Source of the DNA: Halovivax cerinus | GTDB taxonomy: Archaea; Halobacteriota; Halobacteria; Halobacteriales; Natrialbaceae | Assembly (NCBI RefSeq): GCF_024498195.1 | Contig: NZ_CP101824.1 | Span: 3,658,001 to 3,722,000 of the forward strand | Length of the DNA stretch: 64,000 nucleotides | Direction: 5' to 3' | Part shown: positions 1-64,000 of the stretch, in pieces | How the letters are laid out: every line of letters starts with the position of its first letter | Position numbering within the stretch: the stretch's first letter is position 1 | The notes under the pieces: generated by a model | Told to the model about the DNA's origin: nothing | The model's input: the letters and a program-made list of their open reading frames with translations, nothing else | Databases searched by the model: none | Program-made: the position numbers and the translations under genes

Positions 1-693
1 ACGGCGTTCGACTTCCCCGGCTTCGTCCCGGCGTACATCCGCCCGCAGTTCTGCGAGGGTCGTGGCCCCTTCCGCTGGGCCGCACTCTCCGGCGATCCCG
101 AGGACATCTACCGCACGGACGAGGCCGTCCTCGACCTGTTCCCTGAGAAGGACTCCCTGCGACGCTGGATCGACCTCGCCCAGGACCAGGTGCAGTTCCA
201 GGGCCTGCCCTCGCGAGTATGCTGGCTGGGGTACTCCACCGACGACGATGGCCTGACCGAACGCGCCCGCTTCGCCCTGCGGATCAACGACCTCGTCCGC
301 GAGGGCGAGATCACGGCCCCGATCGTCGTCACCCGTGACCACCTGGACGCCGGTTCGGTCGCGAGCCCCAACCGGGAGACCGAGGCCATGCGCGACGGCA
401 CCGACGCCGTGGCCGACTGGCCGATCTTGAACGCCCTGCTCAACTGCGCGGCGGGCGCGGACATCGTCTCGGTCCACGACGGCGGCGGCGTCGGCATCGG
501 CAACGCCCTGCACACGAACAACCACGTCGTCCTCGACGGGACCGAGCAGGCCGCCGAGACCGCAAAGCGCGTGTTCACGACGGACCCTGGGATGGGCGTG
601 ATTCGCCACGCCGACGCGGGCTACGAGGAGGCCCTCGACACCGCTCGCGAGTCGAACGTCGCGATCCCCATGCGCGATCGAGGTGGAGACTGA
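1..693 (+). CDS. hutU: Urocanate hydratase, C-terminal part (cut by window start)
   Basis: Reading frame 1 is open from the first base and encodes the last 230 residues of urocanase, the second enzyme of histidine degradation (urocanate to imidazolonepropionate, NAD-dependent, cytosolic). The segment starting [18 protein letters not shown] and the later stretch [18 protein letters not shown] are typical of the urocanase C-terminal region. Family members are about 550-590 residues, so more than half of the gene lies before the window. The stop codon overlaps the hutG start in a TGATG arrangement, and hutI and hutH follow, so this is the leading part of a hut operon. The identification is firm. 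Nothing can be said about its promoter because it is outside the window. Confidence 0.96.
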
Positions 694-1685
694 TGGCCGA
701 AGCCACGATTTCGGCGCCACCGAGCTGGGAGTCGCCGGCGAGCGATCCGAACGACGAGACGTTCGGCGACGTGATCGAGTCCGCGACCCTGGATGCGAAG
801 GGCACGCCGGCGGACGCGGCGGCCGCAGGCGAGTTCGACGCCGTCCTCCTCGGCGAACCCTACGACGGCGCCGTCATCGGCCGGCGCGGCGCTCGTGAGG
901 GACCCGGTGCGATCCGCGAGGCGCTGGCCGGCGTCAAGACGCATCACGTCGACGCGGGTCCCGTCGGGCGCGTGGGGGACCTGGGCGACGTGGCGTGGCC
1001 GACGGACGCCGTGGATCTCGACGAACAGGCCGACGTCGGCGACGTCCAGGCGCTCGCCGAGTCGGTGACCGCCGACCTCCACGCGACTGACGCCCTGCCG
1101 GTCTTCCTCGGTGGCGACAACTCCCTCACCGTCCCGAACGTCGCGCCCCTCCTCGAGTCGGGGTCGGTCGGCGTGCTCAACTTCGACGCTCACCTCGACG
1201 TGCGCGAGCCCGCGGACGGGCCGTCTTCCGGGACGCCCTACCGGCAGTTGCACGACCGCGGCCTCGACGCCTACGCCGTCGTCGGTGCGCGCCACTTCGA
1301 GACGTCGACGACGTACGTCGAGTGGCTCCAGGGTGAAGGCGGCGCGGTGGTGACCGCAGAGGCGATCGGTTCGGATCGCGACGCGGCGCTCGACCGGGCG
1401 TTGCGGACGGTCTCCGGCGTCGACCACCTCTACGTCAGCGTCGACCTGGACGTCCTCGACGCGCCGGCGGCGCCGGGGGTCAGCGCGCCGACACCCGGTG
1501 GCCTCACCGCACGAGAACTCTTCGCGTGCGTGCGAGAAGCCTGTGCCGACGACCGTCTTGCCGGGTTCGAGGTCGTCGAGTGCGCGCCCGGCCTGGACGA
1601 TGGTACTCGGACGGCGCGGGTGGCCGCTCGGACGGTCGCGCACGCCCTCGCCGGCTCCGGTTCCGGGGGTGAGGCCCGTGTCTGA
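693..1685 (+). CDS. hutG: Formimidoylglutamase (arginase/agmatinase family)
   Basis: The 330-residue protein belongs to the Mn-dependent ureohydrolase family and should hydrolyse N-formimidoyl-L-glutamate to glutamate and formamide, the last step of histidine catabolism. Three metal-site motifs are visible: GGDNS (normally GGDHS), DAHLD, and SVDLDVLDA (normally SxDxDxxDP). The Asn replaces a His that is a metal ligand in classical arginases, so the metal site may differ. The ATG overlaps the hutU stop by one base and the 3' end overlaps the hutI start by 8 bases, indicating translational coupling. Context inside hutU-G-I-H fixes the substrate better than sequence alone, since agmatinases and arginases share the fold. 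Confidence 0.92.
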
Positions 1686-2958
1686 CCTCGACGCGGTCGT
1701 CCACGACGCCGCGGAGGTCGTCGTCGGTCCGGACTCGGACGCTACCGGCACGGACGTGACCATCGAACGCCACGAGGACGCAGCCGTCGCGATCGTCGAC
1801 GGGTCGGTGGCCGCCGTCGGGCCCACGGACGAGGTGACGCGCGAGTATCCGCCGGCGACCGCCGAAACGACTATCGACGCCTCCGGGCAGAGCGTGATTC
1901 CCGGCTTTGTCGACTCCCACACCCACAGCGTCTTCGCGGGCGATCGCTCGGACGAGTTCGCCGCCCGACTTCGGGGGGCGGACTACCAGGTGATCCTCGC
2001 CGAGGGTGGCGGGATCCTCCGGACCGTTCGCGCCGTTCGCGAGGCGAGCGACGACGAACTCGTCGCGAACCTGACGGCCCAGCTCGATGCGGCTCTCGAA
2101 CACGGGACGACGACGGTCGAGGTCAAATCAGGCTACGGCCTCGACCGCGAGACGGAGCTTCGCCTGCTCGCGGCCATCCACCGGGCGGGCGAGTCGCATC
2201 CGGTCGACGTGGTTCCGACGTTCATGGGGGCTCACGCGGTTCCCGAAGACGAGGACGCCGAATCGTACACTGACCGGGTGATCGACGAGCAACTCCCGGC
2301 CGTCGCCGATCAGGGCATCGCGACCTTCTGCGACGTCTTCTGCGAGGAGGACGTCTTTACACCCGAGCAGAGCCGCCGGATCCTGGAAGCGGGGATGGAT
2401 CATGGACTCGCGCCGAAGATTCATGCGGAGGAGTTCGCCCAAACCGGCGGGGCGCAGGTCGCGGCCGACGTCGGGGCCGTCAGCGCCGATCACCTCCTGC
2501 GTGCGACGGACGAGGACGCCGCAGCGCTCGCCGAGGCCGACGTGGTGGCGACCCTGCTTCCCGCGGCCGCGTTCTCACTCGACACGGAGTACGCCGATCC
2601 GACGCAGTTCACCGAGGCGGGTTCGACCGTCGCGCTGGCCTCCGACTTCAATCCTAACTGCCACGCACAGTCGATGGGGTTTACCGTCGCGCTGGCCTGT
2701 GCGAAGATGAAGATGACCCCCGAAGCCGCGCTTACGGCGGCCACCCGCGGTGGTGCGCGAGCCCTCGACGCCGGCGATGTCGGGGCGGGCGGCGGTTCCG
2801 GAGCGGCCGTCCGGTCCGAAGACGCCGGAACGATCCGGCCCGGCGCTCCCGGCGATCTACTCGTCCTCGACGCGCCGAGCTACGTCCACGTTCCCTACAG
2901 CTTCGGCGTGAATCGCGTCGCCACCGTCCTCAAGGGAGGCGAGCGCGTCCATGGGTGA
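1678..2958 (+). CDS. hutI: Imidazolonepropionase
   Basis: The protein is an amidohydrolase-family enzyme converting imidazolone-5-propionate to N-formimidoyl-glutamate. The metal-binding motif [13 protein letters not shown] lies near residue 80, [14 protein letters not shown] lies in the middle, and [12 protein letters not shown] lies near the C-terminus, all characteristic of HutI. The frame is open further upstream, but a GTG at 1678 gives a 426-residue protein of normal family length beginning [13 protein letters not shown]. It overlaps the end of hutG by 8 bases, as expected in a tight operon, whereas earlier starts would extend far into hutG. The hutH ATG overlaps its 3' end by 8 bases. 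The function is secure; the start is likely. Confidence 0.94.
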
Positions 2959-4636
2959 GCCAGACGGCAACGCCCCGCGGGAAGCGGCGGCGGGCGACGA
3001 GTTCGAACCGGTACGCGTCGACGGTGAGACACTCACGCCAGCCGACGTCGAACGCGTCGCACGACGCGGTGCGCCGGTCGAACTGACGGACGAGGCGATG
3101 GCGAACGTCGAGACCGCGCGGGAGCGAATCGAGGACGTCGTGGCCTCGGGCGAGCCAGTCTACGGCGTCAACACCGGGTTCGGCGAACTCGTCGACGAGC
3201 GGATCGAACCCGACGAACTCGAACGACTGCAGCACAACTTGCTGCGGAGTCACGCCTCTGGCGCCGGCGCCGAACTCGGTCGCGAGGCCGTGCGAGCGAT
3301 GCTGGTCACCCGGTTGAACGCGCTCGCGAAGGGCCACTCCGGCGTCCGCCCAATCGTCGTCGACCACCTCGCGACGATGCTGAACGAGGGGATTCACCCG
3401 GTCGTCCGGTCCCGGGGAAGCCTCGGCGCCAGCGGCGATCTCGCGCCGCTTTCGCACATGGCGCTCGTGCTCATCGGCGAGGGCGAGGCGATCGTCGACC
3501 GGGGCGATGGGGCGACCGATGGCCGCGATTCGGGTGCGGCCACGGACCGAGCCGACGTACCGGCGACAGACAGTCGACGGCTCCCGGGTGAGGAGGCGCT
3601 CGCGACCGCGGGGCTCGACCCGTTATCGCTCGCCCCGAAGGAGGGGCTGGCGCTGATCAACGGCACGCAACTCACCGTCGGCCTGGCGGCGCTGCTCGTC
3701 GTCGACGCCGAACGCGTCGTCGAGGCGGCCGACGCGGCTGGCGCGCTCACGACCGAGGTGACGATGGGATCGACGGTTCCCTCCCACCCTGTACTGTCCG
3801 AGGTTCGCCCACACTCGGGCCACTGTGAGAGCGCCGAGCGAATCCGTTCGTTGACGACCGACTCGGAGATCGTCGAGTCCCACCGGAACTGCGATCGGGT
3901 ACAGGACGCCTACTCACTGCGGTGTCTCCCGCAAGTCCACGGCGCGGTCCGCGAGGCCGTGGCCCACCTCCGCGAGGCCGTCGCGATCGAACTCAACAGC
4001 GCGACGGACAACCCGCTCGTCTTCGACGCGGACGACGCCGACCCGCGGGCGAGCGGGACGGATCGAGCGGCGGTCCTCTCCGGCGGTAACTTCCACGGCG
4101 AACCGCTCGCTCTCCGACTCGACTACGTCACGGCGGCGTTGACCGAACTCGCCGCCATCAGCGAGCGACGGGTCGATCGCCTCCTGAACCCGAACCTCCA
4201 GGAAGACCACCTCCCACCGTTCCTGGCGACCGAGAGCGGCGTCGAGTCGGGCTACATGATCGCCCAGTACACCGCCGCGTCGCTGGTCAACGAGAACCGA
4301 TCACTGGGTCGCGCCGCGACGGATAACACACCCGTCTCCGGCGGGCAGGAGGACCACGTCAGCATGAGCGCACAGGCTGCCGATCACGCTCGGACCGCAC
4401 TCGCGAACGCGCGACACGTCGTCGCGACGGAGCTCTGCGCGGCCGCCGAGGCCGCCGAGTACGTCGACGACGACCTGACCCACGGCGTCGGCACCGGCGT
4501 CGTCTACGACCTGGTGCGTGAGCGCGTCCCGCCGCTCGACGGCGACCGTCCACTCACCGACGACGTCGAGGCGGTGGCAGCGCTGGTGGCCGAGGGAACG
4601 TTCAGGCGTGAACTCGAATCGGTCGTGGAGTCGTAG
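2951..4636 (+). CDS. hutH: Histidine ammonia-lyase
   Basis: The 561-residue protein deaminates L-histidine to urocanate, the first step of the pathway. The motif GASGDLAPLSHMAL contains the Ala-Ser-Gly triad that cyclises to the MIO electrophile. YGVNTGFG near residue 75, NGTQLT and the QEDHVSMSAQAADHA stretch near residue 470 are further family hallmarks. A roughly 40-residue acidic, low-complexity insertion (about residues 180-215) after the MIO loop is larger than in bacterial HutH and may be a halophile-specific loop. It is the last gene of the hut operon. A 59-bp gap separates it from the next gene, so co-transcription with that gene is uncertain. Confidence 0.96.
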   Translation: MGEPDGNAPREAAAGDEFEPVRVDGETLTPADVERVARRGAPVELTDEAMANVETARERIEDVVASGEPVYGVNTGFGELVDERIEPDELERLQHNLLRSHASGAGAELGREAVRAMLVTRLNALAKGHSGVRPIVVDHLATMLNEGIHPVVRSRGSLGASGDLAPLSHMALVLIGEGEAIVDRGDGATDGRDSGAATDRADVPATDSRRLPGEEALATAGLDPLSLAPKEGLALINGTQLTVGLAALLVVDAERVVEAADAAGALTTEVTMGSTVPSHPVLSEVRPHSGHCESAERIRSLTTDSEIVESHRNCDRVQDAYSLRCLPQVHGAVREAVAHLREAVAIELNSATDNPLVFDADDADPRASGTDRAAVLSGGNFHGEPLALRLDYVTAALTELAAISERRVDRLLNPNLQEDHLPPFLATESGVESGYMIAQYTAASLVNENRSLGRAATDNTPVSGGQEDHVSMSAQAADHARTALANARHVVATELCAAAEAAEYVDDDLTHGVGTGVVYDLVRERVPPLDGDRPLTDDVEAVAALVAEGTFRRELESVVES

Positions 4637-4695
4637 TCGAGCGACTTCGGACCGACTGCGCAACGCACTTTTCCCGTCGTCCCGTCTCCCCACCA

Positions 4696-5220
4696 ATGAC
4701 AGACGAGACGCTTCCGAAACCGGTCGACGTCGCGCTCGCGGCCCACGACGCGTTCGAACCGACCGACGACGGCTACGTCCTGACGACGACGGTCTTCGAC
4801 GCGCGAGTGACCGCGTCCGCGGCCGAGGGCGAACGTGACGGTGAGTTTCGCGTCGTCGCCACGGTCCCGACGCTCTCGGCGGCGACCGTCGACGAGGTCG
4901 CCCGCGTGGTCGAAGACGACTGGTTCGAGACGTTCGATCGCCGCCTCGCGGACGTCTTCGACATTGCGACCACCAGCACGCACGACGAGCCGATTGTCGA
5001 GCGTGACGTTCCGGCCGGCGAGGTGACCGTGACGCTCACGTACGTCGCGTGGGACGCCGCCGAGGGCGTCGCGGACGCGAAAGCGATGGTCGAGTTCGTC
5101 GAGGGGACCTACGCCCAGGGACTCATCCCCGGCTACGAGTATCGCGGCGAGGCGGCGACGCTCCGGGTGAACGCACAGCAACGCGGACAGAAGGCGGTCG
5201 ACGACGGCGGGTCGCCGTAA
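4696..5220 (+). CDS. DUF5813 family protein
   Basis: This is a 174-residue acidic protein without signal peptide or membrane segment. It resembles the haloarchaea-restricted DUF5813 family in length and composition, and I know of no experimental function. The C-terminal half contains a conserved-looking stretch, YAQGLIPGYEYRGEAA. It follows hutH on the same strand by 59 bases but has no known role in histidine degradation. The neighbour downstream is convergent, with only about 80 bases between the stops. The coding call rests on codon bias (strong third-position G/C) and resemblance to the family. Function is unknown. Confidence 0.82.
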   Translation: MTDETLPKPVDVALAAHDAFEPTDDGYVLTTTVFDARVTASAAEGERDGEFRVVATVPTLSAATVDEVARVVEDDWFETFDRRLADVFDIATTSTHDEPIVERDVPAGEVTVTLTYVAWDAAEGVADAKAMVEFVEGTYAQGLIPGYEYRGEAATLRVNAQQRGQKAVDDGGSP

Positions 5221-5298
5221 TACGGACGCGTCGGTAGATCGGGTCGAGCGTGACCGGCGAGTCCCTCACCGTCTGTGCGAGTTACGCGGCGGGTAGAA

Positions 5299-5529
5299 TC
5301 AGTCCATCGCGATGTAGGTCTGCGTGCCTTCGACGCCGTCGATCCCCTGTATCTCTGACGCCGCGACGTCTTTGATGGCGGCCGGAGAGTCGACGGTCGC
5401 CTTCGCGATGAGGTCGACGTCGCCGGCGACGATGTGGACGTCTGTGACACCGGCGATCGCGTCGATTTCTCGGCGGAGACGATCGGCCTCGCCGGTGTTT
5501 GCCTTGATCATCACGTACGCGGTCACCAT
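5299..5529 (-). CDS. Stand-alone Lrp/AsnC ligand-binding (RAM) domain protein
   Basis: The 76-residue protein has the fold signature of the RAM/Lrp-AsnC C-terminal effector domain: VTAYVMIKANTGEADRL at the N-terminus, the central AGDVDLIAKA strand and a C-terminal GVEGTQTYIAMD. It has no DNA-binding helix-turn-helix, so it is probably an oligomerising sensor rather than a repressor. It is coupled to the upstream trkA-like gene by a TGATG overlap (ATG at 5529), which suggests joint function in K+ or amino-acid sensing. A GTG one codon earlier (5532) is an alternative start. A similar RAM protein is encoded divergently at 6365. Confidence 0.88.
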   Translation of the reverse strand: MVTAYVMIKANTGEADRLRREIDAIAGVTDVHIVAGDVDLIAKATVDSPAAIKDVAASEIQGIDGVEGTQTYIAMD

Positions 5530-6224
5530 CACCGGGCACCTCCGGGTTCGACCGTTTGCTCGCCGTCCGCCTCGCCGACGACGATCTGGCGAACGTCGCT
5601 CAGCACGTCGAAGTCGGCGAGGACGACGAGGCGGTCGCCCGCCGCCAGCGAGCCGTCGACGTCCGGGACGTGAAACGGTTCGTCTCCCGTCGCGTGAGCG
5701 AGTACTCGCGCGTCAGCGGGCAGTTCGAGTTCGCTGACGAGGTAGCCCGCCACCGGCGACTCGGACGTGACCGTGAGTTCGACGATCTGGAGGTTCTGGG
5801 CGATATCGGCGATGGCGCGGATCGTCCCACCGAGGAGGGCGTTCTTCGCGCCGATCGCGCCGAGGCGTTCCGGGTAGACCACCTCGTCTACCTCGTCCGC
5901 GTACCGCCGGTAGATCTCCTCGCGATAGTCGTCGTCGATCCGCATCACGGTTCGACAGCCGGCGTGGGACGCGATCAGGCAGGCGGCGAAGTTTGCGTTT
6001 AAATCCCGGGTGAGTGCCCCGACGGCGTCGGCGTCCTCGATACCGGCCTCTTTCAGGATCTCCTCTCGAGCGCCGTCACCGATGACGACGTCGAGTCCGG
6101 CGTCTTTCGCGCGCCTGACTGCCGACTCGTCTCGTTCGATGACCGTGACGTCGTGGCCCTCGTCGCGAAGGACTCTGGCCGTTCGCGCGCCGACCCGCCC
6201 GGCACCAACGATAACAAACCGCAT
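5529..6224 (-). CDS. trkA: TrkA-family NAD-binding potassium uptake regulator
   Basis: The 231-residue cytosolic protein combines an N-terminal RCK/TrkA-N Rossmann domain (VGAGRVGARTARVLRDEG at residues 5-22, then an acidic residue ending strand 2 in VIERDE) with a C-terminal TrkA-C-like domain from about residue 140. Such proteins bind NAD(H) or nucleotides and gate membrane K+ transporters, which matters for salt-in halophiles. No transporter subunit is adjacent in this window. The gene precedes, and is translationally coupled to, the RAM protein at 5299. A 23-bp gap separates its start from a divergent reading frame, so the two genes here and the RAM gene at 6365 may share a bidirectional promoter region (6225-6364). 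Confidence 0.9.
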   Translation of the reverse strand: MRFVIVGAGRVGARTARVLRDEGHDVTVIERDESAVRRAKDAGLDVVIGDGAREEILKEAGIEDADAVGALTRDLNANFAACLIASHAGCRTVMRIDDDYREEIYRRYADEVDEVVYPERLGAIGAKNALLGGTIRAIADIAQNLQIVELTVTSESPVAGYLVSELELPADARVLAHATGDEPFHVPDVDGSLAAGDRLVVLADFDVLSDVRQIVVGEADGEQTVEPGGAR

Positions 6225-6364
6225 GGATACGGGGTACGCGAGCCCCCGTGAATAATGTTACCCCGATCACCAGCGACCAGGCCCGACCACCGATAGTAAC
6301 ACTGACGTTTCAGCGACTGAGCCGAGGTAAACGCTTTAGTCGTGCCATGAAGTACCACACCCCG

Positions 6365-6595
6365 ATGGTCCACGCATACGTCCTGGTGAAGACGTCGGCG
6401 GGTAAGTCGTCGGGGGTGCTCGAGTCGATTGGCGCGGTCGAACCGGTGACGACTGCCCACGTCGTTGCCGGTAACTACGACGTCATCGCCGAGGTCGACG
6501 CGCCGGAGGTGTACGACGTGCTCCGGGCCGTCTCGTCCGACCTGCAATCCCTCGACGGCGTGCTCGATACGAAGACGTACCTCGCCATGGACTGA
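6365..6595 (+). CDS. Stand-alone Lrp/AsnC ligand-binding (RAM) domain protein
   Basis: The 76-residue RAM-domain protein starts MVHAYVLVKTSAG, with central AGNYDVIAEVDAPEV and ending GVLDTKTYLAMD. It is closely similar in pattern to the RAM protein encoded at 5299 on the other strand. The frame is open back to 6248, but the conserved domain starts at the ATG at 6365; an ATG at 6347 is the alternative. Like its neighbour it has no helix-turn-helix. The divergent pairing with the TrkA/RAM operon suggests the two RAM proteins and TrkA act in one sensory context, possibly as hetero-oligomers. That is inference. Confidence 0.86.
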   Translation: MVHAYVLVKTSAGKSSGVLESIGAVEPVTTAHVVAGNYDVIAEVDAPEVYDVLRAVSSDLQSLDGVLDTKTYLAMD

Positions 6596-6813
6596 GGACC
6601 GTCCGACACCGATATCGATCGGACACGGCGGTGCGAGCGAGACGAGCCGCGTTCGCCAGAGTGGACGCTTCCGACCGGGACGACATCGGACGAGAGACGT
6701 CGCCAGCCGCAACCGACGGCGAGGTCGACCCTCATACGATCGCGTCAGTGGGACGAGCCACGACACTGGCCACCACGACGAAGGGGCGATCGGTATCGGG
6801 TTCTGTCGAGTCC
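6596..6813. other. Intergenic region, no gene seen
   Basis: This is about 220 bases between the convergent RAM gene and tmk. Open frames cross it on both strands but show no recognisable product. It probably holds only the two transcription ends. Confidence 0.4.
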
Positions 6814-7425
6814 TCAGTTCCCACCGGACTCGTCAGCGGCATCGGTCTCGATCCGATCTTTCAGCGCGTCGATCGCGCTCTCGATGACGTCCTCGGGCGG
6901 ACGGGTCGCGTCGAGCCTGACGAACCGGTACGGCGCCATGTCGAGGAGGCGTTCGTAGTTCGACCGGACGTCTCCGAGCAGTCTGGCGCGCTCGAACTTG
7001 TTGGTCGCGCCGGCTCGACTGGCGCCGGTCTCCGGGTCGAGGTCGAAGTACAGGGTGAGATCTGGCTCGACGGTGAATGGCGCGTGGACGCCGCGAACGT
7101 ACTCCATCGGCCGCTCGATCACGCCTTCGAGGGTCGCTCCCTGGTAGGCGTATCTCGAATCCGCGTAGCGATCCGAGATGACGAGGTCGCCGCGTTCGAG
7201 TGCGGGCTCGACGACGCGGGAGAGGTGATCGGCGTGGTCGGCAGTGTACAGAAAGAGTTCGGCGAGCGGATCCGCATCGTCGTCCCCGATCGAGCGGTAG
7301 ACGGCGTCGCCGTACCAGGAGTCGGTCGGCTCGCGGGTGAACGTCGCGTCGGGGAACTCCGCCTGTAGCGCCTCCCAGACGGTGGTCTTCCCGCTTCCGT
7401 CGATACCCTCGAGCGTGACCAGCAT
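6814..7425 (-). CDS. tmk: Thymidylate kinase
   Basis: The 203-residue P-loop kinase converts dTMP to dTDP with ATP. The P-loop GIDGSGKTT is at residues 7-15, the DR(Y/H) motif of the dTMP site appears as [14 protein letters not shown] near the middle, and [11 protein letters not shown] corresponds to the LID region. Length is normal for the family. It is transcribed alone, convergent with the RAM gene and divergent from the reductase at 7549. Confidence 0.95.
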
Positions 7426-7519
7426 ACTGGCGAGTCGCGGCGGCGGCTACATGATTCTGTCGAGAGAGTCCGGAACTCGCACACGAAACGGACCGCGGCC
7501 CAGACGTCACGTGGCCAGG

Positions 7520-7526
7520 TATTTTA
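7520..7526 (+). promoter_or_regulatory. TATA-like box of the NDUFA9-like gene
   Basis: TATTTTA is centred 26 bases before the ATG at 7549, the spacing expected for a leaderless haloarchaeal transcript. Confidence 0.45.
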
Positions 7527-7548
7527 CGGTGGCCGACAACCGCTCCGT

Positions 7549-8433
7549 ATGAACATCCTCGTCGCGGGCGGTACGGGGTTCATCGGAAGCGCACTCTGTA
7601 AAGAACTGGCCGACCGCGGTCACGACGTGACGGCGATGGCACGCCACCCCGACGACGAGACCCTCCCCACCGGCGTCGAGGCGGTCGCGGGCGACGCGAC
7701 GGATCCGGAATCGGCGCGCACCGCCGTCGACGATCACGACGTGGTCGTCAATCTCGTCGCGCTTTCACCACTCTTTCAGACGTCGAAGGGCGTATCGCAG
7801 GCATCGGTCCACGTCGGCGCGACGACCGCCCTCGTCGAGGCGGCCGAAAACGAGGCCGTCGATCGATTCGTCCAGTTGAGTGCGATCGAAGCCGATACCG
7901 ACGCGCCGACGTCGCACCTGCGGGCGAAAGGCCGGGGCGAAGCGATCGTGCGGGAATCGGCGGTCGAATCGATCGTCGTTCGCCCCTCCGTCGTTTTCGG
8001 CGCGGGAGACGAGTTCACGTCGTTCATCGGGGCGACGACCGTCCCCTATCTGACGCCGCTGCCGGCCGGCGGACGGACGCGTTTCCAGCCACTCTGGATC
8101 GGGGACCTGGCACCGCTGCTCGCCGAGTGCGTTCTCGAGGCCCGAGGCGACGAAACCTACGAACTGGCCGGTCCGGAGGTACTCACCCTGGCCGACGTGA
8201 CGCGCCAGTACTACGCGGCACGAAACAGGTGGGTCAGAATCGTCCCCGTGCCGATGGTGCTCTCGAAACTCGGGCTCTCTCTCGCGGGGCCGATTCCGTT
8301 CGTCCCGTTCGGTATCGAACAGGCCCGCGGCCTCACTGTCGACAACACCACGTCCCGCAACGCCGTCGACGAGTTCGGCGTGGAACCCGCCTCCCTTCGG
8401 ACATTCCGGGAGTACCTCGACGCCGAATCGTAA
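7549..8433 (+). CDS. NAD(P)-binding short-chain reductase, NDUFA9-like
   Basis: The 294-residue atypical SDR begins with the nucleotide-binding motif VAGGTGFIGSALCKEL (residues 4-19). It lacks the YxxxK catalytic pair expected of active epimerases, like the complex-I-associated NDUFA9 group; SHLRAKGRGEAIVRES occupies that region. Haloarchaeal genomes carry such genes away from the nuo operon, as here, so a direct role in complex I is not shown. A TATA-like box 26 bases upstream supports a leaderless start. The stop codon is the first codon of a 42-bp tandem duplication (see separate entry). Confidence 0.85.
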   Translation: MNILVAGGTGFIGSALCKELADRGHDVTAMARHPDDETLPTGVEAVAGDATDPESARTAVDDHDVVVNLVALSPLFQTSKGVSQASVHVGATTALVEAAENEAVDRFVQLSAIEADTDAPTSHLRAKGRGEAIVRESAVESIVVRPSVVFGAGDEFTSFIGATTVPYLTPLPAGGRTRFQPLWIGDLAPLLAECVLEARGDETYELAGPEVLTLADVTRQYYAARNRWVRIVPVPMVLSKLGLSLAGPIPFVPFGIEQARGLTVDNTTSRNAVDEFGVEPASLRTFREYLDAES

Positions 8434-8514
8434 TTCGCGTATAACGAGCCTCGTGTCGGTCCAGCGAGATGGTAATTCGCGTACAACGGGCCTCGTGTCA
8501 ATGCAGCGAGAACG
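8431..8514. repeat. 42-bp imperfect tandem duplication at a stop codon
   Basis: Units 8431-8472 and 8473-8514 both begin TAATTCGCGTA and share roughly 80 percent identity by eye, including CCTCGTGTC and CAGCGAGA. The first unit's TAA is the stop of the upstream reductase. No coding role is apparent. Confidence 0.75.
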
Positions 8515-8774
8515 AGGTGGTAGTGGTTTTTCTCTGTCATCTGCGACCGCTTGACTGCCCGACCCCGTTTTCAAGTCTGCACAGATCGCCCGGTACCTAT
8601 TATAACGGGTATCGTACCACCCGATACATTCTCAATTATAGACGTAATTTTAATCTTTTACCCCCCTCACGTGCTGCGATTTTCCGGTACACGCCAGCGA
8701 ACGTGAAAGTCATCCAGACACAAGGTTTATATCCTTCATCCTACTGTTCAATGGCAACGGAGCCCCCAGAATCA
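8515..8774. other. cetZ upstream region
   Basis: This is 260 bases of AT-richer DNA with no gene. It contains short A/T runs (about 8620-8660) and the cetZ core promoter. The coding frame of cetZ stays open through it, but codon usage and family length argue against translation. Confidence 0.5.
8726..8732 (+). promoter_or_regulatory. TATA box of cetZ
   Basis: TTTATAT is centred at 8729, placing transcription start near 8755. A GGAG at 8759-8762 then serves as a Shine-Dalgarno for the ATG at 8775, which favours that start over the ATG at 8751. Confidence 0.55.
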
Positions 8775-9959
8775 ATGAAACTGGCGATGATCGGGTTCGG
8801 ACAGGCCGGAGGGAAGGTCGTCGATCGATTCCTCGATTACGACGATCGGACGAACAGCGGCATCGTTCGTTCCGCGATCGCCGTGAACACGGCGAAAGCG
8901 GACCTCATGGGCCTGAACCGAATCCCACAGGAAAACCGCGTCCTGATCGGCCAGGCGCGGGTGAAAGGTCACGGCGTAGGTGCAGACAACGAACTCGGCG
9001 CGGAAGTCGCCGAAGAGGACATCGACGAGGTCCAGAACGCGATCGATTCGATCCCGACTCACGAGGTCGACGCATTCCTCGTGGTCGCCGGAATGGGCGG
9101 CGGAACCGGTTCGGGTGGTGCACCGGTGCTCGCGAAGCACTTGAAACGCATCTACACGATCCCCGTCTACGGACTCGGCATCCTGCCCGGGACCGACGAA
9201 GGCGGAATCTACACGCTCAACGCAGCCCGGTCGTTCCAAACGTTCGTCCGGGAGGTCGACAACCTGCTCGTCTTCGACAACGACTCCTGGCGATCCGCCG
9301 GCGAGTCGGTCGAAGGCGGGTATTCACAGATCAACGAGGAGATCGTCCGCCGATTCGGGGTGCTCTTCGGTGCCGGCGAGGTGCAACCGGGCAACGAGGT
9401 CGCAGAGAGCGTCGTCGACTCCTCCGAGATCATCAACACGCTCTCGGGCGGCGGCGTCTCGACCGTCGGGTTCGCCTCGGAGGAGGTCGACCTGAGTGCG
9501 ACGTCCGGCGGGCTCCTCTCGAAGTTCACGGGTGGTGGCGGCAGTGTCGACGACGGCCTCGACGCCGCGAACACGACCAACCGCATAACCAGCCTCGTGC
9601 GCAAGGCGGCACTCGGTCGACTCACGCTCCCGTGTGAGATCGACGGGGCCGAGCGCGCACTGTTGGTCCTCTCCGGACCGTCCGAGCACCTGAATCGAAA
9701 GGGCATCGAGCGCGGTCGGAAGTGGCTCGAAGAAGAGACCGGCAGCATGGAAGTCCGCGGCGGCGACTACCCACGAGACATTCCAGAGGTGTCCGCGTCG
9801 ATCCTCCTCTCCGGCGTCACGAACGTCCCGCGAATCAAGCGCCTCCAGCAGGTCGCAATCGAGGCCCAGGACAACATGGAGGACATCCAGCAAGAGAGTG
9901 AGGACAACTTAGAAGAACTCGTCGAAGACGACGCCGACGACCTCGAACCGCTGTTCTGA
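8775..9959 (+). CDS. cetZ: CetZ-family tubulin-like GTPase
   Basis: The 394-residue protein belongs to the archaeal CetZ branch of the tubulin/FtsZ superfamily, cytoskeletal GTPases that control haloarchaeal cell shape and motility. The nucleotide site is clear: GFGQAGGKVVDRF at the N-terminus, the tubulin signature GMGGGTGSGGAPV near residue 105, and LPGTDEGGIYTLNAARS around residue 136. The C-terminal tail is very acidic (EDDADDLEPLF). The close match to the MKLAMIGFGQAGGK opening of CetZ1-type proteins sets the start at 8775; the ATG at 8751 would add eight residues. It is transcribed alone. Of the CetZ paralogues it looks most like CetZ1, but orthology needs a tree. Confidence 0.93.
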   Translation: MKLAMIGFGQAGGKVVDRFLDYDDRTNSGIVRSAIAVNTAKADLMGLNRIPQENRVLIGQARVKGHGVGADNELGAEVAEEDIDEVQNAIDSIPTHEVDAFLVVAGMGGGTGSGGAPVLAKHLKRIYTIPVYGLGILPGTDEGGIYTLNAARSFQTFVREVDNLLVFDNDSWRSAGESVEGGYSQINEEIVRRFGVLFGAGEVQPGNEVAESVVDSSEIINTLSGGGVSTVGFASEEVDLSATSGGLLSKFTGGGGSVDDGLDAANTTNRITSLVRKAALGRLTLPCEIDGAERALLVLSGPSEHLNRKGIERGRKWLEEETGSMEVRGGDYPRDIPEVSASILLSGVTNVPRIKRLQQVAIEAQDNMEDIQQESEDNLEELVEDDADDLEPLF

Positions 9960-10130
9960 TCCGCTCGTCTCGAATTGGTGGCCGGTTCTACACTCGGAGT
10001 AGCCGAGAGGCTCGTTTTTGCGTCAAGGGGTCGGTGAACCGAACGAACTGCAGTGCGTCTCGATCACCCGACGGGACCCGCGAGCGTGTGCCGACGTCCT
10101 TTTGACGGACGGTCGCCGACGACGTCGTGA

Positions 10131-10814
10131 ATGGAGATACTCGTCCCGTTCGCGACCGACGCACCCAAGACGCGGCTGTCGCCGATCCTCTCTGCGGCCG
10201 AGCGACAGGTCTTCGCCCGGGCGATGCTGCGGGACGTCGTCGACGCTATACGCGCGGCAGGACACGAACCGCGAGTGCTCGCGACGGGATCACTCTCGAT
10301 CGACGCGTCGGTGACCGTGGACGAGCGGCCACTCGACGCGGCCGTCAACGACGCACTGGAGGGACACTTCACCGAGGGCGAGACAGCTCCCGTCGACGAG
10401 GCCGTCGCGATCGTCATGGCCGATCTGGCGCTGGCGACGCCGCCAGCACTGGAGCGACTGTTCACCGCGGACGGCGACGTCGTCTTCGCACCGGGTCGGG
10501 GCGGCGGAACGAACGCGTTCGTCAGTCGCCATCCCGACTTCCGGGTCGATTACCACGGGACGTCGTACCTCGACCACCGCGATATCGCCGCGTCGATCGG
10601 CGCGAACGTCGACGTCGTCGACTCGTTCCGTCTCGCGACCGACGTGGACGAGCCGACAGACCTCGTCGAAGTGCTCTGTCACGGCGCTGGTCGATCACGG
10701 AGCGTCCTCGAAGAGGCCGGGTTCGAACTCGAGACCGCCGACGGTCGAGTGACGGTGACTCGACCGGATCGGGTGAGCGAGGCCGGTCCGGATGAGCGGG
10801 ACCAGTCCGGGTGA
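10131..10814 (+). CDS. cofC: 2-phospho-L-lactate guanylyltransferase (F420 synthesis)
   Basis: The 227-residue nucleotidyltransferase activates 2-phospholactate (or phosphoenolpyruvate) with GTP for coenzyme F420 assembly. The N-terminal [21 protein letters not shown] and the later [16 protein letters not shown] motif are typical of CofC. The last 13 or so codons read through a duplicated GC-rich repeat, so the C-terminus ([14 protein letters not shown]) is probably a recent extension. The stop lies in the second repeat unit. cofG lies 246 bases downstream on the same strand, so the two F420 genes are clustered. Confidence 0.93.
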
Positions 10815-10847
10815 GCGAGGCCGGTCCGGATGAGCGGGACCAGTCCG
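10772..10847. repeat. 38-bp tandem duplication (four 19-bp subunits) at the cofC stop
   Basis: Units 10772-10809 and 10810-10847 are identical. Each consists of two related 19-mers, GGTGAGCGAGGCCGGTCCG and GATGAGCGGGACCAGTCCG. Because 38 is not a multiple of three, the second copy is read in another frame and supplies the cofC TGA. Confidence 0.9.
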
Positions 10848-11060
10848 GATTCGAGTCGTGCGATCGGGGCCGCACGACGGCGACTACAACACGAACGTGT
10901 CGGTCGGCAGCCAGTGTCAGACCCCGCGGTCGTCGTCCAACACAGAGAGGACCGCATCTAGAGCGTCGGTCGGCGGGCGATAGTCGGGCGATCGCGAGAC
11001 ACACGCCACGATCGGCCGGAACGATACCACTTATCCCTCCGGCCTGCCACCCTTCGAGCG

Positions 11061-12215
11061 ATGATCCCGGGGGCGGCCGAGTACGACGTCGACGTGGTGA
11101 TCGACGAAGACGAGATCGAGCGACTGCTCGACGTGATGCCCGAAGACGTGACTGGACCCACGGAACTCACCTACGCCCGGAACGTGTTCGTACCGCTGAC
11201 GACCGCCTGCCGGTACACGTGCACCTACTGCACCTACTTCGACCCGCCGGGGGAGGCGTCGCTGCTCTCGCTCTCCGAGGTCCGCGACATCTGCCGCCGC
11301 GGCGCCGATGCCGGCTGTACGGAAGCGCTGTTCACCTTCGGCGACGATCCGGACGACCGCTACACGGAGATCCACGCCCGGCTCGAGGAGTGGGGGTACG
11401 AGTCGATCCACTCGTACCTCCGGGCGGCCTGCGAGGTCGCGTTGGAGGAGGGACTACTCCCGCACGCGAACCCAGGGGACCAGACCCGCGACCAGATGGC
11501 GACCGTCGCGGACGTGAACGCGAGCATGGGCGTGATGCTGGAGACGACGGCCGACGTGGACGCACACGCGGGGCCGCGCCGGAAAGTTCCCGGCCAGCGC
11601 CTCGATACCATCCGCACGGCAGGCGAACTCGCCGTCCCGTTCACGACGGGGATCCTCGTCGGCATCGGCGAGGACTGGCGCACCCGCGCGGAGAGTCTGC
11701 TCGCCATCCGCGACCTCCACGAACGGTACGGCCACGTCCAGGAGGTGATCGTCCAGCCGGTGCGGGACAACGAGCGCTGGCGGGGCGGCACGCCCGACCT
11801 CGCGACGATGCGACGCGTGACGGCGATGGCGCGCGCTGCACTGCCCGAAGCGGTCTCCGTCCAGGTGCCGCCGAACCTGACCCCAGTCCGGGAGCTCGTC
11901 GACTGCGGCGTCGACGATCTGGGCGGCGTCTCGCCCGTGACGGACGACCACGTCAATCCCGACTACGCCTGGCCAGCGCTCCGCGAACTGGAGTCCATCG
12001 CCGACGACGTTGGCCTCCCCCTGGCCGAACGACTGGCGGTCTACGAACGGTTCCTGCCGGCGGACGGACGCGCCAGCGTGACGCAGTCGGAGGCGACGGG
12101 TGAGCGAGACTGGCTCTCACCGCGGATCCGCGAGGCGATCGAGGCGGACGACGAATCGGGCGAACGCTACCGGTCGGTGCTCGAATCCGGGACGAATCCG
12201 GTTCCAGGCCGCTAG
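11061..12215 (+). CDS. cofG: 7,8-didemethyl-8-hydroxy-5-deazariboflavin synthase, CofG subunit
   Basis: The 384-residue radical-SAM enzyme, with CofH, forms the F0 chromophore of coenzyme F420 from tyrosine and a ribityl-pyrimidine. The [4Fe-4S] motif CRYTCTYC gives Cys50, Cys54 and Cys57, followed by TYFDPPGEASLLS, typical of CofG. SAM-binding and barrel segments such as MGVMLETTADVDAHAGPRRK are recognisable. Length matches the family. cofC lies upstream on the same strand; cofH is not in this window. The ATG at 11061 is the first good start after the 246-base gap. Confidence 0.95.
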   Translation: MIPGAAEYDVDVVIDEDEIERLLDVMPEDVTGPTELTYARNVFVPLTTACRYTCTYCTYFDPPGEASLLSLSEVRDICRRGADAGCTEALFTFGDDPDDRYTEIHARLEEWGYESIHSYLRAACEVALEEGLLPHANPGDQTRDQMATVADVNASMGVMLETTADVDAHAGPRRKVPGQRLDTIRTAGELAVPFTTGILVGIGEDWRTRAESLLAIRDLHERYGHVQEVIVQPVRDNERWRGGTPDLATMRRVTAMARAALPEAVSVQVPPNLTPVRELVDCGVDDLGGVSPVTDDHVNPDYAWPALRELESIADDVGLPLAERLAVYERFLPADGRASVTQSEATGERDWLSPRIREAIEADDESGERYRSVLESGTNPVPGR

Positions 12216-12296
12216 CCGGCCGGCGCTGTCGGAAGCGGGTCGCTCGTGTTCACAGAGACGGTAGACCCGAATCGAAACGGGGACGTCCGAACCCGG

Positions 12297-13619
12297 TCAC
12301 TCGCCAGTACCGGCGGTCGGGACGTCGTCGGTCGGGCCGTCGCGTTCGTCGCCACCGAGTCCCCGAATGTACCGGATGCGATCCGGAATCGGGGGATGGT
12401 CGTAGTGGAACGTGGCGTACAGCGGGTGCGGGAACGGGTTCTGTAAGTTCTCGCCGGTGAGTCGGGTGAGCGCCCCGACGAGTGGCGTTCCGTCGCCCAT
12501 CACGTCGACCGCAAAGGCGTCGGCCTCGCGCTCGTGGGCCAGCGAGAGGCGGTTCTCGAGCGGGGTCGTGAGGTCCAGAAGTGGCGAGACCCAGAGCGCG
12601 CCGATGGCGAGGCCGGCGTAGGCCGTCTCGGGAACGTCGAACATCCCGTAGAGCCACGTCGTCTCCAATACGGCCCAGAGGACGCCGAGCGCGACGCCGA
12701 TCCGGACGAGACTCGCGGCAAACTGTTTCCAGATGTGTGCGCGCTTCCAGTGGGCGAGTTCGTGTGCGAGCACGCTCTCGAGTTCGGGCAGATCCATCTG
12801 CGCTACGAGCGTGTCGAAGAGGACGACGCGCTTGGTCCGTCCGAAGCCGACGAAGTAGGCGTTCGAGTGTCCCGAGCGTCTGCTCGCGTCCATGACGTAG
12901 ACGTCGTCACAGGTGAAGCCGGCGCGGTCGAAGACGCGTTCGACGCCGTCGCGGAGATCGCCCGCTTCGACGGGTTCGAAGTCGTTGAACAGCGGGGCGA
13001 TCACGCGCGGATAGACGACCAGCATCGCCAGGGAGAACGTAGCGAAGATGGCGAGTGCGGCGACCGGCCACAGCGTCGGCAGCGTCTCGACGGTCCAGAG
13101 CACCGTCGCCGAAAGTGCCGCGACGATGACGACCGTGATCACCAGGCCGATCAGGAGATCCCGGACGAACAGTGCCGGCGTCTGGTTGTTGAAGCCGAAG
13201 CGCTCCTCGACGACGAAGGTGTCGTAGAGGTCGACGGGAATCGAGAGGGCCTGCATCCCCACAACCGTGACGACGAATACCGCTGTTCCGCTGACCACGG
13301 GACCGAAGCCGAGTCCCTCGACCCACTCGACGGCCGTCCCGACCGCCCCGCTGTAGAGTGCGATCAACACGACGACGAGCGTGATCCACGACTGGAACTG
13401 CCCGATCGTCGTCTTCGCCCGGTGGTACGCGCTCACCCGCTCGGGATCGTCGACGTCGAGGGTGTCCGCGACCCACTCGCGCTCACGCAAGAGAGTCTCA
13501 CGGCCGTACCGGACGTTCACCAAGGCGAGCACGCCGAAGAACGCGGACGAGCCGACCACCAGCAGGAGAAAGATCGCGTGAGCGAGCGGATAGTCGCCGA
13601 TCGGTACCGGATCGAACAT
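12297..13619 (-). CDS. M48-family membrane metallopeptidase (Ste24/CAAX-protease-like)
   Basis: The 440-residue integral membrane zinc protease has several hydrophobic segments in the first 220 residues and the zinc motif ESVLAHELAHWKR (HExxH) around residue 285. A downstream EADAFAVD supplies the third Glu ligand. Architecture and length match the Ste24p-like M48A group. The substrate in archaea is not established. The frame is open 24 codons further upstream, but that part is Arg-rich and unlike a membrane-protein N-terminus, so the ATG at 13619 (MFDPVPIGDY) is chosen. It is transcribed alone and divergently from katG. Confidence 0.9.
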   Translation of the reverse strand: MFDPVPIGDYPLAHAIFLLLVVGSSAFFGVLALVNVRYGRETLLREREWVADTLDVDDPERVSAYHRAKTTIGQFQSWITLVVVLIALYSGAVGTAVEWVEGLGFGPVVSGTAVFVVTVVGMQALSIPVDLYDTFVVEERFGFNNQTPALFVRDLLIGLVITVVIVAALSATVLWTVETLPTLWPVAALAIFATFSLAMLVVYPRVIAPLFNDFEPVEAGDLRDGVERVFDRAGFTCDDVYVMDASRRSGHSNAYFVGFGRTKRVVLFDTLVAQMDLPELESVLAHELAHWKRAHIWKQFAASLVRIGVALGVLWAVLETTWLYGMFDVPETAYAGLAIGALWVSPLLDLTTPLENRLSLAHEREADAFAVDVMGDGTPLVGALTRLTGENLQNPFPHPLYATFHYDHPPIPDRIRYIRGLGGDERDGPTDDVPTAGTGE

Positions 13620-16144
<2,525 letters not shown>

Positions 16145-16267
16145 AGACCGGCTAACCGGCCGTCTGCCGATCGGCTTTTTTGATTCGTTCGATAGCTCAC
16201 CGGCAGTATCGATGGGAGGTGTGCGACTGTGGGTGGTACTCGTGACCGACTATCAGGAAACCGACAG

Positions 16268-16609
16268 TTAGGGAGTAAGGTAGCCGATCAACTGTGATAG
16301 GACGTCCTCGGTGCGCGAATCGACTAGAGAAGTGAGGCGGTATTCTACTTCCACTGCGTTGTTGCGGGTCGCAAGTGACCACGGAAGGACGTAGCTTTGG
16401 GTTCCAAGTGGGTCGCCCTCGTAGTCACCATCTCGGAGTGTCAGTGATTCTTCGTGGTAGGTCTTCGTCGGTAGTAGGGCGGTGATAAGTTGGACACCGT
16501 GGGTGGGGAACTGTGGTGTCCCGAGTACGAGTAGCGGACGCCCTTTCTCTGAGAGCGGATCGGTCCCCCAGACGATGTCTCCGCGCGCTAGTTCCTCGAA
16601 CGAGGTCAC
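16268..16609 (-). CDS. MazF/PemK-type toxin of a type II toxin-antitoxin module
   Basis: The 113-residue protein has the MazF/PemK pattern: an N-terminal GDIVWGTDPLSEKGRPLLVLG strand-loop, as in GDIVWVDLDPTRG-type toxins, then a central strand and PWSLATRNN. Family members are ribosome-independent mRNA endoribonucleases. It overlaps the preceding gene by four bases (ATGA), the usual coupling of antitoxin then toxin. The C-terminal region is ordinary in length. RNase activity is inferred from the family; the cleavage site cannot be predicted. Confidence 0.82.
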   Translation of the reverse strand: MTSFEELARGDIVWGTDPLSEKGRPLLVLGTPQFPTHGVQLITALLPTKTYHEESLTLRDGDYEGDPLGTQSYVLPWSLATRNNAVEVEYRLTSLVDSRTEDVLSQLIGYLTP

Positions 16610-16965
16610 TGTACGTGCTCCATTTCGTCGGTTTGGAGTGCTTCGAGCCGTTCCTCCCCGTACTGCTCATCAGCGGTCTCGTAGTGTCGATGAAGCCGAT
16701 AGGCTGATCTGAGCCGTTCCTGGTCGTCTGTGATCGCCCAGTAGGGGCGCTTGTGTCTCACGAGCCCTCGCTCTTTCAGTCGGGAGAGGATCGCACTCAC
16801 TGCGTCCGTCTGTAGTTCGAGTTGTGCTGCAATCGCGGCTGCCTTCCACGCCCGGTCGTCGTTATCGTCGAGGAACCGAACGATCCGTTCGGTGTCGTTT
16901 CTTCCCTCGAATTCGCCGTCGTCGGCGTTTTCGAACTCGTCGATATCGATGGCGCCGCTCGACAT
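16606..16965 (-). CDS. Winged-helix DNA-binding protein, probable antitoxin partner of MazF
   Basis: The 119-residue acidic protein has a winged helix-turn-helix from about residue 20 to 80 (ERIVRFLDDNDDRAWKAAAI, then DAVSAILSRLKERGLVRHKRPYW) and a charged C-terminal tail likely to bind the toxin. The frame is open to 16998, but ATG at 16965 (MSSGAIDIDEF) starts the acidic N-terminus expected. Its last codons overlap the MazF-like gene. MarR-like antitoxins are atypical for MazF, so this is an unusual pairing, though I have the impression that haloarchaea use it repeatedly. Autoregulation is likely but not shown. Confidence 0.75.
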   Translation of the reverse strand: MSSGAIDIDEFENADDGEFEGRNDTERIVRFLDDNDDRAWKAAAIAAQLELQTDAVSAILSRLKERGLVRHKRPYWAITDDQERLRSAYRLHRHYETADEQYGEERLEALQTDEMEHVQ

Positions 16966-17105
16966 ACAGGGTTGTTGGTGCCGGTGAGCCTTAGCCATTT
17001 GGTGCGATTGGTTTGTTTTGGAGGGGTGGTACCATCGTGAGATGATCGGTCGAGATCCGGGGAGTGAAGTTTGCCGAGGGCGATTGTGTGTAGCTACGCA
17101 TCCCG

Positions 17106-17321
17106 CTACGGCGTCGACGGTCGAGATCCATCAGTTCGGGATCGGGGGCGGTACTCGTGTCCGATCACCAGACAGCCGGCGTGGACGACGATCACACCGA
17201 GAAGGACCGTCGTCGGCGCTACACCCAGCAGTGGCGGTACGTAGGCGACCGGAAGGGCCACGGCGAACCAGAAGGCGACCGCGCGCAGCGTGGACGTGGC
17301 GTAGTGGAGGGGACGAGTCAT
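17106..17321 (-). CDS. Small membrane protein, unknown function
   Basis: A 71-residue frame starting MTRPLHYATSTLR encodes two hydrophobic segments (about residues 13-30 and 34-52) and a basic tail. The longer version of this frame is open to 17558 but is Arg/Ser-rich before the ATG at 17321. Size and topology resemble many uncharacterised small haloarchaeal membrane proteins. It lies downstream of the Tat lipoprotein on the same strand with a 28-base gap, so co-transcription is possible. Confidence 0.5.
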   Translation of the reverse strand: MTRPLHYATSTLRAVAFWFAVALPVAYVPPLLGVAPTTVLLGVIVVHAGCLVIGHEYRPRSRTDGSRPSTP

Positions 17322-17349
17322 GGATGGAGGGCAGCGACGGATATGGTCG

Positions 17350-18285
17350 TCAGGCGTCGTTCGGGTGGCAGGCCAGATCCGTCGAGATCGTCGACGTGTC
17401 GAGCACCCCGCCTTCGGTGAGTTCGAACGTCGTTCGTGCGGCGGTACAGCCGAGCCCGGCCTCCTCGAGGTCGACCGTCGCGCTCGCGTCGGTTTCGAGG
17501 ACGCGTGCCTCGATCCGGTCAGAGCCGTTCCGATCGAAGTGGACGTCGGCCGTCGCATCCGGCTCCACCGAGAAGAGCCCGTCGAACAGTGTACGCTCGC
17601 CGTCGCCGAGCAGGAGGCGTGCGGTCAGAGGTCGAGCGGTTGGATTCTCGACGCTGACGGTATGGTGCCCGTCCAGTTCGTCGGACTGCTCGATCGTCCC
17701 GACGGTGTGTTCGACGCGCTCGCCCGACGCGACGCGGTCGGTGACGACGTTCCCACAGGCCATCAGCGTCGACAACGTCGACGACGAGAGGCTACTGTCA
17801 GCCTGAAGTTCAAGCTGTACGCTCGTGGCGTTACAGTCGAACTGGGCGCGCTCGACGGTCGCCGTCTCGGTCTCGCCCGATCCCTCCACGGTCGCCTCGA
17901 CGGTGTACGCGGCGAGGCGTCGAATCTCGACCGCCACGGTCCCTTCCGGTTCGACGGCGAACGCCTCGTCGAGTAGTGTCTTCCCTCCCTGCACGATTAC
18001 GAGCGCGACCGTTCGCCCGGTATTCGTGGGGTTCGTCAGGAAGACGGCGTGCGGAGAGCGTCGCCCGCCGATCCCGGACGTGTCGTCACCTGGGGCGCGT
18101 TCGACGGTCCCACCGGACGGAACCCGCGTCGAACGAGCAGCGTCCGACGGCGGAGTATCACCGTCCGGTGTGGATCCACGCGGCTGCGTGTCGGCGGGCG
18201 TCGTAGCGTCCAGTCGCTGGAGGCAGCCCGCGGTGGCCGCGGTCGCTCCCAGTCCAGCTGCGGCGAGTACGTGGCGGCGCTTCAT
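17350..18285 (-). CDS. Tat-exported lipoprotein, unknown function
   Basis: The 311-residue protein begins MKRRHVLAAAGLGATAATAGC: a twin-arginine signal with lipobox TAGC and lipidated Cys21. A Thr/Ser/Pro/Asp-rich linker (to about residue 85) is followed by two related beta-rich repeats. Each has FDCNATS- or GLGCTAA-like cysteine segments and strands of the type 'VFLTNPTNTGRTVALVI' and 'HHTVSVENPTARPLTARLL', suggesting two tandem Ig-like domains on the cell surface. The frame extends 15 codons further upstream, but the Tat signal fixes the start. No enzymatic motif is seen. Confidence 0.85.
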   Translation of the reverse strand: MKRRHVLAAAGLGATAATAGCLQRLDATTPADTQPRGSTPDGDTPPSDAARSTRVPSGGTVERAPGDDTSGIGGRRSPHAVFLTNPTNTGRTVALVIVQGGKTLLDEAFAVEPEGTVAVEIRRLAAYTVEATVEGSGETETATVERAQFDCNATSVQLELQADSSLSSSTLSTLMACGNVVTDRVASGERVEHTVGTIEQSDELDGHHTVSVENPTARPLTARLLLGDGERTLFDGLFSVEPDATADVHFDRNGSDRIEARVLETDASATVDLEEAGLGCTAARTTFELTEGGVLDTSTISTDLACHPNDA

Positions 18286-18394
18286 ACATCGACATTCGTC
18301 CCAGGTGATAAACCTCTCCCCCTGGGTCAAATCCGTCTTTCAGGTATGGCGAGGCCACCACCAGTCTGGGCACGCTGCTGTGTCGACCGCTTAT

Positions 18395-18457
18395 TCCCCG
18401 ACGACCGAATCACGCGCCCAGAACTCGCTTCCCTTCCGTACCTTCGGGACTCAGGTG
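18395..18457. repeat. Direct repeat, left copy (twy1 3' end)
   Basis: This is the left member of a 63-bp direct repeat whose right member is 19315-19377, with two mismatches. The pair brackets the DUF433/DUF5615 module like attachment-site repeats, although no integrase gene is present. Confidence 0.85.
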
Positions 18458-18500
18458 GCGTCCTCGCGGGCGAGTAGTGCAGCAAATTCCTCGGTAATAT
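18395..18500 (-). pseudogene. Remnant of a second twy1 3' end
   Basis: Bases 18395-18457 match 19315-19377 (the 3' end of twy1) at 61 of 63 positions. Translated on the minus strand the fragment reads AALLAREDAT, a stop, then VPKVRKGSEFWARDSVVGE and a second stop. Intact twy1 reads VALLARDQDTWVPKLRKGSEFW and so on: the Trp codon TGG has become TGA. Similarity fades upstream, so this is a diverged copy of the C-terminus only, not a functional gene. Confidence 0.85.
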
Positions 18501-18666
18501 GGCGCTTTTCGAACCCCCGGCTCCCGGTTCTTTGGGTGAAGAGGAGGCACAGTCTTGCCACCGACTGCCGGATTGGCGGGGTTCGATACCGCAAAGAGCG
18601 ACGCTACTCTCGTAAAGGGAGCCGTCAACCGCCCACGCCCGTCGATCGATTCACACCGACCGCGAC

Positions 18667-18673
18667 TTTAAAT
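18667..18673 (+). promoter_or_regulatory. TATA box of the DUF433/DUF5615 module
   Basis: TTTAAAT is centred 28 bases before the ATG at 18698, consistent with a leaderless transcript. Confidence 0.5.
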
Positions 18674-18697
18674 GTGATACCGTCCATATAATTGACC

Positions 18698-18922
18698 ATG
18701 AGCATCGTTCAGGATCCCGCCCACAGTGATGGTTCTCCCACGGTAGAGGGGACGGGCATTCGCGTGAAGGATATCGCAAGCGCATACGAACATAGCGGAT
18801 ACGAACCGGACGAAATAACCCAGCTTTATCCAGACCTATCGCTGGGCGACGTTCATCGAGCGCTCGCATATTATTACGATCACATCGACGAGTTTCGATC
18901 TGCGGAGTCCGCCGCCGCATGA
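18698..18922 (+). CDS. DUF433 family antitoxin
   Basis: The 74-residue protein begins MSIVQDPAHSDGSPTVEGTG; GSPTVEGTGIRVKDIASAYE is the DUF433 helix-turn-helix core. In bacteria and archaea DUF433 proteins are paired with PIN-like DUF5615 nucleases and act as antitoxin and autoregulator. ATG at 18698 is preferred to the TTG six bases earlier because the TATA box spacing fits. The stop overlaps the next ATG by four bases (ATGA). The module lies between the two twy1 3' repeats. Confidence 0.87.
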   Translation: MSIVQDPAHSDGSPTVEGTGIRVKDIASAYEHSGYEPDEITQLYPDLSLGDVHRALAYYYDHIDEFRSAESAAA

Positions 18923-19242
18923 GGCCGCTGTACTGTGATGAGGGGATATGGATCCCCGTCGCAGATGGGCTCAGCAGGCGCGGGTGGACCGTCCACACCG
19001 TCCGTGGGGAAGGAAAGTTAGGTGAACCGGATCGTGACCACCTCTCCTACGCGAGACAAAACGATTGGATACTCGTTACGTTCGACGACGACTTCCTCTC
19101 CCTGGTAGAAACGAACGAACTCGCACACGCGGGTATCATCTACGTCCAGCAGGCTGGACGCGACATTGGGAGTGTCGTCAAATCAATTGACGGACGTCTC
19201 GAGACACTCTCGCCTGACGACCGTGGAATCCACTACTGCTGA
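18919..19242 (+). CDS. DUF5615 PIN-like toxin
   Basis: The 107-residue protein has the PIN-like pattern of the DUF5615/Mut7-C family: YCDEGIWIPVADGL at the N-terminus, TVHTVRGEG, and the acidic motif WILVTFDDDFLSL near residue 52. The conserved aspartates probably coordinate Mg for RNase activity. It is translationally coupled to the DUF433 antitoxin. It ends 68 bases before the convergent twy1 stop. The toxic activity is inferred from the family. Confidence 0.85.
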   Translation: MRPLYCDEGIWIPVADGLSRRGWTVHTVRGEGKLGEPDRDHLSYARQNDWILVTFDDDFLSLVETNELAHAGIIYVQQAGRDIGSVVKSIDGRLETLSPDDRGIHYC

Positions 19243-19310
19243 GAGCCGCCGGTGGCGGGCCAGTTTCAACGACTCGGCGAACCGTCCGTGAGTCCGACCG
19301 CCCGTGACTG

Positions 19311-20342
19311 TCACTCCCCGACGACCGAATCACGCGCCCAGAACTCGCTTCCCTTCCGTAACTTCGGGACCCAGGTGTCCTGGTCACGAGCCAGGAGCGC
19401 CACACGAGAGGCTGGCACCTCCTTCAAAACCGGGTGCTCTGGCATGTGTTCGCCGACGGCTTCGGCGAACGCGACGACGTCTTCGTGGTCAGGCATGGTC
19501 GAACGGTCGAGTCGGTCCTGTGAGTGGCCGACGTGCATGTACGCTTTGAGCTCGACGAAGTCCGGATCTGCTCGCTGGAAGAGGCCGGCGTACCAGTCGG
19601 GGCTGTGCATGTTCTCGCCCTGGAGGAGCGTGGTTCGCAGAACGGTGCGAGTGTCGTCTTTCTCCGCCAGGACGTCCAGCGTCTCGACGAGGGTCTCCCA
19701 GGCGTCGTCTTCCATCGCACGGACGACCTGGTCGAACGTGTGGCGCTCCGGCGCGTCGACGCTGACGTAGAGTTGCGTCGGATCGCACTCGGCGAGTACC
19801 TTCGGGCGCGTCCCGTTCGAGACGAGAAACGTGGTGATGTCGCGGTCGTGGAAGGCGTCGATCAGTTCCGGCAGGTACGGGTAGAGGCTCGGCTCGCCGT
19901 CGAGCGAGATGGCGACGTGACGGGGCTCCATGGCCTCGTCGAAGGCTTCGCGAGGGACCTCGTCGTTGCCGCCGAAGCCCGAAAGGAGCTTTCGCTGGAG
20001 GGAGAGGGAGGCGTCGACGACTGCCTCGGGGTCGTCCCACTCCACGTCGTCGAGTTCGTAGGCGTGGCCCTGGTGATCGCGCCAGCAGAAGACACAGCGT
20101 TCGTTACACCGGACGACGGGCGTCATCTGAATGCAGCGGTGTGACTCGATCCCGTAGAAGATGTTCTTGTAACACTTTCCCTCGCCGCGGAGGGCGTTGG
20201 CCGTCCAGCCGCAGGTCTGGGCGGCCGTGTGGTTGACGCTGTGGTAGTCAGGACTCGACACCTGTTTGGGGCCGTCGTCCCTCGCCGCTGCGTCCCCATC
20301 GGTACCCGACCCGGCCCCGGTGGCGTCCGCGACGTCGCTCAT
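19311..20342 (-). CDS. twy1: tRNA 4-demethylwyosine synthase (TYW1)
   Basis: The 343-residue radical-SAM enzyme condenses pyruvate with N1-methylguanosine-37 of tRNA-Phe to make the tricyclic wyosine base. The SAM cluster motif CNERCVFC gives Cys79, Cys83 and Cys86. Cys44, Cys57 and Cys70 upstream match the second Fe-S site of archaeal TYW1. AISLDGEPSLYPYLPELIDA and the C-terminal lysine-rich KLRKGSEFWARD are typical. ATG at 20342 (MSDVADAT) is chosen over an upstream in-frame ATG at 20429, which would add 29 poorly conserved residues. The last 63 bases of the gene are duplicated at 18395. Confidence 0.94.
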   Translation of the reverse strand: MSDVADATGAGSGTDGDAAARDDGPKQVSSPDYHSVNHTAAQTCGWTANALRGEGKCYKNIFYGIESHRCIQMTPVVRCNERCVFCWRDHQGHAYELDDVEWDDPEAVVDASLSLQRKLLSGFGGNDEVPREAFDEAMEPRHVAISLDGEPSLYPYLPELIDAFHDRDITTFLVSNGTRPKVLAECDPTQLYVSVDAPERHTFDQVVRAMEDDAWETLVETLDVLAEKDDTRTVLRTTLLQGENMHSPDWYAGLFQRADPDFVELKAYMHVGHSQDRLDRSTMPDHEDVVAFAEAVGEHMPEHPVLKEVPASRVALLARDQDTWVPKLRKGSEFWARDSVVGE

Positions 20343-20429
20343 GCCCCCGGGTTGGACGCCGCCGTCTAAAAGGTGTACGGTGTCGCTAGCGTCGGCGAAG
20401 ACTCGACGACAACCGTCGACGGTCGTCAC

Positions 20430-20810
20430 TCAGCGCTGGTCGCCCACGTCGTCCCGATCGCGCGTCGGGTGCCCGTCAGCGGAGGATCCGTGGTCGGAAT
20501 CGGTCGGTGCTTCGGTCTGCGGTTCGAACGGGAGGCGACCGGGCCTGGCCGGCTGGTCGTCACGACGGGTGAGTTCGCGCTCGAATCCGTAGAGGACGGC
20601 TCCGGTGTTCGCGGTCATGATCACGCCCGGCAAGGGCGCCGACGTAAAGAGGTAGAGGAAGACGCCGACTGCGAGCGTTCCCGACGTCGCGAGTGCCCAC
20701 AGGAGCGGACGGGAGACACCGACGCGCTCTGCGTCCCGACGAGTGACGGCGAACGCGCCGATCGAGGCGAGCCCGCCCGCGAGTCCGATCGCACCCGGTA
20801 CCGATACCAT
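20430..20810 (-). CDS. Small membrane protein, unknown function
   Basis: The 126-residue protein starting MVSVPGAIGLAGGLASIG has two or three hydrophobic segments in residues 3-20, 32-56 and possibly 58-74, followed by a hydrophilic acidic tail rich in Asp, Arg and His. The frame is open to 20903, but the upstream part lacks a conserved look. It sits 87 bases upstream of twy1 on the same strand and could be co-transcribed. No family is recognised. Confidence 0.65.
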   Translation of the reverse strand: MVSVPGAIGLAGGLASIGAFAVTRRDAERVGVSRPLLWALATSGTLAVGVFLYLFTSAPLPGVIMTANTGAVLYGFERELTRRDDQPARPGRLPFEPQTEAPTDSDHGSSADGHPTRDRDDVGDQR

Positions 20811-20980
20811 GGAGTCCGTTCGGGGAGCCACGGATACGTATCTTGCGACCGGCCGAGCATCGCGCGCGACCGGACGAGGCGGGACGATCTCGGTTTCGAC
20901 CACTCATCGCGTACGGCCTGACGGGGTGGTACGGTTTCGTGACCGGCCGATCATCGCGTGCGGTGGACCATCGGCGGTGG

Positions 20981-21649
20981 TCACGCGAACCGCGAGAGAA
21001 CGGACAGCGTCCCGTCTGCGTGTGGCTCGTCTAGCACCTCGTCCGCTGCGGCTTTGGCCGCGTCGTCTGCGTTCGCCACGGCGAAGCTCCGGCCGACGCG
21101 CTCGAACGTCGAGACGTCGTTCTCAGAGTCGCCGATGGCCAGGCAGTCGTCGAGTTCTATATCGAGGTCCGGCGCCACGGACGCGAGTGCTCGCCCCTTC
21201 GATCGGTCGGTATCGGTGACGTGGTAGGCGTATCCGGTGTCGACGACCGTGAGATCGTGGTCGGCCGCGATCGCCGCCAGTGGATCGACCGGCCGATCGG
21301 TGGAGACCGCGAGTTCCGTTTCACGCCACCGATTGATGGTGTCGACGCCCTCCCAGCCGAGATCGAACCCGGCCGCCTCGTACTCTCGGGCCACGGCGTC
21401 GGCGCCCGCTCGATCGCCGACGACCACCAGTCGATCTTCGGTTACCGTGACGCCGCCGTTTTCGGCGACGACCAGTTCGGGGATGCCGATGAAGTGACAG
21501 AGTGCCACGGGATACGGAGCCGCTTTTCCCGTCGCCAGCACGACCGGTTCCTCCCACTCGCGGAGCGGGTCGAATACCCTTGGGTCTAGGCCTCGGCCGA
21601 ACGGTCGGGTGAGCGTCCCATCGATGTCGACGACCAGTGGCGGACTCAC
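20981..21649 (-). CDS. pgp: Phosphoglycolate phosphatase, archaeal HAD type
   Basis: The 222-residue HAD-superfamily (Cof/type IIB cap) phosphatase matches the archaeal phosphoglycolate phosphatase group. Motif I is VVDIDGTLT (the nucleophile Asp is the first of DID), the Lys motif is SKGRAL, and motif IV is CLAIGDSENDVSTFERVG. It should dephosphorylate 2-phosphoglycolate arising from DNA repair or other oxidative chemistry. Sucrose-phosphate-phosphatase-like or other sugar phosphates cannot be excluded. The ATG at 21649 begins directly before the motif, as usual for this family. It appears monocistronic. Confidence 0.88.
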   Translation of the reverse strand: MSPPLVVDIDGTLTRPFGRGLDPRVFDPLREWEEPVVLATGKAAPYPVALCHFIGIPELVVAENGGVTVTEDRLVVVGDRAGADAVAREYEAAGFDLGWEGVDTINRWRETELAVSTDRPVDPLAAIAADHDLTVVDTGYAYHVTDTDRSKGRALASVAPDLDIELDDCLAIGDSENDVSTFERVGRSFAVANADDAAKAAADEVLDEPHADGTLSVLSRFA

Positions 21650-21814
21650 AGGTGAGAGTTCGATGCCGAACGCAAAAGCGTACCGAGTCGGCTACAGACG
21701 ACCGTTCGGTCACTCGGGTGACCGATGATACTCTGCTGATTTGTCACGGTAATTTTTGTCGGCGTGAATCGACTGGTTTTTTGCGTATCCGTCCCGATGT
21801 GGGCGTACCGACGA

Positions 21815-23962
21815 ATGGCGATCGAGATCTCTACCCACACGGATCCCCACGGGCTGCGGCTGTTCGACTCGAACGAACAACGCCGCCTATCCCTGCGTAC
21901 CGACCGCGAGGTCGAACCCCAGCAGGTGTCGTCCGACCTCTTCTGTTTCCCCGTCGATACTGCCTGTCGAATCGAGACGACGTCACTCGTGCTCGATCAA
22001 CGGTATCTGGCGAACGTCCACGACCGGACGGGACAGGCGATCACGATGCTCGAAGACGACGGCAGCTACGATCTGACGGACGCCCTGCAGTTCGTGGGTC
22101 TCGACGGTCCGATGAAGGTGTACTGTCGCATCGACGCCCCCGGGACCGTCGAAATCGGGATCAACTCCATCCGATTTTCGTTCGACGAACCGACGTCGGT
22201 CGAGATCGGTGCTCGATCGCTGCACAAACGACCGACCGGTCGGATCACGACGCCGCCGGAACCGACCGAGCTGATGCGAGCCGTCTCGCAACTGACCTCG
22301 GCGCTGAAGACGGAGAGCCCGGAGCGGTCGTGGCCGACCCTCCGAGGACACCCACCGCTGATCGAACTCGGAACGGAGTTCGAGGTACAAACGGAGAACG
22401 AGCCGCTCGATACGGGCGTTCGAATCGAGGTTCCCGCCGACTTCGAACACCCGTTCGTCGTCGCACCCCTCTCGTTTTACCTCGGCGCCGTCGTCACGGA
22501 GGGATCGACGCCAGCAATACACACGGACAGTCGGACGATTCACCTCGGAACGGACCAGCCATTCGAAGACGACGTTGCCAGAACGTTGAAGCACGTATTC
22601 TTCCTCGATTGCCTGGTCAGGACGGAGGGCGTCTATCGATACGACCTTCACGAACGCGACCAGCTGGAGTCGACGCTGCCCTGGGATCTCGCCGACCTGT
22701 ACGATCGGTCGCTGTCGGAGCGACTGGACGCGTACCTCTCGGTTCCGTACGAGACGATCGAGCCACAGGTTCCACGGTGGCCGCTCACCGCTCACGTTCC
22801 GTCGACGCCGGAGAGCGTCGAACTGCTTCCGTTCGTGGTCAACGAACTCGGAATCGTTCGACCGACGGGCGGGACCCGCGATTCGATCGAGACGTCGATA
22901 CCGGACGCGACCGCAGCCCGGTCCGCTCCGACGGTCAGTCGGTCGGCGATCGAGGCGACTCCGGCGTCGGCCGGACCGGATCCACTCGTCCGATCTGCAT
23001 CCCGTTCGCGACGGTCTCCCTCCGAAGCGCCGTCGACGTTCCCCGTCGTCGAACCGGACGTCACCGACGAGTCGATCGAACACGCCTGGTTCGGCGACCT
23101 CGCCCCCAAACACGGCTCGAAGGCCACGATAGAGGGCTATCAGAACCAACTCGAACGGAAGTCGCGAACGCAGCACATCGACATCCTGGTCGTCTGTAAC
23201 GACGCCCGGATGCTGGACGAGCACGACATCTTAGACGAGACGTACGGGACTCGCGATCTGCTTCCGTTCGACGTGACGTCGAAGTTCGGCGTCTCGACCG
23301 ACGAGCTGTCGGCGTTACTCGCCGACGGGGGCTACGACTTCTTACACTACATCGGTCACGCGACCGAGGCGGGTCTCGAATGTACGGATGGTCATCTCGA
23401 CGTACGAACGCTCGAATCGGTCGATATCGGCGTGTTCTTTCTGAACGCGTGTCACTCATACGAGCAGGGACTGGCCCTCTCGCGTCGCGGTGCGTTCGGT
23501 GGCGTGGCGACGCTGGGCGACATCATCAACGAGCACGCCGTCGAATCGGGTGCGTCGCTGGCACGGCTCTTGAACCTGGGGTTCCCCCTCCGCGGCGCGC
23601 TCGAAATCGTCACCGAGTGGACCGTCCTCGGTGACCAGTACCTGATCGTCGGCGACGGATCGACCGACATCGCCCAGTCAGACGGCGGTCCGCCTGCGGT
23701 CGTCTCCATCGACCGATCTGGAACGGAAGCCGTTCTCCACTTTCGGAGCTATCCCGCGAAAGATTTTCAGATCGGCTCCGTCACGTCTCCAAGCCTCTCG
23801 TCGGTCGAACAACTCTATCTGCTCCCCAGACAGGACATCACCGCCCGCGTCGACGACGACTCCCTCGAGAACTACCTGACGTGGACGGAGACACCGGTGG
23901 TCATCGATGGAACGCTCCAGTGGAACGTCGACCTGGGCCTCCCGGCGTTTCTAACCGAGTGA
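21815..23962 (+). CDS. CHAT-domain (caspase-fold) protein
   Basis: The 715-residue soluble protein has a C-terminal peptidase domain of the CHAT/caspase clan. The catalytic pair is visible as His515 in HYIGHAT and Cys546 in FFLNACHSYEQG, followed by GAFGGVATLGDI and a small subunit-like segment. The N-terminal 370 residues look beta-rich and carry no known motif. A Ser/Thr/Pro/Arg-rich linker (about 370-420) joins the parts. No transmembrane helix is present. Start choice is uncertain: ATG at 21797 adds six residues. The gene stands alone, without a gasdermin, TPR or CRISPR partner. Target and trigger are unknown. Confidence 0.82.
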   Translation: MAIEISTHTDPHGLRLFDSNEQRRLSLRTDREVEPQQVSSDLFCFPVDTACRIETTSLVLDQRYLANVHDRTGQAITMLEDDGSYDLTDALQFVGLDGPMKVYCRIDAPGTVEIGINSIRFSFDEPTSVEIGARSLHKRPTGRITTPPEPTELMRAVSQLTSALKTESPERSWPTLRGHPPLIELGTEFEVQTENEPLDTGVRIEVPADFEHPFVVAPLSFYLGAVVTEGSTPAIHTDSRTIHLGTDQPFEDDVARTLKHVFFLDCLVRTEGVYRYDLHERDQLESTLPWDLADLYDRSLSERLDAYLSVPYETIEPQVPRWPLTAHVPSTPESVELLPFVVNELGIVRPTGGTRDSIETSIPDATAARSAPTVSRSAIEATPASAGPDPLVRSASRSRRSPSEAPSTFPVVEPDVTDESIEHAWFGDLAPKHGSKATIEGYQNQLERKSRTQHIDILVVCNDARMLDEHDILDETYGTRDLLPFDVTSKFGVSTDELSALLADGGYDFLHYIGHATEAGLECTDGHLDVRTLESVDIGVFFLNACHSYEQGLALSRRGAFGGVATLGDIINEHAVESGASLARLLNLGFPLRGALEIVTEWTVLGDQYLIVGDGSTDIAQSDGGPPAVVSIDRSGTEAVLHFRSYPAKDFQIGSVTSPSLSSVEQLYLLPRQDITARVDDDSLENYLTWTETPVVIDGTLQWNVDLGLPAFLTE

Positions 23963-24111
23963 GAGACACCTGTCGGGAGACCACGATACAGGTAGAAACG
24001 GCCACCAGACGGTACGGAACCGACTCCGCCAGTTACCACGTTCGATCGCGGAGTGCTTCGGTCGGCGACGGGATTCTTCCTTCGACGACGGATACGCGCC
24101 CAACTGCCGTG

Positions 24112-24249
24112 TTACGGACCGACGCCACCGACCATCGCCCCGGCAGCGACCGAACCGGTCTGGCTCAGCAGGACCATGGCGGCGAACAGGAATCCGAGTA
24201 GTCGCGGGTGTGCTTCGACGAGTTCTGCGAGGGTGTCGGTTGTGGACAT
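24112..24249 (-). CDS. DUF7503-like small hydrophobic protein
   Basis: A 45-residue frame starting MSTTDTLAELVEAHPRLLG has one hydrophobic segment and ends GAMVGGVGP. The pattern MSxxD-x(7)-HPRL-x-LLSQ-x-G matches a recurring family of tiny haloarchaeal proteins annotated as DUF7503. The longer frame to 24300 is unlikely. AT-rich DNA directly upstream could hold its promoter. Function is unknown. Confidence 0.65.
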   Translation of the reverse strand: MSTTDTLAELVEAHPRLLGFLFAAMVLLSQTGSVAAGAMVGGVGP

Positions 24250-24430
24250 TGCACTCGTCGAGACGTAACCATTGGTAATAATTCTTTCGTAATGTTTCAA
24301 ATATTAATTGAAGGAATATTAGTTCCGGGCCGATCGACAGTCTCAGTTGTGAGCGAAACGGGATGTAGACGTAGCAACCGGTTCGGGGGTCGTTCGACGA
24401 GTGCGACGTGATTCGGCAACCGCCAACGTC
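24250..24430. other. AT-rich intergenic region, no gene seen
   Basis: It contains the promoter side of the DUF7503-like gene (AT-rich 24270-24330) and the 3' flank of the DUF368 gene. I see nothing else. Confidence 0.4.
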
Positions 24431-25363
24431 TCACGTCGGGGTCGACGCGTCCGTGGACACTGCGGCGTACCGATCCGCGAACAGGACGAACGCAGCGCCG
24501 ACGACGAGCGCGAGCAGCGCCGCACTCGGCCCAGCCGCGGGTGACGGTCCGAGGTCCGCGGCGATACGTTCGAGCGGTAATCGGAGCGCACCGACCATGA
24601 GACTGACCAGGAACGTCATCGTCGCCGCGCGATAGGAGGCGAGCGCCCGTTCGATCAGGTGGGCCATCGTGAAGAGCCCGATGACCGCCCCGGCCCCAAA
24701 CGTCGCGACGACCGCGGCAGGGTCGGCCAGCGTCGCCGGAGACTGTCCGCCGAAGACGACCGCCCCGACACCATCAGTCGCCCGGCTCAACGTCCCAGTC
24801 AAGAACTCGTACTGGCCGAGCAGGAGCAAGAAGAACGATCCGGAGACCCCTGGTAAGACCATCGCACAGATGGAGATGGCACCGGTGACGAAGACGACCG
24901 GTAGCGCGTGTGAGACGCCCGCGGACGAGAGTCCCGACACCCCGGCCGCGACGATGATCCCGAGACTGGCGACGCCGATCCTGCGGACCGTCGTCACGTC
25001 GACTTCGCTGTAGAGGACGAGCGCGCTCGCGGCGATCAACCCGGTGAAGAAGCCGTACGTGGGCACCGGGTAGACGTCCGTGAGGTAGTGCATCGCGTTC
25101 GCGAGGAGGAGGACGGCGAGGATCGCACCCGACCCGAGCGTGAGGAGAAAGGGCAGATCCATCGCGAACAGTTCCACCCGCAATTTGTGGCGTGTCTTCG
25201 ACGAGTGAATCGTCCGCAGTCGACGGAGGACGCACGGATCGACCGCCGTGATCGCCGCGATCAGTCGGTCGTAGACCCCCGCGATCAAAGCGATCGTCCC
25301 GCCGGAGACGCCGGGAACGGCGTCGGCCATCCCCATCGCGAATCCAGTGATGAACGTCCGCAT
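24431..25363 (-). CDS. DUF368 (PopT-like) polyprenyl-phosphate translocase family protein
   Basis: The 310-residue integral membrane protein has about eight to nine hydrophobic helices. The family signature appears at the N-terminus as GFAMGMADAVPGVSGGTIAL, and a second related hairpin MVLPGVSGSFFLLLLGQYE lies in the middle, an inverted-repeat feature of DUF368. Bacterial DUF368 proteins (PopT) recycle undecaprenyl phosphate across the membrane. In archaea the substrate would be dolichol-type phosphate used by AglB. An in-frame ATG at 25375 is an alternative start. It lies on the same strand downstream of the peptide locus, after a 360-base gap. Confidence 0.88.
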   Translation of the reverse strand: MRTFITGFAMGMADAVPGVSGGTIALIAGVYDRLIAAITAVDPCVLRRLRTIHSSKTRHKLRVELFAMDLPFLLTLGSGAILAVLLLANAMHYLTDVYPVPTYGFFTGLIAASALVLYSEVDVTTVRRIGVASLGIIVAAGVSGLSSAGVSHALPVVFVTGAISICAMVLPGVSGSFFLLLLGQYEFLTGTLSRATDGVGAVVFGGQSPATLADPAAVVATFGAGAVIGLFTMAHLIERALASYRAATMTFLVSLMVGALRLPLERIAADLGPSPAAGPSAALLALVVGAAFVLFADRYAAVSTDASTPT

Positions 25364-25375
25364 ACGCGCGCGCAT

Positions 25376-25734
25376 TGGCTTGTTGCTACCGTCGGAACCC
25401 GGAAAAGAGTTCTGTGTGAATTCTGCCGTGATTTCGGTTAGAAATGAATACTGTGAGTCTGTGGATCAGGGTGTTATTTTGGATTGTGCTAGCCCCCTTC
25501 CATCTGGAACGTTCGCTTGGTTATATTCGTGAAATGCAGGGCGACACCGTTTGAGGCGGTGCGGTTCGGTCGCAGGTACACTTCAGATCGCCACTGACCC
25601 GAAAAACGGCAGCATCGTAGATAATTCTCCCGAGCTGGACAACACTGACGCTCTTTCCTCGATCGGACTGCCACAGTTCCAAAACGCATAGCATCGGTGA
25701 GAATATGTGTGAGAAACGATCCAGGATTTAGCTA
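25376..25734. other. Intergenic region with no secure gene
   Basis: This is 359 bases of lower GC. A 66-residue minus-strand frame (25489-25689) containing two Cys-Cys pairs crosses it but has no recognisable family, start signal or conserved context, so it is not called. The region separates the Cys-rich precursor gene from the DUF368 gene. Confidence 0.4.
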
Positions 25735-26370
25735 TCACCACCAGCCACAGTCTTCGACACACTCGCAATGCCAAGTGAGTTTCTTCCTATCGTCACCCCC
25801 ACACCCAGGGCAGGTTCCCTTCGTACACATAATACATTGGTACTCACACTCTTCGTTATCGTCACACTCACGACCAGGACAAGTATTCTTTTTATATAAA
25901 TCAACGATCTCCTCGCTTCCGTGGGTATCTATAACAGCAAATGCGCTGTCGAGTTCCGGTTTAACGCTGATGATAAACGTACCCTCGGGGACTTCCCATG
26001 ATACCAGAAGGTCGGCCGTCACTCCATCCTCAATGGAGTGTGGATCAACGGTAACGGTAGCACCCCCGTCAGTTTCGGGTTCGCCGAGTGATTCGATTCC
26101 AAGCGCGTCAACCGTTGCCGACTCGATGTATCCTTCAGCGGCCACCGTTCGAAGGAGTTCGGTCTCAGCAGCTATTGTGTCCCGCAAAACCTCTACGTCT
26201 TCATATTTTCGTGTCGCCTGTTTCGCCTCCTCGGCCGTAAAGTCGGGTGTGCTGGTCGCAGTGGCGAATCCGCTCATACCGGCCGTCGCGCTCATAGCAC
26301 TGACTGACTGAAGTACGCGACGACGCTTAATTGATGAATTCGCTGCGTCACTGGATTGGGTGTCATCCAT
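25735..26370 (-). CDS. Tat-exported precursor with ten-cysteine C-terminal domain ending in Trp-Trp
   Basis: The 211-residue protein has a Tat-type signal (IKRRRVLQSVSAMSATAGM, residues 14-32). A hydrophilic middle domain (about 40-160) follows. The 48-residue tail has ten Cys (first at residue 164), spaced as CPGREC, EECEYQCIMC, GTCPGC and WHCECVEDC, then GWW. Layout (Tat signal, large proregion, ten-cysteine C-terminal peptide) recalls halocin C8 precursors, but the cysteine pattern differs and I cannot align them. Three Trp lie in the tail (201, 210, 211). The gene lies 137 bases downstream of an isoprenyl-synthase-like gene on the same strand. It could be a secreted peptide antibiotic, a signalling peptide or a metal-binding protein. 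Confidence 0.8.
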   Translation of the reverse strand: MDDTQSSDAANSSIKRRRVLQSVSAMSATAGMSGFATATSTPDFTAEEAKQATRKYEDVEVLRDTIAAETELLRTVAAEGYIESATVDALGIESLGEPETDGGATVTVDPHSIEDGVTADLLVSWEVPEGTFIISVKPELDSAFAVIDTHGSEEIVDLYKKNTCPGRECDDNEECEYQCIMCTKGTCPGCGGDDRKKLTWHCECVEDCGWW

Positions 26371-26502
26371 AGTGATCGATTAGTATTATATTATCACCCC
26401 GTTAGTACTTTTCGATAAACATATTAAATTGTAGTTGTCCTTATTTCATTTGTTTGTATTTCAACCCAAGAATCTCTAACAATCCTAGGTAGCAGATGTC
26501 CA

Positions 26503-26516
26503 CTACACTAGTGTAG
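26503..26516. repeat. 14-bp perfect palindrome over a stop codon
   Basis: CTACACTAGTGTAG is self-complementary and includes the TAG stop of the isoprenyl-synthase-like gene. It could form a 7-bp stem at the mRNA end or bind a dimeric regulator upstream of the Cys-rich gene. Confidence 0.6.
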
Positions 26517-27371
26517 CGATGCCTGGTACGTTTCAACGTCGGTTGCGACGAGGGGTTCTATAAGTGATCGACGTGCAGGAGGTATCTGCGCAATGCTGTT
26601 TTGGAAGGCTTTACGTTGCTCCGTAGCGAGTGTTTGTGCCTCATATTCCCCTAGAAGATTCCAAGCGTTCCAAGGACTTGGCTCATCTCGTTCGTACTGA
26701 CGGTAGTCACGCAACAATTGCTCGTAGCAAAAATATGTACGGCCGATTTTCGACGCGCGCTGTACGGTTTCGTCCTCACGCCCGGTACTCACGGCACAGA
26801 CACCGGTCATTGAACCGAATAGGGTGGATTGCCGTTCCAGCAGTTCACGGTAGGCCGATTCAGAGGGTTCGGATGATAGTTCCAGCACGAATGATCCGAC
26901 TGTCTCGATCGTCCGGTCCGACCAATACGTGGCCGCACCTGGACCGAGTTTGCCGATATATTTGACGATCAGTGGAACGAGAAGTTCAATGGTTACTACG
27001 ATTTCGAGTTCGCTACCCTGCTTGATATCTGAATCGATGAGATCATCGACTATATCATAATACTCGTGGACGAGAATGGAGGCTTTGAGCAGAGTATCTA
27101 ATGTATCCTCTTTATCGTCGTAGCTTAGATAAAGTTGTTCGATAAGTAATTGGAATTTTCCAACCGGTCTTCGATATCGCCGCTTCGTGAGCGCATCGTT
27201 CGGTTCAAAAACGACGTACTGAATCTGATCCCGGAGCGTTTGATCTTCAATTTCGGATAGGATTTCAGCCACAAGCGTCTCCAACTTGTCTGCAAGAGTC
27301 TTTGTGTGAAGCCGGAAAGCGTCTTCCTGGTCCTGGGATACGTCAAGTGGTCGGTCAATCATCTGTTCCAC
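26508..27371 (-). CDS. Isoprenyl diphosphate synthase-like protein (ComQ-like candidate)
   Basis: The 287-residue helical protein has the hallmarks of trans-isoprenyl diphosphate synthases. A first aspartate-rich motif DDLID (Asp109, Asp110, Asp113) sits in SILVHEYYDIVDDLID, closely parallel to the usual 'LLHTASLVHDDVID'. QSTLFGSMTG at 181-190 is comparable to the 'KTaaLf' motif but with Gln for Lys. The second aspartate region YEQLLRDYRQYERD (216-229) is degenerate, with Arg in place of the first Asp. Loss of the second motif while keeping the first is also seen in ComQ-type peptide prenyl transferases. It precedes the Cys-rich precursor gene. A housekeeping geranylgeranyl synthase would keep both motifs. 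Confidence 0.75.
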   Translation of the reverse strand: MEQMIDRPLDVSQDQEDAFRLHTKTLADKLETLVAEILSEIEDQTLRDQIQYVVFEPNDALTKRRYRRPVGKFQLLIEQLYLSYDDKEDTLDTLLKASILVHEYYDIVDDLIDSDIKQGSELEIVVTIELLVPLIVKYIGKLGPGAATYWSDRTIETVGSFVLELSSEPSESAYRELLERQSTLFGSMTGVCAVSTGREDETVQRASKIGRTYFCYEQLLRDYRQYERDEPSPWNAWNLLGEYEAQTLATEQRKAFQNSIAQIPPARRSLIEPLVATDVETYQASLH

Positions 27372-27851
27372 AATTGGATTTTCGTCAGGTAAATTTTATT
27401 GATCGGATAGTGTATGGATTTTGGCTGATGCCAGCGGTCACATGTTGAGACCGTGTTAGCCCGACAGTGACCTGTACTCGGTTTCAGTCACTGACAGCAC
27501 TCGGATCAACGGATCGGCCCTGTCGGAAGTGGCGATAGTACTACGCTGAAGGGTGAAGATGTGACATTTGACTCAGTGAGGCATCGTGTCGGGGTTTCAT
27601 GGTTTACAATCAACGTCGCTCTCCCAGAATCTAACAACGCGCCGATCACCATCACACAACGTGACGGCCCGTGTACACGTGCATTGTCGTGGAGAGCTAA
27701 TCGGTGCTCAGAACAGGAGTCGCCTCGGTTCCGATTACGATACGCGAATGGGCCGTACAAGACGTTCGACAACTGTATTTGGATACAGTGTACGCGTCCT
27801 GTATCCGACTTCGATCTGGCATCTGGGAGCCCACAGGCGACCGGTTTGTTC
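27372..27851. other. Region between aglB 3' end and the isoprenyl-synthase-like gene
   Basis: This is 480 bases with frames on both strands but no recognised product. It contains the promoter side of the isoprenyl-synthase-like gene (an AT-rich stretch near 27395-27405) and a hairpin after aglB. Confidence 0.4.
27781..27806 (-). terminator. Hairpin downstream of aglB
   Basis: GGATACAG and CTGTATCC form an 8-bp stem with a 10-base loop, starting 46 bases beyond the aglB stop. There is no strong T-tract after it, so a role in transcript ending is only suggested. Confidence 0.3.
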
Positions 27852-30512
27852 TTACGGCGTCGTGACTCGAGCGCCTCCGAGTCCGATCCGTTCCGTCGAA
27901 TCGTCGCTACTCGTCGTGTTCCCGTCGTTCGACGATCCACCATCGGTCGCGGCGTCGGTTGTCGACTCGTTGGTCCCGTTGACGCCGAGGATATCCTCCA
28001 GAGTCGTCTCCTCGAACCCGTCGACCTGGATCGACTCACCGTCGTAGACGGCCGGTTCGTCGACGGTCGCGTTCGCCCGGTAGTACGTCTCGTTCGAGCC
28101 GACGATTACCTCGTACGAGCCGTTGGCCGTCACCGCGGTGTCGGTGTACCCCTCGTCCGGCCCGAGACTATTGTCGGTCGCGTACGGGACGGTGATCTCG
28201 AAGCTCCCGTCGCTCGCAACGTCGGCTCCCTGTGAGTAGGTAAACGTCCGGCCGGTGTTCGTCTCGACGGGGAGTCTGACGGTGGCCGTCGCGTTGCTGG
28301 CGTCGACCTCGTCGACGGTGCCCGAAAGCGTCGCCCCCTCGACCCGCTCGAAGCTCTTGACTTCCGAGAACGACTGGCCGGCCTGGGTGGAGACGGTGTC
28401 CTGCGATTCGTGGATGAGCCGGTAGTGTTCCATCCCCTGCGTGTCCTGGAGATATAGTTTGAACAGCTGGGTGTTCAGCATCTGTTCTTGCGAGGTGTAT
28501 TCGGGGCCGGTCCACTGGGAGATAGCGCCGAACTTGGTGAACGCCATCTGGTAGTCGATCATCACGTACGGCATCCGGTTATCGACGTCCTCGGGCGCGT
28601 CGACCGTCACGTTGCCGTTCGCGTCGAGGCGCGGACTCATGCCCGCGTTGATGGCGTCCATGATCTCGTTCGCCGTCTCCTCGCTCGGCGCCTGGAAGTA
28701 CGCCGAGGCGCTCCTGGCGTGTTGCTGGAACGGGTTCGCGTGCGGGATGCGTTCACCCTGGGTCGTTATCAGGTGACCGAAGTCCCACCACGACATCACG
28801 CCGTACGCGCCGTCCGGATAGTCGTAGTCGTGGTCGGCCGGATCGTACGTACCGTAGTAGTCGAGCTCGCTGGCGTTCCCCGCACCGTACAGGTTTCCGG
28901 GTTCCGGCGTGTTCGCTTGCATGTACGCGTTCGAACCCTCCCAGTTGTTTGCAATGGGGTTGACGTCGGCGCCTTCTCCGACACCGACCGCCGTCGCCGG
29001 GGCGATCTGGGGTGCGAACGGGACGAAGAGGACGAGGAGGACGAGGACGATCGTCAGGACCTGATAGGCTTCGACGTCGCGGACCGTCTCGGGGGGATGT
29101 ACGTCGATCATCCCGATGACCTGGACGACCGTGTACCCGGAGAGGATCGCGACGGGGAGGATGAAGTAGTACCAGAACCGAACCTGGGTGGCGGCCATGC
29201 TCGTCAGGAACAGCCCCCAGACGATCATGAGGGTGTGTTCGGCGCGGTAGCGTTTCCCGACGAACGGTCTGAGCGCCAGGAGGACGAGCCCCCCGACGAA
29301 GAGGTACAGGCCCATGCCGAACTCCCGTCGTGCCTGCTCGACGAAGTCCCCCGGCGGTCGGGCCTCCTGAACGGTCCCGGCGGTCACGGAGGGATCGATC
29401 GGCGTGAGACGCGAGGTGACGTTCGAGACGATCGTCGAGTACAGATCGGGGAGGACGACTGCGAGGACGACGAGGCCTGCGACGGCGAGACCGACGATCG
29501 CGGCCGGATAGTAGGTACGTTCGATCCCTCTGGCGTCCCACTCGCGGGCGAGCCAGGCCATGAAGACACAGCCGACGGCGACGAGTGCGGCGAGGATCGG
29601 CTGGAGGAGACCGTAGTTGGCGACTTTCAACGTATACACGTCGGCGAAGACAAAACCGATAATGGCCGGAATACCGAGGCCGATGGCGCCGACGAACGCG
29701 ACGTGGTCGGGGGAGACCCCGCGCACGAAGTCGATCGCGAGGTGAACGGCGAAGAAGACGCCGAGAATCCCCACGAAGACGACGCCCGGTGGCCACACCA
29801 TGAGGTAGAGGCTGATCGCGAGGCCCGCGAGGGTGGCGTACAGGGCGGTCGCTCTGAGCGGTTCGAACTCCCTCGAACGGACGAGTTCCCAGACGGGTCT
29901 GTCGCGTTCGGCCGACCGCAGTGCGAGGGCCGTGGTGAAGACGGCGAGTGCCATGAACAGTACCTCCGCCGCGGTGTGGTCGAACGCGCCCGTCATCGTA
30001 CGCGCCAGGAACGACCCCGGTGAGAGCGCGAGGATGAACACGGCGACGAGGCCGGCGAACCGGTTGCCGTCGCTCACTCGCGTCGCGATAGCGTAGACGG
30101 GGAGCGCGACGAGTACGGCCAGCACCGGCGGGACGATCAGGGCGGCGAGTTGCACGTCGGCCTGCGTCGGGTTCCCGAGGCCGATGAGCAGGGCGACGAA
30201 CGCGGTTATCTGGTCGTAGACGGTGCCGAACTGGCCCGTGTAGTTCCCCACGGGGAACCCGGTGTAGACGTCGAACGGCATCGTCCACGGGAAGTTCTCG
30301 ACGGTCCAGTCTGTCGTCCGCCAGTGATAGTACGAGTCGATGCCGGAGAACGCGGGCGCGTCGGCGTTTCTGAACCGATCGAGGTTGATCAGGCGCGTCC
30401 ACAGCATGAAGCCCATCAGGACGCCGAGGACGGCCAGGTGACCGTATCGCTCCGCGAAGGCGACGACGTCCTCGGCCTGGAGGGCGCGGGCGTCTGCAGT
30501 CTCGCTACTCAT
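27852..30512 (-). CDS. aglB: Dolichyl-phosphooligosaccharide-protein glycotransferase AglB
   Basis: The 886-residue STT3-type oligosaccharyltransferase transfers lipid-linked glycans to Asn in N-x-S/T sequons of S-layer and other surface proteins. About 13 membrane segments occupy the first 500 residues. An external-loop acidic motif is GIDSYYHW near residue 55, and TGAFDHTAAE corresponds to the second. The catalytic WWDFG motif is at about residues 573-577. A Gly/Asn/Ser/Asp-rich C-terminus ends the protein. The frame is open nine codons upstream, but ATG at 30512 (MSSETADARAL) is the usual start. It opens a large glycan gene island. Confidence 0.95.
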   Translation of the reverse strand: MSSETADARALQAEDVVAFAERYGHLAVLGVLMGFMLWTRLINLDRFRNADAPAFSGIDSYYHWRTTDWTVENFPWTMPFDVYTGFPVGNYTGQFGTVYDQITAFVALLIGLGNPTQADVQLAALIVPPVLAVLVALPVYAIATRVSDGNRFAGLVAVFILALSPGSFLARTMTGAFDHTAAEVLFMALAVFTTALALRSAERDRPVWELVRSREFEPLRATALYATLAGLAISLYLMVWPPGVVFVGILGVFFAVHLAIDFVRGVSPDHVAFVGAIGLGIPAIIGFVFADVYTLKVANYGLLQPILAALVAVGCVFMAWLAREWDARGIERTYYPAAIVGLAVAGLVVLAVVLPDLYSTIVSNVTSRLTPIDPSVTAGTVQEARPPGDFVEQARREFGMGLYLFVGGLVLLALRPFVGKRYRAEHTLMIVWGLFLTSMAATQVRFWYYFILPVAILSGYTVVQVIGMIDVHPPETVRDVEAYQVLTIVLVLLVLFVPFAPQIAPATAVGVGEGADVNPIANNWEGSNAYMQANTPEPGNLYGAGNASELDYYGTYDPADHDYDYPDGAYGVMSWWDFGHLITTQGERIPHANPFQQHARSASAYFQAPSEETANEIMDAINAGMSPRLDANGNVTVDAPEDVDNRMPYVMIDYQMAFTKFGAISQWTGPEYTSQEQMLNTQLFKLYLQDTQGMEHYRLIHESQDTVSTQAGQSFSEVKSFERVEGATLSGTVDEVDASNATATVRLPVETNTGRTFTYSQGADVASDGSFEITVPYATDNSLGPDEGYTDTAVTANGSYEVIVGSNETYYRANATVDEPAVYDGESIQVDGFEETTLEDILGVNGTNESTTDAATDGGSSNDGNTTSSDDSTERIGLGGARVTTP

Positions 30513-30689
30513 TGCCCTACAGATTCGGTATCGGATCAATAAGCCTTCTCATCCGGAACCGTTGGTCCTTCTCTCGAAAGCCACGAAACTCACTCTATCT
30601 ATATATTTCAATGCAAAATTAGTAAGTCGTACCACAATCTATTCGGTTTTAATATCGAATAACCAACGAGATTCCGGTTTTTGTCGTCC

Positions 30690-31430
30690 CCCAATCAGTC
30701 GATAGTCCCGACAAACATACCGTGCCGTATTCGCGAGGAGGCGTTCCAGTTCCCTCAGACGATGCTAGGAACGGCGACTCTCGTCGCCGCTGAATCGGGT
30801 GCTCGCGTTTGCGGTTCCGAATGCTTAAGCAGACCGGTTATCACGCTGCGGACGCCGTCATCGCCTACACGCACGGAATGGCGCGGGAACTAAGACATGA
30901 GCGATACCGCGACAAAGTGTACAAACTGTCCCCAAACCGTTGACACCTACCGGCTCCGTCCGACGACTCCAACCGACAAACGGGATAGGACCAACGGCGT
31001 CGTCGGCCGACTCGATAAGGAGAAGGGATTCACACGCCGATCGTGATTGCGAGGCGACTCCCCAACGACGTGGTGTTCCGATTCGTCGCGACGGAGCACT
31101 GCACAATCACGTCGAGACACCATTGGCCGACGAGATCGAACCCGGTTCGGTCCTCATCAGAGGCTATATTGACCACAACGATGTTTCCCGCTAACTAACC
31201 GCCCTCCACCTACTCGTGAAGCCGTCGAAACCAACTGAAGGTTTACAGACGACGATCCTGGAATCACTCGCGTACGGAACGCCGGTGTACGCTTTACCGA
31301 TTCCGACGACAGAGACGACAAGACTGGACTTCGCATAACCGAGTACGGGAGTGACGTCGGTGTGGAGACGAACGCCAATGCTTTAGACGGCCACCGTATC
31401 CAACAGATTAACTAACAAGTTCGGTCATTG
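30690..31430 (+). pseudogene. Decayed glycosyltransferase (GT4 type)
   Basis: Several frames, broken by stops and shifts, each match consecutive parts of the intact glycosyltransferase at 34833. Bases 30821-30940 read MLKQTGYHAADAVIAYTHG, where the intact gene has RLLERAGYLLANDVITYTPS. Near 30984-31031 GVVGRLDKEKG occurs. Bases 31031-31096 read HTPIVIARRLPNDVVFRFVA, then RGYIDHNDVSR to 31194. Bases 31210-31311 read LLVKPSKPTEGLQTTILES, where the intact gene has LLVMASEPTEGLPTTILEA. At least four disruptions are visible. The boundaries are approximate. It no longer encodes a working enzyme. Confidence 0.85.
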
Positions 31431-31449
31431 ATCCGGCGAGTATACGATT

Positions 31450-32285
31450 CCAACACAGCAGACAATCAGTTATATATAGGTCCTCCGTTCCCTCGACGAG
31501 GGAACTGCGGAGAGGCCTTTCGAAGGAGACGAGTCGTTCCTCGTCGATCGGCACTGACGCTAGGACACACGAGCCACTCACGTAGGTGGGAATCGGCCCG
31601 GGAGCGGAACCAATGTGACTGCTTTCCGCCTGACCCCGGAGACAGCCCGACGAGGAGCGCGGCGTACGTGACGGCACCAACGACGAGTCCGACCGTGGCA
31701 CGCAACTGGGCGAGTTTCTCTACATCGAGGCCGGGGCAGACGGCGGAACGCGCCACCGGCCGAAAATCCCGCTGGTATCGCTCGTACAGCGCCTGGTGGC
31801 TGAGACAACAAAGAAACACGGGGCGATCGAGGCCGCGATCCAGCGCGAATACGACCTTTTCTTCTGCTGCTGGAATTTCTGAATCCAATCGGCCACCTCG
31901 CCCCAACCGTCGACGAGAGCAGCTATTAGCACCGATGGTGTCGCCAGGCTGCCCGGTGGACGGGTGAAATTCGTGCACAGCTTGGTCGGACGACGTGCTA
32001 GTCTGCGTCTCCGATCACGGCCTCCGCGAGGGCGGACACACGCTCGACGCATTTCTAGGTGCGACCGATGAACGGGTGCTAGCGGGGACCGTATTTGTAC
32101 TAGACGTTGCCGACACCATCGATCACATCACGCCGCGACAGGCGCCAGTGGAGTCACCACCGCTGGCTGTCGGTGGCGAGTCGAAGGTGATGGGGCGGGG
32201 AAATCCGCCGCGGCGATCCGGGATCACCTGGAGGACCTGGGTACCTCTGAACGCTCGAAACCGCGTTTCTAACCGATTCTTCTGA
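31450..32285 (+). pseudogene. Decayed alkaline-phosphatase-superfamily phosphodiesterase
   Basis: The clearest part (31995-32130) reads LVCVSDHGLREGGHTLDAF, parallel to LLLVSDHGLQDGLHTDEAM of the intact enzyme at 36054. Upstream, 31845-31915 carries REYDLFFCCWNF and, in another frame, IGHLAPTVDESSY, matching the segment before it in the intact gene. Near the 3' end KSAAAIRDHLEDLGT resembles the shared C-terminal 'LEDLGY'. The 5' part (31450-31700) is barely recognisable. Frames change several times. Its order behind the GT pseudogene copies the intact GT-phosphodiesterase pair. Confidence 0.78.
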
Positions 32286-32287
32286 CA

Positions 32288-33628
32288 TCACTTGTATCCA
32301 AGCTTAGCGAGTCGATCCTCGACGACTCCGGAGACGTCAGTCGCGTCGTCGGACCCCCCAGGCCACGGCGGAAGTATCTCGCGCATCGACGCAAGTCGGT
32401 CGGAAGGTACCTCAGCCACGGCGTCGCCGGGGTTTGTGAGCGTGACATCGACATCATCCCCGTGGGACACGAGTAGCTTGTACTCGCCGTCGAAGACGGC
32501 CTTTTTCTCGTAGCCATTGAGACTGCTCTCGAAGAGCAGTTGCCGCTCCGGCGGCACTGATTTTCGAAGGGAGATGCCCGACGTCTCGATCGTGTCCAGA
32601 TCCACGGCATCGAGGATGGTCGGCGCGACGTCGATCAGTGAGACCGGTCCGTCGAGCGGCCAAGATCGGTTGGTCACGAGCGGAACGCGTGCGAGTTCAT
32701 CGTAGGCCGCGCCGCCGTGGTCGACGCAGCCGGTTCCGTCGAAGTGTTCGACGTCGAAGTCGACGTGCTCCCACATCGCCTCGCCGTGGTCGGCTGTGAC
32801 GACGAGGAGCGGCCTTTCATCCAGGACTTCGTCAAGCTGGTCGACGTAGCGAGCGATCGCGTCGTCAACGTACTCGATCGATGCGCGATAGAGTCTGCGG
32901 CGGTGATCGCGGTAGCGTTCGCACGCTTCGTCACAGTCCGTCTCGCTGTTGTATCGCCAATTTTTGATCTCCTCAATCGTTTCGTCGACGTCGTGGCGGT
33001 CCCAGTACTCGGCCGGTGGATCGACCGGGATGTGGGGATCGGCGAGATGGAGCAGGGAGAACGTCCGTTCGCGACCGTTGATCCACCTAGCGTGATCACC
33101 GAGGACGTCGTCTGCGTTCGCGGTCACCGAGTGGTAGAGTTCATGAGTGGCAAACCTACCCGAGAGTGCGACGAACGGCGTATCGTGGCCGAATCCGCCG
33201 TAGGTCTCGTATCCCGCGCCTGCCAGAGCCTCCGTGACCGTCGTTCGGTCATCCGGGAGCGTCGGAGGTAGTGTCAAACCCTCTTCTGGTTCGTCAATTT
33301 GCTTCATCGCGCCGTGCTCGTTCGGGTACATGCCCGTTACGAACGAGGACATCGCCGGAAACGTCCAGGAGGCCGGTGTGATCGCGTCGGTCCGGTTGTA
33401 ATCGGTGAGAAAGGGAGTCAGTTCGGGCGTGATGTGGTCGGCCCGGAGCGCATCGACGACGACGCAGACAATGTGGCGTGGCGCATCGGGAGACGTGTTG
33501 GTCCGTGGAAGCCGTTTGGTGGCGAAGATTTTGTTGGCTTCCCTGGTCTGATGCCAGTCGTACGGGACGGCGAGAAGCCGTTTCGCTCCCGGCGGGAGCC
33601 GGTCGATCAGCGTCCGCTTGACGTTCAT
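32288..33628 (-). CDS. Sulfatase-like alkaline-phosphatase-superfamily enzyme with Thr nucleophile
   Basis: The 446-residue soluble protein has the superfamily metal sites: VVVDALRADH near residue 57 and VVTADHGEAMWEH near 300, with a VDHGGAAYDE segment. In true sulfatases the nucleophile is a Cys or Ser in C/S-x-P-x-R, modified to formylglycine; the aligned position here is Thr89 in SWTFPAMSSFVTG, without the Arg. A phosphodiester or phosphotransfer reaction is therefore likelier than sulfate ester hydrolysis. No signal peptide is evident. It ends RLAKLGYK. ATG at 33628 is chosen over an upstream frame extension. It is divergent from the aglG-like gene with 92 bases between. Confidence 0.85.
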   Translation of the reverse strand: MNVKRTLIDRLPPGAKRLLAVPYDWHQTREANKIFATKRLPRTNTSPDAPRHIVCVVVDALRADHITPELTPFLTDYNRTDAITPASWTFPAMSSFVTGMYPNEHGAMKQIDEPEEGLTLPPTLPDDRTTVTEALAGAGYETYGGFGHDTPFVALSGRFATHELYHSVTANADDVLGDHARWINGRERTFSLLHLADPHIPVDPPAEYWDRHDVDETIEEIKNWRYNSETDCDEACERYRDHRRRLYRASIEYVDDAIARYVDQLDEVLDERPLLVVTADHGEAMWEHVDFDVEHFDGTGCVDHGGAAYDELARVPLVTNRSWPLDGPVSLIDVAPTILDAVDLDTIETSGISLRKSVPPERQLLFESSLNGYEKKAVFDGEYKLLVSHGDDVDVTLTNPGDAVAEVPSDRLASMREILPPWPGGSDDATDVSGVVEDRLAKLGYK

Positions 33629-33720
33629 TGGCGGTGAATAGGATGGGACCGACTTGGAAGTGTCGCACTGATCGGACACGAATACGAACGCTTTTCCACG
33701 CCCTACGGAATGTGTCCATA

Positions 33721-34650
33721 ATGAAGGTCTCCGTCGTTATCTGCACCTATTCACCGGATCTGTACGACGATTTTTGCGAGGCCGTCGAGAGTGTCCTTGA
33801 ACAGGACTACGACACGGTCGAAGTCGTCGCTGTGATCGACGGGTCCGATTCCGTGGGTGAACGTGTACGACGTGACTGGGACGACCACGACAGCGTGGCT
33901 ATCGTCGAAAACGACGAGACTATCGGACTCTCGGCGAGTCGGAATCGTGGGAGCGAAGAGGCGACTGGTGACGTGATCGCGTTTATGGACGACGATGCGG
34001 TCGCCGCCGAAGGATGGGTTCAGGAATTAGTACGGACGTACACTGAGACTGACGTCGAAGCGGTCGGCGGGAAGATGCTCCCGCTGTGGGTCGCCGAAGA
34101 ACCGTGGTTCCTGCCCGCAGAATTTTACTGGCTAGTCGGCGTGACGCACCGTGGTTTTCCCGCCGAAGGTCCGGTTCGTAACACGTTCGGCTCGAATATC
34201 TCGTTTCGCGCTACAGTCCTCGAGGAACTCGATGGGTTCGACGAAACGCTCGGCCGAAAAGGGAGCGGCCAAGTCCAGGGGGAAGAAACTGAACTTGCAT
34301 CGCGTGTGAGACAGGAACTCGACGGCACGCTCTATTACACGCCGGACGCTGCCGTCTACCACAAGGTGTTTTCGTATCGGACACAGCCGCTGTGGTTAGG
34401 AAAACGGGCGTTTTGGCAAGGCTATTCGAAGAGCGTAATGGAACAGCGACTCTCGGAACCGTCTCCGACAGAATCTGCCTTTCTACGCCAACTGCTCTTC
34501 TCGTTCGTCCCGTCACGACTTCGTGGCCTCGTTTCGGACCCGTCTCGCTCGTCGCTAGCCCAATTACTGATGCTTTTCGTGCTGACTGGTCTCGTCGGGT
34601 TCGGGTATCTTTACGGAACTGCTCGTCGCTTTTTACAGAGTGAAGCGTAG
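33721..34650 (+). CDS. aglG: AglG-like family 2 glycosyltransferase
   Basis: The 309-residue protein has a GT-A domain (VSVVICTYSPDLYDD at the N-terminus, IAFMDDDAVAAEGW with the DxD-type acid cluster near residue 82, GKMLPLWV, TFGSNISFRATVLEELDGFD) and a C-terminal membrane-anchoring hydrophobic segment (about 280-300). The order of motifs, including EFYWLVGVTHRGF and WLGKRAFWQGYSK, follows Haloferax AglG, which adds hexuronic acid to the dolichol-linked N-glycan on the cytosolic face. The transferred sugar here is inferred. The presence of aglM (UDP-glucuronate synthesis) in the same island supports it. Confidence 0.85.
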   Translation: MKVSVVICTYSPDLYDDFCEAVESVLEQDYDTVEVVAVIDGSDSVGERVRRDWDDHDSVAIVENDETIGLSASRNRGSEEATGDVIAFMDDDAVAAEGWVQELVRTYTETDVEAVGGKMLPLWVAEEPWFLPAEFYWLVGVTHRGFPAEGPVRNTFGSNISFRATVLEELDGFDETLGRKGSGQVQGEETELASRVRQELDGTLYYTPDAAVYHKVFSYRTQPLWLGKRAFWQGYSKSVMEQRLSEPSPTESAFLRQLLFSFVPSRLRGLVSDPSRSSLAQLLMLFVLTGLVGFGYLYGTARRFLQSEA

Positions 34651-34832
34651 TTTTGCGTTTAGGACGAAGGTTCTAGGCTGTTAGGGATGAATCGACACGA
34701 TCTCGATACTAGCGGATACATCGCACTCTCTCCGACCAACTCGCAGGTGAGAGGACCAAATTAACACGCCGAGCCAGGCTAGTAGATTTCGACAGCGGCA
34801 CGTATTTCACATCCACGGCACAATCTCGCGGC
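34651..34832. other. Intergenic region upstream of the GT4 gene
   Basis: This is about 180 bases with no gene. It separates two same-strand glycosyltransferase genes, so a separate promoter for the second is likely. Confidence 0.4.
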
Positions 34833-35972
34833 ATGTCGACGCCTGACGACGTTTGTGTCGTCACTCATCCAATCGGGTCATCTGCAGACAGCCACGCCGA
34901 AACGTTAACTCGGATTATCGGTTCCATCACATCCGTCTCCCTCGTGGCCGTCTGGATTTCCGACGAAGCCTCGTTGATTGATGAGTACGACATCACCCGT
35001 GTTAGCGCGACTGCTATGAACGGCAACGTGGTTCAGAATGCGGTTCAGTTCATTTTAAACCAGTTCCGGATGGCGCTGATTCTCCGACGTCGAGACGAGT
35101 CGACGGTTCTCTTCTTTGGCACCACTGCGTATCTACTCCCAATTCTCGTAGCCAGAACGAGCGGAAAACGTGTCATTCTCGAGCCCCGTGGAGACGTCCC
35201 GTTGACCCTTCGCTTACAGTGGGAACGCCGAATGCCGGATCCATTGGCAGGCGTGCTCGCCGGACTGGTTCGATTACTCGAACGCGCCGGCTACCTGCTC
35301 GCCAATGACGTGATCACGTACACGCCATCGATGGCGCGCGAACTGGATCTGGATCCAACATCGGAATCGGTACACCCAAACGGGGCCAGGTACGTCGATC
35401 TGGATCGTTTCTACCCGCGAACGCCGTTCGAAGATCGGGATCGGGTCGTTGGGTATCTCGGTCGACTCGACGAGGAAAAAGGGATCCGAACGCTCGCCGC
35501 CGTCGCGAAGCACCTGCCCGAGGACATCAGGTTTCGGTTCATCGGCGATGGCGACCTCCGAAATTGGCTCGAGACCGAGCTCGAGTCGGAACGGGCTGCT
35601 GGCCAAGTGGAAGTGACCGGTTGGGTCGACCACGAAGACGTGCCGTCGGAACTGAGTTCCTTGCAGTTGTTGGTGATGGCGTCGGAACCAACCGAGGGCT
35701 TACCGACGACGATCCTTGAGGCGATGGCCTGCGGGACGCCGGCCTACGCGACGTCGGTCTCGGGCGTGCCGGACGTCGTGAAGGAAGGGGAGACGGGATA
35801 TCTCATGGCAGAGATGGATCCAGAGTCTGTTGCGGCGGAGATCGCATCCCTCCTCGATAGTGATGAACTCTCGTCGACGAGCGCGAACGCCCGGGCGCTG
35901 ATTACGTCATCGTACGACTTCGACGCGGCCAGGGACCGATACGAGGAGATCTTTTCCACCCTGGCGGCGTGA
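34833..35972 (+). CDS. Glycosyltransferase family 4 protein
   Basis: The 379-residue GT-B enzyme retains the C-terminal nucleotide-sugar domain pattern: VVGYLGRLDEEKGIRTLA near residue 206, FRFIGDGDLRNWLE, VTGWVDHEDVPSEL and the E-x7-E motif in SEPTEGLPTTILEAMACGTP around residue 290. The donor and acceptor are unknown. The N-terminal half is weakly conserved, as usual. It is followed by the phosphodiesterase gene at 36054 on the same strand. A decayed copy of this gene pair lies upstream at 30.7-32.3 kb. Confidence 0.88.
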   Translation: MSTPDDVCVVTHPIGSSADSHAETLTRIIGSITSVSLVAVWISDEASLIDEYDITRVSATAMNGNVVQNAVQFILNQFRMALILRRRDESTVLFFGTTAYLLPILVARTSGKRVILEPRGDVPLTLRLQWERRMPDPLAGVLAGLVRLLERAGYLLANDVITYTPSMARELDLDPTSESVHPNGARYVDLDRFYPRTPFEDRDRVVGYLGRLDEEKGIRTLAAVAKHLPEDIRFRFIGDGDLRNWLETELESERAAGQVEVTGWVDHEDVPSELSSLQLLVMASEPTEGLPTTILEAMACGTPAYATSVSGVPDVVKEGETGYLMAEMDPESVAAEIASLLDSDELSSTSANARALITSSYDFDAARDRYEEIFSTLAA

Positions 35973-36023
35973 TGCACGTCGAGAGACCGCCGTAGCAGGC
36001 TGTTTGATCTCGGTGACGAAACC

Positions 36024-36028
36024 TATAA
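36024..36028 (+). promoter_or_regulatory. TATA-like box of the phosphodiesterase-like gene
   Basis: TATAA is centred 28 bases before the ATG at 36054 and fits a leaderless start. Confidence 0.4.
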
Positions 36029-36053
36029 CCCTGGACCGTTAAAATGCGGTAGT

Positions 36054-37028
36054 ATGACGCTGGTGGTACTGGGAATTGACGCACTGGATCCGGATCTCGT
36101 TGATCCCGAGCACCACCAAGCACTCACACTCGACCGGTACGAGTCCATCGAGACCATTCCGAGCATGACGGGGGAACCGAGTACGCACGAACTCTGGCCA
36201 ACGATCATAACCGGCTGCAGTCCCGACGAACACGGTCTAAAACTCGAGGACGGCGTTGCGTGGGAGCATCCACTCCTCCGAATGGCACGTACCGTCGCGA
36301 CGTATACGGTGCCGGATACGATCCAGACGAGAGTTGGCGCGTGGTTGCTCAACAACACGTCGGAAGATGCCTTCCGTGTCCCAGCGACGTACTACGTCGA
36401 ACACGGTCTGTCGACGGTTTTCGATTCAGTCTCTGCGAAGGCGATCGGCATCCCGAACTACGTCACTAACCCAGACCGGGAGGATCGGGAACACCGTATT
36501 CGCCGGGAGATGGGGTCGCTGTTCGAACGCAATCCCGACACCCAAGGCGGTCACACCTCCTCCGACGTGACTGAATTCTACGAGCGGTGTATGGAGATGA
36601 TTATGATTCGGACAGCTCGCATCCGACGGGCAGTTCGCAGTCGCCAATTCGAACTCGTCTTTGGATACACGAGTGGACTCGATCTTATCGGACACGTCTC
36701 TCACGATCGACCGGAGATGCAAGAACAGGCGTACGCTGAAGCGAACGACTTCGTCGTGGAACTCCTGGACGACCTCGATGAAACGGACGATCTGTTGCTC
36801 GTCAGCGATCATGGTCTGCAGGATGGATTGCACACAGACGAAGCGATGGTTGCCAGCACGGATCCCGAACTCATTGACGGAATCGGGAGTGTGACGGACG
36901 TTCGATCGGCCATCGAAGGAGAGCTCAACCGCGTTGATCACCAACCCGAGCCCCCCTGGACGGAGCAGGGATCGGTTGAACCGTCCGAACGAGTATCACA
37001 GCAACTCGAAGATCTCGGGTATATGTGA
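36054..37028 (+). CDS. Alkaline-phosphatase-superfamily phosphodiesterase/nucleotide-pyrophosphatase-like protein
   Basis: The 324-residue cytosolic protein starts VVLGIDALDPDL (metal Asp9). The aligned nucleophile is Thr44 in STHELWPTIITG, matching the NPP-type 'T...P...TG' pattern. Further sites are LDLIGHVSH near residue 210 and LLVSDHGLQDGLH near 250. It should hydrolyse or transfer phosphodiester groups, perhaps on nucleotide-sugars or lipid-linked intermediates, given its place between glycosyltransferases. It ends VSQQLEDLGYM, sharing the tail of the sulfatase-like proteins of this island. A decayed homologue lies at 31450-32285. Confidence 0.84.
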   Translation: MTLVVLGIDALDPDLVDPEHHQALTLDRYESIETIPSMTGEPSTHELWPTIITGCSPDEHGLKLEDGVAWEHPLLRMARTVATYTVPDTIQTRVGAWLLNNTSEDAFRVPATYYVEHGLSTVFDSVSAKAIGIPNYVTNPDREDREHRIRREMGSLFERNPDTQGGHTSSDVTEFYERCMEMIMIRTARIRRAVRSRQFELVFGYTSGLDLIGHVSHDRPEMQEQAYAEANDFVVELLDDLDETDDLLLVSDHGLQDGLHTDEAMVASTDPELIDGIGSVTDVRSAIEGELNRVDHQPEPPWTEQGSVEPSERVSQQLEDLGYM

Positions 37029-37086
37029 CTTGCAGGATGAGGTACGACACGAAAGCGCATTCACCGTTTCATCTTCCCATCACCCA

Positions 37087-38481
37087 ATGATAGCAAAACC
37101 CAACATCATCTGGCTTACGCTAGATAGCCTGCGTCAAGACCACACGACGATGGGCAGCTACGATCGAGAGACGACCCCCAATATCCAATCGATAGCGGAT
37201 GGTTCAGATGGGATCGCCTTCTCGTCATGTTTCTCCCACTCTCGGGCATCCGCAACGTCGATCCCGTCGATACTCAGCGGCACGTACCCGTCGAGACACG
37301 GTACGTACTACGCGGATCGGTCGGGATTTCCGGACGAACTACCACTCGTCGCAGAACTACTACAGGATGTAGGCTATCATACCGCTGCCGTTTCCAATAA
37401 CGCGTATGCGAGTGAATTAACCGGTCTCGAGCGTGGATTCGACGATTTCACGCTTCTCGGGACGACGCCTTTCGATCTCCTGAAAAGTGCCGGCGTTCGA
37501 TCGGTGGCAAAATACATCGCAAATATCCGTCGTCATTCGGTGGGATTCGAGACAGATCTGCACGCTCACTCCGCCGCGTACTTGGTCAACGAAGTCACCG
37601 AACGGCGCATTCGTTCTGCGTCGGAGCCGGTTTTTCTGTACGTTCACTACAACGAAACCCACCGAGGATTCTATCCGCCGCTTCCGTACCTCGATCGGTT
37701 CACCGACGGGCTAGATATTTCACCCAGAGAGGCAGCCTCGATTGCGATGGACATCCACCACAACCTCGTAGAAATCGTCGCGAACGGATGCGAACTGAGT
37801 GAGACAGAGCTAGCTGCACTCGAAGCAATGTACGACGGTGAAATCGCGTATACGGACGATCGCGTCGGTGCCCTCTACGAAACGATTCAAACTTTGCTAG
37901 GCGAGACGATCATCGTCATCACCGCCGATCACGGTGAGCTATTTGGCGAGGAAAGTATGCTCGCGCATAAGTACAGTATGCACAACGCCGTACTGAACGT
38001 CCCGATGGTCGTCCAGGGTATCGAGGGCCTCACCGATGAGGGTCCGATTCAGCATTCGGACGTTATTCGAACATTGTTGGAAGTGGCTGGCGCCAGGACG
38101 GAAACCATTCAAGGGGTCGATCTCCGAGAGGAACAGCGTGAGTTCGCGATCAGTCAGTCGCCGCCGGGGACTCTGGACCCCTTACTCGAACACAACGCGT
38201 CATACGACAAAACGAAGTTCCCGACGGAGCCTTACTCGGTGTGTCAGAACGGGCAGTTCAAATACATCGATCGGTCGGACGGACCGCATCTGTATCGCCT
38301 TCCCGACGAAACGACGAACGTAGCAAGCGAACACCCAGATGCCGTCGAACAGATAGGTGATTTCTTATCATATTGGCTAGAAACTGAGGGCGAACGGATC
38401 GGGTCTGGTCAGGAGATCACCCTGGACGGTAAGACACAATCACGATTGGCTGATCTGGGATACTTAGACCATGAGATGTGA
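37087..38481 (+). CDS. Sulfatase-like enzyme with Ser/Thr at the nucleophile site
   Basis: The 464-residue protein begins KPNIIWLTLDSLRQDHTT, the first metal site of the sulfatase clan, and has IVITADHGELFGEESM near residue 280 and MVVQGIEG-type strands after it. The nucleophile region SRASATSIPSILSGTYPSRHG lacks C/S-x-P-x-R; Ser55 (or Thr57) is the probable nucleophile. No export signal is seen. It ends SRLADLGYLDHEM. ATG at 37087 starts directly at the conserved domain; upstream frame overlaps the previous gene. It is 58 bases downstream of the phosphodiesterase-like gene, probably in one transcript. Confidence 0.85.
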   Translation: MIAKPNIIWLTLDSLRQDHTTMGSYDRETTPNIQSIADGSDGIAFSSCFSHSRASATSIPSILSGTYPSRHGTYYADRSGFPDELPLVAELLQDVGYHTAAVSNNAYASELTGLERGFDDFTLLGTTPFDLLKSAGVRSVAKYIANIRRHSVGFETDLHAHSAAYLVNEVTERRIRSASEPVFLYVHYNETHRGFYPPLPYLDRFTDGLDISPREAASIAMDIHHNLVEIVANGCELSETELAALEAMYDGEIAYTDDRVGALYETIQTLLGETIIVITADHGELFGEESMLAHKYSMHNAVLNVPMVVQGIEGLTDEGPIQHSDVIRTLLEVAGARTETIQGVDLREEQREFAISQSPPGTLDPLLEHNASYDKTKFPTEPYSVCQNGQFKYIDRSDGPHLYRLPDETTNVASEHPDAVEQIGDFLSYWLETEGERIGSGQEITLDGKTQSRLADLGYLDHEM

Positions 38482-38801
38482 TATGGTCATCATAATACTT
38501 TGTTTGGACGGCAGGGAAATTGACAAACAATCATAGACGGCTGATTGCACTAGTCTGTTTTACATTCAAGACACTGGATCTGTCTCTCAAAGATTGCTAA
38601 CCACGTCTGACTCACCACGATGCCATCGTTGGTGCCACAACTACGATTATGGGCAATGTTTATACTCCGAAGATACATATCTATTTACTGCTAAAGCAAT
38701 CCAATCCAAGCTGTAGCATCCGACATGAGTCTAAACGACACTATAGTAGAAAGGATAGACTGTCAGTTCCAGCTATGTGAAATAACCCCTGTTGGTTTAA
38801 A
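38482..38801. other. AT-rich intergenic region
   Basis: This 320-base stretch of low GC marks the beginning of the AT-rich part of the island. I see no gene. AT-rich tracts near 38660-38700 may hold promoters for the following glycosyltransferase. Confidence 0.45.
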
Positions 38802-39938
38802 GTGAACATTCTAATTTCGACTCCATCAATGAGCGGGTTCGGTGTAGATTACACCTCTACAGTCGCAGCAACCCTGGATGATTGGGGACATAATGTGGAG
38901 GTTCTACAATTCGCAGCCCATGACCAGTTAGATAGGGTAACTGTCACTACTGCCTCCGTTTCCCGAACTATAGATCAAAAGTACGATACTAGTGTGACTC
39001 ATTACGGTCGATGGGCACACAATTGGGTACTGTACAAACGATGGTACCAAATCGTTACAAGTCATTTGAAAGACAATTATTATGATGTGGTATTAACGGA
39101 CAGAATATGTACCACCCCTACCGTACGTGCCGCAAGTACTGTTGGGGTATCATCAGTTATTCTTACCACGGGCCCTGCTGCAGTACGTTATGATTCTAGT
39201 GACGATAGTGTCGATAAAACTCCATCTTTTCCCTCCCTACCCGTATCGAAGAAAATTCAGTACCCGTTTATAAAATCAATACACAGACAGAATGAGGATG
39301 CGTTTACAACTGCAGACGAGGTAATCGCTCTCAGTGAATTCGACGCTAGCATTACAAATGAGACATTTGGGCGAACCCCTCGATGTATCTATCTTCCGGT
39401 TAAACTCGATGAATATACGGTGGATATTTGGGAACCAACGGCAGTTACGATGGCCAATCCAAGGAATGAACGGAAAGGACTAGATATCTTCCTTTCTGTC
39501 GCCAGGAACTTTCCAGACGTTGAATTCCAAGTAGTTGGAAAATTGCATGAAGGAGTTGATAGATCAGTGTTTGCCAAACAAGACAACGTCCGGTATCTAG
39601 GATGGGTCGATAACATGAAAGAAGTGTACAAAAATACGAAAGTGCTCATGATACCCTCAAAATATCAGGAAGGTGGACCTCGTTTGGTTCCAGAGGCGTT
39701 CGCAAATAGTATTCCAGTTATTGGCAGCGACCTTGGGGGGACGCCTGATTATATTGGTAATGGTGGTGAAATCGTATCAGATGTTCACTCAATTCAGGAG
39801 TGGGTGTCGACATTAGAAAAGTTATTGACAGACGATGAATATTACCAGATGAAGTCGAGCTTTGCTAGAGAGAGAAGTAGTTTGTTTGCCCTCAACTCCC
39901 AGGTAGGGAAACTGGAATCGATTTTACAAAGCGTATGA
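38802..39938 (+). CDS. Glycosyltransferase, GT4-like (AT-rich, probably acquired)
   Basis: The 378-residue GT-B protein starts at GTG 38802 with NILISTPSMSGFGVDYTS, the usual N-terminal strand-loop of GT4 enzymes; the next ATG (38829) would remove that strand. The C-terminal domain shows VARNFPDVEFQVVGKLHEG, VRYLGWVDNMKEVYKNTKVL and PSKYQEGGPRLVPEAFANS with the acidic pair at the donor site. GC is markedly lower than in flanking core genes, with A/T-ending codons common, which suggests lateral transfer. Donor sugar is unknown. Confidence 0.86.
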   Translation: MNILISTPSMSGFGVDYTSTVAATLDDWGHNVEVLQFAAHDQLDRVTVTTASVSRTIDQKYDTSVTHYGRWAHNWVLYKRWYQIVTSHLKDNYYDVVLTDRICTTPTVRAASTVGVSSVILTTGPAAVRYDSSDDSVDKTPSFPSLPVSKKIQYPFIKSIHRQNEDAFTTADEVIALSEFDASITNETFGRTPRCIYLPVKLDEYTVDIWEPTAVTMANPRNERKGLDIFLSVARNFPDVEFQVVGKLHEGVDRSVFAKQDNVRYLGWVDNMKEVYKNTKVLMIPSKYQEGGPRLVPEAFANSIPVIGSDLGGTPDYIGNGGEIVSDVHSIQEWVSTLEKLLTDDEYYQMKSSFARERSSLFALNSQVGKLESILQSV

Positions 39939-39958
39939 ACTGCACCTTCGTTAAAAAT

Positions 39959-40189
39959 GGATCTTGTTTAGACGTCGTATTTCGAGGCTTTCAGAGGTTC
40001 TACCGGGATCGGAAAGAGAATACTGCAATGGGCATCGGGGTATGCCACGCCAGATAGCTGGTTCACGCCCCGATGAGCCCGGCTCGTGAGTGATCTTCCA
40101 TCGTTGCTCGCATCGTTTTGCTGCTCGACCGAGTCTGCGATCGGCAGAGACACCCTCAATCGACCGTTTTCGAGCGTCAAAACAGGGCC
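39959..40189. mobile_element. Probable 231-bp MITE with TAAAAAT target duplication
   Basis: A GC-richer segment inside AT-rich DNA has inverted ends: left GGATCTTGTTTAGACG and right (reverse complement) GGCCCTGTTTTGACG. It is flanked by the identical 7-mers TAAAAAT at 39952-39958 and 40190-40196. The ends resemble those of the IS5-type element at 45594-46589 (GGCCTTGTTTAGAYG), so that element or a relative may have mobilised it. An open 78-residue minus-strand frame (39968-40204) crosses it but matches no family I know. Confidence 0.65.
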
Positions 40190-40214
40190 TAAAAATATAA
40201 ACATGGGGTAGGGG

Positions 40215-41351
40215 CTATTCGATTATCCTTTCATAGATGGTTTTTAACTGTGATAGTGTATCGACTGCAAGGAACTTGCCCCTATATTTTTTAGCTTTTC
40301 TCTGATTATTCTCGGACAAGGATCTATCGATTGCTCGTGCAAGTGCATCAGGTGTTCTAGGGGAAAAATAGTCAGACACATCTTTCGGAGAAAATTCATT
40401 TATTCCTTCAGTGTCCGTAGCAACCACGGGGGTCCCGCTTGCAAGGGCCTCGATGATAGTGTTTGGTCCCATTTCATCTATTGATGGCATTACAAAAAGG
40501 TCGGCCTCCCAGTAGTAACGTGGGAGGTCTTTTCTCTCAATGAATCCAAGGTGGGTAATACACTTCTCAATACCAAGCGAATGGATTAATTTCCGTCGCG
40601 GAGTTCCTGTACCTGCGATAAAGGCGTGAAAGTCACTTTCAGACTTCGCAATTGCTCGTAGAAATAGATCATACCCCTTATGCTCCGATAAATCACCCAC
40701 ATATAATACAGTGGGAGAGTTCTTTTTTGATTCGTTTCCGAAATCCCAACTATTAGAAAATATTTCACTAACCCCTGGTTTCAAAACCCTTATTTTAGAG
40801 TTATCTACCCCATACTCAAGTAGTATTTTCCGATGATACTTGGTAAAACTTAATGCAATATCGTACGTTGCTATTTTAGTGAGTAATTGACGATATCGAT
40901 ATCCCACCTGTTGTTTAATACCAGATATATTACCATCATGATCCCATTGCCCTCCTTCCCGAATCGGTGACCACCCGCCTATGTTCGGGCCGATTACAAC
41001 TGCTGTTTGGGCGTCTATTGCACTAAGTACTGTTGGGAAGATAAGACCATCTAGTCGCAATACATGGACGACGTCGTAATCACCTGTTCTCAATTCTCGG
41101 TGAATTCGAGGTAAGTTTAGAGCGATCTCGGCCTTATTCAGTTTTGATGCCCAGAGTTCGTTCGCCGATCCGAGGCAGGAATTACTTTGCGACGATAAAG
41201 TTGAATCCGGATTATCCACCATTAATGCAATGACCTCAAATTCGAAGGGTGGGTCATCCATATCACGGGCAGTATGTATCCAGTCATGGAACCGTCCAAA
41301 CCTCCCCTCGCAATTTCCATTATAAAAAGGAGTTACATACGCTACCTTCAT
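40215..41351 (-). CDS. Glycosyltransferase family 4 protein (AT-rich, probably acquired)
   Basis: The 378-residue GT-B enzyme begins MKVAYVTPFYNGNCEGRFG. The C-terminal donor domain includes TVLYVGDLSEHKGYDLFLRA near residue 215, HLGFIERKDLPRYYWEADL and the E-x7-E motif MGPNTIIEALASGTPVVATD around residue 295. The frame is open 21 codons upstream; ATG at 41351 starts the conserved strand. Low GC and codon bias match its neighbours at 38.8-45.4 kb rather than the core genome. Donor and linkage are unknown. It is convergent with the glycosyltransferase at 38802. Confidence 0.87.
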   Translation of the reverse strand: MKVAYVTPFYNGNCEGRFGRFHDWIHTARDMDDPPFEFEVIALMVDNPDSTLSSQSNSCLGSANELWASKLNKAEIALNLPRIHRELRTGDYDVVHVLRLDGLIFPTVLSAIDAQTAVVIGPNIGGWSPIREGGQWDHDGNISGIKQQVGYRYRQLLTKIATYDIALSFTKYHRKILLEYGVDNSKIRVLKPGVSEIFSNSWDFGNESKKNSPTVLYVGDLSEHKGYDLFLRAIAKSESDFHAFIAGTGTPRRKLIHSLGIEKCITHLGFIERKDLPRYYWEADLFVMPSIDEMGPNTIIEALASGTPVVATDTEGINEFSPKDVSDYFSPRTPDALARAIDRSLSENNQRKAKKYRGKFLAVDTLSQLKTIYERIIE

Positions 41352-41507
41352 AGGGCCGATTTCCCGGAGATTGACCATGTAGGTTTCGATAATAAGAACA
41401 CGCCCAGCGTCCAAATTCGATAGCCGTTAGATGAGACGTACAATCGGTTTGAGATGGAAGTCCAGGGTGCGGTATGAATAAATAGCCAGAATACCGTGTA
41501 CACCATT

Positions 41508-42407
41508 ATGACTGATCCAATTTGTGTCCTGGCCCTCGATGCCGCTGATTATGAACTCGTGAAACATTTTAATTGTGAAAATATACTCCAAACAAATCAC
41601 AGATCGATTGAGGTTTTCTCTCATGAATACGATGTTCCGCAAACAACCGAAATCTGGCCAACAGTTGCTACCGGTGTCGGGCCAGCGGATCACGGACTGT
41701 CGACTGACGTTAGGGAGTGGGATAGCCAAACACTTCGGTACCTATCTATTTTCACATCATATCTCCCGATGGGTGTCCGAAAAGCGCTTGGACGCATTAT
41801 TGAAGGAAGGGGTGCAAACCGAACGATCCAACGTGTTGCAGATGATGATCACATATTCGATGAGGCCTATGGGTGGCCAGGACTTACCGACGCAGACCAC
41901 CTTCGCAAAGCTTGGAAGTGGTGTACTGAGGCAGAGGCTGGAAATCTGACTACAAAGACGCTTGATCGGCGACTTCGAGCTCACACTGGCCAAGAATTTG
42001 GGTGGTTAGTTTCGATGAGCAGGACCGATACAGCCATTATTGGTGTTCACTCTCATGTGCTTGATGTCGCTGGCCATTTATATGCAAACCAGCCGGACCT
42101 ACTGCAAGAGGTTTATAGATGGGTGGACGATTTGGTTGGATTACTTCGGGCAAATCTTGACAAGCTCGTTATATTATCCGATCATGGTATCCAGAACGTG
42201 ATCTGTGATGATAGTGATTTAGGGAATCACTCGTGGCGGGCAATGATTAGCGTTGATGGTGTTTCAGGGGCACTCCCGAAATCCGTGTATGATGTTCGCA
42301 AGTGGCTAGAGGCAGAATCAACACCGGTAGCATCACCCGATGAACAGCATATCGATGTAGGGCCAGCCCGTAAGCACCTCTCCGAGCTGGGATATCTTGA
42401 CGAGTAA
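41508..42407 (+). CDS. Alkaline-phosphatase-superfamily phosphodiesterase-like protein
   Basis: The 299-residue protein is a divergent homologue of the one at 36054. It has CVLALDAADYELV (metal Asp11), Thr46 aligned as nucleophile in PQTTEIWPTVATGVGPADHG, LDVAGHLYANQPD and VILSDHGIQNV. It ends ARKHLSELGYLDE, the island's common tail. ATG at 41508 is preferred to a GTG at 41496. The gene is AT-rich like its neighbours and divergent from the glycosyltransferase at 40215. It probably acts on phosphodiesters; the substrate is unknown. Confidence 0.8.
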   Translation: MTDPICVLALDAADYELVKHFNCENILQTNHRSIEVFSHEYDVPQTTEIWPTVATGVGPADHGLSTDVREWDSQTLRYLSIFTSYLPMGVRKALGRIIEGRGANRTIQRVADDDHIFDEAYGWPGLTDADHLRKAWKWCTEAEAGNLTTKTLDRRLRAHTGQEFGWLVSMSRTDTAIIGVHSHVLDVAGHLYANQPDLLQEVYRWVDDLVGLLRANLDKLVILSDHGIQNVICDDSDLGNHSWRAMISVDGVSGALPKSVYDVRKWLEAESTPVASPDEQHIDVGPARKHLSELGYLDE

Positions 42408-42431
42408 CAGTCGAAGCCCGACCAAACTCCA

Positions 42432-43859
42432 TCAAATATTGGTAGCGATTTCAAGCGTTTTTGATCTAATCTCATCCAACAGTATAAATAGGATACTAAA
42501 GTAAACTAACGCACCGAGTCCGATCAGTAGAAGCGTGTTGATGACGTTCGTAGATGGAAAAATTACCTCAAACAAGATAACAACGGCACCCATAATTATT
42601 GCTGCTGTGATCTGTTTGGCCACCCCGTATATTGGAAACGAACTGCTGACAAGTGAACTGGCCATTTGCCAACTAACCAATACACTAAGACATGTTGATA
42701 AAACGGTTGCCATCGCTGCTCCGAGGCTACCGTATGTTGGAATTAGAATGACATTCAATACAATATTAGTAATTAAGAAAATTATATTTATTCTGAATGT
42801 TAGGTCTGGCCTGTCAAATCCGTCAATTACAGCATGTACTTGCCCATCGTATGCTCGAAGAAGTGCAACAATAACTAATAGAACGAGTATAAATTGGCCT
42901 TCGGTGAACTTTGGCCCATAAATCGTCAATACTGAATCACCTAAAAGGAGTGCCCCGACAATTCCTGGAATAGGAAGCAAACCGGCGTAAAGCATGCTCT
43001 CGGAGAGTAGTTCCCTCACACGATCGGTTTCGTCACTGATAATTAAACTCGACACCTCTGGGAATAGATTTTTCTGAATTGAATTCGCTAACAGGACGAA
43101 CGTCATAGCGAGAGTCCAAGACACATTATATATACCTATTACAGAATTTGAAACAAAAACACCCATAATTGCAATATCCATCCAGGTAAATGCCTGTGAT
43201 TTCATCACCCCGAGGACGGAATATTTGGCGAACGAAACAATATCTACAAAGTTTTGCTTTCTCGGAATCGTAGGATTTAGGTCAGTACGACTGAGCAGAT
43301 AGATGGCCCCGACTATTGTCATCAGGGCAAGGCTAGTAATCATCCCAATCATTAGTCCAGTTATGCGGAAGCCGACGAAGACGAGACCAACTTGGAAGGC
43401 AACGCGCATCGTTCGCTCTAATGCATACAGTCCGTTCGAAATGTCGACACGTTGATAGCCGCGAAGGATTTGACTAACCGTACCACTTGCAAGATAGTTC
43501 ATTCCGAATAGGACCGCAATGTACACTACATACGGTCCACCAATGTAGGAGTTGACTGTCCCTCTAAAAAGGAAGAGCATTCCAATTGCGAATACAGTAA
43601 TCGTGGTTTGAAGTACAAACGTTGCAGTAATTACTTCACCATCATTCTCACCTTCACTGATGCGCTTGATCGCAGCCTGTGTAATGCCGATATCACATAT
43701 TAGCAACCATTTAATAACCGAAATAACGAGCGCAAATACGCCTAGCGGAGCTGGTCCAAGTGTACGGGCAAGATAAATCGTTCCAAGGAAGCCAGCAATA
43801 GTCGTAATAATATCAGCGGACCACGAGAAGAATATGCGTTGTGTGAGACTCTTATTCAT
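42432..43859 (-). CDS. Polysaccharide/oligosaccharide flippase (Wzx/AglR-like)
   Basis: The 475-residue integral membrane protein has about 12-14 predicted helices and the MATE/Wzx N-terminal pattern MNKSLTQRIFFSWSADIITT followed by YLARTLGPAPLGVFALVIS. It probably flips dolichol-linked glycans to the outside for AglB, as AglR is thought to do in Haloferax. The frame continues 22 codons upstream, but ATG at 43859 begins the conserved region. AT-rich. It is convergent with the phosphodiesterase-like gene, only 24 bases apart. Confidence 0.88.
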   Translation of the reverse strand: MNKSLTQRIFFSWSADIITTIAGFLGTIYLARTLGPAPLGVFALVISVIKWLLICDIGITQAAIKRISEGENDGEVITATFVLQTTITVFAIGMLFLFRGTVNSYIGGPYVVYIAVLFGMNYLASGTVSQILRGYQRVDISNGLYALERTMRVAFQVGLVFVGFRITGLMIGMITSLALMTIVGAIYLLSRTDLNPTIPRKQNFVDIVSFAKYSVLGVMKSQAFTWMDIAIMGVFVSNSVIGIYNVSWTLAMTFVLLANSIQKNLFPEVSSLIISDETDRVRELLSESMLYAGLLPIPGIVGALLLGDSVLTIYGPKFTEGQFILVLLVIVALLRAYDGQVHAVIDGFDRPDLTFRINIIFLITNIVLNVILIPTYGSLGAAMATVLSTCLSVLVSWQMASSLVSSSFPIYGVAKQITAAIIMGAVVILFEVIFPSTNVINTLLLIGLGALVYFSILFILLDEIRSKTLEIATNI

Positions 43860-44000
43860 CTGGGTTACACCATAGTCCAGACGGATCGAGTAGAAGAGGT
43901 AACTTCTTTTTACCCAGACTCCCAAATTTCAAATGTGTAGAAGGGGAAGCGTTTTTACTTTTTTGTGTTTTATTGTATTTCAAAACAATTATTGAGTTCA

Positions 44001-45377
44001 TTACTTCAAGTACCCTAGTTCTTTCAATCTGGAATTTAACTCGTCACTGATCTGATTACTCCCGTGATCCGATTTGATATCTAGTCGTTGTTCGAACGCG
44101 TCCATTTTTTCCGCTAGTTCCGCTGGCCCGGTAGAAGTAGTGACCGTATCACTGTCGCCACGAAGGTCGTACCACGTGTCAGTCACCTCTGCGCCGATAC
44201 CCCGACGCACAAGTTTCCACGGAAATGCTCGAACCCGAAGTCGTCTGCAACTTGGGTCTAGATCCGCCACGTGAGTCCCTCGATGAGCAGAACACGCACA
44301 TACCGGTTCTGTAGACTGTTCCTTACCTAACACTTTCCCCCGGAATTTTTCCACTAGATCTTCTTCGTTGTCAGAAACAGCAAGTAACGAAGGTGCAAGG
44401 TTAATCAACGATACCTCTGTGGATATCTGGTCCGGTTCGACACCATTTCCTAAAAATAGCAATGGAACATGTAGTAGTTCTTCGAGCATCTCGGGTCCGT
44501 GCGTGAACGTATCGTTGTATTCCCCAAATAATTCACCGTGGTCCGAAATTATCGCGACAGTCGTCGAATCCAGATCGATTCCTTGAATCAGTTTCTGTAA
44601 ATTAGTATCCAACCTATGTATCTCCTCGTCATACAGGTCAACTAGCGTTTGGACCTCCTGTTCTTTCAGCGACCCAGATTTTGTTACTAGTTTATCGTGA
44701 AGTGAGGCCATTTCCTCAGGTGCTATACGAGTGTCAGAAAATAGTCCATGATAATCGTCCGGGGGATAGTAGGGAGTGTGTGGTCCCATTAGGTGCACCC
44801 AGACGAAGGTTGATTTCTCTCGATTTATGGCGGTCTGAGCTTGCTGTACCGCGGTAGCATCGCGGTCTGGTGGACGGTTAAGTTGTGTCTTGCCAGACTC
44901 GCCACCGGATTCTGGTTTTAGTTTGTCATCTACCCATTTTAACGTTCGAAACGTGTGTGAGGAGTGCGGAAGTCGGTCGCTAATCAACCGGCGAATCCTG
45001 TCTGATATCGAAGAGGAGTGGTACAGGTCAATATATTCATCAAATCCCCTATCAAAATTGTACTCTGAAGTAAGCCAGCCATTTTCGTGAATTCCAATTG
45101 TTTGGCGGCCCGTTCGTTGATATGCTTCGGGGAGCGATGGTCTATCAGGGGACAATGGGCCATAGCCACCATATTCGAGCGGATAAGTAGATGTCAAAAA
45201 AGAAGTTACTGATCCGAGAGTGAATCCAGCGGTGGAAAATGCGCGTTCGAAGGTCATTCCTTGTTTAATAAGTCCGTCCAAAAATGGAGTTGTCTCACGC
45301 TCATATCCCATCGCAGAAATGTGATCTGCACGTAAAGAATCGATCGAGATTAAGAGTACATCGTTCTCTGGAGCCAT
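44001..45377 (-). CDS. Sulfatase-like enzyme with Thr nucleophile
   Basis: The 458-residue protein starts NDVLLISIDSLRADHISAMG (metal Asp13), with AIISDHGELFGEYND near residue 275 and THGPEMLEELLHVPL after it. The nucleophile region AGFTLGSVTSFLTSTYP places Thr53 where sulfatases have the formylglycine Cys/Ser, and the following Pro and Arg are missing. No signal peptide. It ends SRLKELGYLK. GC is intermediate. It lies just upstream of the flippase gene on the same strand (141-base gap) and may be co-transcribed. Confidence 0.84.
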   Translation of the reverse strand: MAPENDVLLISIDSLRADHISAMGYERETTPFLDGLIKQGMTFERAFSTAGFTLGSVTSFLTSTYPLEYGGYGPLSPDRPSLPEAYQRTGRQTIGIHENGWLTSEYNFDRGFDEYIDLYHSSSISDRIRRLISDRLPHSSHTFRTLKWVDDKLKPESGGESGKTQLNRPPDRDATAVQQAQTAINREKSTFVWVHLMGPHTPYYPPDDYHGLFSDTRIAPEEMASLHDKLVTKSGSLKEQEVQTLVDLYDEEIHRLDTNLQKLIQGIDLDSTTVAIISDHGELFGEYNDTFTHGPEMLEELLHVPLLFLGNGVEPDQISTEVSLINLAPSLLAVSDNEEDLVEKFRGKVLGKEQSTEPVCACSAHRGTHVADLDPSCRRLRVRAFPWKLVRRGIGAEVTDTWYDLRGDSDTVTTSTGPAELAEKMDAFEQRLDIKSDHGSNQISDELNSRLKELGYLK

Positions 45378-45593
45378 CCGTATAGGAGAATTCGGGTTGG
45401 GACTATAATCATTTTCGGCTTCAATTCGTTCAGTTGCAGAGCACAGCGGTATTACGAGTTATCAGCTAACGAGATTGAGTCAGTATTTTGATAGTTTCAA
45501 AATGACGTTGTTCAAATGAGAATGAAATAACAGCATTTGATATTGTTTGGATGGTCATCATCGGTATGGAGTGCGCTTCAGGGGTACGTATTA
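45378..45593. other. AT-rich intergenic region before the IS element
   Basis: No gene is seen. It holds the promoter side of the sulfatase-like gene and the left flank of the IS element. Confidence 0.4.
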
Positions 45594-46589
45594 GGCCTTG
45601 TTTAGATGCTAGACCTCGTTTAGATGGTCGTTATCAGCACAGAGCGTACTTCACTAGTAAGTTCTAGAGTGCTAGCAAACGCTGTTACTTGTCGAGCGTA
45701 CTAGGAAATGAAGCGGGAAGCATCGGTTGTGCCCTCGAAGATTGCCTGCTTCACGCATTGTGTTGTGACGCTCTCTCATTAAGCCGTCACTGGAGCGCCA
45801 AGATCGGCGTTTCAACCGGGTGAGGGAGGCTACGCCGACTGGGTGATTGGGACAATTCACGGCCTCAAAACCTATCTCGATTTGCTGTATCGACGGCTGC
45901 TCGACGGGCTCTCAGAAATGCCTCGAATCGGTCGAATTCTCGATGTAGAACTGGCTGGATTACCCGATTTCACCACCGTCTGTACACACATGCAGCCGCT
46001 GAAAATGGGGATCTGGCGTGACTTCCTCCGACTATCGGCGCAGTTGCACGATACCGGCGACATTCAAGCAATCAACGCAACCGGAATGGATCGCATCGCG
46101 GCGATACAGCACAACGCGAAACGGACGAATTACACGTTTAGAGCGGTGAAAACGACGGCGTTGATCGACTGCGAAGCTGGTGTAATTCTCGACATTCATT
46201 GATCGATGAAACAACCACACGACTCTCAGATCCCGTGGCAACTGCTCACGCGGAACCTAAAGAAACTGACTATACCGACCTCGGACAAAGGCTACGGTTC
46301 GGAACTACTTCGTTATAAATTGCGATGTGAGGGCGTTACACCGATGATCAAGTACCGAGAATTCGTCTGGCACGGCGTCGCGAACAATATCTGCTCGATG
46401 ATACGACGTGCCATCAACGATCGAATATCGAAGCGACGCTTTTCGCGCTCCGGCGAAAATACGGTGAGATCGTGCGAGCTCGAACCTGGTTCGGCCAGTC
46501 CCGCGAACTCGTCCTAAAATGTGCCGTGAGAAACGTCGAACTAGCGCTCGACGCTGCTATCGGCTGATTCCAACCGTCTAAACAAGGCC
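45594..46589 (+). mobile_element. Degenerate IS5-family (ISH1-like) insertion sequence, about 1 kb
   Basis: The ends are inverted repeats: GGCCTTGTTTAGATG at 45594-45608 and the reverse complement GGCCTTGTTTAGACG at 46575-46589 (14 of 15 match). A second copy-like motif, CTCGTTTAGATGG, follows the left end at 45615-45627, so the left terminus is partly duplicated. I found no matching target duplication, which suggests rearrangement after insertion. The interior is a broken transposase gene. It separates the AT-rich glycan genes from the GC-rich epimerase gene. Confidence 0.8.
45780..46566 (+). pseudogene. Inactivated IS5-type transposase
   Basis: Fragments follow the ISH1-like transposase in order: HGLKTYLDLLYRRLLDGLSE, FLRLSAQLHDTGDIQAINAT, KRTNYTFRAVKTTALIDCEA, TSDKGYGSELLRYKLRCEG, then in a shifted frame RRKYGEIVRARTWFGQSREL to a stop at 46564. 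Defects are an in-frame TGA at 46200-46202, a frameshift near 46400, loss of a normal N-terminus, and AINATG where active relatives have AIDAT, i.e. the first catalytic Asp is Asn. It cannot encode an active enzyme. Confidence 0.85.
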
Positions 46590-46701
46590 AAGTTTGGTGA
46601 ATTCGGTATAGTCACAAACCGACGTCGTCTCACCCCTCTCCAGAACAGTGCCGTCTGCCGAACCACAAAACACAACCCCCGTCACAACACTATAGTATGT
46701 A

Positions 46702-47685
46702 ATGAACGTCCTCGTCACAGGCGGTGCAGGCTTTATTGGTTCGCACATTACCAACGCACTTCTCGAAAACGGCCACGAGGTGATTGTTGTCGATCCTCTC
46801 GATCCCTACTACGATGTCGGGATCAAAGACCGAAATATCAAACTGTGTCGAAAGAGTTCCCCGGAGCGCTATACCTACGTAGACGGATCGATCACCGACG
46901 AGGACACCGTTGACCGGCTCTTCGACGAGTACAACGTCGAATTCGTCTTCCACGAAGCCGCCCAGGCGGGCGTCAGAACGAGCGTCGAGAACCCGCACAA
47001 GCCCCACGAGATCAACACTACGGGCCTCCTGAACCTCCTGGAGGCCGCCGTCGACCACGACGTCCGTCGGTTCGTCAACGCCTCCTCGTCGTCGGTGTAC
47101 GGCCACGACGAGTACTTGCCCTACGACGAGGACCACCCCACCACGCCGCGAAGCCCCTACGGCGTCACCAAGCGCACCGCCGAGCACTACTGCCGAGTCT
47201 ACACCGAAATCCACGATCTCCCCACGGTCTCCCTGCGCTACTTCACCGTCTACGGCCCACGCATGCGCCCCAACATGGCGATCACGAACTTCACCTCCAG
47301 ATGCCTCGCCGGCGAGCCGCCGGTCATCTACGGCGACGGTCAACAGACGCGTGACTTCACGTACATCGACGACGTCGTCCGCGCGAACCTCGCGCTCCTC
47401 GAGACGGACGCGGCCGACGGCGAAGCCATGAACATCGGCTCGACCGGCAACATCACCATCGAAGCCCTCGCCGATCACGTCATCGCCGAGACGGGCGCCG
47501 ACGTCGAACCCGTCTACGACGACGCGAAGGAAGCCGACGCCCGCCACACCCACGCGGACGTCTCGAAAGCCCGCGAGCTGATCGACTACGACCCGACCAC
47601 GGACATCCGAGACGGCGTCTCCCGGTTCGTCGACTGGTACGAGGACAACCGTGAGTGGTACGCACCGCTCGTCCGGGCGTCGTGA
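46702..47685 (+). CDS. NAD-dependent nucleotide-sugar epimerase/dehydratase (extended SDR)
   Basis: The 327-residue extended SDR has NAD motif TGGAGFIGSHI (residues 6-16), the substrate segment NASSSSVYG and catalytic YGVTKRTAEHY (Tyr-x3-Lys) near residue 150. Later segments RYFTVYGPRMRPNMAI and RDFTYIDDVVRA are typical of UDP-GlcNAc/UDP-glucuronate C4-epimerases. It would interconvert UDP-sugars for the N-glycan. Which one (Glc/Gal, GlcNAc/GalNAc or GlcA/GalA) cannot be decided here. High GC separates it from the AT-rich genes to its left. Confidence 0.9.
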   Translation: MNVLVTGGAGFIGSHITNALLENGHEVIVVDPLDPYYDVGIKDRNIKLCRKSSPERYTYVDGSITDEDTVDRLFDEYNVEFVFHEAAQAGVRTSVENPHKPHEINTTGLLNLLEAAVDHDVRRFVNASSSSVYGHDEYLPYDEDHPTTPRSPYGVTKRTAEHYCRVYTEIHDLPTVSLRYFTVYGPRMRPNMAITNFTSRCLAGEPPVIYGDGQQTRDFTYIDDVVRANLALLETDAADGEAMNIGSTGNITIEALADHVIAETGADVEPVYDDAKEADARHTHADVSKARELIDYDPTTDIRDGVSRFVDWYEDNREWYAPLVRAS

Positions 47686-47727
47686 ACACTTCGTGTTCCA
47701 TCCCGTGGCGAAGTTCTCCGACGTATC

Positions 47728-48168
47728 CTAGCGTGTAGCGACGGTTTTCGGGTCGAATCGCTCGACCAGTCCGTCGAAGTCGGTATCGAACGAGAGGACG
47801 CCGTCGAGACTCCGTCGCCTGACCTGCGCGACGATTGTCGCGTCCGTGAAACTGAGGCCCTGATCCGTATACTGTTCGAACGCAGTAACCGCATCGTCGA
47901 ACTCTGCGTCGGTGACAGGGCACAGTTCGAACGCCGACGGGTACGACCCTGCCCCACGAAGTCGCTTTCCGAGCGCGATCGCAGCCGCCGGTCGGGAGGA
48001 TAGAGCATCGGTGAGCGTCACCGCTTCGCCGTAGATATACGTCGAAACGACCGGCTGGCCGAGTGCACCGTCGTACACGCGGTCGAGTGCATCGCTGGCG
48101 ACGTCGTGTCGAGTAGCGTCTCGATCGTGGTCAGCATAGATAACGCCGGTATCGACGATGATGCTCAT
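47728..48168 (-). CDS. vapC: PIN-domain ribonuclease toxin VapC
   Basis: The 146-residue PIN-domain protein has the acidic residues expected for Mg-dependent RNase: IIVDTGVIYADHD (Asp6), STYIYGEAVTL (Glu near 49), LSFTDATIVAQ (Asp near 109) and LSFDTDFDGL near 130. It overlaps the antitoxin by four bases. The RNA target is not predictable. It lies between the epimerase (convergent) and glmS in the glycan island. Confidence 0.9.
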   Translation of the reverse strand: MSIIVDTGVIYADHDRDATRHDVASDALDRVYDGALGQPVVSTYIYGEAVTLTDALSSRPAAAIALGKRLRGAGSYPSAFELCPVTDAEFDDAVTAFEQYTDQGLSFTDATIVAQVRRRSLDGVLSFDTDFDGLVERFDPKTVATR

Positions 48169-48440
48169 CCGTACAGAATTTCGTCGATGTCTTCCTCGTC
48201 GGTTTCGACCCCAGAACTGAATCGTCCCTCGCGCATGGCCGCTTTCTCGTCATCGGTGAGGGGAACAGTCGTGGTTCGGAACGAATCGATGACGTCCTCA
48301 CGAGACGAGTACGCGTCGTCGATAAGCCGTGAGAGCAGCTCCTGTTGCGTGACGTTGGTTCCGGTCTCCAGGCGTATCTCCGCTTGCAACTCTTCGAGCC
48401 GCGATTTCGAATCGTCGTCGACCTTCACGGCCGTGGTCAT
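48165..48440 (-). CDS. vapB: VapB-type antitoxin
   Basis: The 91-residue protein begins TTAVKVDDDSKSRLEELQ, a ribbon-helix-helix-like start, followed by TQQELLSRLIDDAY and an acidic C-terminus (TDEEDIDEILYG) that presumably neutralises VapC. The coupling ATGA overlap with vapC and the order antitoxin-toxin are standard. Autorepression is likely from the family. Confidence 0.87.
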   Translation of the reverse strand: MTTAVKVDDDSKSRLEELQAEIRLETGTNVTQQELLSRLIDDAYSSREDVIDSFRTTTVPLTDDEKAAMREGRFSSGVETDEEDIDEILYG

Positions 48441-48615
48441 ACGAATAGTAGCGGGTGGAACCTGGTAAACGTTTCCACCAATCTTCGGCTGCCGACGTGA
48501 CTATCACGTTGCCGAGAACCTTTCACTGCACCGACGAGACAACCCCGACAATTCAGACGAGGAAATATGAGCCGTCCTGTTCACCCTGACGAAGCTGTTT
48601 CGTCCCTGAAAGCCC

Positions 48616-50475
48616 TCACTCCACGGTCACGCTCTTCGCTAAGTTCCGCGGCTTGTCGATCGACCGTCCTTTGGCGTTGGCGATGTGGTAGGCGAAGAGC
48701 TGGAAGTAGACGTTGGCCACGAGTGGTTCGAAGATACCGGCGTCCGGCACCTCGAACGCTTCGTCGAGCGTCCCGCCCTCCAGCGTACCGGACGTCACGC
48801 CGATCGCGGGCGCACCGCGTGCCTGCACCTCGGCGACGTTGTTCAGCGTCTCTTGCGGGTGAGCGCCGTCAGTCAGCACGGCCAAGACGGGCGTCTCCGG
48901 CGTCACGAGCGCGAGCGGACCGTGTTTCAGTTCGCCCGAGGCGAATCCCTCGGCGTGATCGTAGGAGATCTCCTTCAATTTGAGCGCGCCCTCGAGGGCG
49001 ACCGGGTACCCGTACTCACGACCGACGAAGAAGAACGCGTCCGAGTCCGCGAGTTCGTGGGCCGTCTCCCGGATGCGATCTTCCTCGTCGAGTACCTGCT
49101 GAATCGCTCCAGGCAACCCGGTCAGGTCCTCCAGATGTTCGCGAGCCGCCGCGGCCGAGAGCGCACCGCGCTCGCGACCGACGGCGATGGCGAGGAGGGC
49201 GAGCGTACTCACCTGCGAGGCGAACGTCTTCGTCGCTGCGACACCGATCTCCGGGCCCGCCCTGATGAACAGCGCGTCGTCCGCCTCGCGTGTGACCGAA
49301 CTGCCGAGTGTATTGGTGACCCCCATGGTCCGGGCCCCCGCAGCGCTCGCCTCCCGCAACGCACCGAGCGTATCGGCCGTCTCACCGCTCTGGGTCACCG
49401 CGATCGACAGCGTCCGCCACGGGTCGCGACCGCCGGTGTAGCTGTACTCGCTGGCCATGATCGGCGTCGCCCGAACGTCGGCGAGGGACTCGAACAGCGT
49501 GGCAGCGTAGCGGCCGGCGTAGTAGGACGTGCCCATGGCGAGCAGCTGGATCTCCTGGATCGACTCCAGGTACCCCTGCGGGAAGTCGACGTCGAGGCTC
49601 GCCGTCCCGGCGTTGACGTCGACGCGGCTGCCGAGTGCCTGCCTGAGCGCCGACGGCTGTTCGTGTATCTCCTTTCGCATGTAGTGGTCGTAGCCACCCT
49701 TCTGGGCCGCCTCGGCGTCCCAGTCGATGGTCGAGATCTCCGGCTCGATCACCGTGCCGTCGCGGTAGACGGTCACGGTCCCAGCCTGTAAGACGGCTAC
49801 GTCCCCATCTTCGAGGTAGGTGACGTCACGTGTGTGTTCGACGAGTGCCGGGACGTCGCTCGCGAGGTAGGATGCGTCGTCGCCGTGGCCGACGACGAGC
49901 GGACTCTCCTGGCGCGTCGCGACGATACAGTCCGACCCAGCGTGGACTGCAGCGACCGCGTAACTTCCGTCGAGACGATCCGTTACCGACTCGACTCCCC
50001 GGCGGAGTGCCACAGGAACGTCGGTCGTGCCCGCGGCCTGAGACCCGCCATCGGATCGAAGGCCGTCCGATTCGAGCGTCTCTTCTAACAGGTGCGGAAT
50101 CACCTCCGTGTCGGTCTCACTGGTGAACTCGTGGTCGGGGAGGTCGGCCGCCAGCTGCTCGTGGTTCTCGACGATGCCGTTGTGGACGACCGCGACGCTG
50201 TTCGCACAGTCCGTGTGCGGGTGGGCGTTCGCGTCCGTCGGCGGCCCGTGCGTCGACCAGCGCGTGTGGCCGATGGCGCAGGTAGACGACGGTCCCTCCG
50301 GAACGGACAGTTCGTCGACTTCGCCCGCGCGTTTCGCGATCGTGAGCGCCTCCGTCCCGTCTTCGCGAAGCGCCAGTCCCGCGGAGTCGTAGCCACGATA
50401 TTCGAGCGTTTCGAGACCCCGGTAGACGATCGGACCGGCCGATTCGTCGCCGACGTAGCCGAAGATACCACACAT
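48616..50475 (-). CDS. glmS: Glutamine-fructose-6-phosphate aminotransferase (isomerizing)
   Basis: The 619-residue enzyme makes glucosamine-6-phosphate from fructose-6-phosphate and glutamine, the entry to UDP-GlcNAc. The N-terminal glutaminase domain starts CGIFGYVGDESAG with nucleophile Cys directly after the initiator Met. Two SIS sugar-isomerase domains follow, e.g. MGTSYYAGRYAATLFESLA near residue 310 and FFVGREYGYPVALEGALKLK near residue 485. It ends with NLAKSVTVE, the canonical C-terminus. It lies two bases downstream of the nucleotidyltransferase gene on the same strand, so the pair is an operon. Confidence 0.96.
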   Translation of the reverse strand: MCGIFGYVGDESAGPIVYRGLETLEYRGYDSAGLALREDGTEALTIAKRAGEVDELSVPEGPSSTCAIGHTRWSTHGPPTDANAHPHTDCANSVAVVHNGIVENHEQLAADLPDHEFTSETDTEVIPHLLEETLESDGLRSDGGSQAAGTTDVPVALRRGVESVTDRLDGSYAVAAVHAGSDCIVATRQESPLVVGHGDDASYLASDVPALVEHTRDVTYLEDGDVAVLQAGTVTVYRDGTVIEPEISTIDWDAEAAQKGGYDHYMRKEIHEQPSALRQALGSRVDVNAGTASLDVDFPQGYLESIQEIQLLAMGTSYYAGRYAATLFESLADVRATPIMASEYSYTGGRDPWRTLSIAVTQSGETADTLGALREASAAGARTMGVTNTLGSSVTREADDALFIRAGPEIGVAATKTFASQVSTLALLAIAVGRERGALSAAAAREHLEDLTGLPGAIQQVLDEEDRIRETAHELADSDAFFFVGREYGYPVALEGALKLKEISYDHAEGFASGELKHGPLALVTPETPVLAVLTDGAHPQETLNNVAEVQARGAPAIGVTSGTLEGGTLDEAFEVPDAGIFEPLVANVYFQLFAYHIANAKGRSIDKPRNLAKSVTVE

Positions 50476-50477
50476 AG

Positions 50478-51650
50478 TTATCCCCTCCTGACGACCGCGT
50501 TCGTTTCGAAGCGTCCGCTGACGCTGGTCCCGTCGGCGATGTCGACCCCGTCGCCGACGATGGTCCCCGGTTCGACGGTTACGCCGCCGCCGACGTGGGC
50601 CGTGTCACCGATCACGCCCCCGAACTCGACGTTCTCGTGAACCTCGTTCTCGACGACGACCGAGGCGGATCCGCCCGCTATCGTCACGTTGGCGCCGACG
50701 TGTGCGTTCTCTCCGACGATGGCGTCCCGGACGACGGCGCCGGGTTCGATCACCGCATCGGGGAAGACGACGGCGTTAGAAACGACGGCGTTCGATCCGA
50801 CCGTCGCGTTGGCACCGAGCGCGGTCGCGCCGCCGACCGTCGCGTTGGGACCAACACGGACGTTCTCGCCGACGACCACGTCGTCGGCCATCGCCGCGGA
50901 TTCGTGTGCACCCGCCGCGGACCCCCGCTGACCGCCGTCGATCGTCGCAGCCGTGACGTACAGCAGATCCCAGAGGTGCGAGACGTCGAGCCAGGTCCCG
51001 CGGTACCTGACCGCCGAGATCGACTCCGTCTCCGCCGCCGACGCGAGCGTCGTCGTGATGCCGAGTTCGCCCGCTTCCTGCGGCGTCTCCCTGATCGCGT
51101 CGAAGATGTCGGGATCGAACCCGTAGACGCCAGCGTTGATGAGCGACGACGGGTCAGCGGCGTGGGGTTTCTCCTGGATCGAAACGACGGTATCTCCGTC
51201 GAGTTCGACGACGCCGTACTCGCTCGGACGCTTCGAGGGGGTCACACTGACGACCGGACTCCCCGCTTCGAGCAACCGCTCTCGCGTCCGTCGAATCAGA
51301 TCCGCGTCGACGATTCGGTCCCCGTTGAGGACGAGGAACGGCCCGTCAACGACTGATTCGACCTGTGCGACGGCGTGGGCGGTTCCGAGTCGGGTCGACT
51401 GCTCGACGTACTCGATCGAACAGTTCCAGTCGTCGCCGTCGCCGAAGTACGTTCGAATCCGCTCCTGTCTGTGGCCGACGACGAGGACGATCCGGTCGAC
51501 GCCGGCCTCGGCGATGGCCGAGACGACGTACTCGAGGAGGGGTCGGTTCGCCACGGGAAGCATTGGTTTTGGACGCCTGTGGGTCAAGGGGGTCAGCCGT
51601 CGCCCTTCGCCGGCAGCGAGGACGACCGCAGGGACCGACGCTTCGTGCAT
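50478..51650 (-). CDS. Sugar-1-phosphate nucleotidyltransferase with left-handed beta-helix domain
   Basis: The 390-residue protein has an N-terminal NTP-transferase domain (VLAAGEGRRLTPLTHRRPKP, residues 11-30; LVLNGDRIVDADL near 108; INAGVYGFDP) and a hexapeptide-repeat C-terminal half (about 255-380, repeats such as VGENVRVGPNATVGG and IVGENAHVGANVTIAG). It resembles GlmU-type archaeal enzymes but lacks the conserved acetyltransferase tail present in the protein at 52187, so it may only transfer a nucleotide. Its coupling to glmS suggests GlcN/GlcNAc-1-phosphate or a related sugar as substrate. Confidence 0.88.
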   Translation of the reverse strand: MHEASVPAVVLAAGEGRRLTPLTHRRPKPMLPVANRPLLEYVVSAIAEAGVDRIVLVVGHRQERIRTYFGDGDDWNCSIEYVEQSTRLGTAHAVAQVESVVDGPFLVLNGDRIVDADLIRRTRERLLEAGSPVVSVTPSKRPSEYGVVELDGDTVVSIQEKPHAADPSSLINAGVYGFDPDIFDAIRETPQEAGELGITTTLASAAETESISAVRYRGTWLDVSHLWDLLYVTAATIDGGQRGSAAGAHESAAMADDVVVGENVRVGPNATVGGATALGANATVGSNAVVSNAVVFPDAVIEPGAVVRDAIVGENAHVGANVTIAGGSASVVVENEVHENVEFGGVIGDTAHVGGGVTVEPGTIVGDGVDIADGTSVSGRFETNAVVRRG

Positions 51651-52186
51651 GTCTCTCGTTTTACCGGTGAGACACTTGAATACATCGGGCGACGGAACGG
51701 GGGCCGACCGGTCGGCCGTCGGTCGGCTCCCGAGGTAGAGTCAATCAGTTGATGAGATCGTGGTGTCAGTCGGTGACCGGACTGTTCGCACCGGGGGCGA
51801 CGTCGACCCCACGACAGGTACGAGCCTGAATTCAATACGTGCCCGAAATCTATACGTGCTCGATCAATAGTACGTGCTCAGTCAATACGTACCGTACTCG
51901 ACTGTCGGTGCGTGGCTGCTCGTCCGTCTAACCGCGTCCACCTGCAGAACGGCAGACCCTGCGGCGACGGACGTATCGAGAGTGTGCAGTATCGATGGTC
52001 GGCATCGACTCCAGAACGGGTCCCGATCGTCACGCGGGTGGCCTGTGCGCAGTTCGTCTGGCGAACGACGGCGACCGCGACGCGTCGCCGCCAGTCGCGA
52101 GAATCTCGCGCCTACGAATCGGCCGCCACCCTCGTTTTTCGAAGTGGGTCGCAACGACTATTTGCATCCCGGCTTCAGGTCGCACT
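51651..52186. other. Divergent intergenic region of the two GlmU-like genes
   Basis: This 536-base region between opposed nucleotidyltransferase genes carries no supported gene. It holds the TACGTGC repeat cluster (51836-51893) and, upstream of glmU, an AT-richer patch at about 52156-52165 with spacing suitable for a leaderless start at 52187. Confidence 0.5.
51832..51900. repeat. Cluster of four TACGTGC-type repeats
   Basis: TACGTGC occurs at 51836, 51853 and 51871, and TACGTAC at 51886, each preceded by A/T and followed in most cases by YCG or TCA, at 15-18-base spacing. Regular spacing between divergent promoters suggests an operator array, but it could also be decayed tandem duplication. 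Confidence 0.6.
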
Positions 52187-53407
52187 ATGCAAACCGTCGT
52201 CCTCGCTGCCGGCAAGGGAACCCGGATGCGGCCGCTGACCGACCGGCGGCCGAAACCGATGGTGCCGGTGGCCGATCGCCCGCTCGTCGCACACACCGTG
52301 GACGCCGCAGTCGAGGCGGGAGCCTCTCGGATCGTCCTCGTGGTCGGCTACGAAGCCGAGCCGATACGCGAGTACTTCGGCGAGACGCACGCGGGCGTCC
52401 CCATCACCTACGTCCGGCAGGAGCGCCGACTCGGGACGGCCGACGCCGTCCGCGTCGCGGCCGCCGAGCTCGACGACGCGCCGTTCGTCGTGCTAAACGG
52501 GGACGCCCTGTTCGACCAGGCGAGCCTGGATTCGCTCTTTCAGGGCGGGCCGGCCGTCGCGAGCGTCCGCGTCGACGACCCGACGCAGTACGGTGTACTC
52601 GACGTCGCCGACGACGTGATCACCGGCATCGTCGAAAAACCCGCCGAGCCGCCGTCGGACCTGATCAACGCCGGGGCGTACCTCTTTCCCGCTGGCGCAC
52701 GAGAGTGGCTCGACGTCCCCGAGAGTGAGCGCGGCGAACACGAGCTCACGGACGTCCTCGAACGCGCGATCGACCGGGTCGACGTCCGACCCGTTCCCCT
52801 GGAACGCTGGCTCGACGTCGGTCGGCCGTGGGAACTGCTCGAAGCGAACGAGTGGAAGGTAGCCGAACTCGTAGACGAAGCGGACGCTGACGGCGAGCCG
52901 GGGGCAGTATCGGCCAGGCGAGGAACCGTCAGCGACGATGCGACGCTCCGTGGCCCCGTGGTCGTCGAAGCAGGAGCGACCGTCCGCGAAGGTGTGACGA
53001 TCGAGGGACCGGCGCTCGTCCGCTCCGGCGCGACCGTCGGACCGAACGCGTACGTCCGCGGGACGACGCTGATCGGTCCGGACGCGAGCGTCGGACACGC
53101 GGTTGAGATCAAAAACTCCGTCCTCATGGCCGACGCGGCGGTCAACCACCTCTCGTACGTCGGCGACTCGATCCTCGGCCGCGACGTCAACTTCGGCGCG
53201 GGAACCGTCGTCGCCAACCTCCGCCACGACGACCGACCGGTCGAACTCACCGTGAAGGGCGAGCGGGTTTCGACCGGTCGCCGGAAGTTCGGCGTCGTCC
53301 TCGGCGACGAGGCCAAGACCGGCATCGACACGAACATGAACGCCGGCGTGACGCTCTCGACGGGCGCGACGACGAAACCGGGCGAATCGGTCACCCGGGA
53401 TCGGTAA
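52187..53407 (+). CDS. glmU: Bifunctional GlmU-type sugar-1-phosphate nucleotidyl-/acetyltransferase
   Basis: The 406-residue protein has the NTP-transferase motif VVLAAGKGTRMRPLTDRRPK at its start, VLNGDALFDQASL near residue 104, and a left-handed beta-helix C-terminal part. It ends with a region typical of archaeal GlmU: KNSVLMADAAVNHLSYVGDS, NFGAGTVVANLRHDDRPV and GIDTNMNAGVTLSTGA. It should acetylate GlcN-1-P and make UDP-GlcNAc. The frame is open 64 codons upstream, but ATG at 52187 starts the catalytic motif and has AT-rich DNA about 26 bases before it. glmM follows on the same strand. Confidence 0.93.
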   Translation: MQTVVLAAGKGTRMRPLTDRRPKPMVPVADRPLVAHTVDAAVEAGASRIVLVVGYEAEPIREYFGETHAGVPITYVRQERRLGTADAVRVAAAELDDAPFVVLNGDALFDQASLDSLFQGGPAVASVRVDDPTQYGVLDVADDVITGIVEKPAEPPSDLINAGAYLFPAGAREWLDVPESERGEHELTDVLERAIDRVDVRPVPLERWLDVGRPWELLEANEWKVAELVDEADADGEPGAVSARRGTVSDDATLRGPVVVEAGATVREGVTIEGPALVRSGATVGPNAYVRGTTLIGPDASVGHAVEIKNSVLMADAAVNHLSYVGDSILGRDVNFGAGTVVANLRHDDRPVELTVKGERVSTGRRKFGVVLGDEAKTGIDTNMNAGVTLSTGATTKPGESVTRDR

Positions 53408-53541
53408 TCGGCGACGGAGTGGATACCTGCGGTCCGGTGACCCGCGACCTGGGTCCAGCGGGGCATACGACCTGTCTGGGGACCTCTCACAGACTGGCAG
53501 ACATCCCAACGTTTTCGATGGGGCCTCGCGGAGACTCGGGC

Positions 53542-55002
53542 ATGGCACTGTTCGGAACGAGTGGCGTCCGCGGCCCCGTCGGGGACGCCGTCACCGCTGA
53601 GCTTGCACTGTCCGTCGGGCGGGCTGTCGGCGTCGACGCCGACCGCGTCGTGGTCGGTCGAGACGTGCGCGAAACCGGCGACCTGCTCGTCGACGCTGTC
53701 GCCGCTGGCTTGCGCGAGTCGGGAACGGACGTCGTCGACGTGGGGGTCGCGACGACGCCGACGATCGCCCGGAGCGTCGGCTGGCGCCATGCCGACCGCG
53801 GGATCGCCGTCACGGCGTCGCACAACCCCCCGGCTGACAACGGACTCAAGCTCTGGGACGAGACGGGAAAGGCGCTCGATCGCGACTCCCTGGCGACGAT
53901 CGAGCGCCGAATCGAGCACGACGAAACGGCCCTCGTGGCGTGGGACGACGTCGGCGACCGCGTGACGTGGTCCGAGGCGATCGACCAGCACGTCGAGGCC
54001 ATCGTCGACGCTGTCGACCGGTCGGCCGAGGTGTCCGCTTCCGACGCGGCGTCGATTGCGGACCCCTTATCGGTCGTCGTCGACGTTGGCTCCGGGACGG
54101 GATCGATCACAGCCACCGCCCTCCGCGAACTGGGCTATCACGTCGACACACTGAACGCGCTCCCGGACGGTCGATTTCCGGCCCGCCCGAGCGAACCAAC
54201 CGCGGAGACCTGCGCCACGCTGGCGCGGGTCGTCGAGACGACGGACGCCGACCTGGGGGTCGCCCACGACGGGGACGCCGACCGACTGCTCGCCGTCGCC
54301 GACGACGGGACGGTCGTAGACGGCGACGTCCTCCTCGCGCTCTTCGGGAGGGACGCCGTCGAACGCGCCGGGGAGGATGACCCCGACCTAGACGCGGGTC
54401 CGGCCGACGCGGGCGCTGTCGCAGCGTCTGGCGACGGCCACCCGCTCGTCGCCGCGCCGGTCAACACCAGCCTGGCCGTCGACGACGCGCTCTCCGAGGT
54501 CGGCGCCGGACTCACAAGAACCCGGGTCGGAGACGGGTACGTCGCCGAGCGGGCGGCCGACCCGGCGGTCGTCTTCGGCGGCGAACCGTCCGGCGCGTGG
54601 ATCTGGCCGGACGAAACTCCCTGCCCCGACGGCCCGCTCGCCGCGTGTCGGCTGGCCGCGCTCGTCACCCGCGACGGACCGCTCTCCGAACTCGCAGCCG
54701 ACGTTCCGTCGTATCCGATCCACCGGGCGTCGGTGGAGACCGAGGAGAAGGGAGGCGTCGTGGAGTCGCTCGCCGCGTCGATTGCGGACGGCGCCGGCCC
54801 CGAACCGATCGAATCGACGGACGACCGGGACGGCCTCCGGGTCGACCTCGGCGACGCCTGGTACCTCTTGCGCGCGAGCGGAACGCAACCGCTGGTCCGC
54901 ATCACAGCCCAGGCCAGAGACGACGACAGGGCGAAGGACGTGTTCGAATCCGCACGAGAGCTGGTTACCGACGCCGTCGAGAACAATTTTGACGGCTCGT
55001 AA
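53542..55002 (+). CDS. glmM: Phosphoglucosamine mutase
   Basis: The 486-residue alpha-D-phosphohexomutase starts MALFGTSGVRGPVGD. The phosphoserine loop is VTASHNPPADNGLK (Ser93), the metal loop is DGDADRLLAVADDG near residue 245, the sugar-binding loop is GEPSGAWIWPD near residue 350, and the phosphate-binding RASGTQPLVRI is near the C-terminus. Clustering with glmS and glmU argues for glucosamine-6-phosphate as substrate rather than mannose or glucose phosphate. The frame is open 41 codons upstream; ATG at 53542 starts the domain. Confidence 0.93.
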   Translation: MALFGTSGVRGPVGDAVTAELALSVGRAVGVDADRVVVGRDVRETGDLLVDAVAAGLRESGTDVVDVGVATTPTIARSVGWRHADRGIAVTASHNPPADNGLKLWDETGKALDRDSLATIERRIEHDETALVAWDDVGDRVTWSEAIDQHVEAIVDAVDRSAEVSASDAASIADPLSVVVDVGSGTGSITATALRELGYHVDTLNALPDGRFPARPSEPTAETCATLARVVETTDADLGVAHDGDADRLLAVADDGTVVDGDVLLALFGRDAVERAGEDDPDLDAGPADAGAVAASGDGHPLVAAPVNTSLAVDDALSEVGAGLTRTRVGDGYVAERAADPAVVFGGEPSGAWIWPDETPCPDGPLAACRLAALVTRDGPLSELAADVPSYPIHRASVETEEKGGVVESLAASIADGAGPEPIESTDDRDGLRVDLGDAWYLLRASGTQPLVRITAQARDDDRAKDVFESARELVTDAVENNFDGS

Positions 55003-55089
55003 GCCGGTCGCGTTCTCGCGTCGGTGGCGGTTCCACTGTACCGCTCGACCCCCGAAAGAATATGGTAGTCGGCAGGCGAGTTTGTGCGT

Positions 55090-55824
55090 ATGCAAGCAGT
55101 CGTACTCGCAGCCGGGAAGGGTATCCGGCTCGAGCCGCTCACCGAGGACACCCCCAAGGCGCTCGTGGAAGTCGACGGAACCCCGCTCGTCGAAGACGTC
55201 TTCGACAACCTGATCGAGATCGGCGCGACTGAACTCATCGTCGTCGTCGGACACCTGAAAGAACAGATCATCGAACGCTACGACGATGAGTACCGTGGCG
55301 TCCCAATCACCTACGCCCACCAGCGCGAACAGGCCGGGCTCGCCCACGCGATCTTGCAGGCCGAACCGCACATCGACGACGACTTCATGTTGATGCTCGG
55401 CGACAACATCTTCCGCGGTAATCTCGGCGACGTCGTCAATCGCCAGCAGGAAGACCGTGCCGACGCAGCCTTCCTCGTCGAGGAAGTGCCCTGGGAGGAA
55501 GCCTCCCGATACGGCGTGCTCGATACGAACGAGTACGGCGAAGTCGTCGAGGTCATGGAGAAGCCCGACGACCCGCCGTCGAACCTCGTGATGACCGGCT
55601 TCTACACGTTCACGCCAGCGATCTTCCACGCCTGCCACCTCGTTCAGCCCTCCGACCGCGGCGAGTTCGAACTTCCGGACGCGATCGACCTCCTCATACA
55701 ATCCGGCCGCACTATCGACGCCATACGGATGGACGGCTGGCGCGTCGACGTCGGCTACCCCGAGGATCGCGACCGCGCCGAGGAGCTCGTCCAGGAGGCT
55801 CAGGCGCCGGAAGTGACGGAGTGA
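55090..55824 (+). CDS. aglF: Glucose-1-phosphate uridylyl/thymidylyltransferase AglF
   Basis: The 244-residue single-domain nucleotidyltransferase starts MQAVVLAAGKGIRLEPLTED. It has LMLGDNIFRGNLGDVVN near residue 105 and MTGFYTFTPAIFHACHL near 175, closely following Haloferax AglF, which makes UDP-glucose for UDP-glucuronate. It has no beta-helix domain. ATG at 55090 is chosen; a GTG two codons earlier is possible. It lies 87 bases after glmM and near aglM, forming a precursor cluster. Confidence 0.92.
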   Translation: MQAVVLAAGKGIRLEPLTEDTPKALVEVDGTPLVEDVFDNLIEIGATELIVVVGHLKEQIIERYDDEYRGVPITYAHQREQAGLAHAILQAEPHIDDDFMLMLGDNIFRGNLGDVVNRQQEDRADAAFLVEEVPWEEASRYGVLDTNEYGEVVEVMEKPDDPPSNLVMTGFYTFTPAIFHACHLVQPSDRGEFELPDAIDLLIQSGRTIDAIRMDGWRVDVGYPEDRDRAEELVQEAQAPEVTE

Positions 55825-55833
55825 GGACGGCAA

Positions 55834-56067
55834 TCACTGCGACCGATCACGACCAGCCTCCGCGACCCGTCGGCGGTGTTCGACGTCGATGTCGGATTCT
55901 CGTGCGGACTCGAGCTGTGAATCAATCAGCTTGCTTCGCTGCTCACCCCAAACGTCTGGATCGTGCGTTTCGATGTACTCGACCCAGCGTTTGATGGCGG
56001 TGAGGCGCTGCTGTCGATTCCGCTTGCGTTTTTCCTCTGGCGATTCACGTTCTCTCGCGTCGTCCAT
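55834..56067 (-). CDS. Small charged protein near aglM, unknown function
   Basis: The 77-residue highly charged protein starts MDDARERESPEEKRKRNRQ and contains IKRWVEYIETHDPDVWGEQR and SQLESARESDIDVEHRRR. I recall similar small proteins next to haloarchaeal UDP-glucose dehydrogenase genes, but no function is known. The frame is open to 56130 but would then run close to the aglM start region. It is convergent with aglF (9 bases apart) and divergent from aglM. A nucleic-acid- or protein-binding role is possible from its charge. Confidence 0.75.
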   Translation of the reverse strand: MDDARERESPEEKRKRNRQQRLTAIKRWVEYIETHDPDVWGEQRSKLIDSQLESARESDIDVEHRRRVAEAGRDRSQ

Positions 56068-56147
56068 ACTCGTCAGTCCCTTTCCATCTCCAAATTTCTT
56101 CGCCCAAACCCACAACTCACTAAGCCCCACGCGACATCCCCACGCGT

Positions 56148-57554
56148 ATGCACGTCTCCATCGTCGGCAGCGGCTACGTCGGGACGACCGTCGCGGCCTG
56201 TCTCGCCGATATGGGTCACGAGGTCGTCAACGTCGATATCGACGAAGACATCGTCGACGCGATCAACGCCGGCGAGTCGCCGATCCACGAGCCCGGACTG
56301 GCGCCCTTGATCGACGAGCACGCCGGCGGTCGTCTGCGTGCGACGACGGACTACGACGAGATCGTCGACACCGACCTCACGATGCTCTGCCTACCGACAC
56401 CCCAACACGAGGACGGCAGTCTCGACCTCGGACCAATGCGCGCGGCGAGTGAGTCCCTCGGCGAGGCCCTGGCCGACGCCGGTGAAGGGGCAACCGGGCC
56501 ACTCGACGATGCGGGGTCCGACTCCCATCTCGTCGTCGTCAAGAGCACGGTCCTCCCCGGGACCACCGAGGACGTCGTCGGGCCGATCGTCGCCGAGGCT
56601 GTCGGGCTGACGGTCGGCGAAGACCTCGACCTCGCGATGAATCCGGAGTTCCTCCGGATGGGGACCGCCGTCTCGGACTTCCAGGAACCCGACAAGGTCG
56701 TCGTCGGCGCGACGAGCGAAGACGCGGCCGCGACCCTCCGTGACCTCTACGCCCCGATCCTCGAACGGGATGGGACCGACTCCGTCGAAACGGACGTCCG
56801 CTCGGCCGAGCTCATCAAGTACGCGAACAACGCCTTCCTCGCGTCGAAGGTGTCGCTGGTCAACGAACTCGGGAATATCGCGAAGGCCTACGGCGCGGAC
56901 GCCTACGAGGTGCTCGACGCGGTCGGGCTCGACGACCGCATTTCGGAGCGGTTCATGCGCTCCGGGCTCGGCTGGGGCGGCTCGTGCTTCCCGAAGGACA
57001 TCAACGCGCTACGAGCCGGAGCCCGCGACCAGGGCTACGAGCCGGGCCTGCTCGATGCGGTCGTCTCCGTCAACGACGGCCAGCCCGACCGCCTCGTCTC
57101 GCTGCTCGCCGACCACGTCGCCCTCGGCGGCGCGCGGATCGCCGTCCTCGGGCTCTCGTTCAAGCCCCACACCGACGACGTCCGCGAGTCACGGTCGCTC
57201 CCGGTGATCGACCGACTTCGCGAGCGCGGCGCCGACGTGGTCGCCCACGACCCGGTCGCGATCGAGAACGTCCGAGAGTACTACGGGGAGCGAGACGGCG
57301 ATTTCGAGGCAGCCGATCGTCCCGTATCCAGCCACGGTCCCGAGTCCAGCGACGGTCCCGAGTACGGGTCGCTGGCGTTCGCCAACTCGCTCACGGATGC
57401 TCTCGACGGCGTCGACGGCGCGGTCCTCGCAACCGACTGGCCCGAGTACGACGAGCTCCCGGTCGAGGCTATGGACCAGCGAATTCTCGTCGACGGTCGC
57501 CGGATCGATACCGATCGAGATCGCCTGGACGCCTACGAAGGATTGACGTGGTGA
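56148..57554 (+). CDS. aglM: UDP-glucose 6-dehydrogenase AglM
   Basis: The 468-residue enzyme oxidises UDP-glucose to UDP-glucuronate with NAD, supplying hexuronic acids of the N-glycan. The Rossmann motif is VSIVGSGYVGTTVAACLADM (residues 3-22), the catalytic cysteine lies in GWGGSCFPKDINAL near residue 280, and SFKPHTDDVRESRS starts the C-terminal UDP-binding domain. A short imperfect tandem (PVSSHGPESSDGPEYGS) lies in a variable loop near residue 390. It starts at ATG 56148 with the small charged gene divergent. Confidence 0.95.
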   Translation: MHVSIVGSGYVGTTVAACLADMGHEVVNVDIDEDIVDAINAGESPIHEPGLAPLIDEHAGGRLRATTDYDEIVDTDLTMLCLPTPQHEDGSLDLGPMRAASESLGEALADAGEGATGPLDDAGSDSHLVVVKSTVLPGTTEDVVGPIVAEAVGLTVGEDLDLAMNPEFLRMGTAVSDFQEPDKVVVGATSEDAAATLRDLYAPILERDGTDSVETDVRSAELIKYANNAFLASKVSLVNELGNIAKAYGADAYEVLDAVGLDDRISERFMRSGLGWGGSCFPKDINALRAGARDQGYEPGLLDAVVSVNDGQPDRLVSLLADHVALGGARIAVLGLSFKPHTDDVRESRSLPVIDRLRERGADVVAHDPVAIENVREYYGERDGDFEAADRPVSSHGPESSDGPEYGSLAFANSLTDALDGVDGAVLATDWPEYDELPVEAMDQRILVDGRRIDTDRDRLDAYEGLTW

Positions 57555-57579
57555 CCGGGTGAACACCGGTGCATCAGTC

Positions 57580-58008
57580 ATGCGCGTCCCCCTCTTCGGC
57601 GAGTCCATCGAGATCGACGACGGCCTGGTCGACGCCTCGCCGGCGGAGATCCGCGCCCAGGTCGCGGCGTACGAGCGTGGAGACAGGACGCGTTTCGACC
57701 TGATGGTCAGGTACCCCGACGGCTTCCTCGGCGAGGTGATGCGGGCGATGGCCGAGATTCCGCCCGGAGAGACGCGGACGTACGGAGACCTGGCGGCCAC
57801 GCTCGACACGGCGCCCGTCGCCGTCGGCCAGGCCTGCGGCCGGAATCCCGTCCCGCTGCTCGTTCCGTGTCATCGCGTCGTCGGCTCAGACGGCGGCCTG
57901 GGCGGGTACTCGGCATCAGGTGGCGTGGAAACGAAGCGACGCCTGCTGGATCACGAAGCTCGGGTCGAAACGGGGTCGCGGCAGAGTCGGCTGCCGCTCG
58001 ACGAGTAA
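57580..58008 (+). CDS. ogt: Methylated-DNA-protein cysteine methyltransferase
   Basis: The 142-residue protein has the MGMT active-site motif VPCHRVV (acceptor Cys near residue 92) within NPVPLLVPCHRVVGSDG. The preceding helix-turn-helix PGETRTYGDLAATLDTAP and the trailing GGYSASGGVETKRRLLDHE are also present. It repairs O6-alkylguanine by suicide transfer. The N-terminal domain is short, as in many archaeal forms. ATG at 57580 is preferred to a GTG at 57559. It lies 25 bases after aglM and may be transcribed with it. Confidence 0.93.
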   Translation: MRVPLFGESIEIDDGLVDASPAEIRAQVAAYERGDRTRFDLMVRYPDGFLGEVMRAMAEIPPGETRTYGDLAATLDTAPVAVGQACGRNPVPLLVPCHRVVGSDGGLGGYSASGGVETKRRLLDHEARVETGSRQSRLPLDE

Positions 58009-58062
58009 GCGCCAGACGGAGTCCGCATTTCCGACAGCCGGCGGTTCCGACGGGGCGACGGC

Positions 58063-59115
58063 CTACCCCTCCCGGGGCTCGGGGTCGACGAAGAGCGTGA
58101 ATTCGTACCAGCGATTCCGATACTCGGCGAGGGCGTTCCGAAACACGACCAGCCGGTCGTACGAGTCGTACGGTTCGAGGGAGTCGGCGATCCCGAGGTG
58201 AGCGAGGACCGTGCCGAGGCCGTCCGACAGCGGCGGTTCCTCCTCGTGTGCCAGTCCCTCGTCGGTGCTGATAGCCGATTCGAGAACCTCCGTGGCCTCC
58301 TCGGAGAGATCGACGTCCGAGAAGTGCGCGTCGGGAAACGTCTCCTCGGCGTACTCCCGGTATCCATCACGTGATTTCGCGACGCGTTCGGCGGAGAAGG
58401 TCCGCTCCGGACGCGTGACCGGAACGTGGTGGGCTACGGCGCGGACGTACTCGCCGTCGCGGTCCAGGTAGTCGAACGGGGGTTGGGGCACGAGATCGCT
58501 GTCGTCGGGATCGAGTTCGTCGTGAAAGACGACGGATCGGCTGATCCGCGGCGGTTCGTACGTCACCTCCCGCTCGCCCTCCGGAGGAATCTGCGCACTG
58601 GCGGCCTCCACGATCCGCTGGTCCGTTGGAGAGAGCCCGGTATCCGACGGCGTGACGACCGTCGCGTCGGTCGGCGGGTCCCCATCGGTCCAGTCGAAGC
58701 CGAACACCCACCGCTCGCGTTCGACGTGATCGCTCGATTCGACGTGGACGCGGTAGTAGGCACCGTCGTGTTCGAAACAGGTCCGCGCGTCCCGTTCCGT
58801 CGGTCCCCAGTCCGTTCGATAGGAGAGGGCCCACCCGCGGGTGTCGAGGCTGCCGGTGTCGACGAGTTCCTCGATCGCGTTCTGTGTGTAGGTATCGGAC
58901 AACGCGACGCTGTACGAGGCGTCGACGTCGAGCGGGTCGATCAGATAGGGACGGTACGTCGGCCCGAGCGCCACGTCGTCGATTCCGTACGACGTGAGCC
59001 GAAAGGCGTCTCGCTCCGTTTCGTTGATGTCGATATCGATGCACCCGGCGGCGACCGTTCCCGCAGTCGTCGCAGCGACGGAGAGGTATTTTCTTCGATC
59101 TACCTGTTGGTCCAT
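58063..59115 (-). CDS. Tat lipoprotein, tandem paralogue A, unknown function
   Basis: The 350-residue protein starts with a Tat/lipobox signal, VDRRKYLSVAATTAGTVAAG then Cys25. The mature part is acidic and shares blocks with the next gene: YRPYLIDPLDVDASYSVALS, FEHDGAYYRVHVES, VFHDELDPDDSDLVPQPPFD and NALAEYRNRWYEF. No enzyme motif is recognised. It is probably an anchored surface protein. The two copies and a remnant of a third indicate local duplication. Confidence 0.85.
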   Translation of the reverse strand: MDQQVDRRKYLSVAATTAGTVAAGCIDIDINETERDAFRLTSYGIDDVALGPTYRPYLIDPLDVDASYSVALSDTYTQNAIEELVDTGSLDTRGWALSYRTDWGPTERDARTCFEHDGAYYRVHVESSDHVERERWVFGFDWTDGDPPTDATVVTPSDTGLSPTDQRIVEAASAQIPPEGEREVTYEPPRISRSVVFHDELDPDDSDLVPQPPFDYLDRDGEYVRAVAHHVPVTRPERTFSAERVAKSRDGYREYAEETFPDAHFSDVDLSEEATEVLESAISTDEGLAHEEEPPLSDGLGTVLAHLGIADSLEPYDSYDRLVVFRNALAEYRNRWYEFTLFVDPEPREG

Positions 59116-59218
59116 ATATCTCGTGAGTTCGTATATTATAAGTGTCTTCTAGATCATCGCTCTCCGGTTCGGTCCCGTCGAGTGCAAATCGGTCCACTGT
59201 CTTCGTTACCCTGTATAA

Positions 59219-59290
59219 ATCGCGAGTCAGAACTCGTTCCACCGATCGCGGAACTCGGCGAGTGCGTTCCGATACCACATCATTCACTCG
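59219..59290 (-). pseudogene. Remnant of a third lipoprotein paralogue (C-terminal end)
   Basis: The minus strand reads MMWYRNALAEFRDRWNEF then a stop. It matches the last conserved segment of both neighbours (FRNALAEYRNRWYEF and FRDALAEFRDEWYEF). Only about 20 codons remain, so a third copy was deleted between the two intact genes. Confidence 0.8.
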
Positions 59291-59301
59291 GGAACGAACC
59301 G

Positions 59302-60345
59302 CTAGTGTTCGTGATCCTCCGGATACAGAATGAGTTCGAACTCGTACCACTCGTCCCGGAACTCGGCGAGAGCGTCTCTGAACCATATCACTTCGTCGTA
59401 TGAATTGAGCGGTTCGAGATGCTCAGTGATGGAGAGGGGTTCGAGAACTTCTTCGAGCGCGTCTGAGAGTGGCGGTTCTTCCTCGTAGGAGTACAGCGAT
59501 CCTTCGAGCGTCGTCGCCGATTCGAGGATCTCGATGGCCTCCTCGGAGAGATCGACGTCCGAAAACCGTGCATCGGGGAACGTCTCTTTGGCGTACTCGC
59601 GATAGCCCTCGTAGGAATCGGCCACTCGTTCGACGGTGAACGTCTGTTCCGGATGCTCGATCGGCCCACGTTCGGTCACCGCGCGGAAGTACTCGTCGTC
59701 GGTTTCGAGGTAATCGAACGGCGGATCGGGAACGAGATCGCTCTCACCCGGGTCGAGTTCATCGTGAAAGATGACTGCATGGCTGAATCGGGGGCGCTCG
59801 TAACTCACGTCTCGGTCGTCTTTCTCAGGGATGAGTTCCCGGGCAGCTTCGACGATCCGCTGGTCGTCCCCCGCTAGTGAGTTATCCCCCAGTGTAATGA
59901 TCGTCGAATCATCGGCAGGGTTCGTGTCGTTCCAGTCGAAGCGAAACACCCACCGTTCCCTCTCGACTTCCTCTCGCGATTCGACCCAGACCCGGTAGTA
60001 AGCGCCGTCGTGTTCGAGACAGGTTCGACGGTCACGTTTGCCTGTCCCCCAATCCGTTCGAAAAGATAGTTCCCAGGCTCGGGTGTCGACGGCACCCGTT
60101 TCGACGAGTTGGTCGACTTTGTCCTGCTTGTACGCATCGGAGAGTTCGATACTGTACTTCGATTCGATCTCGAGTGGGTCGACCAGATACGGTCGATATC
60201 CCGACCCGCGAATCGGATCGTCGACGTGCCTTGTTTTCAGTCGGTACTTGTTCTCGCTACCAGGTCCGATACTTACGCAGCCTGTTGTTACTACGGCAAA
60301 TGATGTAAAAACCGCCGAGAGGTATTGTCTTCTGGAGGAGCCCAT
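59302..60345 (-). CDS. Tat lipoprotein, tandem paralogue B, unknown function
   Basis: The 347-residue protein starts MGSSRRQYLSAVFTSFAVV followed by TTGC: a twin-arginine signal with lipobox Cys23. It is collinear with the protein at 58063, for example YRPYLVDPLEIESKYSIELS, LEHDGAYYRVWVES and IFHDELDPGESDLVPDPPFD, and ends YPEDHEH. GC is lower than in paralogue A, suggesting either divergence or separate acquisition. No functional motif is recognised. The AT-rich upstream stretch (60346-60434) probably contains its promoter. Confidence 0.85.
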   Translation of the reverse strand: MGSSRRQYLSAVFTSFAVVTTGCVSIGPGSENKYRLKTRHVDDPIRGSGYRPYLVDPLEIESKYSIELSDAYKQDKVDQLVETGAVDTRAWELSFRTDWGTGKRDRRTCLEHDGAYYRVWVESREEVERERWVFRFDWNDTNPADDSTIITLGDNSLAGDDQRIVEAARELIPEKDDRDVSYERPRFSHAVIFHDELDPGESDLVPDPPFDYLETDDEYFRAVTERGPIEHPEQTFTVERVADSYEGYREYAKETFPDARFSDVDLSEEAIEILESATTLEGSLYSYEEEPPLSDALEEVLEPLSITEHLEPLNSYDEVIWFRDALAEFRDEWYEFELILYPEDHEH

Positions 60346-60434
60346 ATACAGATTATGCTTTTAGTTGGATATAAGCTTGGTTATACAGAATATAAAATAT
60401 AGGATATTTTTGTATATCTATATATTAGAATTGG

Positions 60435-61868
60435 TTACAACTCTCCATAACCATGGTCGACGAGAAGTTGCCGGTTGTACTTCCCACAAAGTTCTAAGCA
60501 TGGTTTTATATCACCATCCAACATATCCTTTGTATCGTCATCCCAACTGTCTGGAGTGTCATCTCCTGGCGTCTCATAATCCATTATCTGGTGAAAGATG
60601 TCGTCAGCGTACCCGGAACTCTCGTCTGCCACACTCTTTATCGCGAATTGAGGAGTGATAATTGGGGCGCCATCGTCACCCCTGAAGGCGTCCGCGAATT
60701 CCGCCTCATAGTTGTTCTGCACATATTTCTCAACGCCTTTATGCAACCAGTGTTTGGGATCGATAGAGTGGTCAAAATCAACCAAAAATCGACTAGGATC
60801 CCAATTCCACTCGAAATCGATATCGATGCCGATCTGCTCGTATCCCATTCCGGTGTGGAGTGGGTTGGCGACATCGTGTAGATAATGGGACGCCCAAGCG
60901 GTGTACACTCGCCCGTGTGGGGCCATGCCCCGGTCGTAAAATTCCTTGAATGCTACCGGTGCCCCTCCGATATCTTTAATTCCGATGTCCTGTAGGTGGG
61001 GGACCGAAATGGAAGACACATCCGGATCGTAGTATTGCATATAATTGCTCATATATACATCGAGGACCGCAGACCACATATCAATGAGTTTATCTTCCAG
61101 CCAGCCAACCCCAGGCATGGCACTCGGATAATACACCATATCGAGTGCTGCGTCGGCTTTCTCTAAGAACCCGTTCGCCCAATCGTCGAAGAGATCGGGC
61201 TCGCCCGCCCAATCGGAAAAGTACGTCGACGAGCCGACGTCTGCTTTGGCGTCTTCGAGTAACTTGACGTGGTGATTAATCCTCCACTGCGGAGAGCTTC
61301 CCTCATCCGCATCGCCTGACGAGGGACCGGCGAAGACGCTCAATGTGGTCCGAAACGCGTCCTGATCGAGATCGCTCTGTTTCGCGGGAATTCCTCCCTC
61401 TGAAGGGGATGGACGAGTCTGGTTCTCGCTCGCTCCGGTGAGCAGCGGTTCGCCACTTCGGCGTTCGTTGGTCAAATTGGCCCGCGCTTCTTCGCCGAGC
61501 TGGAAACGCTTCTCCTCGTCCGTGACGACGGTTTCGACTGGGTACCGCGCGCGGAGGTTCTCGACGTACCGTCGCGCGGACTCGAACTCCCGTCCCTTGA
61601 TCGAGGATACACCGAAGTGGCGGTCGATCGCGGCGTCGGACAGCGTGAGGATGTAGGGATGCGCGGTGATCTCGTACAGCGAATCGTCGTACTTGACGAT
61701 CGGTCGATCCGGTCTGTCGAGGTCCATCCGTTCCGGCGTCGCGGTCGAATCAGATCGAGCGCTCACCTGACTGCTACTCAGACTCACACCAAGCGCCCCT
61801 GCGGAGAGGTATTTCAGCGTCGTTCGCCGGCCGATCGCCGATCTAGTTCCGGGGTGGTCGCCCGTCAT
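60435..61868 (-). CDS. Tat-exported protein with zinc-phospholipase-C-like signature
   Basis: The 477-residue protein has a Tat signal (GRRTTLKYLSAGALGVSLS, residues 13-31) with no lipobox, so it is likely secreted. Residues about 320-345 read YTAWASHYLHDVANPLHTG, matching the W..HYL.D...P.H zinc-binding signature of phospholipase C/S1-P1-type hydrolases. QWRINHHVKLLEDA near residue 195 resembles the N-terminal zinc-ligand helix. The approximately 130-residue N-terminal part after the signal is unlike phospholipase C and may be a propeptide or adaptor. The 3' half is AT-rich. The substrate (phospholipid, nucleotide or other phosphoester) is not determined. Confidence 0.75.
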   Translation of the reverse strand: MTGDHPGTRSAIGRRTTLKYLSAGALGVSLSSSQVSARSDSTATPERMDLDRPDRPIVKYDDSLYEITAHPYILTLSDAAIDRHFGVSSIKGREFESARRYVENLRARYPVETVVTDEEKRFQLGEEARANLTNERRSGEPLLTGASENQTRPSPSEGGIPAKQSDLDQDAFRTTLSVFAGPSSGDADEGSSPQWRINHHVKLLEDAKADVGSSTYFSDWAGEPDLFDDWANGFLEKADAALDMVYYPSAMPGVGWLEDKLIDMWSAVLDVYMSNYMQYYDPDVSSISVPHLQDIGIKDIGGAPVAFKEFYDRGMAPHGRVYTAWASHYLHDVANPLHTGMGYEQIGIDIDFEWNWDPSRFLVDFDHSIDPKHWLHKGVEKYVQNNYEAEFADAFRGDDGAPIITPQFAIKSVADESSGYADDIFHQIMDYETPGDDTPDSWDDDTKDMLDGDIKPCLELCGKYNRQLLVDHGYGEL

Positions 61869-62232
61869 TGTAACTCGACGTTCGTGGAGGAATAATATAG
61901 CTATTACTAATTTCTAGTGCTTAAATAACGGTTTAGATCCTGAGACGAAGGCCGGCACTCACGGAGAATTATGTGTACTAATAGCGCGGTAAATTGTGGC
62001 AAGGAAAGGACGAATTCAATCCAGTTTTATTATCATTTCCGATAGTTTCGGGACTATCCGACCACGTCGGTCACGAATCCAGCAACCCCGGCCCAACGGG
62101 CCTGGACCCATCGTCACCGACCCCAACGACTCCCGACCCAGTCCCCGATCACACCTGCGCCGATCGCATCGTCACCGACCACACTCGCCCGAAACCCCAT
62201 CGCTAAGTGTCGCGGCCGCGGAGGCGACGCCA
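61869..62232. other. Intergenic region upstream of aroC
   Basis: This 364-base region has an AT-rich left part (61890-62040, promoter side of the exported hydrolase) and a repetitive C-rich right part (ACCGACC-type motifs at 62060-62200). The aroC frame is open through it, but no conserved N-terminus is encoded. No gene is supported. Confidence 0.45.
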
Positions 62233-63387
62233 ATGAACGGCAATCGCTTCGGCCGGCTCTTCCAGGTGACGACCTACGGGGAGAGTCACGGGCCGTCGAT
62301 GGGCTGTACCGTCTCGGGCTGTCCCGCCGGCCTCGAACTCTCGGAAGACGACATCCAGCGCGAACTCGACCGGCGAAAGCCGGGCCAATCGCAGATCACG
62401 ACGAGTCGCGGGGAGCCGGACGCGGTCTCCATCGAGTCGGGGATCCAGGACGGCTACACGACGGGGACGCCGATCGGGCTCACGATCGAGAACAAGGACG
62501 CCCGCTCGGGCAAGTACGAGCCGTTCATCACGGCGCCGCGGCCCTCCCACGGGGACTTCACCTACTCCGCGAAGTTCGGCACGCGCAACTGGGGCGGCGG
62601 CGGGCGTTCGTCGGCCCGCGAGACGGTCAACTGGGTCGCCGCGGGCGCCATCGCGAAGACGCTCCTTTCGCGCGAGGGCATCGAGATCGCGGCCCACGTC
62701 TGCCAGATCGGCGACGTCGAGGCGTCCGAGGTCTCGTTCGACGAGATCCGCGAGCGCGTCGACGAGACCGACGTCCGCTGTGCGGATCTCGACGCCGCCG
62801 AGCGGATGCAAGAGCTGGTCGAGGAGTACCAGCGCGAGGGCGACTCGATCGGCGGCGGCATCTACTTCGAGGCCCGTGGTGTTCCGGTGGGGCTCGGTGC
62901 GCCTCGATTCGACTCGCTGTCGGCCCGCCTCGGGCAGGCGATGATGGCCGTCCCGGCGGCGACGGCATTCGAGTTCGGTCTCGGTCGCGAAGCCAGGGAG
63001 TACGCGGGGACGGAGCGCAACGATGAGTGGGAATTCAGTGAAGACGGGGCGCCCGCTCCCACCGAGAACGACCACGGCGGGATCCAGGGGGGCATCTCCT
63101 CGGGCGAGCCGATCTACGGCGAGGTGACGCTCCACGCGCCGACGTCGATTCCCGCCGAACAGCAGACGGTCGATTGGGAGACGGGCGAGGTGATCGAGGA
63201 TGCCCAGGTGATCGGCCGTCACGATCCTGTCTTGCCGCCACGGGGCGTCCCGGTCGTCGAAGCGATGCTCGCGCTCACACTGGCGGACTTCATGCTCCTC
63301 TCTGGACGCATCACGCCCGACCGTGTCGACGGTCGGCCCGGAGAGTACGACACCGACTACCATCCGGAAAATCCGCGAAACGAGTAG
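62233..63387 (+). CDS. aroC: Chorismate synthase
   Basis: The 384-residue FMN-dependent enzyme makes chorismate from EPSP, the last shikimate step. It starts NGNRFGRLFQVTTYGESHGP, followed by the signature GCPAGLELSEDDIQRELDRR. RPSHGDFTYSAKFGTRNWGG lies near residue 105 and GGISSGEPIYGEVTLHAPTS near 285. The ATG at 62233 starts the canonical motif; the open frame upstream is a compositional artefact. It is convergent with the histidine kinase gene. No other aromatic gene is in the window. Confidence 0.96.
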   Translation: MNGNRFGRLFQVTTYGESHGPSMGCTVSGCPAGLELSEDDIQRELDRRKPGQSQITTSRGEPDAVSIESGIQDGYTTGTPIGLTIENKDARSGKYEPFITAPRPSHGDFTYSAKFGTRNWGGGGRSSARETVNWVAAGAIAKTLLSREGIEIAAHVCQIGDVEASEVSFDEIRERVDETDVRCADLDAAERMQELVEEYQREGDSIGGGIYFEARGVPVGLGAPRFDSLSARLGQAMMAVPAATAFEFGLGREAREYAGTERNDEWEFSEDGAPAPTENDHGGIQGGISSGEPIYGEVTLHAPTSIPAEQQTVDWETGEVIEDAQVIGRHDPVLPPRGVPVVEAMLALTLADFMLLSGRITPDRVDGRPGEYDTDYHPENPRNE

Positions 63388-63577
63388 TCAGCGTCGGCCG
63401 ATGGGTCGTAGACGGGCATCAAACGAGCGACCCTGAAACGTCCAACGGGGACTCACAGGGGTCGATTCGGCTACGATCTGACGGAGAAACCGATTCGGTT
63501 ACGATCCGACGGGACGGACGGTGTGAACCTCGCTGCCTACCGACTCGACCGCCAGCCTGCCCTGCGGAGCGGGGTTG

Positions 63578-64000
63578 CTACGCCGATACGGATTCCTGTT
63601 CGGTCGATCGGTCTCGTGCTGTCACACCGGATACCTCGAACCGGGCACCGCCGGCCTCGCTCTCGGTCACCTCGATCGACCACCCGTGAGCGGCCACGAT
63701 CTCCGAGACGATCGCCAACCCGAATCCGGTTCCGTCGGGATCCGTCGACACGCCCTCCTCGAAGACCTCGTCTCGGTCGGCCGGCGGGATCCCGGGGCCG
63801 TCGTCCGCGACGAAGAATCCCGACCCGTCGGCGAGGGCACCGACGCGGATCGACACGTCGTCACCCGCGTGATCGACTGCGTTCCGGAACAGGTTCTCGA
63901 AGAGGCGCTTGAGTCGGTCGGGATCCGCGGCGAACACGCCGTCGGACTCGACGGAGAGGTCGGCGTTCGGACCGTCGACCATGTCCCAGCACTCGAGTGC
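63578..64000 (-). CDS. Sensor histidine kinase, C-terminal ATPase part (cut by window end)
   Basis: The frame is open to the window edge and encodes the HATPase domain: N-box FENLFRNAVDHAG, G1 VADDGPGIPPADRDEVFEEG and G2 GTGFGLAIVSEIVAAHGWSI, ending SVSA. The N-terminal sensor, HisKA dimerisation domain and phospho-acceptor His are beyond the window. It is probably a two-component sensor kinase of the PAS/HisKA type common in haloarchaea. An internal ATG at 63982 is not the start. Confidence 0.9.
   Translation of the reverse strand, partial: ALECWDMVDGPNADLSVESDGVFAADPDRLKRLFENLFRNAVDHAGDDVSIRVGALADGSGFFVADDGPGIPPADRDEVFEEGVSTDPDGTGFGLAIVSEIVAAHGWSIEVTESEAGGARFEVSGVTARDRSTEQESVSA

Follow-up and report, generated by a model that had tools for sequence, protein, structure and literature searches.

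The gene clusters around aglB in Haloferax and Halorubrum vary in glycosylation-gene content among close relatives and are shaped by lateral transfer (PMC5867893, PMC6011602). In the available portions of these two papers, in which the word pseudogene does not occur, the clusters are compared by gene content, gene trees and sequence identity. The aglB gene of Halovivax, so far as these sources can be compared with it, likewise sits in a glycosylation cluster of variable content; judging by the titles and abstract openings of the papers listed, we found no literature on the present Halovivax locus, and none combining Halovivax with AglB. Here we describe this locus within a 64,000-nucleotide stretch (the window) of the 3.90-Mb, single-contig genome of Halovivax cerinus.

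The window aglB gene (27852..30539, minus strand) encodes an oligosaccharyltransferase with Pfam AglB_core-like and AglB_L1 domains, and serves as an anchor common to the congeners, with 63-72% amino acid identity over the main match in four other genomes of the genus and DNA matches in the same order. Beside it, broken coding sequence of a glycosyltransferase (GT) and a phosphodiesterase (PDE) is spread over several frames at 30690-32285, which a sequence-only reading had recognised and tblastn with intact genes confirmed. The GT piece comprises the C-terminal ~two thirds of a GT4 glycosyltransferase (30708..31450, plus strand), with the GT4 part preserved from about residue 105 onward. It carries frameshifts and stops: 3 of the 255 codons compared are in-register stops, and alignment to the congeners G029 (Halovivax asiaticus) and G032 shows six internal gaps relative to both, none of them a multiple of three. 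Two further long gaps, at the ends, come from the absent start and from where the supplied stretch stops. The GT4 parts of G029 and G032 align to one another without a gap. Convergent with the GT4 remnant lies a piece missed by the sequence-only reading, the last ~40 residues of a polysaccharide flippase (31567..31699, minus strand; 82-83% DNA identity to G032 and G029), the intact G032 gene of which matches Pfam Polysacc_synt_3. This piece reaches ~60 residues by tblastn, running past the joint; the DNA alignment gives 31567-31699. The PDE piece is the C-terminal half of a type-I phosphodiesterase (31696..32260, plus strand, placed by codon projection), beginning at about residue 151, with one internal in-register stop, four single-base losses and the native stop kept.

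A DNA search of the family, covering 125 genomes including that of the window, returned matches in 7 and none in 118. By far the strongest outside the host genome came from G029 and G032, in each of which GT and PDE match separately: the GT and flippase tail share 71-72% identity over 0.90-0.98 kb (72% and 71%, respectively, for the GT remnant), and the PDE remnant 74-75% over ~0.6 kb. Both genomes are broadly colinear with the window from 12.4 kb, across aglB, up to 30557, apart from a stretch at about 25.4-28.0 kb that has no match. Past 30557, the GT piece, the PDE piece and the sulfatase end follow in order, separated by congener steps of ~1.5 to 5.4 kb that are absent in the window. In G032, these steps hold the start of a GT2-GT4 fusion, most of the flippase, a methyltransferase, two glycosyltransferases and the PDE start, together with sulfatase-like/PglZ-like, glycerophosphotransferase-like and nucleotidyltransferase genes.

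Each joint can be read against the congeners, from which the length of DNA lost in the window lineage is inferred. At the left joint (30558..30707), the aglB upstream region runs into the GT4 middle: the blastn match to G032 ends at 30557 (16950 in G032), and the body of the GT remnant begins at 30708, where G032 has ~1.5 kb extra consisting of the GT2 domain and the first ~104 residues of the GT4 part. The middle joint (31690..31699) fuses the flippase interior to the PDE interior, which are 5.2-5.4 kb apart in the congeners; GT and PDE are separated there by 4995 bp (G029) and 5217 bp (G032). The right joint (32261..32291) brings the PDE 3' end against the sulfatase 3' end, in place of 4.3 kb between PDE and sulfatase scar in G032 and 3.0 kb in G029. 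Because the cuts in flippase and PDE both fall within coding sequence, the middle joint is a deletion in the window lineage, and GT and PDE were therefore not neighbours before it. Judged from these joints, the adjacency of the two remnants is secondary, because the pieces were fused at deletion points. In the alignment to G029, the flippase match runs 9 bp (31690-31698) into the PDE match, and in that to G032 ~40 bp; the 9 bp are perhaps microhomology at the deletion joint, a reading made unsure by the longer overlap with G032. As to gene structure, GT2 and GT4 form one 770-aa open reading frame in G032 (L042:4041-6353; Pfam PF00535 and PF00534) and at the matching place in G029, which is 94% identical, and lie in separate reading frames or apart in the window and in G008, G009 and G033.

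The remnant thus has the same flanks as the congener island, with aglB on the left and the sulfatase (or its scar) and a GT2 on the right, and among the copies found its closest relatives are the orthologous genes of that island. The GT piece combines lesions with a loss of coding constraint; the PDE piece has lesions and a truncation, and retains a constrained-looking codon-position pattern. We therefore interpret 30708-32260, with high confidence, as a scar left by a resident glycan-assembly island, linked to AglB, that G029 and G032 still carry, and not as a copy of the pair at 34.8-37.0 kb. In these two genomes, the island runs as aglB, GT2-GT4 fusion, flippase, methyltransferase, two GTs, PDE, further transferases and GT2. 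In the window lineage, it would have lost its function and been reduced in size by two or more deletions, probably three, that left the GT4, flippase and PDE tails side by side, with the sulfatase-GT2 module retained and a separate GT-PDE pair lying downstream of it; in the congeners, the island would have been retained and the sulfatase lost. The scar is most likely without function, because the GT is frame-broken and the remaining PDE half lacks a metal ligand and the nucleophile.

It is improbable that the island was never resident and that a short, already truncated fragment recombined in from a G029-like strain. Glycan loci do recombine, as the same-site GT2 genes of G029 and G032 in different clades illustrate, and no island was found in G030 or G031. 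However, the remnant differs from the congener DNA by 25-29%, which resembles the 23% of aglB and is what vertical descent predicts, and the scar abuts the sulfatase, on its right, at the place where the congeners bear a sulfatase scar.

The resident reading is matched by reciprocal traces in the congeners. The intact sulfatase-family gene of the window (32288..33679, minus strand; Pfam Sulfatase) has a 68% amino acid counterpart beside aglB in G031, and the following intact, aglG-like GT2 (33721..34650, plus strand) is sister to the same-place G031 gene with an SH-aLRT support of 98. G031 is further away, with an AglB identity to the window of 67% compared to 72% for G029 and G032, and has aglB, sulfatase and GT2 contiguous, with ~100 bp between the aglB and sulfatase matches. 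The island was looked for in G031 and G030 and not found. Just before its second GT2, G032 keeps a scar of the last 37 residues of the window sulfatase (70% at the amino acid level; 111 bp at 78%), and the scar in G029 is shorter, with 33 bp at 85%. An island scar in the window and a sulfatase scar in the congeners together make it most likely that the ancestor that the window species shares with G029 and G032 had both, probably in the form of the island together with the sulfatase-GT2 module; its full content and the order of the later events can be drawn only by inference. Alternatively, the island may be an insertion common to only three of the five genus genomes, because it was not found in G031 or G030. 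The second GT2 genes at the same position in G029 (g29 28395) and G032 (g32 30039) belong to different clades, which, in these sister species, suggests local gene replacement.

The sequence-only reading had taken the remnant and the intact downstream genes for one pair that moved or was duplicated as a unit. The likeness behind this proposal is real: the intact GT (34833..35972, plus strand) matches 30818-31302 in two frames by tblastn, with 52% identity over 71 aa and 32% over 96 columns (E 3.8e-24 against the 1.7-kb stretch); the sole match of the intact type-I PDE (36054..37028, plus strand) is 31992-32177, with 37% over 62 aa (E 1.3e-6 against the stretch and 5.8e-5 against the window). 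GT precedes PDE in the same order and on the same strand in both places, as that reading had described, and directly adjacent GT-PDE pairs occur in 7 of 34 loci, as well as in G033 and G009. At the DNA level, blastn between the stretch and the neighbour pair gave one significant match, of 77 bp at 77% in the GT (E 7e-12), and none in the neighbour PDE, which, for a copy of this pair, comes close to the absence of nucleotide similarity beyond generic motifs that the sequence-only reading had itself named as refuting. Moreover, the remnant is nearer to the congener genes at the same aglB-flanking site, to which it is orthologous, a flippase piece lies between its GT and PDE, and these two are ~5 kb apart in the orthologous island.

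Phylogenetic analysis further separates the copies. In the GT tree (37 rows), the remnant groups with G029 and G032 (SH-aLRT 97) and the intact GT4, which is not the remnant source, with G033 (96; 63% identity). In the PDE tree (40 rows), the remnant falls with G029, G032 and two Halococcus sequences (clade a, SH-aLRT 99), and the intact PDE, 33-34% identical to the congener PDE and likewise not the source, in the other main clade b of 34 rows, 33 others included (SH-aLRT 99). A joint clade of remnant and intact PDE is rejected (p-AU 0.00025). For GT, the two are not nearest relatives, and their joint clade falls short of formal rejection (p-AU 0.061) because the remnant is a very long branch; its row is long, damaged and of odd composition. 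Both trees omit L100, which duplicates G029; to be included, hits had to reach E 1e-60 for GT and 1e-20 for PDE, and the PDE topology test was run without the second PDE at 41496-42407. The remnant and intact copies thus appear to have separated before the Halovivax genus, with no duplication as a unit. On these trees, such a duplication is ruled out for PDE and highly improbable for GT, and as a whole, whether by duplication or by two transfers of the pair with an upstream copy now decaying, we give it hardly any chance. The agreement in order and orientation follows from the GT-then-PDE arrangement being widespread in haloarchaeal glycan clusters. A relocated intact copy of the remnant genes in the same genome was sought and none was found: the remnant DNA retrieved itself and the 77-bp match, the congener GT retrieved only the 34833 gene at E 1e-40, and the congener PDE retrieved the 36054 gene and two remnant pieces, with no other intact copy.

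The decay had been taken as ongoing, and as a sign of recent glycan switching. With G008 as outgroup, the GT remnant branch carries 42, 49 and 35 changes at codon positions 1, 2 and 3, respectively, compared to 7, 5 and 31 on the congener branch (chi-square p 1.5e-6). A simple mixture puts the unconstrained share of the remnant branch at 0.76 (bootstrap 0.44-1.29), a value that partial saturation of third positions may have inflated. Changes spread so evenly contradict recent decay, which is rejected for the GT, and the GT decay is, by its codon-position record, old; only the polarised test is clear, as plain pairwise codon-position counts of GT remnant against aglB give p 0.054. The PDE remnant has a constrained-looking pattern of 0.141/0.152/0.462, and may for that reason have died later than the GT. 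The two remnants differ (p 0.0027); nevertheless, asynchronous decay is only suggestive, because the comparisons with aglB give p 0.054 and 0.073. Five intact-gene controls were computed and aglB alone was used in the tests; the control at 21983-23224 has an odd codon-position pattern, perhaps from a wrong frame. Of the recent S-layer glycan switching once proposed, switching at the aglB locus thus stands as history, and its recent timing falls for the GT.

The intact genes downstream do not all share one history. The window GT2 is sister to G031 and the window GT to G033, and the history of the GT therefore differs from that of the GT2; the GT2 tree was built without L081 and L100, dropped as duplicates, and without hits under 220 bits. 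Import of the whole GT2-GT-PDE trio from a G033-like donor is rejected for the GT2 (p-AU 3e-5 for grouping with the G033 GT2). The nearest group of the window PDE is not G033, and a grouping with G033 is neither found nor rejected (p-AU 0.083); it is possible that the intact GT and PDE arrived together as a pair. A scar of these two genes behind the GT2 of the congeners was discarded as a candidate, the search giving only short tblastx pieces. Further along the current cluster, 37087-38481, 41496-42407, 42432-43925 and 44001-45377 match other sulfatase, phosphodiesterase or flippase profiles. The G+C content is 43-49% at 38-46 kb, compared to 54-60% on the left (34-38 kb) and ~65% on the right (47-48 kb), and this low-G+C region looks as if imported. 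Altogether, we tentatively propose, as a possibility somewhat short of even, that the Halovivax aglB locus evolves by reciprocal loss, in which a composite ancestor held two alternative glycan modules beside one oligosaccharyltransferase and each daughter species kept one module while the other was reduced to a scar. In this view, the GT-PDE pair would be a small transferable cassette added behind the resident GT2.

That the two enzymes work together cannot be drawn from the remnant; separate support comes from co-clustering among 34 PDE-bearing loci of a GTDB genome collection that excludes the host genome. A strong GT, defined as over 300 bits within the locus stretch examined, is present in 26 of these 34 related, and hence not independent, loci: directly adjacent in 7, further upstream on the same strand in 18 and on the other strand in 1, so that GT precedes PDE on one strand in 25 of the 26. 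The remaining 8 have no strong GT, one of them (L082) with only 117 bp of upstream sequence. Within the family, a GT is found at E 1e-40 in 13 of 125 genomes (in G072 weakly); 6 of these 13, and no other genome, have a PDE at E under 1e-40. PDE accompanies GT, not the reverse, and the 7 GT-bearing genomes with no PDE at that threshold count against a joint function. A functional linkage is nonetheless plausible from the shared clusters in 26 of 34 loci. In such a pathway, the GT would add a sugar to a lipid-linked glycan, with the PDE acting on the cytoplasmic side to transfer or remove a phosphate-linked group.

The intact PDE resembles type I phosphodiesterase / nucleotide pyrophosphatase (Pfam PF01663), scoring 34.7 bits against a cut-off of 23 and showing an NPP-like fold, and the conserved positions are in place. 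Residues D9, T44, D210, H214, D252, H253 and H260 are invariant in 22 sequences, and we take them to have the metal and nucleophile roles of their NPP counterparts. The predicted model begins its first strand at residue 3, which would leave no room for a signal peptide. Structural similarity search with this model matched Xanthomonas NPP (2gsn, 7mw8) and other alkaline-phosphatase-superfamily enzymes, with identities of 10-16% and a query TM-score of at most 0.46 among the best 50 of 432 matches, so that the fold search would place the PDE in the superfamily only. A sequence-profile search for a solved relative gave none at E 0.01.

The remnant is real and ordinary in kind. Variation of haloarchaeal glycan clusters is already known; the present case corrects a tempting inference in that pseudogenes lying side by side need not have moved together. 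An older form of the glycan-switch reading is retained, supported as history by the mirror scars; its link to the S-layer, drawn from the known role of AglB and adjacency to aglB, is putative, as is the change of glycan itself. Matching scars in sister species make the direction of change readable, with a rough order in time, and argue that species with different clusters descend from one that held both. Compared to the Haloferax and Halorubrum clusters, as far as the available portions of those reports describe them, the Halovivax locus differs in that a scar and its mirror in the congeners reveal how the content changed.
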